Source: Bacteroidia bacterium
GTDB lineage: Bacteria; Bacteroidota; Bacteroidia; J057
Length of the DNA: 64,000 nucleotides
Reading direction: 5' to 3'
NCBI GenBank assembly: GCA_030430205.1
Contig: JAUIGE010000024.1
Coordinates: 1 to 64,000, forward strand
Positions within the stretch are counted from its first letter, which is position 1, and each line of letters opens with the position of its first letter. Positions 1 to 64,000 of the stretch are shown here, piece after piece. The position numbers were made by a program, and so were the translations under genes. The notes under the pieces were generated by a model. The model did no database searches, was not told the origin of the DNA, and worked only from the letters and a program-made list of their open reading frames with translations.

Positions 1-392
1 CTGTGTCAATCTGTGTCCCTTCTTCCCCAAAACCTTCTCCAAAAAACAATTGTATTTTCTCCCAAAAATTCCGTAGCTTAAAGTATCAGGTTCTTTATCG
101 TTTCTCATACTACCAGACAAAATTGTCATACCTCCTTTTTTAACAGGATTACAGGATTTTCAGGATTAACAGGATGCCATTTGTCTTTTCTTGTAAATCC
201 TAAATATCATGTTTATCCTTTCTAAAGAATCGACACGGATTTTCGCTGATTGAACTGATTTACACCGTTCAAAAGCTGCGCAAATCAGTTATATCTGTGT
301 CAATCTGTGTCCCTTCTTCCCAAAACCTTCTCCAAAAAAACAATTGCATTTTCTCCCAAAAATTCCGTAGCTTGAAGTATCAGGTTTTTTCT
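1..392. repeat. Direct repeat pair (about 97 bp) flanking a dispersed hairpin; no gene
   Basis: Positions 1-97 and 295-392 are near-identical direct copies, beginning with ctgtgtcaatctgtgtccc and ending in ...gtatcaggtt; they differ by a few substitutions and one-base indels. The 197 bp between them contain a member of the dispersed hairpin family (141-222) and a low-complexity stretch ending in atcagttatatctgtgtcaa. I see no coding sequence in 1-394. The second copy ends about 30 bp upstream of the truncated gene at 422, so the repeat may mark the breakpoint that removed the gene's 5' part. Confidence 0.8.
141..222. repeat. Dispersed intergenic hairpin repeat, family 1, locus 1
   Basis: The left arm carries aggattacaggattttcagg and the right arm is its imperfect reverse complement (ttgtaaatcctaaatatcat). 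The same element occurs at 40354-40433 with high identity and as a variant at 26408-26488. It has no ORF and could fold into a long stem in DNA or RNA. Confidence 0.8.
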
Positions 393-421
393 GATTTTCC
401 CTTCATTTCTTCAACCCTGAT

Positions 422-892
422 ATGACTACTTTCCAAAGCCAACTCGACCAATTGTTGACCGTAGCCAACCAATGCCCCGGGGAGGGAGGCCCCGCTGTCT
501 TTCGTGCACGAAGCATCCTCACTCAATACCAGATAGAAAACTACGAAGAAGGCATGGAATACTACCACTTTTCCAACGATTGCGAATCAGGAAATGATAC
601 GGAACGAATTGGAAAAGCTGCTGAAACAAGGATTCAACCAAACTTTCGGTTTGAAGTAAGTCCTAATCCAGCCTGGAATCAGCTTCATCTGGCCTTTAAG
701 GCAGAAGGAGCAAAGCAAATAAGCTTTGAGCTTTTTGATACCTACGGGAAACGGGTTCTTCACAAACGATTTTTCCAGGAAGAAAAACAAACCGTTTTGG
801 GCATTAACCATTTTGCTTCAGGTCTTTATTTTTACCGCTGGACAGTGGACAATAAAGTACAGGAAAGTAAGCGATTCATGATTTTAAGATAA
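422..892 (+). pseudogene. 3' remnant of a T9SS type A cargo gene
   Basis: The 156-residue ORF has no signal peptide. Residues 1-35 include NQCPGEGGPAVFRARSI, which resembles the segment that usually precedes the sorting domain in large Bacteroidota surface proteins. Residues about 73-156 form a T9SS type A C-terminal domain: FEVSPNPAWNQLHL, then FELFDTYGKRV, then GLYFYRW and a basic end. In-frame sequence upstream closes at a stop at 392-394, inside the end of the direct repeat, so the exported N-terminal part is gone. The simplest reading is a gene decapitated by repeat-mediated rearrangement. A short cytoplasmic protein is possible but unlikely, because a sorting signal without a signal peptide cannot be used. 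Confidence 0.6.
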
Positions 893-907
893 AGAAGTAA
901 ACATCAA

Positions 908-946
908 GGGGCAACTGATATGTATCAGTTACCCCCTATATTTTTT
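908..946 (+). terminator. Intrinsic terminator after the T9SS remnant
   Basis: The 13-nt arms ggggcaactgata (908-920) and tatcagttacccc (923-935) pair with one mismatch around a 2-nt gap, followed by ctata and six T at 941-946. It lies 15 bp after the stop of the remnant and just ahead of the next gene. Confidence 0.8.
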
Positions 947-972
947 ATCAAATGATTCTACGACCGAAATAC

Positions 973-3120
973 ATGTTTATTCATAAATGGATTAACCTCC
1001 TTTCGTTTTTCCTCTTTCCCTTATTTTCTTTTTCTCAATACAATAATAATTGGTGCATTGGAGATTCTGTACGTCTTAGCTTTTCAACATCGCCTCCATC
1101 TGCTTTTTTTACCAATCAATCCAGTCATAAAGAACCAGGAACCACCGTATCAGATGATTCTGGAAATCTTTTGTTCTATGTAGACCATGAAGCTGTATAT
1201 AATAGAAAGAACGACATCATGTTAAATGGCGATAGCATAATGGGCAGTGCAACCATTACACAAGGAATTTTGGCAATTCCGAGGCCTCATCACTCAAATC
1301 AATATTATCTATTCAATTATGGTTATTGTGAAAACAGAACCTATTGTTTCAATTACTCCATCATTGATATGGAATTGGATAATGGTTTCGGAGGAATTAC
1401 TTTAAAAAGGAAAATAATTATTAATCCTCATGCTTATGGAAAGTATACAGAGAAGCTTCAGGCCATTAAACATGGAAATGGGGAGGATTGGTGGGTAATT
1501 ATGCATGAACAAGATTCTGATAGATTTTTACGATTTTTTATAGACAGTACATTAATCCAAGGACCCTCATGGCAGAGTATCGGAAATAGACATGGCACAG
1601 GGTCTAACTATGGTCAGTTAATCGCAAGCCAGGATGGGAAAAAACTTGCCGCCGTTTCAGGAAATGGAATGATTGATGTTTTCGATTTTGATCGATGTTC
1701 TGGCAAATTGTCAAACCACTTATATCTTGGAGATGGGACTTCATCTTTCTATGGTTGTTCCTTTTCTCCCTCAGGGCGTTTTTTTTATGTCTCCAACTGG
1801 GCTTATGATTCTACACGTATAATTATTCAATTCGATTTATGGTCACCTAGTCCTAAATTCAGTCAAAAGGAAATTTGGAATTCAACCAATTTAATAGATT
1901 GGACTGGTCAGCACTTATTGGGTCCAGATGGGAAAATATACATTTCTCACATGCTGTTTAGTTCTCTACCAATACATATTCCCTCAATCATTAGGCAAAA
2001 GTTAACGGTTATTCAAAATCCAGATTCTCTGGGAATAGTCTGTGATATACGCCCACATAGTTTTGATGTGAGTCCTTTTAGAACTTTTGTCCACCTCCCC
2101 AATCTCCCCAACTTCAACCTGGGCCCCCTCCTCCCACCCCCCGCTAACGCAGGCCCCAACCGCACCACCACCTGCGTCGCAGACTCCGCCCTCCTCGGCA
2201 CACCCGCACAAGCGGGCTACCTCTACGCCTGGCAGCCCGCCGCTGGCCTCAGCGACCCCAACATCGCTCAGCCCAAGGCCAGCCCCGGCCAAACCACCAC
2301 CTACATCCTCACCGTCATAGACACATCCCGCTCCTGCGAAAATGTCTCCACCGATACCGTTATCGTGACTTATGAACCTGCTATCAGCAGCTTCAGCCTA
2401 GATGCCGGGCCGGACCGCAGCGGCTGTCCGGGAGAAGGGCTGCGAATAGGCCTGGAGGAAAACCCCAACTGGCACTACCAGTGGCAGCCCGAAACCGGCC
2501 TGGATGATCCCCAAAAAGCACGGCCCAGGGCACGCCTGCAAAGCAGCCAGCGATATATCCTGCGGGTAACCGACCGCACAGAACTCTGCGAAAAAATCGC
2601 TTACGATACCGTGGACGTGCAGATCGAAAACCCGCAATATGCAGAGGCAGGGCCGGATATGCTGCTCTGCGAGGGCATAGAAATGGCTGATACGATTGGC
2701 GTCAGGCCCATTCCCGGCGCGGTCTATAGCTGGTTTCCGGCCTTTGGGCTGGATGATCCTGAGGCCGCGCAGCCGATGGTGAGGCTGCAACAGCCGCAGC
2801 TGTATCGCCTGCAAGTGACTGTGGACACTTTTTGTGTGAGTTGGGACTCGGTATTTGTACAGGTCGAGCCTTGTACAAAAATCTTCGCGCCCAGCGCCAT
2901 CAGCCCCAATGGCGATGGCATCAATGATGTTTTTATCATCACCAATCTGCCGCCAGGCAGTAGCTTCCAGGTCTGGAACCGCTGGGGCAATCGCGTCTAT
3001 CAGAGCGATAGCTATGGGAATGACTGGCAGCCTAATCAGCTGCCGGAGGGGGTGTATGTCTGGCGCCTGCGGACGCAGGCGGGGGAGGATTTGCGGGGGA
3101 CGGTGACGGTGATACGGTAG
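973..3120 (+). CDS. Gliding-motility-type (T9SS type B) cargo protein with N-terminal propeller-like domain
   Basis: I chose the ATG at 973, not 952, because it starts directly with a signal peptide (MFIHKWINLLSFFLFPLFSFS). Residues about 25-370 look like the propeller-like head found in many CHU_C proteins (SPSGRFFYVSN, LLGPDGKIYISH). Three Ig/PKD-like repeats follow, each opening with AGPN/AGPD and holding YxWxPxxGLxDPxxAxP. The end is the T9SS type B domain: FAPSAISPNGDGINDVF, FQVWNRWGNRVYQS, LPEGVYVWRL. The protein should be exported by Sec and then displayed or released by T9SS. Base composition changes abruptly near 2085: about 37% GC in a sample at 1201-1260 against about 72% at 2161-2220. 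The ligand is unknown. Confidence 0.85.
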   Translation: MFIHKWINLLSFFLFPLFSFSQYNNNWCIGDSVRLSFSTSPPSAFFTNQSSHKEPGTTVSDDSGNLLFYVDHEAVYNRKNDIMLNGDSIMGSATITQGILAIPRPHHSNQYYLFNYGYCENRTYCFNYSIIDMELDNGFGGITLKRKIIINPHAYGKYTEKLQAIKHGNGEDWWVIMHEQDSDRFLRFFIDSTLIQGPSWQSIGNRHGTGSNYGQLIASQDGKKLAAVSGNGMIDVFDFDRCSGKLSNHLYLGDGTSSFYGCSFSPSGRFFYVSNWAYDSTRIIIQFDLWSPSPKFSQKEIWNSTNLIDWTGQHLLGPDGKIYISHMLFSSLPIHIPSIIRQKLTVIQNPDSLGIVCDIRPHSFDVSPFRTFVHLPNLPNFNLGPLLPPPANAGPNRTTTCVADSALLGTPAQAGYLYAWQPAAGLSDPNIAQPKASPGQTTTYILTVIDTSRSCENVSTDTVIVTYEPAISSFSLDAGPDRSGCPGEGLRIGLEENPNWHYQWQPETGLDDPQKARPRARLQSSQRYILRVTDRTELCEKIAYDTVDVQIENPQYAEAGPDMLLCEGIEMADTIGVRPIPGAVYSWFPAFGLDDPEAAQPMVRLQQPQLYRLQVTVDTFCVSWDSVFVQVEPCTKIFAPSAISPNGDGINDVFIITNLPPGSSFQVWNRWGNRVYQSDSYGNDWQPNQLPEGVYVWRLRTQAGEDLRGTVTVIR

Positions 3121-3235
3121 GTTGATCCTAAAAAATCCTATCATCCTGTCTATTCAGGGAAAGAAGAAAAAGGTTTAAACACCCTCCACCCTACCATTCT
3201 TTTCAGCGAATCCCATTTCAACGGTTCTTTTTTCC

Positions 3236-3243
3236 TAAGTTTG
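3236..3243 (+). promoter_or_regulatory. Candidate -7 element (TAnnTTTG) for the DUF445 gene
   Basis: TAAGTTTG is an exact match to the Bacteroidota -7 consensus, 49 bp upstream of the ATG at 3293. A clear -33 TTTG is missing (only tttc at 3216-3219, 16 bp away), so the assignment is tentative. Confidence 0.4.
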
Positions 3244-3292
3244 AGCCCACAAACTTGCAAACCATCAAACGCATGAACCTTCAAACATCCCC

Positions 3293-4546
3293 ATGAGCTG
3301 GTTTTCTAACATAGATCAGGATGCTTTCCTGGAAATCCTCAAATATGTGGCGATTCCCTTCGTAGGTGGCTTTGTGGGCTGGTTTACCAATGTCATTGCG
3401 CTCAAGATGACCTTTTATCCCGTCAACTTTGTGGGGATCAAAAAGCTAAGACTGGGCTGGCAGGGGATCATCCCCTCCAAAGCTTCCAGCATGGCTGAAA
3501 AAGCGGTGGACCTCATGACCACCAAACTGGTCAGGATCGAGGAGCAGTTTGCGCGCATCGAGCCTCTCCGCGTAGCGGATGAGATGGCACCTGCCCTCAT
3601 GCGCCTTTCCGAGGAAATCATCAATGAAACCATGGAGGAAGAGCTTCCCCTGATCTGGGAGAGTGTACCTCCTCTGGTCAAAAAGCGCATTTATGCGCGG
3701 GCAGCAGAAGAACTTCCCGAGGTCGTCGAAGAGTTGATGATCGATGTCAAAACGAATATCAATGAGCTATTCGACCTCAAAACAATGGTGGTGGAAGAGC
3801 TGGAAAATGACAAACCGCTGCTGAATTATATCTTTCAGAAGGTAGGAGAAGATGAGTTTAAGTTTATAGAGCGCTCGGGCTTCTATTTTGGTTTTTTGTT
3901 TGGCATCGTTCAGGCCCTTGTTTTTGCCTGGGTTTATAATCCGGCGACGCTTTCGGGACTTTGGATACTGCCCCTTTTTGGGCTGTTTATCGGCTGGGCC
4001 ACCAACTGGCTGGCCCTCAAGATGATCTTTGAGCCGATGCTGCCCAAAAAATATGGGCCGTGGACCTTTCAGGGCCTTTTCCTCAAAAGGCAAAAAGAAG
4101 TCGCTTCAGAATATGCCAAAATCATCGCGGAGAAGATTCTCACTTCCCGCAATATTTTCGAAAGCATGATCGAAGGCCCCGCCTCAGACAGGCTGATCTC
4201 CCTCATCCAAAAGCATGTCAAAAAAGCCGTAGACGCCACCGTGGGCCTCAGCAAACCTTTGCTGCAGATTTCCACGGGTACCCGCAAATACATGCAGATA
4301 AAGGCGCATATCGCCAACCGCTTTGTGGAAGAACTACCCGGATCCATCCGGCATATTTTCGGCTATGCCGAAGAAGCACTTGCCATTCAGGAAACCCTGG
4401 AGGAGAAAATGGCGGGCCTCTCGCCCATTGAATTTGAGGCTTTTCTCCGCCCTGTATTCCAGGAAGATGAAGCCAAATTGATAGCCGTCGGGGCCGTTTT
4501 AGGAGCCCTGGCAGGCATCGCCCAATTATTCCTTCTATTCATTTAA
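3293..4546 (+). CDS. DUF445 family membrane protein
   Basis: This 417-residue protein has the DUF445 (YheB/YjiN-like) layout: an N-terminal membrane segment (residues about 13-36) with GWFTNVIALKM, a long helical domain, a second membrane pair (about 200-245) with the related motif GWATNWLALKM, and a final hydrophobic segment ending at the stop. The repeated GW-TN--ALKM motif is the family signature and indicates an internal duplication. The family has no firmly established activity; a role in the envelope is inferred from topology. The next gene begins 6 bp later in the same reading frame, with a single TAA between them, so the two are surely cotranscribed. Confidence 0.85.
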   Translation: MSWFSNIDQDAFLEILKYVAIPFVGGFVGWFTNVIALKMTFYPVNFVGIKKLRLGWQGIIPSKASSMAEKAVDLMTTKLVRIEEQFARIEPLRVADEMAPALMRLSEEIINETMEEELPLIWESVPPLVKKRIYARAAEELPEVVEELMIDVKTNINELFDLKTMVVEELENDKPLLNYIFQKVGEDEFKFIERSGFYFGFLFGIVQALVFAWVYNPATLSGLWILPLFGLFIGWATNWLALKMIFEPMLPKKYGPWTFQGLFLKRQKEVASEYAKIIAEKILTSRNIFESMIEGPASDRLISLIQKHVKKAVDATVGLSKPLLQISTGTRKYMQIKAHIANRFVEELPGSIRHIFGYAEEALAIQETLEEKMAGLSPIEFEAFLRPVFQEDEAKLIAVGAVLGALAGIAQLFLLFI

Positions 4547-4552
4547 CAAAGC

Positions 4553-5851
4553 GTGCAACTCAACATCCACCTCCCCACCGATGAGATTGCCAAACAGGTA
4601 AACCACTTATATGGGCAGGTCATTTTTGATGGAGAAGTTGCAGAGTTGGGCCTGCGGATAAAAATCCGCAAGAGAGCGCCTATCCAGGTTTTTTGTAAAG
4701 ATGACAAGCTCTATGTAGAAGCTCCTTTGGAGGTCTATACCAAGGTGATATTGAAGGAAAAATTCTTAGGGATTTTTGATGTCATCACGCCCAATATAGA
4801 AGAAACAGATTTTGAGATCACGGCTCAATATGAGACGAGCATCCGGGAGGACGCGTACTGGCGGCTCAAGGCGAATACCACAGCGGATTTTAGCTGGGAC
4901 AGGAAGCCCCAATGGAACCTGCTGGTGTTCAAAGTGCGCATCAGCTCGCTGATAAAACCTTTTATCAAAACCCAGATCCAGGAGGTAGCCGAAAGGATCA
5001 ATGATTTTATCGAAAAGGAAATCCAGCTGGAGCGCCATGCGCAAACGGCCTGGCAAACAGCCTGTTTGCCTATAAGGTTGGAGGAAAATCCTCCGCTCTG
5101 GCTGATGATTCATCCTGAAAGGCAGGATGCCTTCCGGCGGCCCATCCACTTCGGTAAAGAAGAAATCTTTACGGATATTTCTCTCCCTGTCAACCTGCAT
5201 GCTTACCTGGGGAAAGCCCGGGAGAGCGGCGAAAAGACAGAAATGCCTCCTTTTGAAGAAAAGGATGAAATCGAAAAAGTTTTTCAAACCCAGCTAAGCT
5301 CTCACCTTCCCTACAGGGATTTATGTGCCCTCCTGATAGGCCAGGATATCGCCCTGGACAAGGAGCGTTTGCAGTTTCATATCCGCTCCATGGGTATGAA
5401 AACCAAAAACGGCAAGCTCAATACCAGCCTGAGTTTACAGGGTTCTTTGAAACGTTTTGGCAGACGTTTTCCTTTCCGGCTGGTTATGTTTATCAGTACC
5501 CGACCTTACATAGATCCCGAAAACGGGCGAATCAAAATCCAGCTCCTGGATCATGAGTTTCTCACCCCTCACTGGTGGCTAAAAGCCTATAAACGCCTCG
5601 CCAGCAAGGCTTTCGCCAAACAACTCACCAGAGGCTTGAACGACTTCATCGAAAGTATTGACCAACAGGTCGTTGAGCGAATCAGAGAAGCCTTAATGGG
5701 GAGGGAAATAGATGATCTATTGAGGCTCCATGGCTCTTTAGATGCTTTTGAGCATACGGAGCTGCTGATTCATCCCCATGAATTGGAACTCCGCTCAACT
5801 TTAAAGGGCGAACTTCAGGTGAAAATAATCCTCGCTGCTCAAGCGGCTTAG
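4553..5851 (+). CDS. DUF4403 family protein (GTG start)
   Basis: The 432 residues match the Bacteroidota DUF4403 family: an opening strand (QLNIHLPTDEIAKQVNHLYG), then KIRKRAPIQVF, a central repeat of the same fold (FQTQLSSHLPYRDLCALLIGQDI) and FLTPHWWLKAYKRLA near the end. The family is usually exported, but here the domain begins at the first residue and no signal peptide is present. The start must be GTG at 4553; the codons before it (CAA AGC) follow the TAA of the DUF445 gene in the same frame. I see no ribosome-binding site, so translation probably depends on coupling to the upstream gene. A lipid-binding role would be speculation. Confidence 0.75.
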   Translation: MQLNIHLPTDEIAKQVNHLYGQVIFDGEVAELGLRIKIRKRAPIQVFCKDDKLYVEAPLEVYTKVILKEKFLGIFDVITPNIEETDFEITAQYETSIREDAYWRLKANTTADFSWDRKPQWNLLVFKVRISSLIKPFIKTQIQEVAERINDFIEKEIQLERHAQTAWQTACLPIRLEENPPLWLMIHPERQDAFRRPIHFGKEEIFTDISLPVNLHAYLGKARESGEKTEMPPFEEKDEIEKVFQTQLSSHLPYRDLCALLIGQDIALDKERLQFHIRSMGMKTKNGKLNTSLSLQGSLKRFGRRFPFRLVMFISTRPYIDPENGRIKIQLLDHEFLTPHWWLKAYKRLASKAFAKQLTRGLNDFIESIDQQVVERIREALMGREIDDLLRLHGSLDAFEHTELLIHPHELELRSTLKGELQVKIILAAQAA

Positions 5852-5934
5852 ACACTTTCTTCCTCAGCAAGCACGGATATCCCAACCCCTCCGGGTGTGA
5901 CAGGCTTTAATGGCAGATTAGCTGATAAAAGTTC

Positions 5935-5965
5935 TTTGCCTCCGAGCCTAAAATCCGTACCTTTC
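5935..5965 (+). promoter_or_regulatory. Bacteroidota-type promoter for the alpha-2-macroglobulin gene
   Basis: TTTG at 5935-5938, a 19-bp spacer, then TACCTTTC at 5958-5965 (7 of 8 to TAnnTTTG). The start codon is 37 bp further at 6003, leaving room for a short leader. Confidence 0.55.
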
Positions 5966-6002
5966 AACAAGCTAAAATTCCAACCATTAAAAGCCATTTC
6001 TC

Positions 6003-9000
6003 ATGACAAAACGAGCACCGATCTATCTTTTGATTGGCCTGGGTATCGTCGTTTTTCTCAGCGCCCTGGTCCTGTATGTGACGCCCCTCAAGGCGAGCAA
6101 AACCCTCCCTATCTACAATCCTGCTTTTGACAATTATTTGTCCGCATTTACCGCAGGTGAAATTTCAAAGCAGTCTGATGTCAAGGTTCGATTTGCTTCT
6201 TCTATCGTTGACTCGACCCTGGTCGGTCAGGAGATCAGCAAAAAACACTTTGAAATCGAGCCGGGCATCGATGGCCAACTCCGCTGGCTTGATACAAGAA
6301 CGCTCATTTTTGAGCCTTCCAGACCCTTCCAATCCAACGCACTCTATACCGTCCAATTGGCCATGGATGCCTTTATTGCCGATATAGAGCCCAGCCTTAC
6401 CCACTTCAACTTCTTCTTCCGGACCCAGCCCCAGAGCTTCAAAATTGAAATGCTGGGCAATGAAAGTTCGGAAGATGAGCTTTCCCGTTACCAACTCGTC
6501 AAAGGCCAGATCCGCTCGCTGGATATAGAGCCCGTTGAGAATATTGAAAAAATGGTTCAGGCTACGCTTGAAGGGAAAAATCGCAAAATCCATTGGAAAC
6601 ACGATCCGGAGGCAAAAATTTATCTCTTCGAAATTGACAGCCTGGAGCGCCAGACCGATGCTCAAAAGCTGAACATTTCCTGGGATGCATCCATCATAGA
6701 GCTTGAAGGAAAAGGGGAAGAAAAAATCAACATTCCTGCTTTAGGCAATTTTAAAACCACTCAAATCCTCGCCTTCAACGGCAGCTCTCCCTATATTCAA
6801 ATCGACTTTTCGGAACCCCTCCAGCCGACCCAAAACCTCAATGGATTGATTCGACTGGCTCATCACGAACTCACCTATGTTATTGAGGGAAATCAGGTAA
6901 AGGTTTTTCCCAAAAGAAGGCCAAAGGGTGCAACCGAAATCGTCGTTCTTCAAGGTATTGAAAACAGAAAAGGCCATCGAAGTCAGCAGGACTTCAGGCA
7001 GACATTGACTTTTGAAGAAGCAAAACCGGAACTTAAACTTGTCGGCAATGGGGTCATCATCCCCCAATCCCAAAGCCTACCTTTTATTTTTGAAGCCATA
7101 GGCCTAAAAGCAGTCGATGTGCGTGTGATCCGGATTTTTGAGGATAATATCCAGCAATTTCTGCAAATCAACCGCTTAGGGGAAGAAAATGAACTGAAAA
7201 GAGTCGGCAGAATCGTTGCACGCAAAGAGATTTCGCTGGACAAAAATCCCCAAACAGACCTTCGTCAATGGAATACCCATGCCATTGACCTGAGCAGCCT
7301 GATTCAAACACAACCCGGAGCCATCTACCAGGTGGCCATCGGTTTCAAAAAAGCCTATTACGTAGATGCCTGCGAAGCAACTCCAACGCCTGTCACCCAA
7401 AACATGAAAGCAGAAAAGGACATGCTTGCTGTGGATTGGGATTGGGATACCTATGAGGAATCCGGTGAGGACAGCTACTGGGACTACTGGAGTGAAGATT
7501 ACAGATATGACCACAGAAATGATCCTTGTAAAGACGCATACTACAACTCAGGCAGAGTCATCAAACGAAATGTCCTCGCCTCTGACCTGGGGCTGATTGC
7601 CAAAAGAGGAGATGATGAGATGTTTATCGCTGTCACCGATCTCAAAACAACTGACCCCAAAGCCAACGTTCAGTTGGAAGTCTACAACTACCAGCAGCAA
7701 TTGCTTACCACGGTTAGCACAAATGAAGACGGAATTGCCAATATCCGCTTAAGCAAAGCACCCTATCTGCTGCTTGCCAGATCAGGCAAACAGAGAGGCT
7801 ACCTTCGTCTGGACGATGGAAGTTCTCTTTCTCTCAGCCGCTTTGATATTCAGGGCGTTAGCTATCACAAAGGCATTAAAGGATACCTATATGGAGAAAG
7901 GGGTGTCTGGCGACCAGGTGATGAAATTTTTCTCAATTTCATCCTCGAAGACAAAAACAAGAGTCTTCCTTCAGCACATCCACTCGTCTTCGAATTATTT
8001 AATCCCAAAGGTCAAAGAGTTGACAACATCATCAATACCTCCGGCACAGGAGGAATTTACAGCTTCACAACCCAAACAGCTCCTGATGCGCCTACCGGAA
8101 ATTATCTGGCCAGGGTAAAAGTAGGAGGTGCTACTTTTGAAAAAAGCCTGAAAGTTGAGACCATTGTTCCTAACAGGCTAAAACTCCTTCTGGATTTTGG
8201 CGTGGATGCCCTTTCCAATGAAACCCGCAGTCTTAAGTCAGAGCTTGCCGTTACCTGGCTTCATGGTGCGATTGCCAGAAATATGGATACAGAGGTGAAG
8301 GTTACCTTAAAACAAGGTCATACAAGTTTTGCCAAATACCTTGATTACCATTTTAATGATCCTACGAGGAGCTTCAATTCGGAGGAAAAAGTGTTGTTCA
8401 CAGGTAAATTGGATGAAAATGGAAAGGCACAGATTCCCTGTAATATACAAGCTTCCGGCGCTGCGCCTGGCCAGCTTGTCGCCAACTTTGTGGGCCGGGT
8501 GATGGAGCCGGGAGGCAATGCCAGCACCGACCGCTTTAGCCTGCCTTTCCATCCTTATGATGTGTATACAGGGGTAAAACTACCTAAAGGGGACGCCGCC
8601 AGAGGCATGTTACTGACCGATATAGATCACGAAGTAAAAATTGTAACTCTTGATAACAAAGGAAACCCCGTGTCCAAAGAAGGAGTTCGTGTCAAATTAT
8701 ATAAGCTCAATTGGAAATGGTGGTGGGACAAATCTTCTGATGAAGACCTGGGCGCATATATCGGCCGGAGCCATAGCCGCCTTTTACAGGAAGGCACCAT
8801 CAACACAGTTAATGGCAAAGGAAGCTGGAAGCTTAGGATCAACTACCCCCAATGGGGCAGGTACCTCGTACGGGTGGAAGAACCCGGTGGCCATGCCACC
8901 GGACAGATTGTCTACATCGACTGGCCCGGTTGGGCCGGGCGTGCCCAAAGCGACAACCCTGGCGGTGCCAAGATGCTTGTCTTTGCTTCAGACAAAAGCA

Positions 9001-11576
9001 AGTATCAGGTAGGCGAACAAGCCACCTTAACTATCCCCAGCGGACAGGCAGGCAGAGCCCTGGTCAGCATTGAGTCCGGCAACAAAGTTTTAAAATCCTA
9101 TTGGGTGAATGCCAGCAAGGGCAGCACACAGTTCAGCTTCCCTGTTACGCAGGAGATGGCTCCCAATATTTATGCGCATGTAAGCCTGCTCCAGCCTCAT
9201 GCCCAAACCCAAAATGACCTTCCCATGCGCCTCTATGGCGTGGTGCCGATCGAGGTAGAAGACCCCGAGACCCGCCTCCAGCCCGTCCTCAGCATGGCTG
9301 ACCAATTGGCTCCCATGGAGGAAGTGGTAATCAAAGTAGGAGAGAAAAACGGCGGGCCAATGACCTATACTGTTGCAGTAGTTGACGAAGGCCTTTTGGG
9401 CCTGACCCGCTACAAAACGCCCAACCCCCATGGTCATTTTTACCGCCGGGAGGCCCTGAAAGTCAAAACCTGGGACCTCTTTGATGATGTGGTAGGCGCC
9501 TATGGCGGAGAACTTACAAGCATGTTGAGCATTGGTGGTGATGGTGATGCTTTGGGAGCAGATGGCAAAAAGCCCGACAGGTTCAAACCTGTGGTCAAAG
9601 TACTGGGACCTTTCCAGCTAAAAGCCGGAGAGACACAAACCCATCGTTTTGTCATGCCCAATTACATAGGTGCTGTCCGCACCATGCTTGTAGCTGCTCA
9701 TGAAGGAGCCTATGGCCAGGCTGAAAAGGAAACACCTGTCAAGAAACCCTTGATGGTTTTGGGCACACTTCCCAGGGTTTTGGGCCCAGGAGAAGAATTT
9801 CAATTGCCAGTCAGTGTTTTTGCATTGGAAGAATATGTCAAAAATGTAAGCATACAGGTGGAATCAAACGGCATGTTTGAAGCCATCGGCAACAAAAACC
9901 AGAGCATGAACTTTGCTGATATCGGAGAGCAAATGGCCACCTTTGGCCTGCGAGTCAAAGAAGAGATCGGCACCGGGCATGTTAAAATCACCGCTCGCAG
10001 CGGCTCCGAAGTCGCCGTGTATGAGACGGATATCCTTATCCGTCCATCCAATCCCCGTCTCTACCGAAGCTTTGCTTCGGTGATACAGCCCGGAGAAAGT
10101 TGGAAGCGCCGCTTCCGTCCCGTAGGCATGACTGGCACCAACAATGGTGTATTGGAAATCACCAATATTCCTCCGCTTAACCTCGGGAAGCGATTGAAAT
10201 ACCTGATTCGCTATCCTTATGGCTGTATAGAGCAGACTACTTCCAGCGTATTTCCCCAGGTTTACCTGAGTAGCTTGATGGAACTGGATGAAAAGCAGAA
10301 AAGCGATATTGACAACAACATCCGCGCGGGCATCATCCGCCTCCAAAGTTTCCAGTTGGGAAGTGGTGGAATGGCCTATTGGCCGGGTAATGGGGAAGCC
10401 AATGAATGGGGAACCAATTATGCAGGAAACTTCCTGCTGGAAGCCCAGGAAGCAGGCTATAGCATTCCTTCAGATTTCCTCCAGAAATGGGTCAACTTCC
10501 AGACGGAAAAAGCCCGTAACTGGTCCTACTCCAACCAAAAAGGAAATGATGTCACCCAGGCTTATCGCCTCTACCTGCTGGCACTTGCCAGAGCTGAGGA
10601 CATGGGTTCTATGAACCGGATGCGCCAGCAGACGAGTCAATTGTCCATACAGGCCAAATGGTATCTGGCTTCAGCTTATCACTTGATTGGCCAGGGAGAT
10701 ATGGCCAAAAGACTCAGCAAAGACCTGAGCAAAGAGGTAGGAGATTATGTAGAACTCAGCAATACTTTTGGTTCCTCGGTTCGAGATAAAGCCCTGATTG
10801 TCCAGGCCTTAGCTGCGATGGATCGCAGGGATGAAGCAACCGGTCTTGTCCAGCAATTATCGGATCGATTGTGTGATGAGGCATGGATGAACACCCAGGC
10901 GACAGCTTATTCTCTGGTAGCCATGGCAAAATACATAGGGAAGGCGGGTATTTCCAGAAAAATGCTTTTCTCCTATGCCATAAATGACGGCAAATTGCAG
11001 AGCACAAGCTATGAAAAAGCTATCTGGCAAACAGAAATAGGTTCGGAAAAAGATGGGCAGGTAGAGGTCAGGAATACAGGTAAAGGATTGTTATTCACAC
11101 GCTTAATCCTCGATGGAATTCCATATCGGGAAGATACAGCTATGGTAGCAGCAGGGTTGAAGCTGGATGTAGCCTATGTAGATCAGGGGGGGAAAGCTAT
11201 GGATGTCAGCCGCATCCGTCAGGGGGAAGACATCACTGCAATTGTGACTATTACACACACAGGAAGGACCGGAAAATATGAAGAACTTGCCCTGGAGCAA
11301 GTCTTTCCGGCTGGTTGGGAGATACACAACCACAGGCTGGATGGAAGCGATCCCGGAGGCAACACGCCCGAGTATCAGGACATCCGTGATGACCGAGTCT
11401 ATAGCTTTATGGACCTGGCGCAAGGCGCCAGCACAAAAATCCATATTGACCTAACGGCCAGCTATTTAGGAAAATACTATTTACCTGCCGTATCCGTCCA
11501 TGCTATGTATGACAAATCCATCAATGCACGGCAGCCAGGAAAGTGGGTTGAGGTTGTTTCCCAATTAGGGAACTAA
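6003..11576 (+). CDS. Bacterial alpha-2-macroglobulin family protein
   Basis: This 1857-residue protein is a YfaS-type bacterial A2M, a periplasmic protease trap thought to protect the cell after outer-membrane breach. An N-terminal hydrophobic segment (about residues 8-27) would anchor it; there is no lipobox, unlike the E. coli protein. Macroglobulin domains follow, including the MG2 hallmark GERGVWRPGD at about 631-640. The thioester motif CIEQ begins at Cys1408 (PYGCIEQTTSS), so the covalent trapping chemistry should be intact, and the alpha-helical thioester domain follows (GGMAYWPGNGEANEWGT). The usual partner, penicillin-binding protein 1C, is not next to it or anywhere in the window. 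A Bacteroidota promoter lies just upstream. Confidence 0.93.
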   Translation: MTKRAPIYLLIGLGIVVFLSALVLYVTPLKASKTLPIYNPAFDNYLSAFTAGEISKQSDVKVRFASSIVDSTLVGQEISKKHFEIEPGIDGQLRWLDTRTLIFEPSRPFQSNALYTVQLAMDAFIADIEPSLTHFNFFFRTQPQSFKIEMLGNESSEDELSRYQLVKGQIRSLDIEPVENIEKMVQATLEGKNRKIHWKHDPEAKIYLFEIDSLERQTDAQKLNISWDASIIELEGKGEEKINIPALGNFKTTQILAFNGSSPYIQIDFSEPLQPTQNLNGLIRLAHHELTYVIEGNQVKVFPKRRPKGATEIVVLQGIENRKGHRSQQDFRQTLTFEEAKPELKLVGNGVIIPQSQSLPFIFEAIGLKAVDVRVIRIFEDNIQQFLQINRLGEENELKRVGRIVARKEISLDKNPQTDLRQWNTHAIDLSSLIQTQPGAIYQVAIGFKKAYYVDACEATPTPVTQNMKAEKDMLAVDWDWDTYEESGEDSYWDYWSEDYRYDHRNDPCKDAYYNSGRVIKRNVLASDLGLIAKRGDDEMFIAVTDLKTTDPKANVQLEVYNYQQQLLTTVSTNEDGIANIRLSKAPYLLLARSGKQRGYLRLDDGSSLSLSRFDIQGVSYHKGIKGYLYGERGVWRPGDEIFLNFILEDKNKSLPSAHPLVFELFNPKGQRVDNIINTSGTGGIYSFTTQTAPDAPTGNYLARVKVGGATFEKSLKVETIVPNRLKLLLDFGVDALSNETRSLKSELAVTWLHGAIARNMDTEVKVTLKQGHTSFAKYLDYHFNDPTRSFNSEEKVLFTGKLDENGKAQIPCNIQASGAAPGQLVANFVGRVMEPGGNASTDRFSLPFHPYDVYTGVKLPKGDAARGMLLTDIDHEVKIVTLDNKGNPVSKEGVRVKLYKLNWKWWWDKSSDEDLGAYIGRSHSRLLQEGTINTVNGKGSWKLRINYPQWGRYLVRVEEPGGHATGQIVYIDWPGWAGRAQSDNPGGAKMLVFASDKSKYQVGEQATLTIPSGQAGRALVSIESGNKVLKSYWVNASKGSTQFSFPVTQEMAPNIYAHVSLLQPHAQTQNDLPMRLYGVVPIEVEDPETRLQPVLSMADQLAPMEEVVIKVGEKNGGPMTYTVAVVDEGLLGLTRYKTPNPHGHFYRREALKVKTWDLFDDVVGAYGGELTSMLSIGGDGDALGADGKKPDRFKPVVKVLGPFQLKAGETQTHRFVMPNYIGAVRTMLVAAHEGAYGQAEKETPVKKPLMVLGTLPRVLGPGEEFQLPVSVFALEEYVKNVSIQVESNGMFEAIGNKNQSMNFADIGEQMATFGLRVKEEIGTGHVKITARSGSEVAVYETDILIRPSNPRLYRSFASVIQPGESWKRRFRPVGMTGTNNGVLEITNIPPLNLGKRLKYLIRYPYGCIEQTTSSVFPQVYLSSLMELDEKQKSDIDNNIRAGIIRLQSFQLGSGGMAYWPGNGEANEWGTNYAGNFLLEAQEAGYSIPSDFLQKWVNFQTEKARNWSYSNQKGNDVTQAYRLYLLALARAEDMGSMNRMRQQTSQLSIQAKWYLASAYHLIGQGDMAKRLSKDLSKEVGDYVELSNTFGSSVRDKALIVQALAAMDRRDEATGLVQQLSDRLCDEAWMNTQATAYSLVAMAKYIGKAGISRKMLFSYAINDGKLQSTSYEKAIWQTEIGSEKDGQVEVRNTGKGLLFTRLILDGIPYREDTAMVAAGLKLDVAYVDQGGKAMDVSRIRQGEDITAIVTITHTGRTGKYEELALEQVFPAGWEIHNHRLDGSDPGGNTPEYQDIRDDRVYSFMDLAQGASTKIHIDLTASYLGKYYLPAVSVHAMYDKSINARQPGKWVEVVSQLGN

Positions 11577-11631
11577 GAGTTTCGGGTTTCGGGTTGCCGC
11601 TCGAAACCCGAAACCCAAAACCCAAAACCTC
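11577..11631. repeat. tttcggg repeat, family 2, locus 1 (inverted)
   Basis: Directly after the A2M stop, gagtttcgggtttcgggtt (11577-11595) is followed by its inverted copy gaaacccgaaaccc (11603 onward) and aaaacccaaaacct. The arms can form a 12-bp stem. The same unit occurs at 17693-17719 and 50592-50639. Confidence 0.8.
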
Positions 11632-11671
11632 AAATAGTTGAAGGTCTTTATCAGGCCTTCAGCTATTTTGC

Positions 11672-11702
11672 TTTGCAAAAGCATATTAATTTCCTAATTT
11701 AC
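11672..11702 (+). promoter_or_regulatory. Possible promoter for the T9SS cargo gene at 11773
   Basis: TTTG at 11672-11675, a 19-bp spacer, then TAATTTAC at 11695-11702 (6 of 8 to TAnnTTTG). The spacing matches the stronger promoters in this window, but the -7 element is weak. Confidence 0.3.
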
Positions 11703-11772
11703 TTACAAACTGAACATTTCCGCCGGAGCAACTATTCAGGCCTGTTAAACTCATCATTACAACACATTACCT

Positions 11773-14700
11773 ATGAAGCTTTTTACTTTTATCTTTTGTT
11801 TTTTGGCAGCTGCACTCAGCAGCCAGGCTCAGTCAAGCGGGGGCCCCGATGCCTACGGCTACCGCTGGTATACTCAAAGCAGCAATTCTCCCAATAAACC
11901 TACCTACAGTTGGGTTGACATCAGGTCAACCGGCACCCTGATCCAGGGGCTGGGAGATGACAATTTTGCCGGGCCATACAACATTGGTTTCGACTTTCCT
12001 TTTTACTGGACAAGCTACAACTCCCTCTACATTGGTTCCAATGGTTATGTTTCTTTTGATAATATCAATATCAGCTCCATCGCAACAGGCTTTCCCATCT
12101 TCCCGCTTGCTGACAATCGGGATGATGTAATTGCTCCTATGATGTGTGACCTGACATTGGCAACGGTCAATCCGAATTCTCCTAACCCAGGTAATGTTTA
12201 CCTGTGGACCAATAATTTTGACAGTTGCATTATCAGCTATGTAAATGTTCCTTTTTGGACCAATAATGTGAATCAATATGCGGGTTCCAATACCTTTCAG
12301 CTTATCCTTACCAAAGCGGATAGCAATATTACCTTTCAGTATCAAAATCAAACGGGGATTTATGATCCCGCCTATAATTTCGCACAAAACCCTGTTGTTG
12401 TGGGAATTGAAAACGCTACGGGTACCATCGGTCTAACGACCTATAATGACTCGCTTATAGCGGCTGGTACAGCGATTAAATATGACTATCCCGGAAGCAC
12501 ATCTTTTGTAGCCAAGGACGTAGAGCCAGCCTGGGTAGGCAACCCCAAAAATGGGGGCTTCTTTTACCCCTATCATCGGGGACCTTTTAGAGGTGTTACC
12601 CAGATTGACAATGTGGGCAATATTGCCGTCGGAGATACGGTAGACGTCGACTTGTTGGTCCTGGACGCAGCTAATTTCCCCCGACATACGGATCAGGATC
12701 GCCTGCCTGTTATTGGCCTGGGCGGTAGCATCAATGTGCAATTTGGTACCGGGTACCTCATGAATGTGGCCGGACATTATACCTACCGGGTTGAGACGAC
12801 ACTTGCCGGAGATATTAACCCGACCAATGACCTGGTAGAAGTCGAGTTGATTGCCACAGATACCACCCAACGCAGCATGATGCTGACCTATTGGAATGGC
12901 AGCGCCCTGCCGGGCACAACCACCTCCTGGAATGGAGGGGGATCAGATGACGGTATTGGCTTATATTTTGAGCCTCCTTATTATCCTGTGGAACTGACGC
13001 AGATGGAAGCTTTTGTAAATGTTACTACGGGCCAAATCGGAACCACCAGCTTTGAAATGCGCGTTTATGCAGATGATGGCCCTCCTGGCCAGGGCACATT
13101 ATTGGCAAGCGTCTCAGTACCCAGGCTTTCCGTCACGACGAATGCATGGAATGTATTGACCCTCCCCAATCCGGTAAAAGTTGATTCAGGCGGTGTATAC
13201 ATCGGCTGGTATATGACAGGTACCAATATTGCATTAGGGATGGAAACTTCACGTCCTTTCAGCTTCAGATCCTATGAGGTTTTGAATGATACCTGGTCAA
13301 CCTTCCGCTTCGGAGATGTCCAGGACCCCATGGTCAAGCTTCACTTTGACAAAGCCTGTACTGTCCAGGGACTCAACCTGGGTGCCGACACAAGTATCTG
13401 TAGCAATGACACCCTATATCTGGACGCTGGTGCAAACAGGCTTCTTACCCAATGGTCCACAGGTTCTTCCAATAGAGAGCTTACCGTTACCCAGCCCGGA
13501 ACCTATTCTATTTATGTGGAAGATTCTTCTTTTTGCCGGGGCTATGACACACTCACCGTTTCTTTAATCCCGGCACCATCGGTCGACCTGGGTCCAGATA
13601 CCTATTTCTGTGAAGGAGACAGTGTGACCCTGGATGCAGGCCCCGGTTTCAGTTCCTATTTATGGAACGATGGTTCTTCTGGCCAAACCCTAACCGCCCA
13701 CATGACAGGCGTATATTACGTTACTATTTCCGACTCCAGTGGCTGTGTGGAAGAGGACATTGTCCTGGTATCTGAAAATCCCAATCCTTTTATCTTCCTC
13801 GGACCCGACATCGTCGGTTGCGTAGGCGAACCTGTCCCCCTATCTGGCGACCCTGGCTTCTCGACCTATTTCTGGTCTACAGGTGATGCACTTGCCAATA
13901 TCATCGTGACACAGCCTGGAACATATTGGCTGACTGTCACTGACCAGTTTGGCTGTATGAATACAGACACCATTAATATCACCATGGATGGTGGGAATAT
14001 CAATCTGGGGCCAGATGTAACATTATGTGAGGAAGACAGCATCATACTCGATGCGGGTTCAGGATTTAGTGCTTATATCTGGTCAAATGGAGCACTCACA
14101 CAAACCCTTGTCATAAAAAGCTCAGGCACTTATGATGTAACGGCGATTGATGGGAATTGCAGGGCAATGGATACCATTGTGGTAGATGTAGACCCTTTAC
14201 CGGTACCCGATTTTTCTACAGTTCCTACCAGCAACCTGCAACGTTTTGCCTTTCAAAACCTTTCCCAGTTTGGCCTCACCTCCACATGGGACTTTGGCGA
14301 TGGGCAAACCAGCACTTCCACCTCGCCGATCCATACTTTTCCCGCTCCGGGAAAATACGTGGTGTGCCTGACAGCCCACAACCTCTGCGGAGACAGGGTG
14401 CATTGTGATACCATTGCCACAGGCAATGTCTCCCTCAACGATCCCCTCCAGGAAAATCTGAAGATTTTCCCCAATCCCGCCTCCCAACGGTTCTACCTGC
14501 AGGTAGAGGGAATCCAACTCAATAACACCCAGCTACAGCTGCTCGATGTCAAAGGACGTGTCCTTTATACGCAGGCTGCCGGCGTCCTGAAGGACGGAGA
14601 TCGTGTGGAGATCGCCCCAGGCGATCTGGCGAAGGGAATGTATATGTTACGGATTAGTTCTGATTCGCATCAGGTGGTGCGAAAAGTGATGATTGAATAA
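11773..14700 (+). CDS. T9SS type A cargo protein with Ig-like repeats and PKD domain
   Basis: The 975-residue protein starts with a clear signal peptide (MKLFTFIFCFLAAALSSQAQ). Residues about 25-240 form a nidogen/GEVED-like beta domain (SNGYVSFDNINISS, FQLILTKADSNITFQYQ). A second beta domain follows. Residues about 535-800 hold four tandem Ig-like repeats opening LGADT/LGPDT/LGPDI/LGPDV with dxxYxWSTG-type cores. A PKD domain (STWDFGDGQTSTS) is at about 815-885. The end is a T9SS type A sorting domain (LKIFPNPASQRFYLQV, LLDVKGRVL, GMYMLRISS). This architecture is typical of adhesins or carbohydrate-binding surface proteins, but no catalytic motif is visible. It ends in a strong shared terminator. 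Confidence 0.88.
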   Translation: MKLFTFIFCFLAAALSSQAQSSGGPDAYGYRWYTQSSNSPNKPTYSWVDIRSTGTLIQGLGDDNFAGPYNIGFDFPFYWTSYNSLYIGSNGYVSFDNINISSIATGFPIFPLADNRDDVIAPMMCDLTLATVNPNSPNPGNVYLWTNNFDSCIISYVNVPFWTNNVNQYAGSNTFQLILTKADSNITFQYQNQTGIYDPAYNFAQNPVVVGIENATGTIGLTTYNDSLIAAGTAIKYDYPGSTSFVAKDVEPAWVGNPKNGGFFYPYHRGPFRGVTQIDNVGNIAVGDTVDVDLLVLDAANFPRHTDQDRLPVIGLGGSINVQFGTGYLMNVAGHYTYRVETTLAGDINPTNDLVEVELIATDTTQRSMMLTYWNGSALPGTTTSWNGGGSDDGIGLYFEPPYYPVELTQMEAFVNVTTGQIGTTSFEMRVYADDGPPGQGTLLASVSVPRLSVTTNAWNVLTLPNPVKVDSGGVYIGWYMTGTNIALGMETSRPFSFRSYEVLNDTWSTFRFGDVQDPMVKLHFDKACTVQGLNLGADTSICSNDTLYLDAGANRLLTQWSTGSSNRELTVTQPGTYSIYVEDSSFCRGYDTLTVSLIPAPSVDLGPDTYFCEGDSVTLDAGPGFSSYLWNDGSSGQTLTAHMTGVYYVTISDSSGCVEEDIVLVSENPNPFIFLGPDIVGCVGEPVPLSGDPGFSTYFWSTGDALANIIVTQPGTYWLTVTDQFGCMNTDTINITMDGGNINLGPDVTLCEEDSIILDAGSGFSAYIWSNGALTQTLVIKSSGTYDVTAIDGNCRAMDTIVVDVDPLPVPDFSTVPTSNLQRFAFQNLSQFGLTSTWDFGDGQTSTSTSPIHTFPAPGKYVVCLTAHNLCGDRVHCDTIATGNVSLNDPLQENLKIFPNPASQRFYLQVEGIQLNNTQLQLLDVKGRVLYTQAAGVLKDGDRVEIAPGDLAKGMYMLRISSDSHQVVRKVMIE

Positions 14701-14711
14701 AGAAAATGTAT

Positions 14712-14740
14712 AAGGGCGCCAATTGGCGCCCTTCTTTTTT
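14712..14740. terminator. Bidirectional intrinsic terminator
   Basis: A perfect 22-nt palindrome, aagggcgccaattggcgccc plus tt (14712-14733), is followed by ctttttt on the plus strand. It separates the convergent T9SS cargo gene and ankyrin gene; the minus gene's stop codon lies in the T run. Confidence 0.88.
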
Positions 14741-17675
14741 ACTTCAACCACTTAGCCAGCTCCCGCTGGTTCGCCTTACGTGCAATCTTATAAGGCGTCC
14801 TTCCAAAGAAGTCTTCGATGGTTTTATCAGCTCCTGCTGCAAGCAGGTATTCGATCATGGCCAGGTCTGCATTTTGGGCTGCATAGTGCAGGGGCGTCAT
14901 ACCGGATTCGCCCCGGGCATTGACATCAGCACCTTTTTCTATAAGAAGGCCCAGGTGATTTAGGTCATTGGCATAAGCTGCCATGTGGACGGGCTGCCAG
15001 CCTTTGTTATCCTTAAGCGAAAGGTCAGCGCCTGCGCCTATAAGCATCGCACTCAGCTCTTTGCGGCCTTCAAGCAAGGCCATATGCATAGGCGTGCGGC
15101 CATTGCGATCCAGCGGATCGAGGCTGTGGCCATTGGCCAGGAGGAGGACAACTATGGAGCGGAAATTATGATGAACCGCCAGATGCAAAGGGCTTTCTGA
15201 TGACCCTGTCCGCACTTCCATCGAAACCTTTTTTTCCTCCAGAAGCTTTCCTACCAAAGTATCTGCTCCTGCTTCTATGGCTTCCAAAAGCAGGTATTTT
15301 CCTTCTATCGGATCGGAAAAATTTCCATTAGCATCCAACAATTGCGTAGCTATTTTTTCATGTCCCAAAGCAAGCGCATGAAAAATAAATGGGCTACCCA
15401 TGGGATGTTTTGCCAAAGCCAGATCGGCATCATACTGAATCAACAGAGGCAGCTGGCTTCCTTCCCCTTTTTCCATACAGAAAATAAGCGCCTGCTCACA
15501 CAGAAAAGAAATGCTCGAATCTTTTTTGGATGCCAGAATTTTGAGACTGGGTTCAATCTGTGCCTTGTAGGAAAGCAGTTTTTGAATGATGCTATTTGCC
15601 TGCTTTTCAGCGGCATAGGCAAGAGGTGTCATGCCCTCTCCATTGGCGTGGTTTACGTCAGCGCCTTTTTCCAGCAAATCATCTATCAGGTGATTATGCC
15701 CCAGGCGGATTGCCATCATCAGCAAATTATCGCCCATGGCATCCGCCACGGCGACATTCGCCCCCACATCCAGAAATGTATTCAACAATTTTGCGCTGCC
15801 TTTTTCAGTAGAAAAAAGCAAAGCCGCATCCAGATCCATGCCCGTTTTTTGTTCCAAAAACATTCTCAACACCTCCATGGATTCTTTCTCTGTCGCGATG
15901 AGCAAAGGGCTTTTGCCCGATTCCCCCAACTGCGCCGGATTGGCTCCCTGCGAAAGCAGAAAAGTGGCAGATTTGATTTTATTTTCCGCTGCCGCCATTT
16001 CCAGCAAAGCCTGCTCACGGGTGATTTTTCCGGCGTTTTTTACGCGGAGTTCCGGCTTGAGAAGGATCGCCAGAACCTGGGCCTGGTCATGGTGCAGGGC
16101 AAACTCTGCCGGCGTTTTGCCGTCGAGGAGCATCTCATTTTTCAGCAAATTATTTTGCTGGGCGCGCTGAATATAGGAGACATCTCCATTGCTGATTTTA
16201 CGTCCCAGCTCTTTGACAAAAGCCGTCTGAAGCGAAACTTTTTCGTCCAAAGCTTCTTTGAGCTTCGGATTATAAGCAAGTGCTTTGTCCACTTCGGCAA
16301 GTTGTTCGATCACATCTGTAGCCAGATAGGCTTTGAGCAGATAGGCGCCCGCCAGGGTCGAATCCAGCGATAGCGCAAGGCTCAATTGCTCCCTTCCTTC
16401 CTGTAAAAAAGCTTCCTGCTTTTCCAGTTCTTCATACCTGCGAAATTTTCGTTTTGCGATTTCCAGATGAAAAACGGCCGTTTTGAGCGAGTCGGGAGTA
16501 AGCTTGCCTGAAAGCGAGCAGGGAGGTTTTTCGCAGCTTTTTTCCAGAACGGAAGCTGTTTTATCCAATGGATCTCCATACACTTCAAAACGCGCTTCAG
16601 CTTCCGCATTGGCCTTTTTTTGATTGAAAAAAGCCTCCTCACAGCTGTAAAAATCCCTGTTGGCGAGGTAACAGTTTTCCAAAGATTCGTCCTCAGCCAG
16701 GACGGCTTTGAGCAGCGCATCCTGCGCGTACTCTCCTGCTGTGTGGGCTTTTTCGTTGTATTGGTCCTGCAGCTGTTGCCAGAGTTGCTGGACTTTGTTG
16801 CGCATCGCAATTTCTTTCTCGGCCAGGGCCATTTTTTCCTTATGTGTAGCTTCAGAAAGGCCTAAAGCCTCCGCCGCCTGGTAGGACTTCAGGGCTGCTT
16901 CGTATTCTTTTTTGTCAAACAAAATATCCCCCTCAGCCAAATGGCTGGCATAATAGGCAAGATCCATTTTCTCCTTCAGGCCATCGGCCGTGGGATTGGC
17001 ATCCCATGCCTTTTGGTACAATTCAATGGCCAGAGAATAATTGGCGGCAGAAAAGGCCTTGTCAGCTTCTTTTTCCATTTCAGCAAAAACAGCCTGTTTT
17101 TCCCTGAATTGAATTTCTTCCTCCACAAATTGGAGACCTCCAAAATCGAGTTCGTAAATCTGTAATTTCTCCAATACAATCCCCTCTTCAAATGCCTGTT
17201 GCAGCCTTTGGAGCCAGGCGTTTTTTTCATCCAGGCTGTTAAATCTCCTTTTCAAAAAATCTTCCCACTCAAAACGAAAACTCACCGCATCGCCCCACAA
17301 TCCTCCATGGGGAGGCGTAGCCCCCATATCAAATCGCAATATGCCCAGCCTTTGGCCTTCGCTGATTACATCAGCTTCCATGACCAGGCTGCGGATGCTG
17401 ATAAGCTCCTTCACAGCCGCCAGATCCCGCATATTGTATGTTTTTCCCTTATAATGATACCGGGTCCCCAGATACCACTGAAGGTGAAAACTTGCCTGAG
17501 GTTGGCCTTCATTGTCATCCAGGGCCCATTTGATCGTCATGGAGGCCACATCTGGCCCATCTTTCCCCGCTGCGGGAACCATATTTTCAAGGCTTAGCGT
17601 ACCGCGGTAATCTGACGAAAACAGCAGCAGGGGCAGGCAAAAGGTTATTAGGAGGAGTGACGGGAGCTTTTTCAT
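14739..17675 (-). CDS. Secreted protein with TPR and ankyrin repeats
   Basis: An upstream ATG at 17747 would add 24 residues encoded by repeat DNA, so I place the start at 17675, where MKKLPSLLLITFCLPLLLFS gives a clean signal peptide (978 residues). The first ~180 residues are a unique domain. TPR-like helices follow (FSAANYSLAIELYQKAWDAN, KKEYEAALKSYQAAEALG), then a long helical linker, and about ten ankyrin repeats fill the last ~430 residues (NGEGMTPLAYAAEKQ, NGRTPMHMALLEGRKELS, SGMTPLHYAAQNADLAM). Ankyrin repeats are protein-binding scaffolds and are less common in exported bacterial proteins. There is no sorting domain or lipobox, so it is probably periplasmic. The partner is unknown. 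Confidence 0.85.
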   Translation of the reverse strand: MKKLPSLLLITFCLPLLLFSSDYRGTLSLENMVPAAGKDGPDVASMTIKWALDDNEGQPQASFHLQWYLGTRYHYKGKTYNMRDLAAVKELISIRSLVMEADVISEGQRLGILRFDMGATPPHGGLWGDAVSFRFEWEDFLKRRFNSLDEKNAWLQRLQQAFEEGIVLEKLQIYELDFGGLQFVEEEIQFREKQAVFAEMEKEADKAFSAANYSLAIELYQKAWDANPTADGLKEKMDLAYYASHLAEGDILFDKKEYEAALKSYQAAEALGLSEATHKEKMALAEKEIAMRNKVQQLWQQLQDQYNEKAHTAGEYAQDALLKAVLAEDESLENCYLANRDFYSCEEAFFNQKKANAEAEARFEVYGDPLDKTASVLEKSCEKPPCSLSGKLTPDSLKTAVFHLEIAKRKFRRYEELEKQEAFLQEGREQLSLALSLDSTLAGAYLLKAYLATDVIEQLAEVDKALAYNPKLKEALDEKVSLQTAFVKELGRKISNGDVSYIQRAQQNNLLKNEMLLDGKTPAEFALHHDQAQVLAILLKPELRVKNAGKITREQALLEMAAAENKIKSATFLLSQGANPAQLGESGKSPLLIATEKESMEVLRMFLEQKTGMDLDAALLFSTEKGSAKLLNTFLDVGANVAVADAMGDNLLMMAIRLGHNHLIDDLLEKGADVNHANGEGMTPLAYAAEKQANSIIQKLLSYKAQIEPSLKILASKKDSSISFLCEQALIFCMEKGEGSQLPLLIQYDADLALAKHPMGSPFIFHALALGHEKIATQLLDANGNFSDPIEGKYLLLEAIEAGADTLVGKLLEEKKVSMEVRTGSSESPLHLAVHHNFRSIVVLLLANGHSLDPLDRNGRTPMHMALLEGRKELSAMLIGAGADLSLKDNKGWQPVHMAAYANDLNHLGLLIEKGADVNARGESGMTPLHYAAQNADLAMIEYLLAAGADKTIEDFFGRTPYKIARKANQRELAKWLK

Positions 17676-17692
17676 GAAAAATGGGTTGTTGC

Positions 17693-17719
17693 GGGTTTTG
17701 AGTTTCGGGTTTCGGGTTC
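17693..17719. repeat. tttcggg repeat, family 2, locus 2
   Basis: gggttttgagtttcgggttt and its continuation lie 17 bp upstream of the ankyrin gene start codon. The unit is shared with 11577-11631 and 50592-50639. Its position supports starting the ankyrin gene at 17675 and not inside the repeat. Confidence 0.75.
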
Positions 17720-17828
17720 TTTTGAAGTTGCATGGCGAATTTTGCAAAAATTCTGGCTGGCTCCCAATCTGCCTCCCTGAGGGAGGATGTTTGGGGTGTG
17801 AATCTGAAAATGCGGCGAAGAAGAAAGC

Positions 17829-18539
17829 TTATTTGCTGGCAGATGCCTGAACGGTGACTTCCTTTTTGGTGATAAAAAAATAGGCCTGAAGCCATTTCAT
17901 ATCCCGCTCCTCCAACTCCGCGATACCTTCTACCTGCGCCCAGTGGGTAAACCATCCCATTTTTTTGCGCTCCGCTGTGAGGGCCGTAGCCTTCTCCTTA
18001 CCAACGAACCAGGCGATCTTATAGCTTTTTTCGCCATTCAAATCTTTCTTCAGGATTTCTTCCACATGCTCCGCCCGTAGGTAGGGAGCCATTCGCAGGT
18101 AGTTTTCTTCCGAAAGCCCATAGACCAGGCGAAGCTGTTCTACCGCCACAAATTGTCCGATCAGGCTTTTGTATTTCAAAATCCGCTGGGTGAGTTTGGG
18201 ACCGATGCCAGGAATGGCATCCAGGGCCGCAGAATCAGCCTGATTCAGGTTTATGATGGAGATTTGCTGCTGAGGTTTAGGGGAAAAAGAAGCTTTTTGC
18301 TTATACTTTTTGTACTTCCGGGGCTGCCAGGAGGAGCTGGACTTTTTTTCACCATCGGTCTGTTTTGCATATTGAAAATCATTTTTTTTCCACTTCTGCT
18401 GCTGTTCCAATAATAAAGGAGAAACTTGTCGGAGAGGCAATTCCGGTTTTTCCGTAAAAAAGGACCTCAATGCTGAAAAGCAGAGAATAAGGGCGATAAG
18501 CATCAGTATGCCTTGTTTTTGGGTTTGGGAGAAAATCAT
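17829..18539 (-). CDS. Helix-hairpin-helix protein, ComEA-like
   Basis: The 236-residue protein has one N-terminal membrane segment (about residues 9-27) and a basic Ser/Lys-rich linker. A ComEA-type helix-hairpin-helix DNA-binding region follows: INLNQADSAALDAIPGIGPK and GLSEENYLRMAPYL at about residues 95-155. The C-terminal 80 residues are a second, less familiar helical region. An envelope-anchored HhH protein in the periplasm would fit DNA binding during natural transformation, but many Bacteroidota encode several such proteins and the role is not proven. No other competence gene is in the window. Confidence 0.75.
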   Translation of the reverse strand: MIFSQTQKQGILMLIALILCFSALRSFFTEKPELPLRQVSPLLLEQQQKWKKNDFQYAKQTDGEKKSSSSWQPRKYKKYKQKASFSPKPQQQISIINLNQADSAALDAIPGIGPKLTQRILKYKSLIGQFVAVEQLRLVYGLSEENYLRMAPYLRAEHVEEILKKDLNGEKSYKIAWFVGKEKATALTAERKKMGWFTHWAQVEGIAELEERDMKWLQAYFFITKKEVTVQASASK

Positions 18540-18602
18540 AAGAATAGTATTTAGTTTTTACTCATTAGACGCAGACTTTGCCGACTCATCAACAGTTTAT
18601 CT

Positions 18603-18633
18603 TTTGCTTCCTTAGATAAAGCGTTTAATTTTG
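18603..18633 (+). promoter_or_regulatory. Bacteroidota-type promoter for the M20 peptidase
   Basis: TTTG at 18603-18606, exactly 19 bp, then TAATTTTG at 18626-18633, a perfect match to TAnnTTTG. The ATG is 29 bp downstream at 18663. Confidence 0.65.
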
Positions 18634-18662
18634 AAGGATCACTAACCCCACGAAATAACATT

Positions 18663-20033
18663 ATGACTGCAACGCGAGATTTTGTACAAGCAAACCGTGA
18701 CCGTTTTTTAGAAGAATTGATAGCCTGGTTGAGAATTCCAAGTATCAGCGCAGACTCTGCCTATAAAGGTGATGTAGTAAAAGCTGCAGACTGGCTGGTA
18801 GAAAAAATGGAGGCCCTGGGGATGAGCCGAGTGGAAAAATATGCAACGCCGGGCCATCCGATAGTTTATGCAGAAAAAATCATAGATGATACGCGCCCGA
18901 CCATCCTGGTCTATGGCCATTATGATGTACAGCCACCAGATCCGATGAATCTGTGGAACAGTCCGCCATTTGAGCCTGTCATCAAAGATGAAAAAATATA
19001 CGCCAGAGGCGCTTGCGATGACAAAGGCCAGGTATATATGCATGTAAAAGCGATAGAAGCGCTCAATGAAGAAGGCGAATTGCCCTGCAATGTAAAATTC
19101 ATCATCGAAGGCGAAGAAGAAGTAGGCAGCGTCAACCTCGAGAGCTTTATCAAAAGCTATAAGGATATGCTGGCGGCGGACATCATTCTGGTTTCAGATA
19201 CCTCTATGATCGCCAATGATACCCCTTCTATCACCGTGGCACTTCGCGGTATGTCTTATGTGGAAGTGGAAGTGGTGGGTCCCAACCGCGACCTGCACTC
19301 CGGAGTCTATGGCGGCGCCATAGCCAATCCTGTGAATGTACTCTGCGAGATGATCGCCTCGCTCAAGGATGCGACAGGTCGCATCACCGTGGACGGATTT
19401 TATGACAAAGTCATTGATCTGAGCGCGGAAGACCGCGCCGAGATGGCAAAGCAGCCATTTGATCTCTCAGCTTACAAAGCTGAGCTGGGCATCGCCGCCA
19501 CAGGCGGCGGAGAGGACGGCTATACGCCGCTGGAGCGCTCCTCCATTCGTCCAACGCTGGACGTCAATGGCATCTGGGGTGGCTACATAGGCGAAGGCGC
19601 CAAGACTGTGCTGCCTTCAAAGGCAGCGGCCAAGATCTCCATGCGACTCGTTCCGGATCAGGATCCGGATGAAATAACAGCGCTTTTCAAAGCTCACTTT
19701 GAAAAAATCGCTCCTGACACTGTCAAGGTAAGCGTACATCCGCATCACGGCGGCAAAGCCGCCATGGTTTCCACCAGGTCTGCCGGCTATCAGGCGGCAG
19801 CCAGAGCGATGGAAACGACTTTTGGCAAAACGCCCATCCCTACCCGCGAAGGCGGATCTATTCCTATTGTAGCGCTGTTCAAGGAAGTCCTTGGACTGGA
19901 GACGGTTTTGATGGGATTTGGCTTGCATTCAGATGCTATCCACAGCCCCAATGAGCACTATGGTATTTTCAATTACCTTAAAGGAATTGAGACTATTCCT
20001 TATTTTCATAAGTATTTTGCCGAGTCGAAATAA
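18663..20033 (+). CDS. M20 family dipeptidase
   Basis: The 456-residue protein belongs to the M20 metallopeptidases that cleave dipeptides, with two zinc ions. Visible ligands: GHYDVQP with His86 and Asp88, then ARGACDDKGQ with Asp119, then IEGEEEVGS with the catalytic Glu-Glu pair at about 151-153, and late His in FGLHSDAIHSPNEH. The inserted dimerisation domain carries RDLHSGVYGGAIANP. There is no signal peptide, so it acts in the cytoplasm, probably on dipeptides. It has its own promoter. Confidence 0.9.
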   Translation: MTATRDFVQANRDRFLEELIAWLRIPSISADSAYKGDVVKAADWLVEKMEALGMSRVEKYATPGHPIVYAEKIIDDTRPTILVYGHYDVQPPDPMNLWNSPPFEPVIKDEKIYARGACDDKGQVYMHVKAIEALNEEGELPCNVKFIIEGEEEVGSVNLESFIKSYKDMLAADIILVSDTSMIANDTPSITVALRGMSYVEVEVVGPNRDLHSGVYGGAIANPVNVLCEMIASLKDATGRITVDGFYDKVIDLSAEDRAEMAKQPFDLSAYKAELGIAATGGGEDGYTPLERSSIRPTLDVNGIWGGYIGEGAKTVLPSKAAAKISMRLVPDQDPDEITALFKAHFEKIAPDTVKVSVHPHHGGKAAMVSTRSAGYQAAARAMETTFGKTPIPTREGGSIPIVALFKEVLGLETVLMGFGLHSDAIHSPNEHYGIFNYLKGIETIPYFHKYFAESK

Positions 20034-20056
20034 GCCCGCCGCCCCATCGTTAGATT

Positions 20057-20086
20057 TTTGATTTTCACAGGAATTGACAAGCTTTG
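20057..20086 (+). promoter_or_regulatory. Possible promoter for topA
   Basis: TTTG at 20057-20060, an 18-bp spacer, then AAGCTTTG at 20079-20086 (7 of 8 to TAnnTTTG). The topA ATG is 57 bp downstream. Confidence 0.4.
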
Positions 20087-20143
20087 CCGTTCCAATTTAG
20101 TTTTTACGCCTTTTTTTAGCCAAACCATATCTCTTAAATATAT

Positions 20144-22456
20144 ATGTCAAAAAACGTACTTATAGTCGAGTCCCCTGCAAAAGCCAAAACAATCGAGAAA
20201 TACCTGGGGGCAGATTTCACCGTAAAGGCCAGCTATGGCCACGTCAGAGACCTTCCCAAGGATGATAAAGCCATTGATATAGAAAATGGTTTTGAGCCCA
20301 AATACATCGTCATTGATGACAAAAAATCCGTCATCAAAGAATTGAAACAGCTGATCAAAGGAGCCGATAAGGTCTGGCTCGCGACTGACGAAGACCGCGA
20401 AGGAGAAGCCATTTCATGGCATCTTGCCAATGTGCTGGGCCTCGACCTGGCTACTACGCCCCGTATCGTTTTCAACGAAATCACCAAAAAGGCCGTCCAG
20501 GCAGCCATCGCTAATCCGCGATTTATTGATGAAAACCTGGTCAATGCCCAGCAGGCACGCCGCATCCTGGACAGGATCGTGGGTTTTAAGCTTTCGCCTG
20601 TTTTGTGGAAAAAAATAAAAACCGGTCTTTCTGCCGGTCGTGTACAGTCTGTAGCTGTGCGCATCGTCGTGGAGAGGGAGAAGGAAATCATGGCCTTCCT
20701 GGCCAGTTCTGATTTTCGGGTATCAGCAGATTTTCTGCTGGATAGTGGCGCACGTCTGGAAGCCAAACTGGGCAGTCGCCCCCAGGACAAGCAGGCTGCA
20801 GAAGACTTTTTGAATTCCTGCAAAGGTGCAAGCTATACCATCAGCAAGCTTGAAACCAGACCCGGCAAAAAGAGCCCCGCAGCTCCCTTTACCACCTCTA
20901 CCCTCCAGCAGGAGGCCAGCCGGAAGCTGGGTTTCTCGGTTTCCCGTACCATGGTAGTCGCACAGCGACTCTATGAGTCAGGCCATATCACCTATATGCG
21001 TACCGATAGTGTGAACCTGTCCCAGACAGCATTGGACGAGGCTGGAGATGTCATCAATCTCCTGTATGGGAAGGATTTTCACAAAGCGCGCCAGTACAAG
21101 AATAAAAATGCTTCCGCCCAGGAAGCGCATGAGGCGATCCGCCCTACGGACCTCTCTGTCAGCTCTTTGTCTGAAGAAAGAGACCAGGAGCGCCTTTATG
21201 AGCTGATCTGGAAGCGCACCATTGCTTCGCAGATGGAAGATGCCCGCCTGGAAAAAACCACAGTGGATATTTCCCTTTCTACCAATGATGCCATCTTCAA
21301 GGCCAGCGGAGAAGTGCTGACTTTTGAGGGCTTTTTGAAAGTCTATCTCGAAGGCCAGGACGATGAGGAGGAAGAACAGGAAAATCCGGAAGGTGTTTTG
21401 CCTCCCATGGAAGTAGGCCAGGTCCTGGACTTAAAAGAAATGGTGGCGCTGGAGCGATTTTCGCGCCCTGCTCCCCGCTATACAGAGGCTAGTCTGGTGA
21501 AAAAACTCGAAGAGTTAGGGATTGGACGTCCGTCCACCTATGCACCTACCATCTCAACCATCCAAAAGCGTAACTATGCGATCAAAGACGCACGCGACGG
21601 AGAGGAGAGAAGCTGCCAAATGCTCATCCTGAAAAAGGATAAAGTAGCGGTTACCGAAAAAACCGAAATCACCGGAGCTGATAAAAACAAATTGTTTCCC
21701 ACAGATTTGGGCATGGTGGTAAGCGACTTTTTGGTGAAATTTTTTCCTGATATCCTTGATTATTCATTTACCCGTCAGGTAGAGGAAGAATTTGACCATA
21801 TCGCTCAGGGAACGAAAGAGTGGCATGAAATGCTCAGCGAGTTTTACAGCAAATTTGCTCCTCTGGTTGAAGATACCATCAATAATGCTGAGCGCGAAGG
21901 AGGGGAAAGAGAACTCGGTGTTCATCCGGAAAATGGCAAACCCGTTATCGCCCGACTCGGTCGCTTCGGACCTATGGTCCAGATCGGGGGCCGCGATGAT
22001 GAGGAAAAACCTCAATATGCCAAGCTCCGCTCCGACCAGCGCCTGAGCACTATCACAATGGAAGAGGCCCTGGAGCTTTTCAAACTGCCCCGAGTCCTCG
22101 GAGAGTATGAAGAGCAGGCTGTAAAAGCCAGCATTGGCCGTTTTGGCCCTTATGTGCAAATCGGAAAACTCTTTGTTTCGCTCAAAGAAGATGACCCTTA
22201 CGAGATTGAACTCCCCCGCGCCATAGAGCTGATCGAAGCCAAGCGCGAGGCAGACAGAAATAAGATTATCAAGGTCTACAATGACGATGTCAGCATCCTC
22301 AACGGCCGCTGGGGCCCTTACATCAAATATGGAAAGGAGAATGTCAAAATCCCCAAGGACGTAAAAGAACCCGCCAATCTGACGATGGAGGACATAGAGA
22401 AGCTTCATGAGGAGCATTTGAAGAAGCCTAAACGGGGAAAAAGCAGGAAGAAATAA
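20144..22456 (+). CDS. topA: DNA topoisomerase I (type IA)
   Basis: The 770-residue enzyme relaxes negative supercoils. The Toprim domain starts at once (MSKNVLIVESPAKAKTIEKY, with Glu9) and carries ATDEDREGEAISWH around residues 80-93. The active-site tyrosine is Tyr284 in ITYMRTDSVNLS. RPSTYAPTI is present in the central region. In place of zinc-finger cysteines, the C-terminus has three topoisomerase C-terminal repeats of the form GRFGPxVQIG / GRWGPYIKYG, followed by a basic tail (KKPKRGKSRKK). That zinc-less arrangement is normal for the phylum. The length is normal and the start is unambiguous. Confidence 0.97.
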   Translation: MSKNVLIVESPAKAKTIEKYLGADFTVKASYGHVRDLPKDDKAIDIENGFEPKYIVIDDKKSVIKELKQLIKGADKVWLATDEDREGEAISWHLANVLGLDLATTPRIVFNEITKKAVQAAIANPRFIDENLVNAQQARRILDRIVGFKLSPVLWKKIKTGLSAGRVQSVAVRIVVEREKEIMAFLASSDFRVSADFLLDSGARLEAKLGSRPQDKQAAEDFLNSCKGASYTISKLETRPGKKSPAAPFTTSTLQQEASRKLGFSVSRTMVVAQRLYESGHITYMRTDSVNLSQTALDEAGDVINLLYGKDFHKARQYKNKNASAQEAHEAIRPTDLSVSSLSEERDQERLYELIWKRTIASQMEDARLEKTTVDISLSTNDAIFKASGEVLTFEGFLKVYLEGQDDEEEEQENPEGVLPPMEVGQVLDLKEMVALERFSRPAPRYTEASLVKKLEELGIGRPSTYAPTISTIQKRNYAIKDARDGEERSCQMLILKKDKVAVTEKTEITGADKNKLFPTDLGMVVSDFLVKFFPDILDYSFTRQVEEEFDHIAQGTKEWHEMLSEFYSKFAPLVEDTINNAEREGGERELGVHPENGKPVIARLGRFGPMVQIGGRDDEEKPQYAKLRSDQRLSTITMEEALELFKLPRVLGEYEEQAVKASIGRFGPYVQIGKLFVSLKEDDPYEIELPRAIELIEAKREADRNKIIKVYNDDVSILNGRWGPYIKYGKENVKIPKDVKEPANLTMEDIEKLHEEHLKKPKRGKSRKK

Positions 22457-22523
22457 TAGTTCGAAATCCCATATTTTTTTAATCAAAAAAAACCGCTAAT
22501 TTCCCCTACCCTTAGGTATTGGA

Positions 22524-23546
22524 ATGCAAGAACTGCAAAATAGATTAGCGACATCTTATCCCATATATCGAAAGATATGGCAGGCGCTGAAAGAGGATGA
22601 TCCCTATCCTTTTTCCATCACGGAGTATTTCAGTTTTCTGGGGTATCAGACCAAAGGTGCCTGCAAACGTGCGGTGCAAAACCACCCTGAACCCCTTATG
22701 CAGGAGCGCATGCGCCTGATGAACGAGCGTCACGCGCCTGATTACCTGCTTGAAAAAGGATTTTTTCTTGAATTTGCGCGCAAGCGCAAGAATGCAGACC
22801 CATGGATCAAAGACCTCAGTCTTTGGTACCAGGCTGAGTGTCTGCGCCAGCAGATCCTGCATTTTGAGGACGATCCCAAAAAGCGGGAGCTTAGCTGGCT
22901 GGAGTTGGAGGAAAAGGAAAAAGGGCCTTTTTATACCTATAGCCTGGATACCTTCACGCTCGCACGCTCTCTCCTACTTGACCCCAGAACTGTCTTCGAC
23001 TTATTGAATGAAAAAGGACTGCTGTCCTTTGCCGCCAGGGTTGGATTCCGGGAGGAATCTCTCTGGCTGGAAGCTGAGCATGAAAACGGCAAAGTTTTCA
23101 TCCCCTACGCCTCCTTCAACAGCCTGGACACCCATTTGCGCAGGAAGTTTTTGGCCTTGCTTCAGTGTATTTACGACGAAGCCAAATTGAGCGGAGAACA
23201 ATACCAGCTGATGGAAGGCCTCGCAGAAGCCCTGGAGGAAATGCTCACAAAGCAGGAAGACTATGATGAAGAGCGGGAAGAAGAAGCGCGAAAGCAAAGG
23301 GAAAAAATCGAAAAGAAAAGACACGAAAACCTGCGTCTGCACTACAAGCAGGCAGCCCGCCTCTGCCATCCCGACAAATTTGAAAGCACCGACAAGCAAG
23401 ACCTCGCCCACCGCCTCTTCCTTGAACTCAGCACCGCCTATGAAGAAGAACAGCTCAAAGAAGTACAGCAGATACATCTTCGGGCCATTCATGCTTTGGG
23501 AAATAAAGCAGATCTGAAGGAGTACCGGGAGCTGGAGAAGGTGTAA
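22524..23546 (+). CDS. Protein with C-terminal J domain
   Basis: Of 340 residues, the first ~240 are a helical region I do not recognise. Residues about 245-275 are a charged coiled coil rich in E, K and R. A J-domain-like helical hairpin then appears: LHYKQAARLCHPDKF with His-Pro-Asp at 282-284, then AHRLFLELSTAYEE. The HPD motif contacts DnaK-type chaperones, so this may be a co-chaperone that recruits DnaK to a particular client. Placing the J domain at the C-terminus, after a coiled coil, is less usual than the N-terminal arrangement of DnaJ. The gene follows topA by 67 bp and may be cotranscribed. Confidence 0.6.
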   Translation: MQELQNRLATSYPIYRKIWQALKEDDPYPFSITEYFSFLGYQTKGACKRAVQNHPEPLMQERMRLMNERHAPDYLLEKGFFLEFARKRKNADPWIKDLSLWYQAECLRQQILHFEDDPKKRELSWLELEEKEKGPFYTYSLDTFTLARSLLLDPRTVFDLLNEKGLLSFAARVGFREESLWLEAEHENGKVFIPYASFNSLDTHLRRKFLALLQCIYDEAKLSGEQYQLMEGLAEALEEMLTKQEDYDEEREEEARKQREKIEKKRHENLRLHYKQAARLCHPDKFESTDKQDLAHRLFLELSTAYEEEQLKEVQQIHLRAIHALGNKADLKEYRELEKV

Positions 23547-23670
23547 GCTTTCGGCTATTATTCGTTTTTTTTTATCTATTCCTTGCAATACTTTTGGTTT
23601 GTTCATGAACAAATTTACTTTTCAGCCTTAATCTCTGTTTATCCAAGTACCGTATAGTAATTGTCAACTG

Positions 23671-23733
<63 letters not shown>

Positions 23734-23799
23734 ACCATGCCTGAAATCCAGAGCAAGGCTCTTCCTATCATTTTTAACCATCCTAATTAATTCAAAATT

Positions 23800-24691
23800 A
23801 TGAAAATTTTACCCCCCTATTACTTTCAAAGCAATAACTTTATGTATTGTCACCCTGTTTGCAATTAACCCATTAAATGCTCAACAATTGTTCTGTGGCA
23901 ACAGTACTCCCTCCAATTGTAACCTTACTGTCAACACCTTCACAGCTGAAGAAATATCAACTTTTCAGTTTGGTGTTGCTCACTTCAAAGTAGGCCCCAA
24001 TCGCCAACTTTTTATTGTTCCGAATTTAGGAAATGGAGGCTTTAACCATTTGTCCCAATCGGGAGATGTAGGAATTTTCTTTTCTGATGGACTGGCAGGT
24101 GGTGCTCAGAATCAAGACGCGGGTTTGGTACTGGGGCCCTGGACGGGAGGCTGGGCCAAGGGTATTCGGATTGCAGCTAATGGCAAGGTGGGCATAGGAA
24201 TCGCGATTCCACAGGCTGATTTGGATGTAGATGGCGACATGCATACAGAAGGCAATGTTCACATGGAGGGCGATGTTCAGATTGGTCAAAAGTTGGCAAT
24301 CGGTATGCCTCCATCAGGCAATGCGGCCTCACTTCATATTCAGGGGGACTTAAAGATAGCTGATGCCAATGGAGACAATCAATTTGAGGTGGACCAGGCC
24401 GGTGTCGTACATTGTAGAGAAGTAGAAGTGAATACCATTCCTATTCCTGATTATGTGTTTGACTCAGATTACAGGCTCATGCCCTTATCAGATTTGAGAA
24501 CCTATATTGATGAAAATAGCCATCTACCGGGTATCAAATCAGCAAAAGAATACGAAGAAAAAGGCAGCATTGCCTTGACAGAATTAAGCGTAAAACTGTT
24601 GGAAAAGGTAGAGGAATTAACCCTTTACACCTTGCAGTTGGAAGAAAAAATTCAGAAACTGGAGCAGCAGGTCCAAACGACAAAGCCTTAA
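23800..24691 (+). CDS. Fibre-like secreted protein; signal peptide split by a frameshift in a C6 run
   Basis: From the ATG at 23800 the frame closes after 22 codons. If one C is removed from the run of six C at 23812-23817, the frame reads MKILPPITFKAITLCIVTLF then AINPLNAQQ and joins the long ORF, giving a normal signal peptide with cleavage after NA. Without this the only start is a TTG at 23888 and no export signal. The mature part has a beta repeat (VDGDMHTEGNVHMEGDV) and ends in a conserved motif (YRLMPLSDLRTYIDENSHLP), followed by a coiled coil (residues about 235-262). This C-terminus resembles the self-chaperone tails of Bacteroidota fibre proteins (S74-like). It starts an apparent operon with two lipoproteins. 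The frameshift could be a sequencing error, phase variation or real loss. Confidence 0.7.
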
Positions 24692-24715
24692 CCCATTCCT
24701 TGCAAAAGAAACATC

Positions 24716-25558
24716 ATGAAAAAGACAAATCCTAACCGGCAAGCAGCTTACTTGCAGGCCCCTTTTTGTATAAGTCCCGGCATGGCATCCAGCCTGCTTG
24801 TCATGCTTTGCCTGGGCCTGCTCCTGCTCAGTGGTTGCCGCTGCGACGACCCTGCCGACCCCGACTGTCGCAACTATGATCCATGCTTTGGGCAGGAGGA
24901 GACGCGTGCGGATTTTGAGATGTTTGAGCTCACCGAATGGGGAGATACATTGAAAACACCAACCGGAAAAATTGCACATGGAAAAAGTTTGCTCCTGGTA
25001 GCAACTCAAAAAGATATTGAAGAATATCAGTGGAAAATTGGGTCAGATACTACCATCAGAAAAGGGAAAGAAGTTTGCATCTCTTTCGGTCAACCTTATG
25101 GAGAAATTCAGATCACGTTAATTGTGAAGAAAACACCAGATCAAATTTGTTTCCCTCATGATGACGGCGCTGATACACTTCGTAAGGCGATTGATGTTGT
25201 ATCAATTCAGGACCTACCGATCTGGGGTATTTACAAAGGATACAATGAAGACCAACCGGATCACATATTTGAGGTTGAAATAAAACTGGACACGGTTTTC
25301 AATGGTGGATCCTCTTTTCTGATTGAGAATATGTACAACTTCCCTGAAGGTTGTCCGAAGCTCCAACCGCTTAGGGTAGCAGCAAATGGCTTTAGTTTAC
25401 AGCAAGCTGGCGGAGTCATAGCCAGTTGCCTGGATCCTCGCGGCATTGGCTTTCTACTTTCAGCAGATTCACTTATTATTCCTTTTTCTGTACCTGAGAC
25501 GCAAAAAATAGAAAACAACAATTTATTAAGCAGAACTTTTATCGGAACAAGACAATGA
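24716..25558 (+). CDS. Predicted lipoprotein, first of a paralogous pair
   Basis: The 280-residue protein has a long N-region and a lipobox ending LLLSGC at Cys41; an alternative ATG at residue 23 would shorten the N-region. After the lipid anchor comes a Cys-rich motif, DPADPDCRNYDPCFGQEET, shared with the next protein. Both also share EEYQWK.G and CFP.DDG.DT, so they are diverged tandem duplicates. I recognise no known domain; the rest looks beta-rich. Its ATG is 24 bp after the fibre-like gene, and its TGA overlaps the ATG of the next gene, so the three genes are probably one operon acting at the cell surface. Confidence 0.7.
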   Translation: MKKTNPNRQAAYLQAPFCISPGMASSLLVMLCLGLLLLSGCRCDDPADPDCRNYDPCFGQEETRADFEMFELTEWGDTLKTPTGKIAHGKSLLLVATQKDIEEYQWKIGSDTTIRKGKEVCISFGQPYGEIQITLIVKKTPDQICFPHDDGADTLRKAIDVVSIQDLPIWGIYKGYNEDQPDHIFEVEIKLDTVFNGGSSFLIENMYNFPEGCPKLQPLRVAANGFSLQQAGGVIASCLDPRGIGFLLSADSLIIPFSVPETQKIENNNLLSRTFIGTRQ

Positions 25559-26361
25559 AACATATAATCCCGACAATCCGAATCGAGACCATCCTGATGG
25601 GCATACTGCTAGCAGCAATATGCCTGTTTTCTCCTGCCTGCAAAAAACCCTGCTTCGATCCGCAAAATCCTGACTGTGAGGATTATGACCCCTGCTATGG
25701 AGAAAAAGAAACAAGCGCAGCCTTTGGCATGTATGAAACGATATTTTGTTCATTTACTGACACCATGCTAAAGGCAACCGATACTACGATGGGCGGATAC
25801 GTTCAATTCATCGCACAGGACTTTCTGGAAGAATACCAATGGAAAGTAGGCCAGGATGCCCGCATTTTTACCACCAAAAGCTTCAGGCTAAACTTTACCG
25901 GATTTACGGGAGATGTTGAGGTACAACTCATCGGCAAAAAAAGCCCTAACCAGAGTTGCTTTCCACAGGATGATGGGATAGACACGGTTACCCGTATTTT
26001 ACACTTGACGGGGATTACAGAAGAAGTTCATCCTTTCTGGAACAAAAAGTATAGAGGTTATTCCACAGATGAGCCTGATTCTATCTATACCATTGACTTT
26101 ACGGAAATTCCTATTGGCGGCCTGGGGCTTAATCATTTCCCCAGGGGGTGTGACAGGCCAGACAATTGGATGATTGGAATAAATAGCAACTATACAGGCT
26201 TTTGCCTGCTAAATCGAGATTCTTCAAATTTCCATGACTGTGGGTTTCCCACGGGTTATGGAGAATTGGCCTCTGATCGGAAAAGCCTGCATATCTATTA
26301 CCGTGTTACAGAAAATGATGAAAGAGTAAGTAAGGAATTTGTTGGTACAAAAATAGAATAA
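25555..26361 (+). CDS. Predicted lipoprotein, second of a paralogous pair
   Basis: This 268-residue protein begins with a signal peptide ending in FSPAC, lipidated at Cys29, then repeats the partner's motif as DPQNPDCEDYDPCYGEKET. Shared blocks EEYQWKVGQDA, then CFPQDDGIDT, and the closing E-FVGTKIE-like end (RTFIGTRQ in the partner) show common ancestry over the whole length. The first gene's TGA overlaps its ATG by 4 bp (ATGA), which indicates translational coupling. The function is unknown. A dispersed hairpin repeat follows and may stop transcription. Confidence 0.7.
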   Translation: MKHIIPTIRIETILMGILLAAICLFSPACKKPCFDPQNPDCEDYDPCYGEKETSAAFGMYETIFCSFTDTMLKATDTTMGGYVQFIAQDFLEEYQWKVGQDARIFTTKSFRLNFTGFTGDVEVQLIGKKSPNQSCFPQDDGIDTVTRILHLTGITEEVHPFWNKKYRGYSTDEPDSIYTIDFTEIPIGGLGLNHFPRGCDRPDNWMIGINSNYTGFCLLNRDSSNFHDCGFPTGYGELASDRKSLHIYYRVTENDERVSKEFVGTKIE

Positions 26362-26407
26362 GCATGAAGGATAAAAATACATATCTCCCTTTCCCTGCTC
26401 GTTTATT

Positions 26408-26488
26408 GACAGGATAACAGGATTATCAGGATTATCATACAGTCCTGATTTTCCTGAAAACCTTGTGAATCCTGTTATCCTGTTTATG
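26408..26488. repeat. Dispersed hairpin repeat, family 1, locus 2 (possible bidirectional terminator)
   Basis: gacaggataacaggattatc on the left pairs with gaatcctgttatcctgttta on the right. It is a variant of the elements at 141-222 and 40354-40433 and lies between two convergent genes, where a hairpin could end transcription from both sides. Confidence 0.8.
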
Positions 26489-26489
26489 C

Positions 26490-28595
26490 TCACCGCCCCA
26501 CCACCAACTTCTTCGTCAACAACTTCCCTCCCGCCTGAAACTTAATCACATACATGCCCGCAGCCAATCCGCTGACATCAAGCCTCACTTCATGCTTCCC
26601 GGCCTCAAAGGCTTTTCCCTGCAAAATCATTTTGCTCATCCTGCCATCCAGGCTAAAGATGCCCAGCATCACGGCATCTCTTTCTCCCAGGAAGAAAGGA
26701 ATGCGGACCTCCTCGCGGGCCGGATTGGGGTAGAGCGGAAAAAGTGCGACTTCATTCGATTCAAAAGGAATCGTCAACTCCACCACATTGGACATGGTAT
26801 AGCTGCCGTCGAGGTCGACCTGCTTCAGGCGATAGTAAAATCGCCCGCCCCAGGCCACTTCTGTGTCCATAAACTGGTATTCATAACGGCCATCAGGGCC
26901 GTTGGGGAAGGGCTGGGCACTGACGAAGTCAATGGATTCAAAGGTTTCTCCATCTGCGGAACGCAGGATTTCGAAACCCGAATTGTTGATTTCATTGACC
27001 GTGACCCATGACAGATGGGCAGCACGGGATTCGACCTTTGCGTCGAAGGATACCATATCAACGGGAAACACATTGGTTCCGCGAAACTCCCAGATACACT
27101 GGTTGCCGCCGGTTCCATCTACCAGGAGGATATAATCTCCGGAGGGTAGGTTGGGAATGTTCAGGTTGATCAGGTTGGTATCTACGACACAACCATAAGC
27201 GGTCTCGGTGCTGAGGTCGCAGGTAGGGTTTTGGGGTCCTCCGGCATTGGAGAAAACCCCCATTTGCAAAGTGGGCGAGATGCCCAATCCCTGGCAATTG
27301 ATGTTGCTAATGGTCAGGTCCAGCTGGCCTGTGGCCGGATGATTGAAGGTATACCAAACGGTATTTTCATTGGTTGCCCAGAGTTGCTGGTTGTTGGGCG
27401 CATCGCAAAAATCGGTGCCGGTATGGGCGCGCGCGCCCCAGGCATCGGGTTCGGCATAAGGGCCACTTTTGGGCGAAGTCGCCTCGTAGTTGCAGCCTAT
27501 GCCCTCCAAAGGAAGGGCCGTATAGCATTTGTCGGCGGGAGCCGTAGGCTTGAGTTGATTGATTTTGATGTCAAAACCCTGATCATCTTCCTCCCAAATG
27601 CGGATATATACCCGCTCGCCGGGCCTTCCGTCTACGCGGATTTTTCCATTGGTACAACCAAAAAGACAGGCGACTTTTCCGCAACCGCGAAACTCCAGGC
27701 CGGAGCAATCTCCGGTACTGGTGGTGTACCAGGCGTAAGCCACATCGGTCTCACAGAGGTTGATCGCGCCATTGGCGACGCAGCCGCCCAGGTTTTCGAA
27801 CTGGATCTCCACCCCACCTGTCCTGGCAGGCAAGACAGCGCTAAACCACACATCCATCGGCGTGGCCGATCCCTGGCAGCCGCTCAGCGGCGCGGTGGTG
27901 GAAGCCGTGGGTTTCGAACCGTTGGAACGGTTCACGAGGTAGTTGACAGGCACGGTGGCCTGGACTGGATTGCTACAGTCAAAAGGCTGGCTAAAAGCCA
28001 GTGGAACCGCGCTTGCGCATTCGTCACAATCATTTTTGATCGAGCGAATTTGGGTAAATTCAATTTCAAAACCCTGATCATCGCCTTCCCAAACGCGCAG
28101 GTATATCCAATCTCCTTCGGCTCCATAAGCCTGAATATTGAAGCGTTCTTTGTCTACACAGGAGAGGTAACTCAAAGAGCTGCAACTTCCCCCGGACCCG
28201 GCATTGTATGCCGCGACGCGTATATCCGTTGAGCACAAAAAGCCGCTGCAACCGCCCCGGTTTTCCCAGGCGATGTCCAGGCCATCGGATTCGATGGGAA
28301 TTTGGATTTTAAACCAAATATCTTCGCTATTGCCAGCCAGCCAGCCACAGGCTGGAGCGGGACTGGTCGTGGAATGCGTTGCCGCATTCGTGCCATTTTG
28401 ATCAATATCATAAACGACTCCCAGGCCTGCGCCTGAAGTAAGCCAGGCACCGCCGCCACAGGCGACATGGGGGGCCGAGGGGGAGGCCAGGGTGATGGCT
28501 GCACTGCAATTGTCATTGACTACGGCACCATAGGCAGAGGCTATGCCTATGGCAAGGCATAGCATCATCAGAATGTGGGTAAAAAAACGCTCCAT
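26490..28595 (-). CDS. T9SS type A cargo protein with three beta-sandwich modules
   Basis: The 701-residue protein has a signal peptide (MERFFTHILMMLCLAIGIASA). Three related modules of ~150 residues follow, starting NDNCSAAITL, KNDCDECASAVPL and ADKCYTALPLEG. The first two contain near-identical ends (VYIRIWEEDDQGFDIKI against IYLRVWEGDDQGFEIEF). They look like the pre-peptidase/CUB-like sandwiches common in these secreted proteins, with many conserved Cys. A fibronectin-III-like domain follows (AHLSWVTVNEINNSGFEILR), then the T9SS type A sorting domain (LFPLYPNPAREEVRIPF, GMYVIKF). No enzyme motif is visible, so an adhesive or binding role is inferred. Confidence 0.85.
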   Translation of the reverse strand: MERFFTHILMMLCLAIGIASAYGAVVNDNCSAAITLASPSAPHVACGGGAWLTSGAGLGVVYDIDQNGTNAATHSTTSPAPACGWLAGNSEDIWFKIQIPIESDGLDIAWENRGGCSGFLCSTDIRVAAYNAGSGGSCSSLSYLSCVDKERFNIQAYGAEGDWIYLRVWEGDDQGFEIEFTQIRSIKNDCDECASAVPLAFSQPFDCSNPVQATVPVNYLVNRSNGSKPTASTTAPLSGCQGSATPMDVWFSAVLPARTGGVEIQFENLGGCVANGAINLCETDVAYAWYTTSTGDCSGLEFRGCGKVACLFGCTNGKIRVDGRPGERVYIRIWEEDDQGFDIKINQLKPTAPADKCYTALPLEGIGCNYEATSPKSGPYAEPDAWGARAHTGTDFCDAPNNQQLWATNENTVWYTFNHPATGQLDLTISNINCQGLGISPTLQMGVFSNAGGPQNPTCDLSTETAYGCVVDTNLINLNIPNLPSGDYILLVDGTGGNQCIWEFRGTNVFPVDMVSFDAKVESRAAHLSWVTVNEINNSGFEILRSADGETFESIDFVSAQPFPNGPDGRYEYQFMDTEVAWGGRFYYRLKQVDLDGSYTMSNVVELTIPFESNEVALFPLYPNPAREEVRIPFFLGERDAVMLGIFSLDGRMSKMILQGKAFEAGKHEVRLDVSGLAAGMYVIKFQAGGKLLTKKLVVGR

Positions 28596-28688
28596 GAGAA
28601 TATCGGTTTACAAGTGAATATTCGGAGCTCTCTCGTGTGTTGTTTTTGCGCAGCGGAATGGGAACGACTTACATATTGGTTTATTATA

Positions 28689-29792
28689 TTATTTTTTGAT
28701 AATCCGCTCGATAAAATATCTATCCTCGGTAGTTATCTCCAAAACATAATAAGCCGGAACCAGGTAATTCATATCTATTTCAAATACATTTTCCCTACTC
28801 TGCCGTTGTAAAATCATGCGACCTTGCAGGTCAAAAAGGCGAATCTGGGCTGTTTGTCCACGTAATTCAGGGATGCGGATATGGAGTTGATCAGTGGTGG
28901 GGTTAGGAAAAAGCTGTGCTTCCAGCGGAGCCAATTTGCTCTCCAGACCCAAAGTGGGCACTTCGCCACGGAGCGAGTCCTGGTAAATGACTTGCGTCAC
29001 TACTTCGTTCCCGCCCAGGGCTGTCGTATTGATTTGCAGGATGGGAATATCCATTCCCTTTGCCAGCCATTTATATTCCACCCGTGGAATGGTGGGAACC
29101 TTAAAGTTGATAAGGGTGTCGAATTTGATGGAGTCTTCTCCCATGATCTCACTCCGGACACGGATAGCATCAAAGGTCCCAAAAGGAGTGGTGATGCTGC
29201 CCCAACCGTCTACTTCGCTTTTGCGGGTGCGATCCTGACGGATATAAAAGCTTCCCAGGCCAGGTATCTGCAAGTCCAGGATAGCCTGCGAAAAACCAGA
29301 GTCTGTATCCAAATAATTCAGCGGAAAGCGGTAAACCACATCTACCGGATCTTTCTCTAAAAAGATCGGCAACAGGCCATTCAAAAGGGTAGCCTGGCCC
29401 ATATCATTGTAGGCTGAAGCATTTTTTTCATTTATCTGATACCCGCCAGAAAAAGACACCCCACCTATCGGCAGGCTATCGGCTGAGGTACGGATATATT
29501 GAACAAGGTTAGCTTTGGATGATACCGAAAAGAGCAGGGTAAACGGAAGGTCTGAACGAGAAATGAAGCTATCCACCTGCTGGAATTGAGGCATCAGCCC
29601 ACTGAAATCCCAGTTAAAATTGGCACCTGTCGGCCCCGGATCGACAACGATCAGGGTATCGGCCGTACTTGTCCGGGGTCTGTCCCCTGGAGAAGGCATA
29701 TCACTTTGTTCAATTGTGATCTGAGTCTGCGCATGCAGGCCAAAAAAGCCCATCAAAACGAATAAACTGGCAAAAATGAAGATCTTTTTCAT
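28689..29792 (-). CDS. T9SS type A cargo protein
   Basis: The start is set at 29792, where MKKIFIFASLFVLMGFFGLH gives a signal peptide; the upstream ATG at 29810 adds six residues of no signal character. The mature 345 residues form a beta-rich domain, with W.GSITTPFGTFDAIRVR in the middle and GPTGANFNWDFSG near the N-terminus. Domains of this kind appear in many Bacteroidota secreted proteins, but I cannot name a function. The end is a T9SS type A domain: LFPNPTTDQLHIRIPE, RLFDLQGRMIL, YYVLEI, then basic residues. It runs in the same direction as the cargo gene at 26490, 93 bp downstream. Confidence 0.82.
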   Translation of the reverse strand: MKKIFIFASLFVLMGFFGLHAQTQITIEQSDMPSPGDRPRTSTADTLIVVDPGPTGANFNWDFSGLMPQFQQVDSFISRSDLPFTLLFSVSSKANLVQYIRTSADSLPIGGVSFSGGYQINEKNASAYNDMGQATLLNGLLPIFLEKDPVDVVYRFPLNYLDTDSGFSQAILDLQIPGLGSFYIRQDRTRKSEVDGWGSITTPFGTFDAIRVRSEIMGEDSIKFDTLINFKVPTIPRVEYKWLAKGMDIPILQINTTALGGNEVVTQVIYQDSLRGEVPTLGLESKLAPLEAQLFPNPTTDQLHIRIPELRGQTAQIRLFDLQGRMILQRQSRENVFEIDMNYLVPAYYVLEITTEDRYFIERIIKK

Positions 29793-29929
29793 GTATGGCT
29801 GAATTAACAAATTAATAATGGTCTCAATTAGCGAAATAGCGCGCTAAAAAGAAAAAAGTTGTAGATTCAAAGTTTGAATGGTTTCAGCTAAGGAGCATTT
29901 TACTAAAAACACACAAATTTTCATCTGTT

Positions 29930-32815
29930 TTGAATGGAAGGTTAATTGATTCTTCACACCCTTTTGAGGTGATTTATGCCTTGTATCATCATGAATACCT
30001 CGGTTGTATGGTTTCTCCCCATGCAGTAGAAATCATGCCCAGCGGGGATTTAAGTTTTGCCTACCAAAGGTTACATCCAGAAAACCTGGAACAATTTGCC
30101 CATCAACTCGATGAGGTGGATTATAAATTGATTGAGCTTTGTGCAGAAATATATCCGAAAAGGATCATTAAAAAATTCAGGGGGAACCCCAGGGAAGAGC
30201 ACACTTTTTTTACCGAAAAATTTACAGGAGAAGTAGCCAAAAGTATCCTTCGCCAGATTCAACGCCAAATGGCGAAAATCTTGCCCATGCTGAGTGATAG
30301 AAAAATCTACTCCATGGCCAATGATGGCTATCCGGCACACAAGAAAATTACTTTTGTCCACGAAAAAGCTCGGATCCAATTTCATTTCCTGCAATATGAT
30401 AAGGAAGGCAAGCTCTATACGGATCACTTCCGCTATTTCCCTACCATCCGAATCGATGACACCCCTTTAAAATTTATCAACAAAAACGCCATCCTTCCTT
30501 GTGAAGATCCTGCCTGGATGCTGGTAGAGGAAAAGCTGTTGACTTTTGAAAGAGATGTGGAAGGGAAAAAGCTTAAGCCTTTTTTGAAAAAGTCCTTCAT
30601 CTCGGTCCCCTTACGGCAGAAAGAGGTGTATTTCACCACTTTTGTTCCTCAGCTCATCGAGCAATACTATGTGCGATCTCAATGCTTTGGCATCCGCACC
30701 ATACAGGAAGATCCGGCTTTCAGCCTGAAGGTCGAAGAGCTCGATGAGCTCTCTTATGCCTTTAAACCCCAGGTCACCTACGGTGAGTATACCCTTAGCC
30801 TCAAGGAGGTAAGCATCGCCAAAGCCATCATGAAAAAGGAAGATGATGAGTTTGTTTTTTACAAAATAAAGCGAAATGTCTGGGCCGAGGATGAAATAAG
30901 AAGGCTGCTTGACAAAGTCAAGCCCTCCCCTACCAGCCTCACCCCCTGGGAATACATTCCCAGAGAAACAGGTCTGGCCTGGCTGGCTCAGCACGCTTCC
31001 TATCTGGAAGCCAAGGGCGTAGAAATCCTGCAGCCTAAAAAGGATGCAGAAATCAACCTGGGCCAGCCCAAACTGGAGATGGAAACCACCGAAGAAGGCG
31101 ACTGGTTTGACATCAAAGCCATCGTCCACATTGGGCCCTTTCGCATTCCTTTTATCAAATTCAGAAAGCATATCCTGAGCGGCAAACGCGAGTTCAGGTT
31201 GCCTGACGGCAGCATTTGTATACTGCCTGAGCATTGGTTTTCTGACTTCCGGCACCTCCTGGAAGTCTCTGAAAAGAAATCAGAGGAAAACTTACGCATA
31301 CGCAAGTATCAGGCTCCGCTGCTCAATTTCCCCTCCCGCCAAAAAGGCCAGGACATAGACCTGATGACCATCCTGAATGGCAAAAAGGACATTCCCGCCA
31401 TTGAACCTCCAAAAGGCCTGAAAGCCGAATTGAGAGGCTACCAATTGGAAGGGCTGAGCTGGCTCAATTTCCTCCGGGGCCACGGGATAGGCGGTATATT
31501 GGCCGATGATATGGGTTTGGGAAAAACATTGCAGACGCTGGCCTTGCTGCTGCATGAAAAGGAAAGAGGTATACAAGTGCCTTCTTTGGCCATTTTGCCT
31601 ACTTCTCTTATGCATAACTGGCTCAATGAAGCCAAAAAATTTGCGCCGGACCTGCGGGTAATGATACATGCCGGGATACAGCGAAGCAAAGATATATCCG
31701 TCTTTTCGGATTTTGATCTTATCCTGACGACCTATGGCCTGGCCAGGCAGGATCTCGATATTTTGGTACAATTTCCCTTTCACTACCTGATTCTGGATGA
31801 AAGTCAAACGATCAAAAATCCCACTTCCAAGACCGCTAAAGCAGTCAAAAAACTGATATCACATCACAGGCTTTCCCTCACAGGAACGCCCATCGAAAAT
31901 ACCGTCATGGACATCTGGTCGCAGATGTCATTTCTTAATCCGGGTTTGCTGGGGAGTGAGAACTTTTTCAAAAAGTTTTATGTCCAGCCTATCGAAAAGG
32001 GTAAAGACCCTGCACGGATCGCCAAATTGAGAAGGATCATATATCCTTTTATCCTTCGCCGCCGCAAGCGGCAGGTGGAAAAAGAACTGCCACCCAAAAT
32101 CGAGCGACTCCACTACTGCGGCATGGATGAGGCGCAAGCTGAATTCTATGAAGAAACCCGCAACCAATACCGCAATTACTTGCTGGAACTGGTCAATAGC
32201 GGCACCTATAAGCGAAATAAACTGAATTTATTAGCTGGTCTGCAGAAGCTCCGACAAATCGCTATCCACCCCCAATTGGTGGAAAAAGGCAAATATTCAT
32301 TGGAACAAAGCGGGAAATACCTGGAAGTGAAGCGGATGGTGCATGAAGTCATCAGCAAGAAATCCAAGGTGCTCGTATTTTCACAATTTGTAAAAATGCT
32401 TCAATTGCTCAAGGACGACCTGGACAAAGAAGGCATCCCCTATAACTACCTGGATGGCAGTACCAAAGACCGGGCAAAAGAGGTTGAAGAGTTTCAAACC
32501 AATAAAAAGATTCCGGTATTTTTGATCAGCCTCAAGGCTGGAGGCGTCGGTCTCAACCTGACAGCGGCAGATTATGTTTTCATCCTGGATCCCTGGTGGA
32601 ATCCGGCGGTCGAAAACCAGGCAATAGACCGTAGTCATCGTATTGGGCAGAAAAAAACGGTCTTTTTCTACAAATTTATCACGGAAGAAACGATAGAAGA
32701 AAAAATCCTGGAGCTACAAAAGCGGAAAGCCAAGCTTTCAGATGACATCATCTCTATTGAAGATGATGTGTACAAAGGGATGACAGAAGAGGATTTTGCA
32801 GCCTTTTTGGGGTAG
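29930..32815 (+). CDS. SNF2-family DEAD/DEAH helicase
   Basis: The 961-residue protein is a bacterial Swi2/Snf2 ATPase. A ~480-residue N-terminal region precedes the motor. Motif I is DDMGLGKT with Lys532, motif II is DESQ at 623-626 (the usual bacterial variant), LTGTPIEN is motif III, and the C-terminal lobe holds VFSQFVKML, LKAGGVGLNL and motif VI QAIDRSHRIGQ. It should use ATP to translocate on duplex DNA and remodel protein-DNA complexes; in bacteria such proteins are linked to transcription recycling or genome defence. The first available start is TTG at 29930. The frame is open from 29840 but has no ATG, and no clear ribosome-binding site is seen, so the exact N-terminus is uncertain. 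Confidence 0.92.
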   Translation: MNGRLIDSSHPFEVIYALYHHEYLGCMVSPHAVEIMPSGDLSFAYQRLHPENLEQFAHQLDEVDYKLIELCAEIYPKRIIKKFRGNPREEHTFFTEKFTGEVAKSILRQIQRQMAKILPMLSDRKIYSMANDGYPAHKKITFVHEKARIQFHFLQYDKEGKLYTDHFRYFPTIRIDDTPLKFINKNAILPCEDPAWMLVEEKLLTFERDVEGKKLKPFLKKSFISVPLRQKEVYFTTFVPQLIEQYYVRSQCFGIRTIQEDPAFSLKVEELDELSYAFKPQVTYGEYTLSLKEVSIAKAIMKKEDDEFVFYKIKRNVWAEDEIRRLLDKVKPSPTSLTPWEYIPRETGLAWLAQHASYLEAKGVEILQPKKDAEINLGQPKLEMETTEEGDWFDIKAIVHIGPFRIPFIKFRKHILSGKREFRLPDGSICILPEHWFSDFRHLLEVSEKKSEENLRIRKYQAPLLNFPSRQKGQDIDLMTILNGKKDIPAIEPPKGLKAELRGYQLEGLSWLNFLRGHGIGGILADDMGLGKTLQTLALLLHEKERGIQVPSLAILPTSLMHNWLNEAKKFAPDLRVMIHAGIQRSKDISVFSDFDLILTTYGLARQDLDILVQFPFHYLILDESQTIKNPTSKTAKAVKKLISHHRLSLTGTPIENTVMDIWSQMSFLNPGLLGSENFFKKFYVQPIEKGKDPARIAKLRRIIYPFILRRRKRQVEKELPPKIERLHYCGMDEAQAEFYEETRNQYRNYLLELVNSGTYKRNKLNLLAGLQKLRQIAIHPQLVEKGKYSLEQSGKYLEVKRMVHEVISKKSKVLVFSQFVKMLQLLKDDLDKEGIPYNYLDGSTKDRAKEVEEFQTNKKIPVFLISLKAGGVGLNLTAADYVFILDPWWNPAVENQAIDRSHRIGQKKTVFFYKFITEETIEEKILELQKRKAKLSDDIISIEDDVYKGMTEEDFAAFLG

Positions 32816-32825
32816 TGAATGGCGC

Positions 32826-33503
32826 TCAATACGCCAGCGTATACAAAAAATCAATCCGATCTTCTGCGCCGCGCTCGCGCGCCATCTTGCGCGCGGCCAT
32901 ATCCGCCCTTCTCATCGGATCTATGATCCGATATTTGCCACGCAAAGCGCTGATGATATGCAGGCTTTCGGCCTGGCTGATCTCATGCCCGCCACTCACA
33001 AAGACAGGCTTGGTGTCTGCACGGGTTCGCAGGGCATAGCCCAGCGTCTCTTCCTCCCACCTGATGGGAAGCGCGCTTCCTGCTTCAGGAGGAAGCTTTC
33101 CTTTTTCATAAGGCAAAAGGGAATCTTTGGCCAGGCCAATGGTAGAGATACCGGCTTTCACGCCGACCCAGGAGGCCAGCCCCATCTTGCGGGGATGGGC
33201 GATACCATGCCCATCAATGATGAGCAAACGAGGCCGCAGGCCTTGTACCGCTTCCAGTTGCGAGAGCAAATGCAGCAGCAGCGGCCCTTCGCGAAAAGCG
33301 AAAAAGCCTGGAATGTATGCCTGTGTGACAGGGAGAATCAGGCCGTAAAGGCCCATTTCGCCATATTCATAGCTGACTATGTCAGCTGCTATATAGGCTG
33401 TTTCGTCAGCGTATTGCACATCGAGTGTGCATATCAATCCGCCTTTTTTCATCAAAAAAGGAGAGTCGTCCCCGAAGATTTTGACTTGCTCCGCGAGGAG
33501 CAA
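32826..33503 (-). CDS. nfi: Endonuclease V (deoxyinosine 3' endonuclease)
   Basis: The 225 residues match Nfi, which nicks DNA near deaminated bases such as deoxyinosine to start repair. The conserved blocks are in order: CTLDVQYADE with the first acidic ligand, YIPGFFAFREGP with the Glu, then LLIIDGHGIAHPRKMGLASW with the second Asp, and TIGLAKDSLL. The reading frame remains open upstream into the arsR gene without any ATG; TTG at 33503 is the only usual start close by, and the family normally has about ten more N-terminal residues of the kind encoded just upstream (LQQQ). The start is therefore unsure. It converges with the SNF2 gene, 10 bp apart. Confidence 0.9.
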   Translation of the reverse strand: MLLAEQVKIFGDDSPFLMKKGGLICTLDVQYADETAYIAADIVSYEYGEMGLYGLILPVTQAYIPGFFAFREGPLLLHLLSQLEAVQGLRPRLLIIDGHGIAHPRKMGLASWVGVKAGISTIGLAKDSLLPYEKGKLPPEAGSALPIRWEEETLGYALRTRADTKPVFVSGGHEISQAESLHIISALRGKYRIIDPMRRADMAARKMARERGAEDRIDFLYTLAY

Positions 33504-33550
33504 CTGCTGCTGAAGAAATTGTGATTGAATATGAAATGGTTTTAGAGGTG

Positions 33551-33880
33551 TTAAGCCACTTTCAGTCCAAACATAGCTGTGCTATGAACTGCCTGTAGGC
33601 GCTCTAAAATAGAAATCATTTCGCTGACATCCTCGTCCCGTAACATATAAATGGTTTTTTTGCCAGCTCTTTGAGAGGTCAAAACACCTTTGTTTTTCAG
33701 GATTCCCAGGTGGTGAGAGGCTATTGCCTGCTCTATATTCAAATGTGTATGGATATCTGTGACAGATAGCGGGCCGCCCTGGTCCAGGAGATCGACGATG
33801 GCGATTCGTATAGGGTGGGCGATTGCCCGCATGACTTCTGTAGAATTTTCAAGAAAATGTGAAGAAAATCGACTTTTCAT
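33551..33880 (-). CDS. ArsR-family winged-helix transcriptional regulator
   Basis: The 109-residue protein has the ArsR layout: an N-terminal helix with MRAIAHPIRIAIVDLL, the recognition helix in EQAIASHHLGILKNKGVL and a wing (SQRAGKKTIYML). The classical metal-binding ELCVCDL cysteines are absent: the corresponding place reads GPLSVTDIHTHL. It may therefore sense something other than arsenic-group metals. In the AT-rich upstream region the short palindromes atacgtat (33909-33916) and gaatattc (33917-33924) are possible operator sites for autoregulation. Endonuclease V follows on the same strand. Confidence 0.88.
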   Translation of the reverse strand: MKSRFSSHFLENSTEVMRAIAHPIRIAIVDLLDQGGPLSVTDIHTHLNIEQAIASHHLGILKNKGVLTSQRAGKKTIYMLRDEDVSEMISILERLQAVHSTAMFGLKVA

Positions 33881-34145
33881 GATAGTATATTTTATGATTT
33901 TACGTCTGATACGTATGAATATTCCTTTATTTTAATTACAATGCAAAAATACCAATAATTATTTATAATGATTAACGAAAATAATAAAAAAATGTTAATT
34001 TTTTATAAAATTATCTAAAAAAATTACAATATGTTAATTACAAAGGGCTTTTTCTTTCTTAAAATAATTGGTTTGAAAACAAAGATTCCTTTACGATCTG
34101 ATTACCTTAGCTGTTGTTAACAAATCATTAAAATCATATATATCT

Positions 34146-35030
34146 ATGCGGCTATCTTTAAATCCTGAAGATTTCACCTATACCGGGAAAAAAAAGCTTT
34201 CCTTAAAGGATGCACCCAACCTGATCCCCCCCCTATATAAAGGCAAAAAGGAGTATAAAAAGTTTCTACAGGAGTACCAGGATGAGACCAATGAGCTACA
34301 GAAAATGATGTATGCCCATGATCGGTATTCGATGCTGCTGATATTTCAGGCGATGGATGCGGCGGGGAAGGATGGTACCATCAAGCATGTGATGTCGGGC
34401 ATCAACCCTCACGGTCTTCAGATTTTTTCCTTTAAAAAACCTTCTACCAATGAGTTGGACCATGACTTCATGTGGAGAACCAGCAAATGCCTGCCTGAAA
34501 GAGGACGATTGGGCATTTTCAACAGATCTTACTATGAGGAGGTGCTGGTCGTAAAAGTGCATCCTGAAATCCTGACCAAATACCAGTTGATTCCAAAGGA
34601 ATTTATCACGGATGTAGAGGAGGTGTTCCAACAACGCTATGAGGACATTAAGAATTTTGAGAAATATATCCATCGGCAGGGAATACGCGTAATGAAGTTT
34701 TTTCTCAACTTATCGAAGGATGAACAAAAAAATCGCTTCATAGACAGGATTGACAGACAGGACAAAAATTGGAAATTTTCAGAGGCAGATGTGAAAGAAC
34801 GGCATTTTTGGCCTCAATATATGGAAGCCTATGAGCAAGCCATCAATGCCACAGCCACAGAGCATGCTCCCTGGTATGTCATCCCGGCAGATGATAAAAG
34901 GAATATGCGCCTGATCGTTTCCCAGCTTATACTGGATGAAATGCGCAAACTGGACATGCATTATCCCATCGTTACGGAGGAGCGAAAAGCGGAATTGCAG
35001 CAGATAAGAAAGGATTTGACCGAAAGTTAA
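34146..35030 (+). CDS. Polyphosphate kinase 2 family protein
   Basis: The 294 residues match PPK2, which transfers phosphate between polyphosphate and nucleotides. The Walker A motif is AMDAAGKDGT at 69-78. The second conserved block is RGRLGIFNRSYYEEVLVVKV at 119-138; the YYEEVLVVKVHP wording resembles PPK2 class III proteins, which phosphorylate AMP and ADP. The lid region holds RFIDRIDRQDKNWKFSEADV and the end APWYVIPADDKRNMR. It is cytoplasmic, full length, and preceded by a 265-bp AT-rich gap with no other gene. Confidence 0.92.
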   Translation: MRLSLNPEDFTYTGKKKLSLKDAPNLIPPLYKGKKEYKKFLQEYQDETNELQKMMYAHDRYSMLLIFQAMDAAGKDGTIKHVMSGINPHGLQIFSFKKPSTNELDHDFMWRTSKCLPERGRLGIFNRSYYEEVLVVKVHPEILTKYQLIPKEFITDVEEVFQQRYEDIKNFEKYIHRQGIRVMKFFLNLSKDEQKNRFIDRIDRQDKNWKFSEADVKERHFWPQYMEAYEQAINATATEHAPWYVIPADDKRNMRLIVSQLILDEMRKLDMHYPIVTEERKAELQQIRKDLTES

Positions 35031-35047
35031 GGCACGATTATTCTCCT

Positions 35048-35055
35048 TATATTTG
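35048..35055 (+). promoter_or_regulatory. Candidate -7 element for the pterin dehydratase-dut pair
   Basis: TATATTTG is an exact TAnnTTTG match 19 bp before the ATG at 35075. A -33 TTTG at the right distance is not present, so the assignment is moderate to weak. Confidence 0.4.
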
Positions 35056-35074
35056 TATCCATCTGAGATGCCTT

Positions 35075-35356
35075 ATGAAAAAATATACCCCAGAAACCGC
35101 CGTTGAGAAGTTGAAGGAACTGCCTGGATGGGCATTTGAAAATGATGGAATAGAGAAAAAGTTTGTTTTCAACAATTTTATCCAGGCCATGGGCTTCATC
35201 AATCAACTGGCATTGTATGCTGAAAAAGCAAACCACCATGCAGAAATATTCAACGTCTATAATAAAGTCAATATCCGCCTCAGTACGCATGACGCCGGAG
35301 GGGTAACGGATAAGGATTTTCATTTAGCCCAACAAATAGATCAACTTATTCCTTAG
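35075..35356 (+). CDS. 4a-hydroxytetrahydrobiopterin dehydratase (pterin carbinolamine dehydratase)
   Basis: The 93-residue protein is the full length of the PCD/PhhB family, which dehydrates 4a-hydroxy-tetrahydropterin. The family signature is visible as [19 protein letters not shown] with the His-His pair, followed by [12 protein letters not shown] containing the second His and Asp. The usual partner is an aromatic amino acid hydroxylase, but none is nearby. The gene ends 10 bp before dut, so the two are likely cotranscribed. Confidence 0.92.
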
Positions 35357-35366
35357 AAATAACCAC

Positions 35367-35804
35367 ATGTTAAAGGTAAACGTCATCAATCAATCTCTCA
35401 ATCCTATGCCCTTCTATGCTACCGAAGGTGCTGCCGGCATGGACCTCTATGCCAACAATGAAGAAGTCATCATCCTGGGCCCTGGCGAGCGCAGCCTGAT
35501 TCCTACCGGAATCCATATAGAATTGCCTTCTGGCTATGAGGCGCAGGTGCGCCCCCGTTCAGGCCTGGCAGTCCGCAATGGCGTGACCGTACTCAATGCG
35601 CCCGGCACCATAGACTCTGATTACAGAGGCGAAATCAAGGTCCCGCTTGTCAACCTGGGACAGGAAGATTTCACTATTCTACGTGGTGAGCGCATTGCTC
35701 AGATGGTGGTCGCGAAGTATGAGCGAATCAGTTGGCAGGCTGCTGAGGCCCTTTCTGATACACATCGTGGAGAGGGAGGCTTTGGCCATACGGGGAAGAA
35801 TTAA
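35367..35804 (+). CDS. dut: dUTP diphosphatase
   Basis: The 145-residue trimeric dUTPase hydrolyses dUTP to dUMP, keeping uracil out of DNA and supplying thymidylate synthesis. The five conserved motifs are all present: AGMDLYA (23-29), RPRSGLA (62-68), [11 protein letters not shown] (80-90) with the catalytic Asp, GERIAQMV (107-114) and the Gly-rich tail [10 protein letters not shown] (134-143) that closes over the substrate. It stands just ahead of the envelope operon starting at 35904, a neighbourhood found in other Bacteroidota. Confidence 0.97.
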
Positions 35805-35810
35805 TTGGCA

Positions 35811-35900
35811 GATGAGCAGACCTGTCCTGAGCAAAGTCGAAGGATGAGAGGATGAGCAGATGAGAGGATTGAGGAGATTTGAAGGAAATTTGAAGGAAAA
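35811..35900. repeat. gatgag / tttgaagga short tandem repeats
   Basis: The gap between dut and the TPR gene is made of short direct repeats: gatgagcagatgagaggat-type units and atttgaaggaaatttgaagg just before the ATG, plus the segment cctgagcaaagtcgaagga. No ORF is evident. It replaces any recognisable promoter for the downstream operon. Confidence 0.6.
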
Positions 35901-35903
35901 ATT

Positions 35904-37622
35904 ATGAGAAAACGATTGTTTTGGATTGCTGTGGTGGCAGCAGTTTTACTTTTGCCTGCATGCAAAAGCACGAAAAAAGGCAGTACTGCCCAGAATCCCC
36001 AGACCGAGGCCCAGGACTATGCCACGCAAAGGCGACTGGAAGCCTTGTATGTGGAAGCTTGTACATACAAGATGCGGGGTGAATACGAGAAAGCCTCTGA
36101 AGGCTTCCGCGAGGTTCTGAAGGCCGATCCGGCCAACCACGCCGCCATGTTTAACATATCTGAACTAGCCATCGAGCAAAGGAATTTTTCGGAGGCAATC
36201 GAATACGGAAAAGCCGCCCTCAAATTAGATCCGAACAATTTCTGGTACTACCAAAACCTCTCTCAGGCCTATCAGGACAAAGGGGACTTTGAAAATGCAA
36301 TCCTGGTGCAGGAGCGTCTGCTGAAAAAATTTCCAGACAATAGCGATGCCTCTTTACAATTGGCGAGGCTGTATAGCCGTGCACAAAAATATGAGCAGGC
36401 TATCGATCAGTTGAATTCCCTGGAAGAAAAACTGGGCCCTGGCCCTGAAATCCTCACCGAGAAACTCCGCCTCTACCTGCGCACAGGGCGCCAAAATGAG
36501 TCACTGCAAGTCATCGATCAGTTGATCGAGCTGGATCCTGAAAACGAGCGCTATCTCGAGCTTCAATATGAGACCATGCTTGCCATTGGCAAAAAGGAAG
36601 AAGCCGTGCGACTTTTGGAAAAGATGCTGGAAAAGAACCCCAGCAGCGGTTTTGCCCTGCTCAATCTGGCAGAATACTATAAAGATCAGGATCAGTTCGA
36701 AAAATCTGATGCATACCTGTTGAAAGCTTTTCAGCAGCATTCTGTCAGGGTGGAGGATAAAATCCGCATCGCACGAGGGCTTCTGGGATATACTGAGCGG
36801 GAGCCGGAAGTAATGCCCCGCGTGAAAAAATTGATTGCCATTCTTGAGCAGGTACATCCTGGCAGTGGACAGGTCTATGCCCTGAAAGGAGACTTATTTA
36901 CGGTGGAGGAAAAGCCGGATTCTGCGCGCATGAGCTACCGCAAAGCCCTGGACCTGGACGGTTCCAACCAAAACCTTTGGATGAACCTCGTCCTGAGCGA
37001 TTTCCAGGCTGGCAACAACCAGCAGCTGTATGAAGATGCACAGGAAGCATTGGAGTTTTATCCCAATCAGGCAGAATTTCTCTATTTCTTTGGAACCGCC
37101 TGTCAGGCCCTGAATAAGACCGACAGGGCTATCTACGCTTTTGAAAAAATCAAAAAAACCGGTAGTCGCAATACAGAATTTCTTTCCCAGGCTTTGCTGG
37201 GGTTGGGTTCTATCTACCACGATCAGGGAGATTATGTGAATTCAGACGAAAACTTCCAGGCTGCCCTGGAGCTGGATCCTGATAATCCGAATGCCCTGAA
37301 CAACTACGCCTGGTTTTTGGCAATCAGAGCTGACAAGCTGGATAAGGCTGAGGAAATGATTTCCAAAGCAGTTAGACTACAGCCTGACCAGGCATCGTTT
37401 GAAGATACATACGGCTGGGTGCTTTACCAGCAGGGCAAATACGAAGCAGCCGCAGGCTGGCTGGAAAAAGCCCTCAAAAAGAGCAATGAAGCCGATTTAC
37501 ACGAGCACTACGGGGACATCTTGTATAAAATGGGGAATAAGGAACGCGCCCGCGAATCCTGGCAAAAAGCCATTGATCTGGGGGCTACATTTCAACTCAG
37601 TGAAAAAACAAAACAACCATGA
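35904..37622 (+). CDS. TPR lipoprotein of a conserved envelope operon
   Basis: The 572-residue protein has a signal peptide with lipobox LLLPAC (Cys20), so it is lipid-anchored in the envelope. The rest is a solenoid of about twelve tetratricopeptide repeats; clear examples are YEKASEGFREVLKADPANHA, FSEAIEYGKAALKLDPNN and YVNSDENFQAALELDPDNPN. TPRs bind proteins, so it is probably a scaffold. The TGA overlaps the ATG of the DUF4292 gene by 4 bp, and the EnvC-like gene overlaps that gene in turn. The order TPR, DUF4292, M23-like is kept in Bacteroidota and suggests a shared task in outer-membrane or wall assembly. Confidence 0.88.
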   Translation: MRKRLFWIAVVAAVLLLPACKSTKKGSTAQNPQTEAQDYATQRRLEALYVEACTYKMRGEYEKASEGFREVLKADPANHAAMFNISELAIEQRNFSEAIEYGKAALKLDPNNFWYYQNLSQAYQDKGDFENAILVQERLLKKFPDNSDASLQLARLYSRAQKYEQAIDQLNSLEEKLGPGPEILTEKLRLYLRTGRQNESLQVIDQLIELDPENERYLELQYETMLAIGKKEEAVRLLEKMLEKNPSSGFALLNLAEYYKDQDQFEKSDAYLLKAFQQHSVRVEDKIRIARGLLGYTEREPEVMPRVKKLIAILEQVHPGSGQVYALKGDLFTVEEKPDSARMSYRKALDLDGSNQNLWMNLVLSDFQAGNNQQLYEDAQEALEFYPNQAEFLYFFGTACQALNKTDRAIYAFEKIKKTGSRNTEFLSQALLGLGSIYHDQGDYVNSDENFQAALELDPDNPNALNNYAWFLAIRADKLDKAEEMISKAVRLQPDQASFEDTYGWVLYQQGKYEAAAGWLEKALKKSNEADLHEHYGDILYKMGNKERARESWQKAIDLGATFQLSEKTKQP

Positions 37623-38389
37623 AAACAAGATTAAGCCTCCTCGTCCTGAGCCTTTCGCTCACGCTTCTCCTCTTTTCTCCTGCCTGTAAATCCCTGAAGG
37701 AAGTAGGCAAAAGTGGAAAGGCCGTTGCTACGCTCAACAAAACAAAAGCTAACAACCTGAAATTCACCACCCTCAGAATGAATGGAAGGGGCAAGGCCCA
37801 ATTTCCCGGACAAGATATGTCTCTGGGCATAAGCTATAAAATCGAAATAGAGGCTCAGAAACAAATCCGTATTCGGATCAGCAAATTGGGGCTGGAGGGC
37901 GCCCGCATCCTGATCACACGGGATTCTATCTATGTGCTGGATCGCCTGAATAAGCGTGCCTATTGTTCCAACCTGGAGATGGCCAAAAGTTATACAGGTT
38001 TTGATGCAAATTTCGAATTGTTACAAGCCATGCTGGTAGGAGATTTTTTTCCCATTCCTCAAAACCTGGAGCGCTTGCCGGATAAGAAAAATCCTTTGGC
38101 TTACAAAGGCAGCGAAGGCGGAACCGATTTTGTGTACAAAATTTCTTCGGATTTGTTAAAAATGGTGGGAATGGAAGCCAAAAACCTGGAACAGAACCTG
38201 AATACCCAACTTATCTATAGCGAATTCAGCGATGAAGCGGGGCAAAAATTTGCCTCAGAAGGCGAGGTGAATGTTTTTTCTCCACAGGCTGCTTCTTTTA
38301 GCTTCAAGCACAGCAAAGTGGAAATTGACCCTGACAATATCTCCTTTGCGTTCAAAATTCCAGACAATTATGAAATTGTGGCGAATTGA
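37619..38389 (+). CDS. DUF4292 family lipoprotein
   Basis: The 256-residue protein carries a signal peptide with lipobox LFSPAC (Cys23) and then the DUF4292 domain: TLRMNGRGKAQFPGQDMSLG, IRIRISKLGLEGARILITRD and LLQAMLVGDFFPI. The fold of related proteins is LolB/LppX-like, half a beta barrel, which suggests carrying lipid or lipoprotein between membranes; this is inference from the family. The start overlaps the TPR gene by 4 bp and the end overlaps the EnvC-like gene by 20 bp. Confidence 0.88.
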   Translation: MKTRLSLLVLSLSLTLLLFSPACKSLKEVGKSGKAVATLNKTKANNLKFTTLRMNGRGKAQFPGQDMSLGISYKIEIEAQKQIRIRISKLGLEGARILITRDSIYVLDRLNKRAYCSNLEMAKSYTGFDANFELLQAMLVGDFFPIPQNLERLPDKKNPLAYKGSEGGTDFVYKISSDLLKMVGMEAKNLEQNLNTQLIYSEFSDEAGQKFASEGEVNVFSPQAASFSFKHSKVEIDPDNISFAFKIPDNYEIVAN

Positions 38390-39554
38390 TTTTCGATGCT
38401 TTTTAAGCATCTCTTTGCTCCTTTTACTCGCGCTTCCCGGCTTTTCACAAAGTAAAAGCAGGAAACAGCTCACTGATGAGCGAAAGCGCATAGAGGACCG
38501 CATTCGCCTCAGCAGCCAGCTCCTGGCTGAAACCAGCTACAAACGCGACAAGTCTCTTGTCGAACTCGCCCTGATCAATCAGCAGATCAAAGATCGCGAA
38601 AGCCTGATCAGCAGCATTAACCAGGAAATCGCTGCCATCAATGAACGAATCACAGAGCTCGATCAGATCATCTGTGCGATGGAAGAAGACATCGAGCAGG
38701 TAAAGGAAGATTATGCCCATACAGCCGCTGTAACCTACAAAAGCATGGAGGATGACAACCTGTTGCTGTCTATTCTCAGTGCGCGCTCAGTGGCGGATGC
38801 CTACTATCGGGCGCAATATTATAAGCAGTTTTCCCGCTACCGGAAAACGCAACTGGAGCGCCTGCAAAAATCGGCACGATTTCTTACCTCAAAAGCAGAA
38901 GAACTCTCGGACAACATCCGTGACAGAGAAAAGTTGCTTTCCGAAAAACGCGAGGAACTCGCAAAGCTCAAATCGACCAAATCGCAGCAAAATGACCTCT
39001 TCTTTACCCTCAAGGCTAAAGAATCTCAATACCGCCAAAACCTCGACAACCAGCGAAAGTCGCTGATGTCACTTATCAAGCGCATAGACAAAAGCTATGG
39101 CGTAGCCGCTGCTGCAACCACGCCCAACAATACCACAGGGCGATCATTTGCCCAGCAGAGAGGCAGCCTTTTGTGGCCGATCCGTTCGGGCCAGGGCATC
39201 GTTGTAGGGAAATTCGGCATGACCACCGACCCCTTTGGCAACCGCATCTCCAACGATGGCATTTATATCCGCACGCCCAAAGGCGAGCAGACCCGCGCCG
39301 TCTTTCAGGGGAAAGTCAGTGGCGTACAAAAAGTACCACTCTATGGCTATATGGTGATTCTGGAACACGGAATATACCGCACGGTTTACGCCAACCTGAC
39401 CGATGTGCAGGTCAAAAAAGGTGACGAAGTCAGCTCCGGGCAGGTCATCGGTACGGTACGTACCGATAGCCGCACAGACGAGACTGTGCTGAATTTTATG
39501 ATTTATAAGATTCCGAATAAGTTTGAGAATCCGCTGCGCTGGGTGAAGGGTTAG
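38370..39554 (+). CDS. EnvC-like murein hydrolase activator (M23 fold)
   Basis: The start is set at 38370 (MKLWRIDFRCFLSISLLLLL, a signal peptide) and not at 38271 inside the DUF4292 gene. The 394-residue protein has a long coiled coil (about residues 30-245), then a LytM/M23 domain. The zinc ligands of active LytM enzymes are not kept: the first site reads GNRISNDGIYIRTP where HxxxD is expected, and the second reads VILEHGIYRTVYANL with Asn in place of the last His. A non-catalytic LytM with a coiled coil is the design of EnvC, which activates amidases at division. It converges with the next gene, sharing the bases ttag for both stop codons. Confidence 0.87.
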   Translation: MKLWRIDFRCFLSISLLLLLALPGFSQSKSRKQLTDERKRIEDRIRLSSQLLAETSYKRDKSLVELALINQQIKDRESLISSINQEIAAINERITELDQIICAMEEDIEQVKEDYAHTAAVTYKSMEDDNLLLSILSARSVADAYYRAQYYKQFSRYRKTQLERLQKSARFLTSKAEELSDNIRDREKLLSEKREELAKLKSTKSQQNDLFFTLKAKESQYRQNLDNQRKSLMSLIKRIDKSYGVAAAATTPNNTTGRSFAQQRGSLLWPIRSGQGIVVGKFGMTTDPFGNRISNDGIYIRTPKGEQTRAVFQGKVSGVQKVPLYGYMVILEHGIYRTVYANLTDVQVKKGDEVSSGQVIGTVRTDSRTDETVLNFMIYKIPNKFENPLRWVKG

Positions 39555-40279
39555 TTAGCCCGCCTCAAAAAAGCCTGCACAGCCTCTTCCTCAGCCCCCC
39601 AAAAAGCTGCTTTTTCTCCATCAAAAACCACTTTTCCTCCCTGCAACATGACCACCTGCGTGGCGATTTTCCGCACGCTGATCAGATCGTGCGTCACGAT
39701 CACGGAAGTCTGGTCCTGGCTGTCTGAAAGCTCAAATATGAGCTCATCCACTGCGCCTGCGCTCACAGGGTCAAGCCCTGTGGTAGGTTCGTCATAAAAG
39801 ACGTAACGAGGCTGATGGATGATGGCGCGGGCGATGCCTACGCGCTTCTGCATCCCGCCGGAAAGCTCGGCGGGGCTTTTGTCCATGATGTCGGGCGAAA
39901 GTCGTACCCTTTCGAGGGAGGCTGCGACCTGCTCGCGGATGGCATTTTTTGTCATTTTGCCCTCCTCCAAAAAGCGGAGACCAACATTTTCCCAAATGGG
40001 AATCGAATCAAAAAGCGCTGCTCCCTGGAATACCAGGCCGATCCGCTGCATGAGTGCATGCCATTCCTTGTGTCCAAAGTTGCTTGTTGCAACACCATCA
40101 AAAATCACTTCTCCCCTATCCTGCTTTAGCAACCCCAAAATGATTTTGAGCAAAACAGATTTGCCCGTTCCGCTGGGGCCTACTATGCAACAGCGCGATC
40201 CCCTGGGGATTTCCAGTGAAATGCCCCGGAGGATTTCTTCTTTGCCGAAGCTTTTGTGGATTTGAGTGAGTTTCAGCAT
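39551..40279 (-). CDS. MlaF-like ABC transporter ATPase
   Basis: The 242-residue protein is an ABC ATPase with every motif: Walker A GPSGTGKS, Q-loop FQGAALFDS, signature LSGGMQKRVGIARA, Walker B YVFYDEPTTGLDP and H-loop VTHD. The signature GGMQKRV and the phrase GAALFDSIPIWENV are typical of MlaF-type ATPases that power retrograde phospholipid transport. The usual neighbours, an MlaE permease and MCE protein, are not adjacent: upstream there is only 390 bp of repeats. It may work with a permease encoded elsewhere. It overlaps the EnvC-like gene's stop by 4 bp. Confidence 0.88.
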   Translation of the reverse strand: MLKLTQIHKSFGKEEILRGISLEIPRGSRCCIVGPSGTGKSVLLKIILGLLKQDRGEVIFDGVATSNFGHKEWHALMQRIGLVFQGAALFDSIPIWENVGLRFLEEGKMTKNAIREQVAASLERVRLSPDIMDKSPAELSGGMQKRVGIARAIIHQPRYVFYDEPTTGLDPVSAGAVDELIFELSDSQDQTSVIVTHDLISVRKIATQVVMLQGGKVVFDGEKAAFWGAEEEAVQAFLRRAN

Positions 40280-40353
40280 CTGAAATGATTTTTAGACGCA
40301 GATAACGCAGTTTTTTAGGGTGAAGAGGGTATGCATTTTTTATCTATGTTTTT

Positions 40354-40433
40354 GACAGGATTACAGGATTTTCAGGATTAACAGGATGCCTTTTGTTTTT
40401 CTTGTAAATCCTGAAAATCATGTTTATCCTGTC
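40354..40433. repeat. Dispersed hairpin repeat, family 1, locus 3
   Basis: gacaggattacaggattttc opens the left arm, and ctgaaaatcatgtttatcct in the right arm is its near complement. Sequence and length closely match 141-222, including the shared ggatgcc(a)tttgt junction. It is part of the 390-bp gene-free gap 40280-40669. Confidence 0.85.
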
Positions 40434-40472
40434 AAGATCTTCTCTTCAGGATGACTAAGGAATAGCGATAAA

Positions 40473-40640
40473 ATAAATCATCAGTTTGTTTCAGGTAGTT
40501 TGTCATTTCGACGAGGCTTTGCGAGGAGAAATCTCCTGAACTCATTTATAAAAGCCTGACTATCAATAACTCAGGAGATTTCTCCTCGAAGACTCGTCGA
40601 AATGACACCTCCTGGCGCAAAATGAAACTGATAGTTTATT
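40473..40640. repeat. Large inverted repeat (tcatttcgacgag family)
   Basis: Left arm 40501-40539 (tgtcatttcgacgag, then cgaggagaaatctcctga) pairs with right arm 40571-40607. The arms match except for a small internal difference (gctttg against tctt). Weaker pairing continues outward (aataaa-tcatcagttt against aaactgatagtttatt) to about 40473 and 40640. The core resembles a short repeat I know from many Bacteroidota intergenic regions. No transposase ORF is present. Confidence 0.75.
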
Positions 40641-40669
40641 TCGTCACCGTTCCTAAATAAGCAAAATGT

Positions 40670-41572
40670 CTAGTGGGATGGAAATTTTGTGTAAGCCGTG
40701 TCAATTTCTTCTGCCAAACAAAATACCGCTCGCTTCACCAGCTCAGGCCTAGTCCAGATGGTAAAATGATTTTCTCCCGCCAACCGCAGGCTGGTGAAAT
40801 TGGCATTGACCAATTGCTGCTCGGCGAAATCGGCGTGGCCTTCTGCCACGAGCATATCGGCATCGCCTTGCATGATATAACAGCTTGCCTGTATGTTTTT
40901 CCAGAGGGGTTTCATGAATTCCAGCTCGCCTTTAAGAGGCAGAATCTCCCGATTGCAGACATCCATGTCTGGTGGCAGGAGCCATCGCAGGGCCTTGCTG
41001 CGCAAGGGATAGAGGATCGCGGGCCGCGACTCCAGTTTGGGATCTGTGAGCCCGGCCACAGAAACGACGCCATCCACCCATTGGGGATAGTCCATCGCCA
41101 GGCGAAAGACGATGGGGCCGCCCATGGAGTGGCCCACGAGGATGCGCGGACGCGCAGGATCGAGCTTTTGCAGCAGGGGAAGGATGGCTTCTGCCTGCTT
41201 GTGCAGAGAAGACTCGGGCTGACCAGCCTCTGTCCTGCCATAACCCAGTCGGTCTACTGAATAAAGAGAAGCCTGATTACGAAGAAGGCTATCAGCAAAA
41301 AAATTGAGAAATGCATCCCAACTTCCCGGTGAGCCGTGTACAAAAACAAGCTGTAGTCCCCCGGAACGCTCCAGGGCTTTATAATGTAAACGATAGCCAT
41401 TTTCTTCTACAAAATGAGAGCTGGGCGCTTCCATCTGCAATTCTTCAAAGTATTTCGCTACTTCTGCATCATCCTTTTGCATATTCAGGAAGAAACGAAA
41501 TACGACCCAAAGAATAAGGAGAAGCAGCAGGGCTATTCTGAAGAAATATGTAAAAAAACGCTTAAGTTTCAT
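40670..41572 (-). CDS. Alpha/beta hydrolase, membrane-anchored
   Basis: The 300-residue protein has an N-terminal membrane segment (about residues 11-29) and an alpha/beta hydrolase domain. VFVHGSPGSW gives the oxyanion region, GHSMGG holds the nucleophile Ser149, the acid is in MQGDADMLV (about 235) and the base in GENHFTIW (about 268). The triad is complete, so it is likely an active esterase or lipase-like enzyme on the outer face of the inner membrane. The substrate cannot be told from the sequence. Confidence 0.88.
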   Translation of the reverse strand: MKLKRFFTYFFRIALLLLLILWVVFRFFLNMQKDDAEVAKYFEELQMEAPSSHFVEENGYRLHYKALERSGGLQLVFVHGSPGSWDAFLNFFADSLLRNQASLYSVDRLGYGRTEAGQPESSLHKQAEAILPLLQKLDPARPRILVGHSMGGPIVFRLAMDYPQWVDGVVSVAGLTDPKLESRPAILYPLRSKALRWLLPPDMDVCNREILPLKGELEFMKPLWKNIQASCYIMQGDADMLVAEGHADFAEQQLVNANFTSLRLAGENHFTIWTRPELVKRAVFCLAEEIDTAYTKFPSH

Positions 41573-41759
41573 TCCGGGAGATTTTATTCGGCTGTATTAT
41601 TCTTAATTTTGTGAGAACAAGCTATTCAGTTGGGAACCACATCTTAGGCGTTTTGTTCTTGAAATAAGCATTTGGGGTATTTAGAAATGTAAGATTGACC
41701 AGAAACATGCATCAATGGATGCATCCGAAAGTGCTTTATTTGACCTAAGAAGAAGTTCC

Positions 41760-43640
41760 ATGAATCCAAAATCCATTTTAATTGCCCTTTTCCTGTTAGC
41801 AATAAGTTGCAACTTGCTGCAAGCTAGCATTTTCCCTATTCCCCTGTCTCAACGAATCTCCGAATCCAGCCAAATCGTTTTGGCAAGTTTGGAGAGCCAG
41901 CATGCTTTTCGCAGTGAAGCGGATCAGCAAATCTACACCCTGAATGTCCTCCATATCACTGCATACCTCAAAGGTATGCGAGGAGAGGAGCGCCTGGGTC
42001 TCATTTCCATTGGCGGAAACCTGGAAGATGAAGGTCAAATCACTTATCCCAGTGTGCGGCTGCAAAAAGGAAAGCAATATGCTTTGTTTCTGGAGCCGGA
42101 TCCTTTGGGTCATAGCCATCCGGCTTTCCCTGAATTGCTCCAATTAAGGGCATACGCCAGCGTGCAGGGGGCCTTGCCCCTGGAGGGTGGTTTTTACCAG
42201 GACCTGCTGTATGATGCTTTTGCGGAAAGGTATTTGCTGCAAAAAGTGTTTGAAAAAACAGGAGAAGCGCCCTTGCGAGCTGATGGAAAAGCTTATCAGC
42301 TTCAGGCTTATACCAGCTCAACCTCTGCGAGCCGCATGCTCGCCATCAGTTCGGTCAGCTCCGTCTCTGCCACAGGCATAGCGGCTGGTACGATAGACGC
42401 AGGCCGCGTCCTGAGCATCCAGGGAATGGGTTTTGACCCCTTTCTGATAGGTGCTACGGGAAGTTCTGTGGAATTTTCCAGTGCATGGGACGGAGGAATT
42501 TCATTCATTGGACTGGATGATAAAGACACAGACATCCTGCTGTGGTCCGACACAGAAATCCGTGTCAAGATTCCCGGCGACGCCGGTACGGGGCTTGTAC
42601 GGCTCAATATCTTTGCCAACGGCAGTGTCACCCACCCCATCACAGTAGATTGGGCTGTCATCCCCAAATACAGCATCCACCAAAGCTGGACCGATACCAT
42701 GCGCCAAAGGCTTGAACTGGTCAAGGCAGGCAGCGTCAACAACGATGGCTATGCCTTTCAATTTGACAATACCTACTGGACCAACTTACCAGCGGTCAAC
42801 GCTTTTCTGAACGCTGTACAGACCTGGCGCTGCAATACCTTTATCAACCTGAGTTTTGAGACCTCCCCTAATAATGCTGTTTATGTAAGCGGCAGCGGCA
42901 GCCAGGTACGTTTTGCCAGTTCTGCGACCCTGGGAGCAGGCGTATTGGCGCAGGCTCACTTGCGCTTTCGCAATACCTTCAGCGCCTTGCTTCCCTCCTG
43001 TATTCAACAGAATACCCTCTGGTATGTCACTGACATGGACATTTTATTTGTGGACAATCCGGCACCTTTTAGCTGGAATTTTGGTCCCAACCCTACGCCT
43101 GCCAATAGCTACGACTTTGAATCTGTAGCGCTGAAGATGGTAGGCCTCGCCAGTGGCCTGGGCTACATCAACCAAAGCGGCACCGCTTTGTATTTCAGCC
43201 TGCCTGATGGGCAGGACATCCGCAACCTCAGCGCCAACGAGATCGTGGCGGGAACCCACAAGGTGACGCATAGCGTCACGGTCACTGCATGCAAAACCCA
43301 ACTGGCCGGTAACGGCCTGATGGTCGCCATCCCAGGCGCTCAGGATTGTGTGCTGGATCTCTATCCGCCAGTTGGCGGACCAGATAGCTGGGTTGAAAAA
43401 CCCTTTGTTCTCCAACTGGATAAAACAAAAAATCAACTCCTTGTTGAATGGAAATCCCGGAGCATTAGCTCCCTTGGGTTGACCCTGCTTGACTTGCAGG
43501 GCAGGCGGGTCTTTCAGGAAGCATGGATACAGGAAGGAGAAGGCATCAGGGGATTGGATATATCAGGCCTGGCTGAGGGGATTTATGTTTTCCGCCTTGT
43601 TGCAGGAGAAGATTCCTGGCATGGGAAGTTTTTTAGGTAA
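41760..43640 (+). CDS. T9SS type A protein with TIG domain and degenerate matrixin-like domain
   Basis: The start at 41760 (MNPKSILIALFLLAISCNLL) gives a signal peptide; the ATG at 41715 adds 15 non-signal residues. After an N-terminal domain, residues about 195-305 form an IPT/TIG domain (AGTIDAGRVLSIQGMGFDP). Residues about 305-510 align with the secreted matrixin-like metalloproteases of this phylum: VQTWRCNTFINLSF, then DMDILFV...WNFGP and YDFESVAL. Where those enzymes have HELGHxxxLGH, this one has KMVGLASGLGY from Lys459: all three zinc His and the catalytic Glu are lost. The end is a type A sorting domain (LTLLDLQGRRVFQ, GIYVFRLV). It is probably a binding protein derived from a protease. 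A TAATTTTG -7-like element is at 41604. Confidence 0.8.
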   Translation: MNPKSILIALFLLAISCNLLQASIFPIPLSQRISESSQIVLASLESQHAFRSEADQQIYTLNVLHITAYLKGMRGEERLGLISIGGNLEDEGQITYPSVRLQKGKQYALFLEPDPLGHSHPAFPELLQLRAYASVQGALPLEGGFYQDLLYDAFAERYLLQKVFEKTGEAPLRADGKAYQLQAYTSSTSASRMLAISSVSSVSATGIAAGTIDAGRVLSIQGMGFDPFLIGATGSSVEFSSAWDGGISFIGLDDKDTDILLWSDTEIRVKIPGDAGTGLVRLNIFANGSVTHPITVDWAVIPKYSIHQSWTDTMRQRLELVKAGSVNNDGYAFQFDNTYWTNLPAVNAFLNAVQTWRCNTFINLSFETSPNNAVYVSGSGSQVRFASSATLGAGVLAQAHLRFRNTFSALLPSCIQQNTLWYVTDMDILFVDNPAPFSWNFGPNPTPANSYDFESVALKMVGLASGLGYINQSGTALYFSLPDGQDIRNLSANEIVAGTHKVTHSVTVTACKTQLAGNGLMVAIPGAQDCVLDLYPPVGGPDSWVEKPFVLQLDKTKNQLLVEWKSRSISSLGLTLLDLQGRRVFQEAWIQEGEGIRGLDISGLAEGIYVFRLVAGEDSWHGKFFR

Positions 43641-43727
43641 AGTATGCAGTTGGCAGTTGGCAGTTGGCAGTATGCAGTATGCAGTTGGCAGTATGCAGTT
43701 GGATTCATTAACTGCATACTGCCAACT
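43641..43727. repeat. cagttggcagtatg repeats with 18-bp hairpin
   Basis: Tandem units agtatgcagttggcag run from 43641 to 43701. The last unit, agttggcagtatgcagtt (43683-43700), has a perfect 18-nt inverted copy at 43710-43727. It sits between two convergent genes, where the hairpin may terminate transcription. Confidence 0.8.
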
Positions 43728-43744
43728 AACCACTGTGAACTATC

Positions 43745-45139
43745 CTAAATGTGGATCACCTCATCATAAGCAGCAGCTGCTGCTTCCATGACAGCCTCTG
43801 ACATGGTGGGGTGCGGATGCACTGCTTTGATGATCTCATGGCCTGTGGCTTCCAGTTTGCGGGCGACAACGACCTCTGCAATCATTTCGGTCACGCCTAC
43901 GCCCATCATGTGTGCGCCGAGAAATTCCCCGTATTTCGCATCAAAGATCACTTTGACAAAACCTTCTTTGTTGCCGCCGGCACTGGCTTTGCCAGATGCA
44001 GAGAAGGGAAATTTCCCCACTTTGATTTCCATTCCGGCTTCAACTGCCTGGGCTTCCGTCATGCCGACAGATGCGACCTCAGGTATGGTGTAGGTACAGC
44101 TGGGAATATTTTCATAATCCATGGCCTCTACCTCCATTCCCGCGATTTTTTCTACACAAGTGATGGCTTCATGAGAAGCCACATGCGCCAGAGCAGGCCC
44201 GGGAACCATATCTCCAATGGCGTAAACGCCTTTTACATTTGTCTGGTAAAAATCATCCACCTGGACCAGCCCTCTATCTGTTTTGATGCCTAAAGCCTCC
44301 AGGCCCAGGTTCTCGATATTCGCAGTAATGCCCACTGCTGAAAGGAGAATATCTGCTTCCAGTTTTTCTTCTCCTTTTTTGGTCTTGACAGTAGCGACTA
44401 TTCCTTTTCCGGAAGTATCAACGGCAGTCACTTCTGCGCTGGTCATGATTTTCACACCACGCTTTTTGAAACTACGCGCCATAGCCTTGGATATGTCTAC
44501 GTCCTCGCGAGGCAGGATTTCGGGCATAAACTCCACCACAGTTACTTCTGTGCCCATGCTGTTGTAGAAATAGGCAAATTCCATCCCAATGGCTCCTGAG
44601 CCAACGATAACCATGGATTTGGGCTGCTCAGGAAGCGACATCGCTTCGCGATAGCCAATGATCTTCTTGCCGTCTATCGGCATAGCAGGCAGCGCGCGTG
44701 AGCGCGCGCCGGTGGCCAGGATGATGTGCTTCGCACTATAGGTCTCACGCTTGCCATCGGCATCGGTGACTTCGATAGTTCTGCCAGGCTGAAGCCTGCC
44801 AGTGCCCATGATGGCGTCTACTTTGTTCTTTTTGAAAAGAAACTGGATACCATTGCTCATGCCGCTGGCGACGTTTCTGCTTCGCGCAATAACAGCAGGA
44901 AAATCGTGTTTGAAGCCGGAAACCTCTATACCATAATCGCTGGCATGGGTTATTTTGTCCATGACATCGGCACTTTTCAGCAGGGCTTTGGTAGGGATAC
45001 AGCCCCAGTTGAGGCAAATGCCTCCGAGCGATTCGCGCTCTATTACAGCTGTTTTCATTCCTAATTGAGAAGCACGAATAGCTGCTACATATCCTCCCGG
45101 TCCACTTCCGATTACGATCAGATCATATTGAGTTGCCAT
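43745..45139 (-). CDS. lpdA: Dihydrolipoyl dehydrogenase
   Basis: The 464-residue flavoprotein is the E3 component of 2-oxoacid dehydrogenase complexes and the glycine cleavage system; it reoxidises dihydrolipoamide with NAD+. FAD-binding GSGPGGYVAAIRA opens the protein, the redox disulphide is in GGICLNWGCIPT (Cys42 and Cys47), the NAD site is VGSGAIGMEFAYFY, and the C-terminal base is in HPHPTMSE. All are intact and the length is normal. It is divergent from folC, with an 81-bp shared region. Confidence 0.97.
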   Translation of the reverse strand: MATQYDLIVIGSGPGGYVAAIRASQLGMKTAVIERESLGGICLNWGCIPTKALLKSADVMDKITHASDYGIEVSGFKHDFPAVIARSRNVASGMSNGIQFLFKKNKVDAIMGTGRLQPGRTIEVTDADGKRETYSAKHIILATGARSRALPAMPIDGKKIIGYREAMSLPEQPKSMVIVGSGAIGMEFAYFYNSMGTEVTVVEFMPEILPREDVDISKAMARSFKKRGVKIMTSAEVTAVDTSGKGIVATVKTKKGEEKLEADILLSAVGITANIENLGLEALGIKTDRGLVQVDDFYQTNVKGVYAIGDMVPGPALAHVASHEAITCVEKIAGMEVEAMDYENIPSCTYTIPEVASVGMTEAQAVEAGMEIKVGKFPFSASGKASAGGNKEGFVKVIFDAKYGEFLGAHMMGVGVTEMIAEVVVARKLEATGHEIIKAVHPHPTMSEAVMEAAAAAYDEVIHI

Positions 45140-45220
45140 AGATGATTTTTTTCGATATTTGATATTGTTTTATGAATGCTCTTTTCAAATTGCGGCTAAA
45201 GTTAATAAATAAAATCCCCT

Positions 45221-46501
45221 ATGAAAATTCCCCAAAACTATCCTGAGACAATGGCTTTTCTCTACGCTCAGCTTCCCATCTTTCAGCGGATAGGACCGGC
45301 GGCTTATAATAAAGATTTGGGCAATACGATTGCTCTTCTGGCTGCATTGGGGGAGCCGGAAAAGTCTTTTCCCTCTGTCCACATTGGTGGCACCAATGGC
45401 AAAGGCTCGCTTTCCTCCATGCTCAACAGTATCCTGATGGAAAGCGGCTACAAAACGGGACTGCATACCTCTCCCCACCTTGTGTCTTTTTCGGAGCGTA
45501 TCCGTATCAATGGCGAAGAAATAGCTGAGCAACAGGTAGTTGACTTTGTTCAAAAATGCTACAAAACCATCCTGGAAATAAAACCCAGTTTTTTCGAATT
45601 GACATTTGCCATGGCCATGGCACATTTTGCGGAGGAGAAAGTAGACATCGCTGTGGTCGAAGTGGGGATGGGCGGACGCCTTGACTCCACCAATGTATTG
45701 ATGCCTGTGATCAGTGCCATCACCAATATCTCGATGGACCATCAGGCACTGCTGGGGGATACCCGCCAGGCGATTGCTTTTGAAAAAGCAGGCATCATCA
45801 AAAAGGCTACGCCTGTCGTTTTAGGCGAATATGACGAAGAAACCTCCTTTGTTTTTGAGAAAAAAGCTTCCGAAATGGGAACGAGGCTTTCTTTCGCTCC
45901 TCAGAAAATAAAACTCAAACGCATAAAAGGCGATCTTTTTTCACAGCACTTCCAGCATGGGGATACCAGCTATGAGCTGGGATTGGCTGGCGCATACCAA
46001 TTAGCCAATCTGCAAACCTGTTTGCTATGTGTGGAGGAATTGCGGGCTGCCGGCTGGAATATTCCAGACGAGGCCCTCAGGCAAGGCCTGAGAAAAGTCA
46101 GGCAAAATTCCGGCCTTCGAGGCCGGATGGAAGTCCTGCAACAATCGCCGCTTGTGCTGGCGGATACAGCGCACAACCTGGCCGGTGTCCAGGCAGTAAT
46201 GGCTCAAATCGCTGATATACAGGGCGGTCCGAAGCATATCGTCTGGGGCATGGTGGATGATAAAGACATCGGGCCAATCCTGGAATTGCTTCCAAAATCA
46301 GCCCGATATTATTTCGTCAAAGCGGATGTACCGCGTGGCAAAGATGCAGAAGTGCTCGCCCAAATGGCAGCTCAACATGGCCTGGAAGGAAGGGTCTACC
46401 CTTCAGTCAGGGCCGGCCTGGAAGCTTGCATTTCACAAGCCAACAAAGATGAACTTTGCTTTGTGGGGGGCAGCACCTTTGTCGTCGCTGAAGCGATTTA
46501 G
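45221..46501 (+). CDS. folC: Folylpolyglutamate synthase / dihydrofolate synthase
   Basis: The 426-residue ligase adds glutamate to dihydropteroate and then to folates, using ATP. The P-loop is GGTNGKGS at 56-63, the folate loop follows (HTSPHLVSFSERIRINGE), and the metal-site region is VVEVGMGGRLDSTNV. The C-terminal Mur-ligase domain contains LADTAHNLAGV. It is full length. Its stop overlaps the stop of the SCP2 gene by 4 bp (ttag) in convergent orientation. Confidence 0.95.
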   Translation: MKIPQNYPETMAFLYAQLPIFQRIGPAAYNKDLGNTIALLAALGEPEKSFPSVHIGGTNGKGSLSSMLNSILMESGYKTGLHTSPHLVSFSERIRINGEEIAEQQVVDFVQKCYKTILEIKPSFFELTFAMAMAHFAEEKVDIAVVEVGMGGRLDSTNVLMPVISAITNISMDHQALLGDTRQAIAFEKAGIIKKATPVVLGEYDEETSFVFEKKASEMGTRLSFAPQKIKLKRIKGDLFSQHFQHGDTSYELGLAGAYQLANLQTCLLCVEELRAAGWNIPDEALRQGLRKVRQNSGLRGRMEVLQQSPLVLADTAHNLAGVQAVMAQIADIQGGPKHIVWGMVDDKDIGPILELLPKSARYYFVKADVPRGKDAEVLAQMAAQHGLEGRVYPSVRAGLEACISQANKDELCFVGGSTFVVAEAI

Positions 46502-46788
46502 AAAAGCGATTGCAGCTTCATGGCGAGGCCCATATCGCCTTCTACCTGCATTTTTCCGCCCATAAAAGCGCCTATTGCGTTTTCTTCTCCTGATAAAATC
46601 GCGTCAAAAACCGCTTTGTCTAAGTTGACGGTGCAGTCAGCAGCGACATCATCATTGCTTACTTGATTGCTGGAATCAATGACTACAACTCCTTCGCCTC
46701 CGGTGAACGCAAATTTGATGGACCCGCCCAAAGAATCCGCCTGGGCTGCTTTTTCCTGCACTAAGGCAGTAGTTGACTCTAAACTCAT
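46498..46788 (-). CDS. SCP2 sterol-transfer-fold protein
   Basis: The 96-residue protein is a single SCP2 domain: IKFAFTGGEGVVVIDSS, a DCTVNLDKAVFDAILSGE block, and FMGGKMQVEGDMGLAMKL, which is the conserved end of the family. SCP2 domains bind hydrophobic ligands; in bacteria the ligand and role are usually unknown. It has no signal peptide, so it is cytoplasmic. Confidence 0.88.
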   Translation of the reverse strand: MSLESTTALVQEKAAQADSLGGSIKFAFTGGEGVVVIDSSNQVSNDDVAADCTVNLDKAVFDAILSGEENAIGAFMGGKMQVEGDMGLAMKLQSLF

Positions 46789-47138
46789 GAATAAATTTGT
46801 TTATTAAATGATGGGAATATTTTGTAAAAATCCAGTCCAACAAAATTCAAAAATTATATACTAGCGCACAAAAATTTCTTTACAAGCCTCCAATATTACA
46901 TGAAAGATAGTTTGGTACTATTTATGCAACCCTAAAAAATAAAGGACAATAATTTTGGAATAGCTCAGTTTTTTGTAACTTTCTGATTAACAGCGATTGA
47001 CAAAAAGTGACTTAAAGTATCAATTGCAATAAAAGATTAGTTTCAAAATACTTTATTCCGAGACACAGAAGTAAACACACCAAAGCTGGTTTAATCATCG
47101 TTATCACCCTATAGTTTTTTCATATCTAAACCATTCAC
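46789..47138. other. AT-rich gene-free gap (350 bp)
   Basis: No ORF, RNA gene or convincing repeat is visible. It separates the divergent SCP2 and thioredoxin-SPOR genes and must hold both promoters. A taaatttg (+ strand) at the left edge and tagttttt near 47112 are partial -7 matches, but neither has a well-placed -33 element. Confidence 0.5.
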
Positions 47139-48755
47139 ATGATGAAAAAAAGAGTAAATCAACTCTTTCTATCCTGCCTCATCCTGCTCATCGCAGGCTT
47201 CAGTCAGGTACAGGCACAAAACATTTCATTTTTCAACGGCTCTTTAGCTGAACTTGAAAATCAGGTTAAGCAAAGTCGAACACCTTATTTCCTCTATTTT
47301 AATGTGTTGGACTGTGAGACTTGTACAAAAATGGAAAAAGAAACATTCACCTACGGACCACTGGTGAATTATACTGCGAATAGCTACCTCGCCTTCGAAG
47401 TAGACGGGCTTGACTTTGCACAGGGAATTGACATTGCGACACGCTATCATGTCAAAAAATACCCTACTATCATGCTTTTTGGGCCTGAGGGCAAGGTCAG
47501 AGAGCGGTTTGAGGGCTTTGTTGATGGGCCTATGATGCTGACGCTCCTCCAGAAAGCTGTGCAGCCTTCTGATAGAGGGATGACCAATCGCCCACTCAAT
47601 ACCTACTCTCCCCCCAGCTCCCGTGGAGCTGACAGCAGGCTGAGCAACAGCAACGCCCCTGCCAATAATGGCTATGATGACCGTTTTGGCGACAGGGGGA
47701 TTGCCAACAGCAACCCTTTTGATTCCAGCCCCAATCCGTCCTATCAACCGGAGCCAGGCCTCCTAAGTAGCGCCAATACAGGTACTAGCCGTTCTGACAA
47801 CTACGATTTTGGTGTAGACAAAAGGGATTACCTGAATGATTATTTTACAAATCGCAGCAATGACCATTTGCAGCCTAAAAGCGGTGTTGATCGCGGGGGA
47901 AGCACTACAGCTAGCACCCAAACGGGCAGTACCAATCAAGGCAACCTGAACGCCAGTTACTATGACGACAGGACACGTCCGGCCTACAATACGGCAACCC
48001 AAAATGGAACTTACCCTTACAATAAGCCTCAGGAACCTGCCATGGTGACGATTCAGGACCGCTATGCAAATGAGTCTTTCATAGACGATCGTACAAGAGG
48101 GGGATCCAACAATTCTGGCAATTACAATACCCGTGTTGATGCATCATCTAAGCAGAATACAGCCAGCAATACAGGATCGTCCTTCCTCGATCCGGTAGAT
48201 GGCTACCGTGATGGAACTGCAACCCAAAGGACGCGCGGATCTGAGCTGGTTTATGGCCAGGCTGTAAATGACCTGGAGAACCTGCCGGATGGAACCATCC
48301 TCAAAAGAGGGCCAGATGGCAAGTGGTACATCTATGATGAAGCTCGTGTGGGATATCAGGACCCTGAGCAAGTCAGCAGAGGAGGTACTGAAAGCAGCAA
48401 TATGCGGACGGGTGAATTTACTCCTAAAACTGTTTTGCCGGACAATACCCCTAAAACCATCACGCGATCTGTACCCGGATTCGCAGAATTCAGCCCTAAG
48501 TCTCTGACACAGAACACTTTTGGGCTCGTAGTGGGTTCCTTTGTAAGCATAAATGAATTGCAAAATGCCATCAAAGAATTCATGGCGCATAACAATGCCC
48601 GCCTCTGGGTTTATAGCGAGAAGTTAGGCGATATGCACTATTTTAAGCTGGTTATGGGCGAATACAATGGTGAGCAGCAGGCTGTTTCTGATGCTTTGCG
48701 CATGGGAGCAAGTTGGGAAGATATTGAAGTAGTCAATCTCGCAAGGCTGAGATAA
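47139..48755 (+). CDS. Secreted thioredoxin-fold protein with disordered linker and SPOR-like C-terminus
   Basis: The 538-residue protein has a signal peptide ending VQAQ. Residues about 30-145 are a thioredoxin fold: YFLYFNVLDCETCTKMEKET with CxxC at Cys59 and Cys62, and KYPTIMLF with the expected cis-Pro. Residues about 150-430 are low-complexity, rich in Asn, Ser, Gly and Asp, with repeats such as YDDRFGDRG and YDDRTRPAYN. The last ~85 residues look like a SPOR domain (TFGLVVGSFVSINELQNAIK and WEDIEVVNLARL), which in other proteins binds denuded peptidoglycan. A redox domain tethered to the wall by a long flexible arm is the inferred design. A strong terminator follows. Confidence 0.75.
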   Translation: MMKKRVNQLFLSCLILLIAGFSQVQAQNISFFNGSLAELENQVKQSRTPYFLYFNVLDCETCTKMEKETFTYGPLVNYTANSYLAFEVDGLDFAQGIDIATRYHVKKYPTIMLFGPEGKVRERFEGFVDGPMMLTLLQKAVQPSDRGMTNRPLNTYSPPSSRGADSRLSNSNAPANNGYDDRFGDRGIANSNPFDSSPNPSYQPEPGLLSSANTGTSRSDNYDFGVDKRDYLNDYFTNRSNDHLQPKSGVDRGGSTTASTQTGSTNQGNLNASYYDDRTRPAYNTATQNGTYPYNKPQEPAMVTIQDRYANESFIDDRTRGGSNNSGNYNTRVDASSKQNTASNTGSSFLDPVDGYRDGTATQRTRGSELVYGQAVNDLENLPDGTILKRGPDGKWYIYDEARVGYQDPEQVSRGGTESSNMRTGEFTPKTVLPDNTPKTITRSVPGFAEFSPKSLTQNTFGLVVGSFVSINELQNAIKEFMAHNNARLWVYSEKLGDMHYFKLVMGEYNGEQQAVSDALRMGASWEDIEVVNLARLR

Positions 48756-48773
48756 AGACATCTTATACAAAGA

Positions 48774-48820
48774 AAAAGAGCTTTACTAAACTTAAAGGTT
48801 TAGTAAAGCTCTTTTCTTTT
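48774..48820. terminator. Strong bidirectional terminator
   Basis: 18-nt perfect arms, aaaagagctttactaaac (48774-48791) and gtttagtaaagctctttt (48798-48815), enclose a 6-nt loop and are followed by cttttaa. It ends the thioredoxin-SPOR gene and, on the other strand, the small secreted protein gene. A second minor hairpin (aggcttctgaagcct) lies at about 48822-48836. Confidence 0.9.
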
Positions 48821-48834
48821 AAGGCTTCTGAAGC

Positions 48835-49281
48835 CTAATTGACGGCAAACTTCACAAGAAAAATCTTGCTTTCATTCTCTACATAGGTATGAATGCGGAC
48901 GAAATAAACACCATCATTCAGGTTTAAGTTATTGATAGTGAGGGTACCTGGGATTTCCTGATAAGGAGAGAAAACTTCCTGATAATGGACTGTTCCATTA
49001 AAATTACCCACCATCAATTCACGGTCCTTGTTGGCCCCCAAACCATAGTCATTTGTGGTTCCAAAGCCACAAATGCCTGTACCGCACCAGCCCAGGAAAG
49101 CAACATCCTCGGCGCAGGATTCATAACGAATAGTAAGCGTTTGGGCACTTCTGTCGTATTGAGCTGCCAAAAAGGGCTCACAGAGCTCGGGGCTTTCTTC
49201 CTGATCAGAAAAGACAGGATCCTGAGCGAATAGCATCATGCCCACAAAGAGAAAAGCAAAAAGGGTCAACAGGTTTTTCAT
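48835..49281 (-). CDS. Small secreted protein with T9SS-like tail
   Basis: The 148-residue protein begins with a signal peptide (MKNLLTLFAFLFVGMMLFAQ). The middle is Cys-rich (YESCAEDVAFLGWCGTGICG), suggesting disulphides outside the cytoplasm. The C-terminal ~70 residues (TLTINNLNLNDGVYFVRIHT...KIFLVKFAVN) have the pattern of a T9SS type A sorting domain but lack the opening PNP motif, so this is not certain. I cannot name a function. A 10-bp inverted repeat lies immediately upstream of the start codon. Confidence 0.72.
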   Translation of the reverse strand: MKNLLTLFAFLFVGMMLFAQDPVFSDQEESPELCEPFLAAQYDRSAQTLTIRYESCAEDVAFLGWCGTGICGFGTTNDYGLGANKDRELMVGNFNGTVHYQEVFSPYQEIPGTLTINNLNLNDGVYFVRIHTYVENESKIFLVKFAVN

Positions 49282-49324
49282 GTCAAATAGCTTTAGAAAT
49301 AAAAGAATTGTTTGGCTATTTGAC
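49282..49324. promoter_or_regulatory. Perfect inverted repeat directly upstream of the small secreted protein gene
   Basis: gtcaaatagc (49282-49291) and gctatttgac (49315-49324) are perfect inverted copies 23 bp apart. The first arm touches the start codon of the minus-strand gene, so the structure could be an operator or a 5' leader hairpin that hides the translation start. Confidence 0.4.
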
Positions 49325-49357
49325 GGAAAGATCTATGGATGCGCTGCGTTTACTTAT

Positions 49358-50581
49358 TTATTTATTTTCCCAGGAACGGAAGGCCGCTGTCTCCTTAAAG
49401 ACATAAGATAATATGTCTTTTTCTTCTGTTGTTAATACGACATTGCGCCTTTCCATCACTTTTTCAGCCACTTCAAAAGCTTTATTCAATTGAAAAGTGG
49501 AAAAGCCTGCATGCCCTCCCCAACTGAAAGAGGGGATAAAATTTCGGGGATAGCCCGCGCCAAAAATATTGGCGCCCACCCCTACCACCGTACCGGTGTT
49601 AAACATGGTATTGATACCACATTTGCTGTGGTCAGCCATCATCAGGCCGCAAAATTGCGTGCCTACCCTGGCAAATCGTTGCAAACGATAGTTCCAGAGG
49701 CGGACTTCCGCATAGTTATTTTTCAGGTTGGAGGTATTGGAATCCGCGCCCATATTGCACCAATATCCCAGGACAGAATTGCCGAGGTAGCCATCATGGC
49801 CTTTGTTGGAGTATCCCATGATAACGGAATTGCCTACTTCTCCCCCTACCTTTACATAGGGTCCAAAAGAGGAATCTCCGCGCAATTTGGCGCCCATGCT
49901 CACCACGGTTCCTTCGCCAAAGGCATGTGTACCCCGGATAATACTTCCTTCCTGAACAGAAACTCCTTTGCCCAAATAAACCGGGCCATCCTCTGCATTG
50001 ATGATGGCAGCTTTGATGCTCAGCCCTTCTTCAACAAAAATATTGTCTGCTCCATACAATCGGCTATGAGGATCATTGATAGAGAAAGATTTTCTTTCCT
50101 TTTTCAAAAGCTCTATATCGTATTGAATAAGGCTTGCATTTTTTTGAAAAATGTCAGGCAGACTACGGATGGCAATCCCTTGCCAGGCCATTTCCTGAGC
50201 TTTCAGCCCCCAATTTTCCATCTCGGCTATACCGAGTAGGCCTCCGCCTTTTTCCTGCATACGCTTTGGAGAAAAGCGGGCCAGCAGCAATTCATTACCC
50301 GAATGAACATACTGCCCGGGAGCCAACTCGCGGATTGCTGTGAGCAAATCTGCGTCAGGAGCCAGTTTGCCATTGATCCAAATGCATTCCTCATCTGTTA
50401 ACCTATCACCGTACACGGCCATCAAATGCGGAACACAGTATGCGCCAGGCTTTGCTCCCAATACCTTTTCCCACCTTTCTTTCAGGGTGAAAATACCGGA
50501 CCGCAAGGCAAAAAGAGGCCGGGTAAAGGTGAAAGGCTTAAGGTCGTGGTGGGAATTGTCTTCAAAGAGAATGTAATTCAT
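49358..50581 (-). CDS. GlmU-family sugar nucleotidyltransferase/acyltransferase-like protein
   Basis: The 407-residue protein matches the Bacteroidota GlmU-family, in which a divergent nucleotidyltransferase domain (MNYILFEDNSHHDLKPFTFT, TRPLFALRSGIFTLKERWE) is joined to a left-handed beta-helix (VEEGLSIKAAIINAEDGPVY, GKGVSVQEGSIIRG, GVGANIFGAGYPRNFIPSFS). It probably makes UDP-N-acetylglucosamine or a related nucleotide sugar for cell-wall and LPS synthesis. The position just after rpmE2 is a conserved pair in the phylum. A terminator lies between them, so expression may be separate. A tttcggg repeat stands 10 bp upstream of the start. Confidence 0.88.
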   Translation of the reverse strand: MNYILFEDNSHHDLKPFTFTRPLFALRSGIFTLKERWEKVLGAKPGAYCVPHLMAVYGDRLTDEECIWINGKLAPDADLLTAIRELAPGQYVHSGNELLLARFSPKRMQEKGGGLLGIAEMENWGLKAQEMAWQGIAIRSLPDIFQKNASLIQYDIELLKKERKSFSINDPHSRLYGADNIFVEEGLSIKAAIINAEDGPVYLGKGVSVQEGSIIRGTHAFGEGTVVSMGAKLRGDSSFGPYVKVGGEVGNSVIMGYSNKGHDGYLGNSVLGYWCNMGADSNTSNLKNNYAEVRLWNYRLQRFARVGTQFCGLMMADHSKCGINTMFNTGTVVGVGANIFGAGYPRNFIPSFSWGGHAGFSTFQLNKAFEVAEKVMERRNVVLTTEEKDILSYVFKETAAFRSWENK

Positions 50582-50591
50582 GACGGGGGGA

Positions 50592-50639
50592 GGGTTTTGA
50601 GTTTCGGGTTTCGGGTTTTGAGTTTCGGGTTTCGGGTTA
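50592..50639. repeat. tttcggg repeat, family 2, locus 3
   Basis: Two tandem copies of gggttttgagtttcgggttt-like sequence. The same unit is found upstream of the ankyrin gene (17693-17719) and after A2M (11577-11631). It is located just upstream of the GlmU-family start codon. Confidence 0.85.
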
Positions 50640-50682
50640 CCAATGGAGTCTAACAGCAGTATCTCAAACCTAAAATATAAAA

Positions 50683-50706
50683 AAAGCAGTTCCGGGGAAC
50701 TGCTTT
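50683..50706 (-). terminator. Terminator of rpmE2
   Basis: aaagcagttcc (50683-50693) and ggaactgcttt (50696-50706) form a perfect stem. On the minus strand it is followed by a run of T (tttttatatttt). It ends rpmE2 before the GlmU-family gene. Confidence 0.8.
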
Positions 50707-50733
50707 AAAAATTTTCGATTCTCAAAAATGTCT

Positions 50734-50985
50734 TTAGTCTTTTTTACCACCGTAGCGTTTGTAGAATTTATCCACACGACCTGCGGTATCTACAAGTTTC
50801 TGCTTACCGGTAAAGAAAGGATGTGAATCACTTGATATCTCCAGTTTCACCAGAGGATACTCATTTCCATCTTCCCATGTGATCGTGTCCGATGTATTCA
50901 CTGTGGAATGACAAAGGAAAGCGTAGTCAGTCGAAATATCTTTAAAAACGACCAGGTTATAATCGGGGTGAATACCTTTTTTCAT
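50734..50985 (-). CDS. rpmE2: 50S ribosomal protein L31 type B
   Basis: The 83-residue protein begins [16 protein letters not shown] and has [16 protein letters not shown] and [20 protein letters not shown], the L31 signature. The Cys residues of the zinc-binding form are missing, so this is the zinc-independent type B protein. In species with both forms it is made under zinc limitation; no zinc-containing copy is in the window. It has a well-matched promoter. Confidence 0.97.
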
Positions 50986-51014
50986 TTTATTATGTACTTT
51001 TTTATTCGGATCGG

Positions 51015-51045
51015 CAAATATAAGGCACTAAATGAAAATAAACAA
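51015..51045 (-). promoter_or_regulatory. Bacteroidota-type promoter for rpmE2
   Basis: Read on the minus strand: TTG (51045-51043), a 20-bp spacer, then TATATTTG (51022-51015), a perfect TAnnTTTG. The ATG is at 50985. It is back to back with the promoter at 51072-51102. Confidence 0.6.
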
Positions 51046-51071
51046 CGCTTCTTCTCTATAATTCGTTCTTG

Positions 51072-51102
51072 TTTGAGGATAAAAGAATAAGTCCTACTTT
51101 TG
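51072..51102 (+). promoter_or_regulatory. Bacteroidota-type promoter for the small secreted protein at 51125
   Basis: TTTG at 51072-51075, exactly 19 bp, then TACTTTTG at 51095-51102, a perfect TAnnTTTG. The ATG is 22 bp downstream. This is the best promoter in the window. Confidence 0.7.
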
Positions 51103-51124
51103 CACTACAACTCTACTAAATCCT

Positions 51125-51526
51125 ATGCGGCTGTATTTATTACATCTATTCGCATTTACACTTCTCCTCTCCATCACATCTGTGACACAGGCCCAATCTG
51201 TCACCCTGGATCAATTTATCGTAAAATCTGAGGCTGCAAGTGTTGTTGTCACATGGCAAATCACCGACGAAAGCAACATTTCGGAGTACAAATTGTTTCG
51301 GAAAATCAATGAAGGTGCTTTCAAAATGGTGGCTACCATCTCAGCAGATGGAAGCGGAAATTATTCATTCATGGATGATGATATTTTCAAAAATGACTCC
51401 CAAACTCTCACCTATGAGCTTCAGGTGATGAAAAATAGCCGCCTTCATAAATTTTACACCACCCTTTCCCACAACCCCACCGCTATCCAACGGACCTGGG
51501 GAAGCATTAAATCTATGTTTAAATAG
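51125..51526 (+). CDS. Small secreted protein, fibronectin-III-like
   Basis: The 133-residue protein has a signal peptide (MRLYLLHLFAFTLLLSITSV then TQAQ). The mature part has a fibronectin-III-like pattern: VTLDQFIVKSEAASVVVTWQ, then ISEYKLFRKINEGAFKMV and YSFMDDDIF, then TYELQV. Such single-domain secreted proteins are widespread in Bacteroidota without a defined role. The final residues (RTWGSIKSMFK) are basic, but there is no sorting domain. It has its own strong promoter. Confidence 0.75.
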   Translation: MRLYLLHLFAFTLLLSITSVTQAQSVTLDQFIVKSEAASVVVTWQITDESNISEYKLFRKINEGAFKMVATISADGSGNYSFMDDDIFKNDSQTLTYELQVMKNSRLHKFYTTLSHNPTAIQRTWGSIKSMFK

Positions 51527-51540
51527 GGGGAGGATGGGCA

Positions 51541-51566
51541 ATCTGCTAATTTCCTAATCTGCTAAT
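51541..51566. repeat. 26-bp repeat overlapping the kdsB stop codon
   Basis: atctgctaatttcctaatct and its continuation match 61070-61095 at 23 of 26 positions. The kdsB stop (51546-51548) and its last codons are inside the repeat. Confidence 0.65.
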
Positions 51567-52277
51567 TATCCCCTCTACATCTTCCGGTCTATCCACCGCG
51601 TATGTGGGCAATTCTGTGATTGCAGTATGGATAGGGTATCCATGATATAGCCAGCGGAGTTGCTCCAGTGACTCGGCCTCTTCGAGGGGCGAAGGAGGCA
51701 ATTGGATCAGTTCCAATAAAGTTTTTCTGCGAAAACCATAGATGCCTATATGCTGAAAGTAGGCAGGCGGCACATCGGACCGTGGATAAGGAATCGGTAA
51801 ACGGCTGAAATAGAGGGCTCTGCCCCTTTTGTCCCTCACCGCCTTGACGACATGGGGATTGTTGATTTGTTCCGCATCAGTGATGCTCCGGACCAGGGTG
51901 GCGATTTCCACCTCGGGGTTGAAAAGCAATTCTCCCAATGCATCTATCTGAAGAGGATCAATCAGTGGCTCATCTCCCTGAATATTGATCACATGGCTAA
52001 AGGCCTCTTTCTTTTGCGCCAACTCCCCTACTCTATCGGTACCATTGGGGTGGTCTGAAGAAGTCATTTCCACCTGCCCTCCAAAAGCCATCACCGCCTC
52101 AAAAATACGGCGATCATCCGTTGCCACGACCACCTCTTTCAAGCAATGCGCTTGTGCTGCCTGCTCATAGACCCGCTGGATCATGCTTTTGCCAGCAAGT
52201 TCAATCAAAGGCTTGCCGGGAAAGCGAGAGGAAGCAAAACGGGCAGGAATTACCCCCAAAATGCTGGCTTTTTTCAT
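51546..52277 (-). CDS. kdsB: 3-deoxy-manno-octulosonate cytidylyltransferase
   Basis: The start is set at 52277, where MKKASILGVIPARFASSRFP begins the standard protein (243 residues); longer versions include 101 residues antisense to nadE and are not real. KdsB activates Kdo as CMP-Kdo for LPS inner-core synthesis. The CTP-binding motif PARFASSRFPGKPL is at 11-24, followed by VVATDDRRI and NIQGDEPLI, and the end carries the YGFRRKTLLEL block. The C-terminal tail (ISRLGN) is encoded by a dispersed repeat. It is divergent from nadE. Confidence 0.95.
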   Translation of the reverse strand: MKKASILGVIPARFASSRFPGKPLIELAGKSMIQRVYEQAAQAHCLKEVVVATDDRRIFEAVMAFGGQVEMTSSDHPNGTDRVGELAQKKEAFSHVINIQGDEPLIDPLQIDALGELLFNPEVEIATLVRSITDAEQINNPHVVKAVRDKRGRALYFSRLPIPYPRSDVPPAYFQHIGIYGFRRKTLLELIQLPPSPLEEAESLEQLRWLYHGYPIHTAITELPTYAVDRPEDVEGIISRLGN

Positions 52278-52355
52278 TTTACTTTTTCTTTGACCGAAAA
52301 TTAACAGAAAATTACGTTGTATAAAGCCGAAACACACAGTGAACGACAAACCATC

Positions 52356-54293
52356 ATGAAATACATCAAGCTTGCAGGCGCATGCCTCAACCAAACTGCA
52401 CTCGATTTTGGTCACAATGAGCGAAATATCATCCAGACCATTGAACAGGCCAAAAAAGAACAAGTGGGCATCCTTTGCCTGCCCGAACTTGCCATCTGTG
52501 GCTATGGCTGTGAAGATATGTACTTCAGTGAGGCCGTGACAAGCCGTTGTCTGGCGGCCCTGGAAAATATCATCAGCCATACGCAGGGGATAGCCGTTTC
52601 GGTAGGATTGCCTTTGGTTTATGAAAACCGCCTGTACAATGCCTCAGCTATGATGCATGATGGCAAATTACTGGGTTTTGCTGCCAAGCAGGAGTTGGCA
52701 GGTGATGGCATCTATTATGAACCCCGCTGGTTCAAAACATGGCCCGAAAGCCAGGCGGTAGATTTTTTGTGGAAAGGAGAAAAATACCCCTTGGGCGACG
52801 TATTATTTGAGCTGGATGGCGTGCGCATCGGTTTTGAAATATGCGAAGACGCATGGAATGGCGTGCGCCCGGCGCAGCGGCATTATCGCCACAATGTGGA
52901 CCTGATCCTCAATCCCAGCGCCTCCAACTTTGCCTTTGGCAAATCCAAAGTGCGCGAATTGCTTGTCACTGAAGCGTCCCGCTCCTACAATTGCACCTAT
53001 CTCTACACCAACCTGCTGGGCAATGATTCGGGCCGCATCATCTATGATGGCGAAATCCTGATCGCTCAGGATGGCCAACTGCTGGCGCGCAACCAGCGCT
53101 TCAGCTTTGAGGATTTCCAAATCCTAACCGCAATTGTAGACCTGGACTTTGTCCACATTCGCCGCAAAAAATCCTTCAACTTTGAGCCGGAAATGCCGCC
53201 TCACCTGATACGCGTAGAGGCAGAACTGGCAACAGATGGGCCCGAAAAAGGCAAAATTATTTTTCCGGCAGAAGATAAAGAGACGGAATTTTTACTTGCA
53301 GAAAGCCTGGCGCTTTTTGATTATATGCGCAAAAGCCGGAGTCGGGGCTTTGTGCTTTCGCTTTCAGGAGGAGCTGACTCCTCCTGCTGTGCTGTGCTGA
53401 TAGCACAGGCGCTTGTCCGCGCCGAGCAAGCGCTCGGCAGAGAGCGCTTCCTCCAGAAGTTGAGCTACGCTCAACTCGATCCCCAACAGCCCATCATGGC
53501 GCAGCTCTTCAGCTGCGTCTACCAGGCCACCGCCAATAGCGGTGAGGCTACCCTGGAGAGCGCGAGAGAGCTCGCGCTGGGCCTTGGCGCCACCTTCTTC
53601 AACTGGAATGTTGAAGGCCTGCATACGCAGTATAAAGCCCTGGCAGCATCTGCCATAGGACGTCCTCTCAGCTGGGAAAAAGACGATATTTCTTTGCAAA
53701 ATATACAGGCACGGCTGCGCGCTCCCGGCATCTGGATGCTTGCCAACCTGAATAATGCCCTGCTCATCACCACGAGCAACCGCTCAGAGGCGGCCGTAGG
53801 TTATGCCACCATGGATGGCGATACGGCCGGAGGACTCGCCCCTTTGGGCGGGATAGACAAGGAAAGCGTGATTTCCTGGCTGCAATGGGCGGAAAGCGCC
53901 CTACAGATTCCGGAGCTACGCTACGTCAATTCGCTTGCGCCTACGGCCGAGCTTCGGCCGGAAGCCTACGCACAGACAGATGAATCCGACCTCATGCCCT
54001 ACCCCATACTCGAATGCATCGAGGAGCAGGCCATAGGCGCTTATAAATCGCCTGTGGAAGTATTTCATAGCCTGCGTGGCATGGTCGCTGACGATTTGCT
54101 GAAACGCTACATCAAAAAGTTTTTCCAGCTATGGAGCCGCAATCAGTGGAAACGGGAGCGCTATGCACCCTCTTTTCACCTGGATGACAAAAACCTGGAC
54201 CCCAAGACCTGGTGCCGTTTTCCAATATTGAATGGAGGTTTTTGGGAAGGATTACAAGAATTGGAGGCTTTGGTTACTGAAGCAAATCCTTGA
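52356..54293 (+). CDS. nadE: Glutamine-dependent NAD+ synthetase
   Basis: I chose the ATG at 52356 (MKYIKLAGACLNQTALDF), 645 residues; the start at 52317 would add 13 residues lacking family resemblance. The N-terminal nitrilase-type glutaminase has its triad Glu44 (LPELAICGYGCED), Lys111 (AAKQELAGDGIYYEPRWF) and Cys163 (GFEICEDAW). The synthetase domain starts with the pyrophosphatase loop SGGADSS at 337-343 and keeps TTSNRSEAAVGYATMDGD. It makes NAD from nicotinic acid adenine dinucleotide with glutamine as ammonia donor. The end overlaps the redoxin gene on the other strand by 20 bp. Confidence 0.95.
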   Translation: MKYIKLAGACLNQTALDFGHNERNIIQTIEQAKKEQVGILCLPELAICGYGCEDMYFSEAVTSRCLAALENIISHTQGIAVSVGLPLVYENRLYNASAMMHDGKLLGFAAKQELAGDGIYYEPRWFKTWPESQAVDFLWKGEKYPLGDVLFELDGVRIGFEICEDAWNGVRPAQRHYRHNVDLILNPSASNFAFGKSKVRELLVTEASRSYNCTYLYTNLLGNDSGRIIYDGEILIAQDGQLLARNQRFSFEDFQILTAIVDLDFVHIRRKKSFNFEPEMPPHLIRVEAELATDGPEKGKIIFPAEDKETEFLLAESLALFDYMRKSRSRGFVLSLSGGADSSCCAVLIAQALVRAEQALGRERFLQKLSYAQLDPQQPIMAQLFSCVYQATANSGEATLESARELALGLGATFFNWNVEGLHTQYKALAASAIGRPLSWEKDDISLQNIQARLRAPGIWMLANLNNALLITTSNRSEAAVGYATMDGDTAGGLAPLGGIDKESVISWLQWAESALQIPELRYVNSLAPTAELRPEAYAQTDESDLMPYPILECIEEQAIGAYKSPVEVFHSLRGMVADDLLKRYIKKFFQLWSRNQWKRERYAPSFHLDDKNLDPKTWCRFPILNGGFWEGLQELEALVTEANP

Positions 54294-54822
54294 TTTTCTG
54301 GATGCTGGCGGGCTTGTCCCAATGACCTGATCCGGTTTTAGAAAGGAGAATTTCTCCTTTTGCATTGAGCAGGTAGAAGCTGGGCAGGCCTTTGAGGCCT
54401 ATTTCAAAGAAAGCCTTTGGCGACCGGAAGAATGCGATATGCTGCTGGTAGCTGCTGTAGTAGCCCTGGATAATTTTAGGGTTTTCGTCAGAAAGGGCGA
54501 TGCAACCACAGCCTGCGGCTTTCAGCTCTTTGCAGGCTGTATACAGCCTGGGCAGGTCTTTGGAGCTGCGTTTGTGCCAGGAGGCCCAAAAGTAGACCAG
54601 GCGATAGCCTGAAGCCACCTCGCTAAAAGCGAGGGTATCGCCTTGCATGCTGACAACTTCCAGTGGCTGGAAGTTGATCGGCGGCGCAGCCGTGGACCAG
54701 CTAAGCAAGCTTTTTCCAGCAAAAAACATCAGGAATACTCCCAGCACAAAGCCCGTCGCAAATTGTGCTCCTTTGATTGCTTCTACATATTTTCGGATCC
54801 GTCCTATGCGTTTTTCTGTCAT
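54274..54822 (-). CDS. Membrane-anchored TlpA/ResA-like protein lacking the redox cysteines
   Basis: The 182-residue protein has a short cytoplasmic N-terminus, a membrane segment (about residues 21-42) and a thioredoxin fold facing the periplasm. In TlpA relatives the active site reads WASWCGPC; here it is YFWASWHKRSSKDLPRLY, with neither Cys present. LKGLPSFYLLNAKGEI keeps the cis-Pro loop. It is therefore unlikely to be a disulphide reductase and may have become a binding or scaffold protein. A 31-codon membrane peptide gene ends 4 bp upstream in the same direction. Confidence 0.75.
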   Translation of the reverse strand: MTEKRIGRIRKYVEAIKGAQFATGFVLGVFLMFFAGKSLLSWSTAAPPINFQPLEVVSMQGDTLAFSEVASGYRLVYFWASWHKRSSKDLPRLYTACKELKAAGCGCIALSDENPKIIQGYYSSYQQHIAFFRSPKAFFEIGLKGLPSFYLLNAKGEILLSKTGSGHWDKPASIQKIKDLLQ

Positions 54823-54826
54823 TTTC

Positions 54827-54922
54827 TTATGATAAAATCGTCCAGAAAACCAGCAGGACCAGGCCCACGATCAGGCCCGTAATGAGGCCAATCCAGAAGC
54901 GTATGTCGATTCGGTTTTTCAT
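54827..54922 (-). CDS. Predicted 31-residue membrane peptide
   Basis: Starting at ATG 54922, this ORF encodes MKNRIDIRFWIGLITGLIVG followed by LVLLVFWTILS. That is a short basic N-terminus followed by one continuous membrane helix with a glycine-spaced face (G--TG--VG). It stops 4 bp before the redoxin ATG at 54822, so the two are likely translated together. It is below normal ORF length limits; compactness, hydrophobicity and spacing support it, but I know no homologue. Confidence 0.5.
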   Translation of the reverse strand: MKNRIDIRFWIGLITGLIVGLVLLVFWTILS

Positions 54923-54943
54923 TGGGGGCGAAGGTACGAAATT

Positions 54944-55028
54944 GAGAGGCGAGAAGCGAGTGGCGGGAAGCGAGAGGCGGGAAGCGGGAGGCGAGAGCAG
55001 GGAAGCGGGAGGCGAGAGCAGGGAGGCA
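54944..55028. repeat. gcgggaggcgagagc minisatellite
   Basis: Tandem purine-rich units such as aagcgggaggcgagagcagg occur in slightly varied copies. It is part of the gene-free gap 54923-55285. ORFs crossing it on either strand are made of repeat translation and were not accepted. Confidence 0.7.
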
Positions 55029-55047
55029 TTGCGAATGCTTGGTTGCA

Positions 55048-55230
55048 GGTCGGCATTTGGAAATGCCTCCCATCATTGGGATTATGCACGCGAGCGTGCG
55101 TTGTCAAACTGTTCCTGGCTCCAGGCATGTGCCTGGATGTGCTTGGAAAATCCGCCGCAAGGCGAAAACCTAGATGGTGGGAGGCATTTCCGAATGCCGA
55201 CCTATACCTAAGCATTTCCAAATGCCGACC
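55048..55230. repeat. Structured element: 29-bp inverted arms around three hairpins
   Basis: ggtcggcatttggaaatgcc and the next nine bases (55048-55076) pair with 55174-55202 with two mismatches over 29 nt. The 97 nt between them hold three further hairpins: gcacgcgagcgtgc (55086-55099), ccaggcatgtgcctgg (55121-55136) and cgccgcaaggcg (55153-55164, with a gcaa loop). Third and fourth partial copies of the arm lie at 55212-55230 (gcatttccaaatgccgacc) and 55022-55038. The whole could fold as a branched structure in RNA or single-stranded DNA. No protein is encoded. Confidence 0.6.
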
Positions 55231-55285
55231 AATAACATTACCTTAGAAACGTGTTTTTTATGAACCTTCCATCCAAAAATCCACC

Positions 55286-58200
55286 ATGGCTTTTCCGCGC
55301 ATTTCTTTCCTCCTGATTTTCCTCTTTAGCAGCTTTATCCTTCAGGCTCAGCTGAACGACACATTCAGCGACGGCGACTTCAGCGCCAACCCCGCCTGGG
55401 TAGGCGAGACCAGCCTTTTCACTGTCAATGCAGCCCTGGAGCTGCAAAGCAATGGTATCCCGGGCACCGATCATATCTATCTGAGCACGGCAAATAGCCG
55501 CATGGACAATGCCGAATGGCGCATCTATACGCGCTTTCTCAATGCGCCCAGCAACAGCAATTTTATCAAAATTTACCTCACTGCCAGCCGCCCGGAGCTC
55601 GATAGCGCGCAGCAGGGATACTTTCTGCGCATAGGCGAAACCGGCAGCGCTGACGGCATTGACCTCTACCGACAGGATTCACTGACCGAGGTTCTGCTCA
55701 TTGACGGTCCTGCTGCTACGGTCACAAATGGCTGGGATATGCTCATCAAGGTGAACCGCGATGCAGCCGGCAATTGGGAGATAGCTGCTGATTTTGGCAA
55801 TACGGGCAATTTTCAGCAGCAGGGGCAGATTTTGGACAATACCTATAGCAGCACCAGCCATTTTGGCTTTTGGATAGCGCATACTTCGACGCGCAATGAT
55901 CAATTTTTCTTTGATGATGTGTATATCGGCCCGCCTATTGTTGATACGGTGGCACCGGTGTTAAGCGAAGTGAAAGTACTTTCAGAGACGGAATTGGAAG
56001 TCACTTTTTCCGAAGTAGTGGAAAAAAGCAGTTCGGAAAACGAAGGAAACTATGAAGTCATGCCTTCCATCGGCAATCCTGCTTCAGCCCTTCGCTCCGC
56101 TACAGATTCCAGCAAAGTGCTGTTGACTTTTGCTTCCAGCTTTCAGCGAGGCACCAACTACAGCCTGATCGTATCGGGCATTGCGGACAGGAATGGCAAC
56201 ATTTCCAATGAAGATACCGCCACTTTTGTGTTCAATCAACCTGAAGCTGCCGCTTTCGAAGATGTCATCATCAATGAAATTTTTCCCGATCCCACCCCTT
56301 CCGTGGACCTTCCTGAAACCGAGTTTCTGGAGATTTACAATCGCTCCACCAAGCTTCTCGACCTGGAAGATTGGGTGATCACCAATGGCACCACCCAGGG
56401 CAAATTGCCTTCTTTTTTGCTCCAGCCTGGAAACTATGTGATCCTGGCGCCCAGTATTTCCGCAAGTGAATTTGACAAATACGGTGATGTCATCAGCCCG
56501 AATTCCTGGCCGGCTTTGGTGAATGGCGGGGACAATCTCGGTTTGCGCAGCAAGACGGCTTTGCTTATCGATAGCGTTGATTATTCAATCAGTTGGTATC
56601 AGGATGAAAGCAAAAAGGATGGCGGATATTCTTTGGAAAGAATCAATCCCGCTAGCAATAATTGCCCCGCCATCACGAATTGGCGGGCTTCGGAGGATGC
56701 TTCCGGCGGTACGCCGGGTGGACGAAATAGCATTTTTTCTACAGCGACAGACCAAACGCCTCCCGCTTCCATCAGTCTCCAATTGATTGCACCCGACAGT
56801 TTATTGCTTTGCTTCAATGAAAGCATGGACCCCAATCTGTTGAATGATCCGGCCAATTATTTTCTGGAGGAGGAAGGAACACCGACAAGGGTTTTTCCGC
56901 TGGCTCCTGACTTTCGCTGTGTGAAACTCTATTTCAATGACCCCATACCGCCGGGCAGACTATACAATTTTGACGTTCAACATGTGGCTGATTGTGCAGG
57001 AAATTTGATTTCCGGCAAACTCACAGCCCAACTCATCATCGGCCGTCCGGCCGCTGCCTTCGAAGTCGTCATCAATGAATTGATGCCCGACCCCTCCCCT
57101 AGCGTTGGCTTACCCAACGCTGAATATGTCGAAATCCACAACCGCACCAACGAAGTCCTCGCAATAGACAAATGGGGTATTCAAAGCGGAACGAGTGTCT
57201 CGCGCTGGGGCAATATATCGCTGGATGCCGGAGAGCATGTGATTGTTTGTTCTCGTGGCGACAGCGCCGACTTTGCGGCTTTTGGGCGCGTGATCGCCAT
57301 TTCTCTGCCCAGCCTGACCAATTCATTGGATGATGTTTTGCTGGTAAATGCAGCAGGAGCAGTGATGGACTATGTCTATTATACCATCGCCTGGTATCAG
57401 GATGAAGTCCGCGCCGAAGGCGGCTACAGCCTGGAGCGCATCAATCCGAATTTTTTGGATTGCAACAGTCCAGGAAACTGGAAGGCCTCGCGGGATGCTT
57501 CCGGCGGCACGCCGGGCAGGCAGAATAGCTGGTATGATCCGACGGCATCGGATAAGCAGCTCCCTCAGCTCACGGACTTATTTGTCCCTGACGATCAGAG
57601 TATTATCCTTGTTTTTGACAAACAAATGGACGCGGATCAGATGGCGGAAACCGCCATATACAGCATCAGCCCGGGCATCGGCCAGCCGACGCTGGCCTTT
57701 CCCAATGCGCCGCTGTATCGCAGCGTGGAATTGCTTTTGCCGATGCCGCTTGATTCTCAGGCGGTGTATAGCCTTCGCATCGAAGGCGCGCGGGATTGCG
57801 CGGGCAATGAGGCCTCCATGCAAGGCCGTTTCGGCATTCCGCAAAGCGCGGAAGCGGGTGACATCCTGCTCAATGAAATTTTGTTCAATACCTATACTGG
57901 CGGAAAAGATTTCGTCGAAATCTATAATCCTTCCGACAAAATCATCAACTTATCCGAGCTGCGCATAGGGCGCGTTTTCCCAGGGACGGACTCCATCTTC
58001 AGCGATGTCGCGCTGGCCCTGGGCAACCGCTTTATCCTTCCCGGACAATACCTCTGCCTGACAGAAGATCCGCAGCTTCAGCGAAATACCTATATGCCTC
58101 CCGACAGCGCCAATTTCCTGGCTATCAATGGTTTTCCCAGCTATCCGGATGCTGAAGGCGAATGCGTTATCTTCCGCCAGGATGGCCTGATGCTCGATCG

Positions 58201-58708
58201 CTTTGCTTATAAAGACGAGTACCATTTTCCCACTTTGGTGGATGAGGATGGCGTCTCTCTGGAGCGCATCGCGCTCAATCGTCCCAGCCAGGACCCTGGC
58301 AACTGGCACTCTGCCAGCAGCTCGGTAGGCTTCGCCTCTCCCGGCTACCCCAACTCCCAGGCGGAGGACTTATCGCCTCAGCCGGGCGCGGTCACGCTGG
58401 AGCGGCAGACGCTCTCGCCGGATGGCGATGGCTTTGAGGATGTCTTGCCCATCCACTACGACTTTGACTTTGCCGGCGGCAATGCGCGCGTGAGCATCAT
58501 GGATGCCCAGGGCCGCCTCATTCGCAGCCTTCAGCAAAATACTTTGCTGGGAACCGAGCCGGGCACCCTCTTCTGGGACGGCAGAGATGATGACAATACC
58601 CGCGCCGATGTAGGCGTCTATGCCGTAGTTTTTGAAGTGAGCCGCCAGGATACGGGCGAAAGGCTTGTGTACAAGCTTGCTTGTGTGGTGGCGAAGCGGC
58701 TGAATTGA
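55286..58708 (+). CDS. Secreted protein with three lamin-tail domains and FlgD-like C-terminus
   Basis: The 1140-residue protein has a signal peptide (MAFPRISFLLIFLFSSFILQ). An N-terminal LamG-like sandwich (about 25-210) is followed by alternating units: Ig-like domains of the SbsA type (about 215-315, 490-580, 755-850) and lamin-tail domains (about 325-430, 590-700, 855-1020). The lamin-tail domains are marked by VIINEIFPDPTPSVDLPETE, VVINELMPDPSPSVGLPNAE and LLNEILFNTYTGGKDFVEIY. The last ~100 residues resemble FlgD-Ig/T9SS type C-terminal regions (LSPDGDGFEDVLPIHYDFDF, DDNTRADVGVYAVVF). Lamin-tail domains in bacteria often accompany secreted nucleases or phosphatases, but no catalytic domain is present here, so a surface-binding role is inferred. 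Confidence 0.85.
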   Translation: MAFPRISFLLIFLFSSFILQAQLNDTFSDGDFSANPAWVGETSLFTVNAALELQSNGIPGTDHIYLSTANSRMDNAEWRIYTRFLNAPSNSNFIKIYLTASRPELDSAQQGYFLRIGETGSADGIDLYRQDSLTEVLLIDGPAATVTNGWDMLIKVNRDAAGNWEIAADFGNTGNFQQQGQILDNTYSSTSHFGFWIAHTSTRNDQFFFDDVYIGPPIVDTVAPVLSEVKVLSETELEVTFSEVVEKSSSENEGNYEVMPSIGNPASALRSATDSSKVLLTFASSFQRGTNYSLIVSGIADRNGNISNEDTATFVFNQPEAAAFEDVIINEIFPDPTPSVDLPETEFLEIYNRSTKLLDLEDWVITNGTTQGKLPSFLLQPGNYVILAPSISASEFDKYGDVISPNSWPALVNGGDNLGLRSKTALLIDSVDYSISWYQDESKKDGGYSLERINPASNNCPAITNWRASEDASGGTPGGRNSIFSTATDQTPPASISLQLIAPDSLLLCFNESMDPNLLNDPANYFLEEEGTPTRVFPLAPDFRCVKLYFNDPIPPGRLYNFDVQHVADCAGNLISGKLTAQLIIGRPAAAFEVVINELMPDPSPSVGLPNAEYVEIHNRTNEVLAIDKWGIQSGTSVSRWGNISLDAGEHVIVCSRGDSADFAAFGRVIAISLPSLTNSLDDVLLVNAAGAVMDYVYYTIAWYQDEVRAEGGYSLERINPNFLDCNSPGNWKASRDASGGTPGRQNSWYDPTASDKQLPQLTDLFVPDDQSIILVFDKQMDADQMAETAIYSISPGIGQPTLAFPNAPLYRSVELLLPMPLDSQAVYSLRIEGARDCAGNEASMQGRFGIPQSAEAGDILLNEILFNTYTGGKDFVEIYNPSDKIINLSELRIGRVFPGTDSIFSDVALALGNRFILPGQYLCLTEDPQLQRNTYMPPDSANFLAINGFPSYPDAEGECVIFRQDGLMLDRFAYKDEYHFPTLVDEDGVSLERIALNRPSQDPGNWHSASSSVGFASPGYPNSQAEDLSPQPGAVTLERQTLSPDGDGFEDVLPIHYDFDFAGGNARVSIMDAQGRLIRSLQQNTLLGTEPGTLFWDGRDDDNTRADVGVYAVVFEVSRQDTGERLVYKLACVVAKRLN

Positions 58709-58742
58709 GGAAAATTTCGTAAATTGAGTAAAAGTATTTGAC

Positions 58743-58949
58743 ATGACAGATCGATCTATTTTATATCAAATTGAGTTATTGCCAGAAAACCTAAAACAGG
58801 AAGTCATGGATTTTGTAGGTTATTTAATGGCAAAATATAAACTGGAAAAAAAACCTCATTCGGGGCCTGTTTTTGGCAGCGCTAAAGGAAAATATGTCCT
58901 TTCGGATGATTTTGATGCACCATTAGATGACTTCAAAGAATATATGTAA
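58743..58949 (+). CDS. DUF2281-type antitoxin (VapB-like)
   Basis: The 68-residue protein begins ILYQIELLPENLKQEVMDFV, the DUF2281 signature, and ends with a flexible acidic region (LSDDFDAPLDDFKEYM) suited to wrapping a toxin. It overlaps the PIN gene by one base (TAATG), so the pair is translationally coupled. It is expected to neutralise the VapC-like toxin and repress the operon. Confidence 0.85.
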   Translation: MTDRSILYQIELLPENLKQEVMDFVGYLMAKYKLEKKPHSGPVFGSAKGKYVLSDDFDAPLDDFKEYM

Positions 58950-59344
58950 TGAATATTCTTTGGGATACGCATACCTTCCTCTGGTTTATTTCAGGACATA
59001 AAGACCTGAGTAAAGTAGCAAAGGTAGAAGCATCGGATCCACAGAAGGTCCATTTTCTTAGTATTGCCTCTCTATGGGAAGTTTCTATAAAAACTGCTAT
59101 TGGAAAACTTGAAATCAATGGCCCCTATGCGTCAGTTATTGATGATGTATTAAAAAACCAAATTCAAATTTTACCAATTTCTTTTGAACATACTGTCATC
59201 CAAAATAAGTTGCCTTTTCATGAACGTGATCCTTTTGATAGGATTATTGCATCTCAATGCATTGCAGAAAATATGAATCTTATAAGCAAAGATGATATTT
59301 TTGATAAATACTTCGAAAATTCATCAGTCAAAAGAATCTGGTAA
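58949..59344 (+). CDS. PIN-domain toxin (VapC-like)
   Basis: The 131-residue protein has a PIN nuclease fold with its acidic set: Asp6 (LWDTHTFLWF), Glu44 (ASLWEVSIK), Asp94/Asp97 (HERDPFDRIIASQ) and Asp115/Asp116 (LISKDDIF). VapC-type toxins cleave RNA, often tRNA or rRNA, and are held inactive by the antitoxin. All catalytic residues are present, so it should be active. It lies in the cluster of DNA-protection genes at the right end. Confidence 0.9.
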   Translation: MNILWDTHTFLWFISGHKDLSKVAKVEASDPQKVHFLSIASLWEVSIKTAIGKLEINGPYASVIDDVLKNQIQILPISFEHTVIQNKLPFHERDPFDRIIASQCIAENMNLISKDDIFDKYFENSSVKRIW

Positions 59345-59351
59345 AAAATAT

Positions 59352-59909
59352 ATGACCACTCCCCAAATCCAATCCTTCCAATCCCAGATCGCCTCCCAAA
59401 CGGAGGCTTTCATCCAGGCCTTCGGTGCGCTCACGCCCGAGCAGCTCAACTGGAAACCCAAAGCCAATGACTGGTCCGTTGGACAAGTGATCGATCACAT
59501 CATTGTGGTGAATACAAGCTACTTCCACATTCCGGAGCAGATCCGGGCGGGCACCTACAAATATCCCTTTGTGGCGAAATTGGGCTTTTTCCCCAAAATG
59601 ATGGGCAATATGATCTACAAATCCGTCCTGCCGGAAACCAAGCGCAAACAAGCGACTTTGAATATCTGGGAGCCCGCACAAAGCGATATATCGCCGGATA
59701 TTCTCCAGCAATTTGAGGTACATCAGCATGAATTTTCGCAATTTATCGCCGACAACCAGGACTTTGTGGAAAAGGGAACTCTCGTTTGTTCACCTGCCAA
59801 TAAGCTGATTGTTTATAGCTGGGAAAGGGCTTTTGAGATTATGCTGGCGCATGAGGAGCGGCATTTTCAGCAGGCGATGGTTGTGATGGAGGCTGGGGGC
59901 AAGAATTGA
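59352..59909 (+). CDS. DinB-fold protein
   Basis: The start is set at 59352 (MTTPQIQSFQSQIASQTEAF); an ATG at 59292 lies within the vapC gene. The 185-residue protein is a DinB/YfiT-like four-helix bundle: LTPEQLNWKPKANDWSVGQV with the first metal His in VIDHI (His49), and HEERHFQQAM near the end with the other two His. The family binds a metal ion and often acts as a thiol-dependent transferase or hydrolase; the specific reaction is unknown. It follows vapC by 7 bp. Confidence 0.85.
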   Translation: MTTPQIQSFQSQIASQTEAFIQAFGALTPEQLNWKPKANDWSVGQVIDHIIVVNTSYFHIPEQIRAGTYKYPFVAKLGFFPKMMGNMIYKSVLPETKRKQATLNIWEPAQSDISPDILQQFEVHQHEFSQFIADNQDFVEKGTLVCSPANKLIVYSWERAFEIMLAHEERHFQQAMVVMEAGGKN

Positions 59910-60035
59910 CGCTGATCTTCACTGATTCTTATGATAAAATTATGTTGGGTGCCTTTCAAAAGAACCTGATTATGTTCGATACTGTCTTTAAACATAAAAA
60001 ATCATAACGATCTGCGTAAACCTGCGTCAAAATCT

Positions 60036-61064
60036 TCAAATCAACCCCAACAAATCCCGCTCAATCCCCCGCCAATCCTGCATCAAATTGATGCAACAAA
60101 CCCGCATCAGATGGCCTTCCATCCGGAAGTCATAACTCGCAGAGGGCCCCGCTGTAGGATACAGCAAAATCCCCTCTGCCTGCGCGCTGAGCGCATCTTT
60201 TGTTTCCACATTTTTGAGGTAGGCAAAAAGCTGGTAGAGATGCGGCGGGCGAAATTTCTTCCCGCCAAAGCGGTTGCTGGCCATGGCTTCAGGGTAAAAT
60301 TTCGCATCTATGATGATCTTCTTGTCGGCTGAAATCAGGGAGACATCCGTCTCCATACGCGGCAGCAGCTGCTCCGCAGCCTCATCCGCAGGCTCCGCCT
60401 GCCAGCGGATATGCTCGCGTCCTACGCGAAAAGCTGCCGCCTCATGGCGGTAGAAGTTTCGAATAAATGATTCGAATAAAACCGCCATCCTGGCGGGCTC
60501 CTGCTGGAAATCCTGAAAACGGTAGATACCGTTTTCCCGTGTCGGAAGCAGGCTGTCATGCAGCAATTCGCTGACATGCATCAGAAGCGCATAAGGCGCG
60601 CGAAGGCCTTGTTGCCGAGCCTGCTCAAATAGCTTTTTTTCCAAAAAAAGCTCCTGCACCGGCGGAAAATGCCGCAGCAATTGCTGGCTTTCCTGTTTCA
60701 GCTTTTCAGGCAATTCCTGAATCTGAGGTAGCTTTTTTAAGCTGGAGAAGAGGATTTGATTGAGCAGCACATCCTGGCTGAGCTCGTCATAACGACAGAT
60801 CATGCGCTGGCGCTGTGGCAGGCGTTTTTGCTGGCTTTGAAAAAGTTGTATTCTGCCGCGAAGGCTGGCCAGTTCTGCCTCCTCCTCCTGGTATTGCTGC
60901 AAAAGGCCTTGTTTGAGCAGCTTTCGGCTGTGGCTGAGCAGGATTTGCGCAAGTAACCCCAGCAAAGGTGCATCCGGGACGGCATCTACCCATCGCTCAT
61001 CCAGCGCCTCCAGCCTGTCCCAGGCGTAGCAGAGTAGGTAGTATATGTTTTGAATGGGAATCAT
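60036..61064 (-). CDS. mcrC: McrC-family restriction subunit
   Basis: The 342-residue protein is the McrC partner of McrB. The N-terminal region begins IPIQNIYYLLCYAWDRL. The PD-(D/E)xK nuclease core is at residues about 198-275: LFESFIRNFYRHE, METDVSLIS with Asp240, and IIIDAKFYPE with Asp253 and Lys255. In McrBC the nuclease cuts DNA that carries modified cytosine, using GTP hydrolysis by McrB to translocate. The gene follows mcrB by 15 bp, within which a 26-bp dispersed repeat lies. Confidence 0.92.
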   Translation of the reverse strand: MIPIQNIYYLLCYAWDRLEALDERWVDAVPDAPLLGLLAQILLSHSRKLLKQGLLQQYQEEEAELASLRGRIQLFQSQQKRLPQRQRMICRYDELSQDVLLNQILFSSLKKLPQIQELPEKLKQESQQLLRHFPPVQELFLEKKLFEQARQQGLRAPYALLMHVSELLHDSLLPTRENGIYRFQDFQQEPARMAVLFESFIRNFYRHEAAAFRVGREHIRWQAEPADEAAEQLLPRMETDVSLISADKKIIIDAKFYPEAMASNRFGGKKFRPPHLYQLFAYLKNVETKDALSAQAEGILLYPTAGPSASYDFRMEGHLMRVCCINLMQDWRGIERDLLGLI

Positions 61065-61069
61065 AGTAG

Positions 61070-61095
61070 ATGTGCTAATTTACTCATCTGCTAAT
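61070..61095. repeat. 26-bp repeat overlapping the mcrB stop codon
   Basis: atgtgctaatttactcatct and its continuation match 51541-51566 at 23 of 26 positions. It provides the mcrB stop codon and its last four codons. Confidence 0.65.
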
Positions 61096-62615
61096 CCATA
61101 CTCTTTCAGCAAAGGTGCGATTTCATACTGAATGATGGTGTCATACCAGCTTTCTTCGTCCTCCACCGGGAACTCGCTGATGAAATAGCTGTGGCCGATC
61201 AAAAAGCTTTCGCCTAAATTTCGGTCTGCCAAAATTCGTTCATTCAGCCGGGTAAATTTTTGAATGATTTTTTGGGCGAAAGCGCTGGATATCCCTTGCT
61301 TTTGGAGCTGAACAGCCAATTTTTTCCCAAAGACAGGGACCAGCGAAATGAAGGCAAAACGCCTCCTCAAGGCATAATCCATCATCGCCAGGGAGCGATC
61401 AGCCGTGTTCATCGTGCCAATCACATGCAGATTAGGAGGGATAAAAAATGCCTGATCGGGCAGGTCATAACTGAGCTGGACAGCATGGGCTTCGCTCCGC
61501 TTGTCTGCTTCCAGCAGATACATCAGCTCCCCCAGCACTTTGCTGAGGTGGGCGCGGTTGATTTCGTCGATGACGAAAACATAGGGGCGATCCAGGTCCT
61601 CCGCTGCGCGGACACAAAAGGCAAGAAACTTGCCTGCCTGCAACCGAAAATGGCCGTGGCCATCAGGCCGCAAGCCCATCACGAAGTCTTCGTAGGCATA
61701 ATTCGGATGAAACTGAACCCACTCGACCTGCCGGTCACTTTTGCCGCCCAGCAGCAACCACGATAAGCGCCGCGCCAAAAAGCTTTTGCCTACACCCGGC
61801 GGCCCCTGCAAAACGATGTTTTTCTTCCGGCTCCACACCTGCAGGATTTCCCGGATTTCCTTTTCGTCCTGCAAACATTCTTTCAGAACTGCAGCCTCAT
61901 CAAATTTTGCTTTTGCTACAGCATAAGCCGCCTGAGGTTCAGCTACTTGTGGCAAGTCTTCGCTTGAAATATGCTCATGCAAAAAGCGATCTCCGCGATC
62001 ATCTTCGCCGGGGCGAATGCTTACATAAGCCTGCCAAAGGTCGAGCGCATAATCTGCGGTGGACTGGCTGGCGCTTTTTTCAGCAACCAGAAAAGCCTGC
62101 AAAGCGGATACAGGCAATTTAAACGCCTTTTCGAGGCCGGAGACAAAGGCTATTTTGCTCAGTACGTGACGGGAATAGATCGGCACCAGAGAATCCGGTG
62201 CATAGAGGAAAGCGATTTTCCACTTCACCGCAAGGCCCAGTTCGACCTGGTCTATTCTGGCAAAATCTCCCGCTATTGCAGCTTCAATGAGAGAGACGAT
62301 TTCCTTTCGAATCTGGCGAAAAGCGGCATCCCGGCGAGCGCCGTATTTGCGGTACCAGGCATAGCTGCCATCTGTAACCAGGTGTTGGGCTTTGGTGGCT
62401 TTGCCCGGTTTTTCTCTTTTGAAAATGCCAAATTTATAGGCCGAACCGCCGCGTATGCTGCCGTTTTCGTCGGTCAGGAATTCCAGGGCATAGCAAAAAG
62501 TGTCTTTTTGAGCCGTAGCAGTATATTCTCCCAGCTTCATCTTTCGGATGCGACTGAGAGGCCATTGCCTGACAAAGGCTTTTTGCTGAGTGTTACTGCT
62601 GCTTTCACCTTGCAT
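61080..62615 (-). CDS. mcrB: McrB-family AAA+ restriction GTPase
   Basis: I start at 62615 (MQGESSSNTQQKAFVRQWPL), since the WPLSRI block belongs to the family's N-terminal domain; an ATG at 62639 is also possible. Residues about 15-200 form the domain that recognises the DNA target (GSIRGGSAYKFGIFKR). The AAA+ motor has Walker A GPPGVGKS (271-278), Walker B VFVIDEINRA (about 346-355) and the McrB signature GTMNTADRS (400-408). It should assemble a hexamer, hydrolyse GTP and activate McrC. Together they form a methylation-dependent (type IV) restriction system against phage or plasmid DNA. Confidence 0.92.
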   Translation of the reverse strand: MQGESSSNTQQKAFVRQWPLSRIRKMKLGEYTATAQKDTFCYALEFLTDENGSIRGGSAYKFGIFKREKPGKATKAQHLVTDGSYAWYRKYGARRDAAFRQIRKEIVSLIEAAIAGDFARIDQVELGLAVKWKIAFLYAPDSLVPIYSRHVLSKIAFVSGLEKAFKLPVSALQAFLVAEKSASQSTADYALDLWQAYVSIRPGEDDRGDRFLHEHISSEDLPQVAEPQAAYAVAKAKFDEAAVLKECLQDEKEIREILQVWSRKKNIVLQGPPGVGKSFLARRLSWLLLGGKSDRQVEWVQFHPNYAYEDFVMGLRPDGHGHFRLQAGKFLAFCVRAAEDLDRPYVFVIDEINRAHLSKVLGELMYLLEADKRSEAHAVQLSYDLPDQAFFIPPNLHVIGTMNTADRSLAMMDYALRRRFAFISLVPVFGKKLAVQLQKQGISSAFAQKIIQKFTRLNERILADRNLGESFLIGHSYFISEFPVEDEESWYDTIIQYEIAPLLKEYGLADE

Positions 62616-62662
62616 GCGGGAAATTAGCAAAACAATCACCGCTGCTCAAAGTTTAGCTTCAC

Positions 62663-63961
62663 ATGAGTGAATTTTCTGTCTTCTGGTTTCGCCGCGATCT
62701 GCGGCTGGATGACAATGCGGGCCTCTTTCATGCCCTGACTTCAGGCAGGCCTGTGATCCCTGTTTTCATTTTTGACACAGAAATTTTGGATGAATTGCCG
62801 CCAAAAGACGCACGGGTGGATTTTATCCATCGGACTTTGGAAGAATTGCAGGAAAAGCTCCGGGAATTCGGTAGCAGCCTGCTCGTAAAATATGGAGAAC
62901 CGCTGCAGGTCTGGGAAGAAATTTTATCTGAGTATGAAGGAATAAAAGCCGTTTTCACCAATCATGACTATGAGCCTTATGCGTTGCAAAGAGATCGCGA
63001 AGTGGGTGAAATCCTGGCGCAAAAAGGCATTTCTTTCCACACTTTTAAAGACCAGGTGATTTTTGAGAAAAAAGAAATTTTGTCAGGAAAAGGCACGCCT
63101 TATACCGTTTTTACCCCATACAGCAAAAACTGGAAAGCGACTTTGAGCCCGGCCCATCTGACAGATTATGGGACAGAAGCGCATTTCAGCCATTTTTTTT
63201 CAAGCGAAAAAAAAGAACTCCCCAGCCTCGAATCCATGGGATTTGAAAGGACAAATACGCTTTTCCCCAACCGCATTCCCGATAAAGAAATCATCCGTGT
63301 CTACGAGCAGAAACGCGATTTCCCCGCCCAAAAGGGCGTAACCCACGTCGGGATGCACCTTCGCTTTGGCACGATGAGCATCCGCAAACTGGTCAGGGTG
63401 GCCCTGGCCTTGAATGAGACTTATTTGAATGAATTGATCTGGCGGGAATTTTACATGCAAATTCTGGCCAATTTTCCCCATGTCGTCAATGGGCCATTCA
63501 AGCCTGCTTATGCAGCCATTTCCTGGCGAAATGATGAAGGCGATTTTGAAAAATGGAAAGCGGGGAAAACAGGTTTTCCACTCGTAGACGCAGGCATGCG
63601 CGAAATCGCCGCCACCGGCTATATGCACAACCGTGTGCGCATGCTGGTCTCCAGTTTTCTGGTAAAACACCTGCTCATCAACTGGCAATGGGGCGAAGCC
63701 TACTTCGCCGAAAAATTGCTCGATTTCGAGCTCGCCTCCAACAATGGAGGCTGGCAATGGGCCGCTGGCTGCGGCACGGATGCCGCGCCCTATTTCCGGA
63801 TTTTTAATCCGGAGACACAACTCAAAAAATTTGATTCTCAGGCGGAATACGTCCGCAAATGGGTGCCGGAATACGGCACGCCCACCTATCCCCGACCCAT
63901 GGTCGATCACAAAATGGCGCGTGAGCGCTGTCTGAAGGCGTTTAAAGACGCCCTTACCTGA
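62663..63961 (+). CDS. phrB: Deoxyribodipyrimidine photolyase (class I)
   Basis: The 432-residue enzyme repairs UV-induced pyrimidine dimers with blue light, using FAD. The N-terminal antenna-binding domain starts FSVFWFRRDLRLDDNAGLFH. The FAD-binding domain holds LIWREFYMQIL, MREIAATGYMHNRVRM and NNGGWQWAAGCGTDAAPYFR, the typical flavin pocket. It ends at 63961, just inside the window. The gene is divergent from mcrB, 47 bp apart, and rounds off a cluster of DNA-protection functions. Confidence 0.95.
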   Translation: MSEFSVFWFRRDLRLDDNAGLFHALTSGRPVIPVFIFDTEILDELPPKDARVDFIHRTLEELQEKLREFGSSLLVKYGEPLQVWEEILSEYEGIKAVFTNHDYEPYALQRDREVGEILAQKGISFHTFKDQVIFEKKEILSGKGTPYTVFTPYSKNWKATLSPAHLTDYGTEAHFSHFFSSEKKELPSLESMGFERTNTLFPNRIPDKEIIRVYEQKRDFPAQKGVTHVGMHLRFGTMSIRKLVRVALALNETYLNELIWREFYMQILANFPHVVNGPFKPAYAAISWRNDEGDFEKWKAGKTGFPLVDAGMREIAATGYMHNRVRMLVSSFLVKHLLINWQWGEAYFAEKLLDFELASNNGGWQWAAGCGTDAAPYFRIFNPETQLKKFDSQAEYVRKWVPEYGTPTYPRPMVDHKMARERCLKAFKDALT

Positions 63962-64000
63962 TCAGTGTGATTGTTCCGCTGCGCTCGATCTTCGAGCCAT

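Follow-up and report, generated by a model that had tools for sequence, protein, structure and literature searches.

We analyzed a 64,000-nucleotide stretch of the Bacteroidia bacterium assembly GCA_030430205.1 (contig JAUIGE010000024.1, positions 1 to 64,000), referred to as the window herein. An open frame at 41760-43640 on the forward strand encodes a 626 aa protein with a predicted matrixin fold and no zinc site, and a full-length ortholog was found in the other same-genus species searched. An upstream ATG at 41715 is also in frame with this ORF, with no stop between the two. A promoter-like candidate, TAATTTTG at 41604, was set aside since it rested on one match to a consensus. Right after the stop codon of the gene lies a short tandem repeat (43646-43702) consisting of 8.1 copies of a GCAGTTG unit, and by eye an apparent inverted copy of it precedes the convergent neighbor. 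Based on its sequence, we take this neighbor (43748-45139, reverse strand) to be a dihydrolipoamide dehydrogenase gene; it served as a syntenic anchor and stands outside the mechanism proposed below.

The gene product consists of a signal peptide, an N-terminal domain, a TIG domain, a matrixin-fold domain and a C-terminal type IX secretion system (T9SS) tail, all encoded on the forward strand. The signal peptide (residues 1-22; 41760-41825) was recognized by eye from a Lys followed by a hydrophobic core ending in LLQA, and an equivalent leader is found in homologs. Within this leader, 41805-41813 reads AISC, where Cys17 makes a weak lipobox-like site, and a lipoprotein-like cut there may take the place of one after A22. 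The N-terminal domain (residues 23-168; 41826-42263), possibly TIMP/agrin-NtA-like, was delimited from the secondary structure of the model, and its possible identity comes from Foldseek matches and weak Pfam NtA matches. The TIG (Ig-like) domain (residues 207-288; 42378-42623) matched Pfam PF01833 with 18.5 bits, under the cut-off of 20.9, and TIG was matched at E<=0.1 in 83 of the 88 members of alignment A2, which holds the window's protein and 87 relatives. The matrixin-fold domain (residues 298-504; 42651-43271) was placed by VIA-align to karilysin 2xs3 and by the top Foldseek match, karilysin 4in9. Lastly, a T9SS type A sorting domain spans residues 557-620 (43428-43619). The Pfam and NCBIfam matches to this tail fell under their cut-offs (19.3 bits versus the Pfam curated cut-off of 27), and the tail of the same-genus ortholog passed it with 36.7 bits. 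The window's genome encodes SprA, and its T9SS tails that pass the cut-off number at least 150. With a sorting domain present and a T9SS in the genome, the protein is, as read from its sequence, a probable T9SS type A cargo, and both secretion and surface attachment are likely.

The original prediction had taken the stretches YDFESVAL and WNFGP as the mark of a matrixin-like region and had proposed that HELGHxxxLGH was replaced by KMVGLASGLGY from Lys459 onward. Both stretches are present and conserved (W439, D452, F453 and E454). Upon alignment, residue 459 was indeed Lys, and KMVGLASGLGY (residues 459-469; 43134-43166) fell on the HExxHxxxxxH motif of the relatives, in register on either side, with DFESVAL before the motif and R488 and C511 after it. 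The three zinc His and the catalytic Glu are lost from all four columns in both the window's protein and its same-genus ortholog. Since H, E, H and H occupy these columns in all 119 zinc-bearing rows, the loss of the motif is not a matter of chance. At the Met-turn position (43188-43190) the window's protein has Leu477, and Met is found in all 118 zinc-bearing rows that have a residue there. The ortholog, with the motif TAIGRAMGIGY, retains the Met-turn Met, which implies that the site kept changing after the two species split. Pfam M10 gave no match to the window's protein at E<=10 and matched 86 of the 87 other rows of A2 at E<=0.1, indicating that the relatives are matrixin-type proteins. 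The features of an active M10 peptidase, namely HExxH...H with its Glu, the Met-turn Met and a match to PF00413, are thus all missing from a protein whose homologs carry the catalytic motif, as is characteristic of a pseudoprotease. Lacking both the His triad and the catalytic Glu, the protein is not expected to act by metzincin catalysis.

We collected 143 distinct hits, where distinct means neither identical to nor contained in another row and near-identical rows are counted apart. After exclusion of three pieces that lacked the motif region, the motif was intact in 137 of the 140 distinct rows in which it could be read, the window's protein included. The three exceptions were this protein, the syntenic ortholog from the same genus and a contig-edge fragment that stems from a different family of the order. 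The contig scan (278 stretches encoding a relative, 79 distinct loci kept) was seeded with a pattern that included [HK][EM] for the first two residues of the motif, which biases its count of 87 intact rows out of 87; for rows from the whole-genome searches alone, a set that overlaps the contig-scan rows, 58 of 61 were intact. Two of the searches yielded loci (30 and 19) for just a portion of what they had matched, so there may be further zinc-less members. With the thresholds applied, the family was matched in 20 of 40 relatives (the window's own genome included), with about half of the listed matches covering the tail only, and in 73 of 395 genomes of the class. Within the taxonomic family, nine of 13 genomes gave no match to the protein-family profile at E<=1e-8. 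The form seen in the window is known from two species only. The contig-edge fragment (L025/L122, at the end of contig C218 of genome G016) reads HQLGRAHLLGA, and its frame runs off the contig. Judged by this sequence, it looks like a second, independent loss of the zinc site; the same genome also carries an intact member on contig C229.

The surroundings of the gene and its phylogeny were then used to place the loss. The genomes searched included a single other species of the genus, and there the ortholog immediately precedes a convergent dihydrolipoamide dehydrogenase gene that is 79% identical to the one in the window. Past this gene, five more gene matches follow in the same order in the same-genus genome, and the upstream sides differ. 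In Phaeodactylibacter luteus, a relative lies on the same side of the anchor gene, with one gene between, and retains both HELGHAVGLGH and the Met-turn Met. At this P. luteus locus (L048), the genes at 5944-8064 and 8618-9979 are adjacent and by eye have nearly identical C-terminal tails, which suggests that this region was recently duplicated or converted. In a tree of 122 rows from which the motif columns had been removed, the two zinc-less proteins were joined with an SH-aLRT of 100, the tree being one made by a quick method without bootstrap, with P. luteus among the rows flagged for odd composition. The pair was nested in a 15-row clade (starred in the tree), the remaining 13 rows of which are zinc-bearing. 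The simplest account is that the zinc site was lost on the stem leading to the window's genus. The stem branch of the pair is long (0.59 versus a median end branch of 0.39), as either relaxed or adaptive change could produce.

An AlphaFold2 model of residues 20-515 built from 88 rows gave a pLDDT of 88.7 and a pTM of 0.91; apart from the window's protein, the input alignment consisted of zinc-bearing relatives and hence favors their fold. The best PDB match of this model in Foldseek was karilysin 4in9 (E 3e-5). By VIA-align, the model and karilysin 2xs3 superposed over 152 residues with a Z of 15.5 and an rmsd of 2.6 Å, and vertebrate MMPs gave a Z of about 14. For the zinc-bearing P. luteus relative, the model reached a Z of 15.7 to karilysin, versus 15.5 for the window's protein. 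In the models, the catalytic-like domain is therefore of the matrixin/metzincin type, and the predicted fold is unchanged by the loss of the zinc site. The structure prediction bears out the original view of a kept matrixin fold, and the TIG domain and sorting tail named there were detected at scores under the Pfam cut-offs. The predicted fold is like that of the catalytic domains of Tannerella forsythia karilysin and vertebrate MMPs (PF00413; MEROPS M10A). In contrast to these, the window's protein lacks the zinc ligands, the catalytic Glu, the Met-turn Met and a Pfam M10 match, and it carries the extra N-terminal and TIG domains. The zinc-bearing Bacteroidota relatives (for example P. luteus and the Chitinophagaceae loci L037-L044) share the layout of N-terminal domain, TIG and matrixin domain at 24-35% identity, but unlike the window's protein they retain HExxHxxxxxH and the Met.

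An intact predicted fold could also mean that the zinc site has moved and that other residues of the matrixin domain bind a metal, such that catalysis persists; other loops could in principle supply the ligands. We consider this highly improbable, since within the domain the potential ligands common to both orthologs amount to one His (504), three Cys and eight Asp/Glu. With a single shared His, no new His cluster common to both orthologs is possible, and the Cys residues, D427, D452 and E454 are likely structural, as they occur commonly in zinc-bearing relatives or members of the clade as well. The sequences of the pair thus argue against a functional zinc site elsewhere in the domain, in line with the original prediction that the entire site was lost.

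We then turned to whether the gene is maintained. Across 608 aligned codons (the ortholog being read from the 12th codon of its frame), the two same-genus proteins have an identity of 40.5%. The five neighboring gene pairs are 41-78% identical, which makes the zinc-less gene narrowly the least conserved of the six; with an identity just under that of the lowest neighboring pair, the gene evolves fast. The dN/dS ratio was dropped because synonymous sites are saturated: for each of the six gene pairs, dS either had no defined value or exceeded 2.8. An identity below all five neighboring pairs and a long stem branch are what a decaying gene would also give, one in which the protease had become dispensable and the frame survived by chance or for a short term. 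The further loss in the contig-edge fragment elsewhere in the order and the genomes of the taxonomic family in which the profile found no match point the same way. However, despite the saturated synonymous sites, both zinc-less species have a frame that is open at full length, with 626 aa in the window's protein and 632 aa in the ortholog when counted from its first Met, and free drift over such a distance should bring stops. Moreover, of 65 highly conserved columns outside residues 459-480, 50 are kept in the window's protein and 47 in its ortholog, with gaps taken as losses, and inside these residues each of them loses eight of ten. The losses are concentrated at the active site with Fisher p values of 0.0008 for the window's protein and 0.0024 for the ortholog, but as the region was picked after the motif had been seen and the rows are related, we used the counts in place of the p values. 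The sorting tail of the ortholog, above its cut-off, likewise speaks against decay.

Comparison of the domains gave a similar picture. The zinc-less orthologs are identical at 100 of 210 positions in the matrixin domain, 40 of 90 in the TIG domain and 55 of 142 in the N-terminal domain, so that conservation between them is highest in the matrixin domain. The resulting matrixin/N-domain identity ratio of 1.23 compares to a median of 1.52 for 74 zinc-bearing pairs of the clade; it lies under that of 65 of these pairs, which would be in keeping with decay, and nine of the 74 have a ratio as low or lower. These identities suggest that the matrixin domain is constrained, perhaps somewhat relaxed. 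On balance, decay of the zinc-less gene is unlikely.

The N-terminal domain offers a lead that was absent from the original prediction. Foldseek searches with the model of the window's protein returned the agrin NtA structures 3i70, 1pxu, 1jb3 and 1jc7 (E 5e-4 to 9.3e-4, prob 1.00) as well as TIMP-2 1br9 (E 3.6e-3, prob 1.00), with TMt values of 0.43-0.54 and matches that presumably fall on the N-terminal domain. No NtA or TIMP chain was among the best 50 Foldseek matches listed for the P. luteus model. In an alignment of 55 N-terminal domains (A4), Pfam NtA was weakly matched in nine members, with a best E of 0.0037 and the window's protein not shown among the nine, and Pfam TIMP in one (E 0.19). 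When the N-domain profile was searched against PDB sequences, no TIMP or NtA chain was found and one chance match appeared at E 0.51. Sequence profiles gave weak Pfam NtA/TIMP matches and not a proof of homology, and we note the possibility that this family has an agrin-NtA/TIMP-like domain at its N-terminus. For the models of the window's protein and of the P. luteus relative alike, the alignment with the karilysin zymogen 4r3v begins at model residue 1. In these models, the N-terminal segment may therefore be placed where the propeptide of karilysin sits, near the cleft.

These matches raise the possibility that the protein acts as an inhibitor or decoy, with its N-terminal TIMP/NtA-like domain or its dead matrixin domain binding other metalloproteases or their substrates. 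In line with this, the matches to agrin NtA and TIMP-2, the weak Pfam NtA matches in relatives and an N-terminus that may be near the cleft are joined by two further metzincin-like proteins in the same genome (L001 and L002), which carry an intact HEVGHxxGLxH. TIMP inhibition requires a free N-terminal Cys that chelates the zinc of the enzyme. However, there is no Cys at the likely mature N-terminus of the window's protein (A22/S23, a cut site judged by eye). Many zinc-bearing relatives have no Cys there either, and we therefore rejected, as a rule for the family, the idea that an N-terminal Cys serving as a TIMP-like ligand was lost along with the zinc site. The results of the N-domain profile against the PDB and of the P. 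luteus model also weigh against an inhibitor or decoy, as does the finding that no other family member was detected in the genome at E<=1e-8. Hence, we regard this role as improbable. A broader version is also rather unlikely: the family would be a widespread Bacteroidota single-chain matrixin with a built-in TIMP-like regulator, the N-terminus of which lies in the active-site cleft, and the dead-enzyme version of this genus, with its TIMP-like and matrixin parts retained, would have turned from a self-inhibited MMP-like protease into a non-catalytic inhibitor, receptor or matrix protein.

Taken together, we consider it probable that the gene encodes a secreted, T9SS-sorted pseudoprotease, the fold of which is kept, probably as a non-catalytic binding or scaffolding module. 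The ancestor would have been a member of a Bacteroidota matrixin-fold family with a zinc site, composed of an N-terminal domain, TIG, matrixin domain and C-terminal module. On the stem of the genus, the three zinc His and the catalytic Glu would have been lost; without these ligands, the domain would hold no catalytic zinc and would cleave no peptide by the metzincin mechanism. The folded domain would then have been retained for binding or scaffolding at the cell surface or in a secreted matrix. Within the old active-site strip, five of 11 positions are identical between the zinc-less orthologs, versus 100 of 210 across the domain. As this strip is not specially conserved, the old cleft is probably no dedicated binding pocket, and contacts would more likely be made through other faces of the matrixin domain or through the TIG or N-terminal domains. 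The original prediction of a matrixin fold that has lost its zinc site, rather than a decayed gene, is supported by the predicted structure, the homologs, the open frame of the ortholog and the synteny, and its proposal of a protease turned into a binding protein is the likeliest reading; the lack of activity, the secretion route and the binding role are what we infer.

Loss of catalytic residues on a metallopeptidase fold has precedents. Pseudo-metallopeptidases are well known, including inactive ADAMs and M14 pseudo-carboxypeptidases, according to a review (PMC11266112) in which the word matrixin does not occur. A survey of Pfam families (PMC3650047), which may include M10 cases, describes zincins whose HExxH is substituted, CLCA among them, from every domain of life. 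These examples resemble the window's protein in what they have lost, but they belong, as far as these texts go, to different families. The same survey names Lys and Arg as preferred substitutions of His in zincins with an altered HExxH, and the window's protein has Lys at K459 and the ortholog Arg at 463. In Listeria, a metzincin is reported to be accompanied by a separate TIMP-like lipoprotein (PMC8235301). There, two genes and an active metzincin are involved, whereas the possible TIMP-like module of the window's protein is in the same chain. Among the matches listed for the literature searched, which lay mostly outside subscription journals, we found no report of a zinc-less bacterial matrixin. 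Zinc-less zincins are thus already known in other families, and the present protein adds a bacterial matrixin-type case.

The zinc-less ortholog pair and the near-syntenic zinc-bearing relative in P. luteus provide a clear before-and-after case, which makes it possible to test what role a matrixin fold plays once catalysis is gone. Should the N-terminal domain truly be TIMP/NtA-like, the family would also shed light on the silencing of bacterial MMP-like enzymes and on the age of this pairing of folds.
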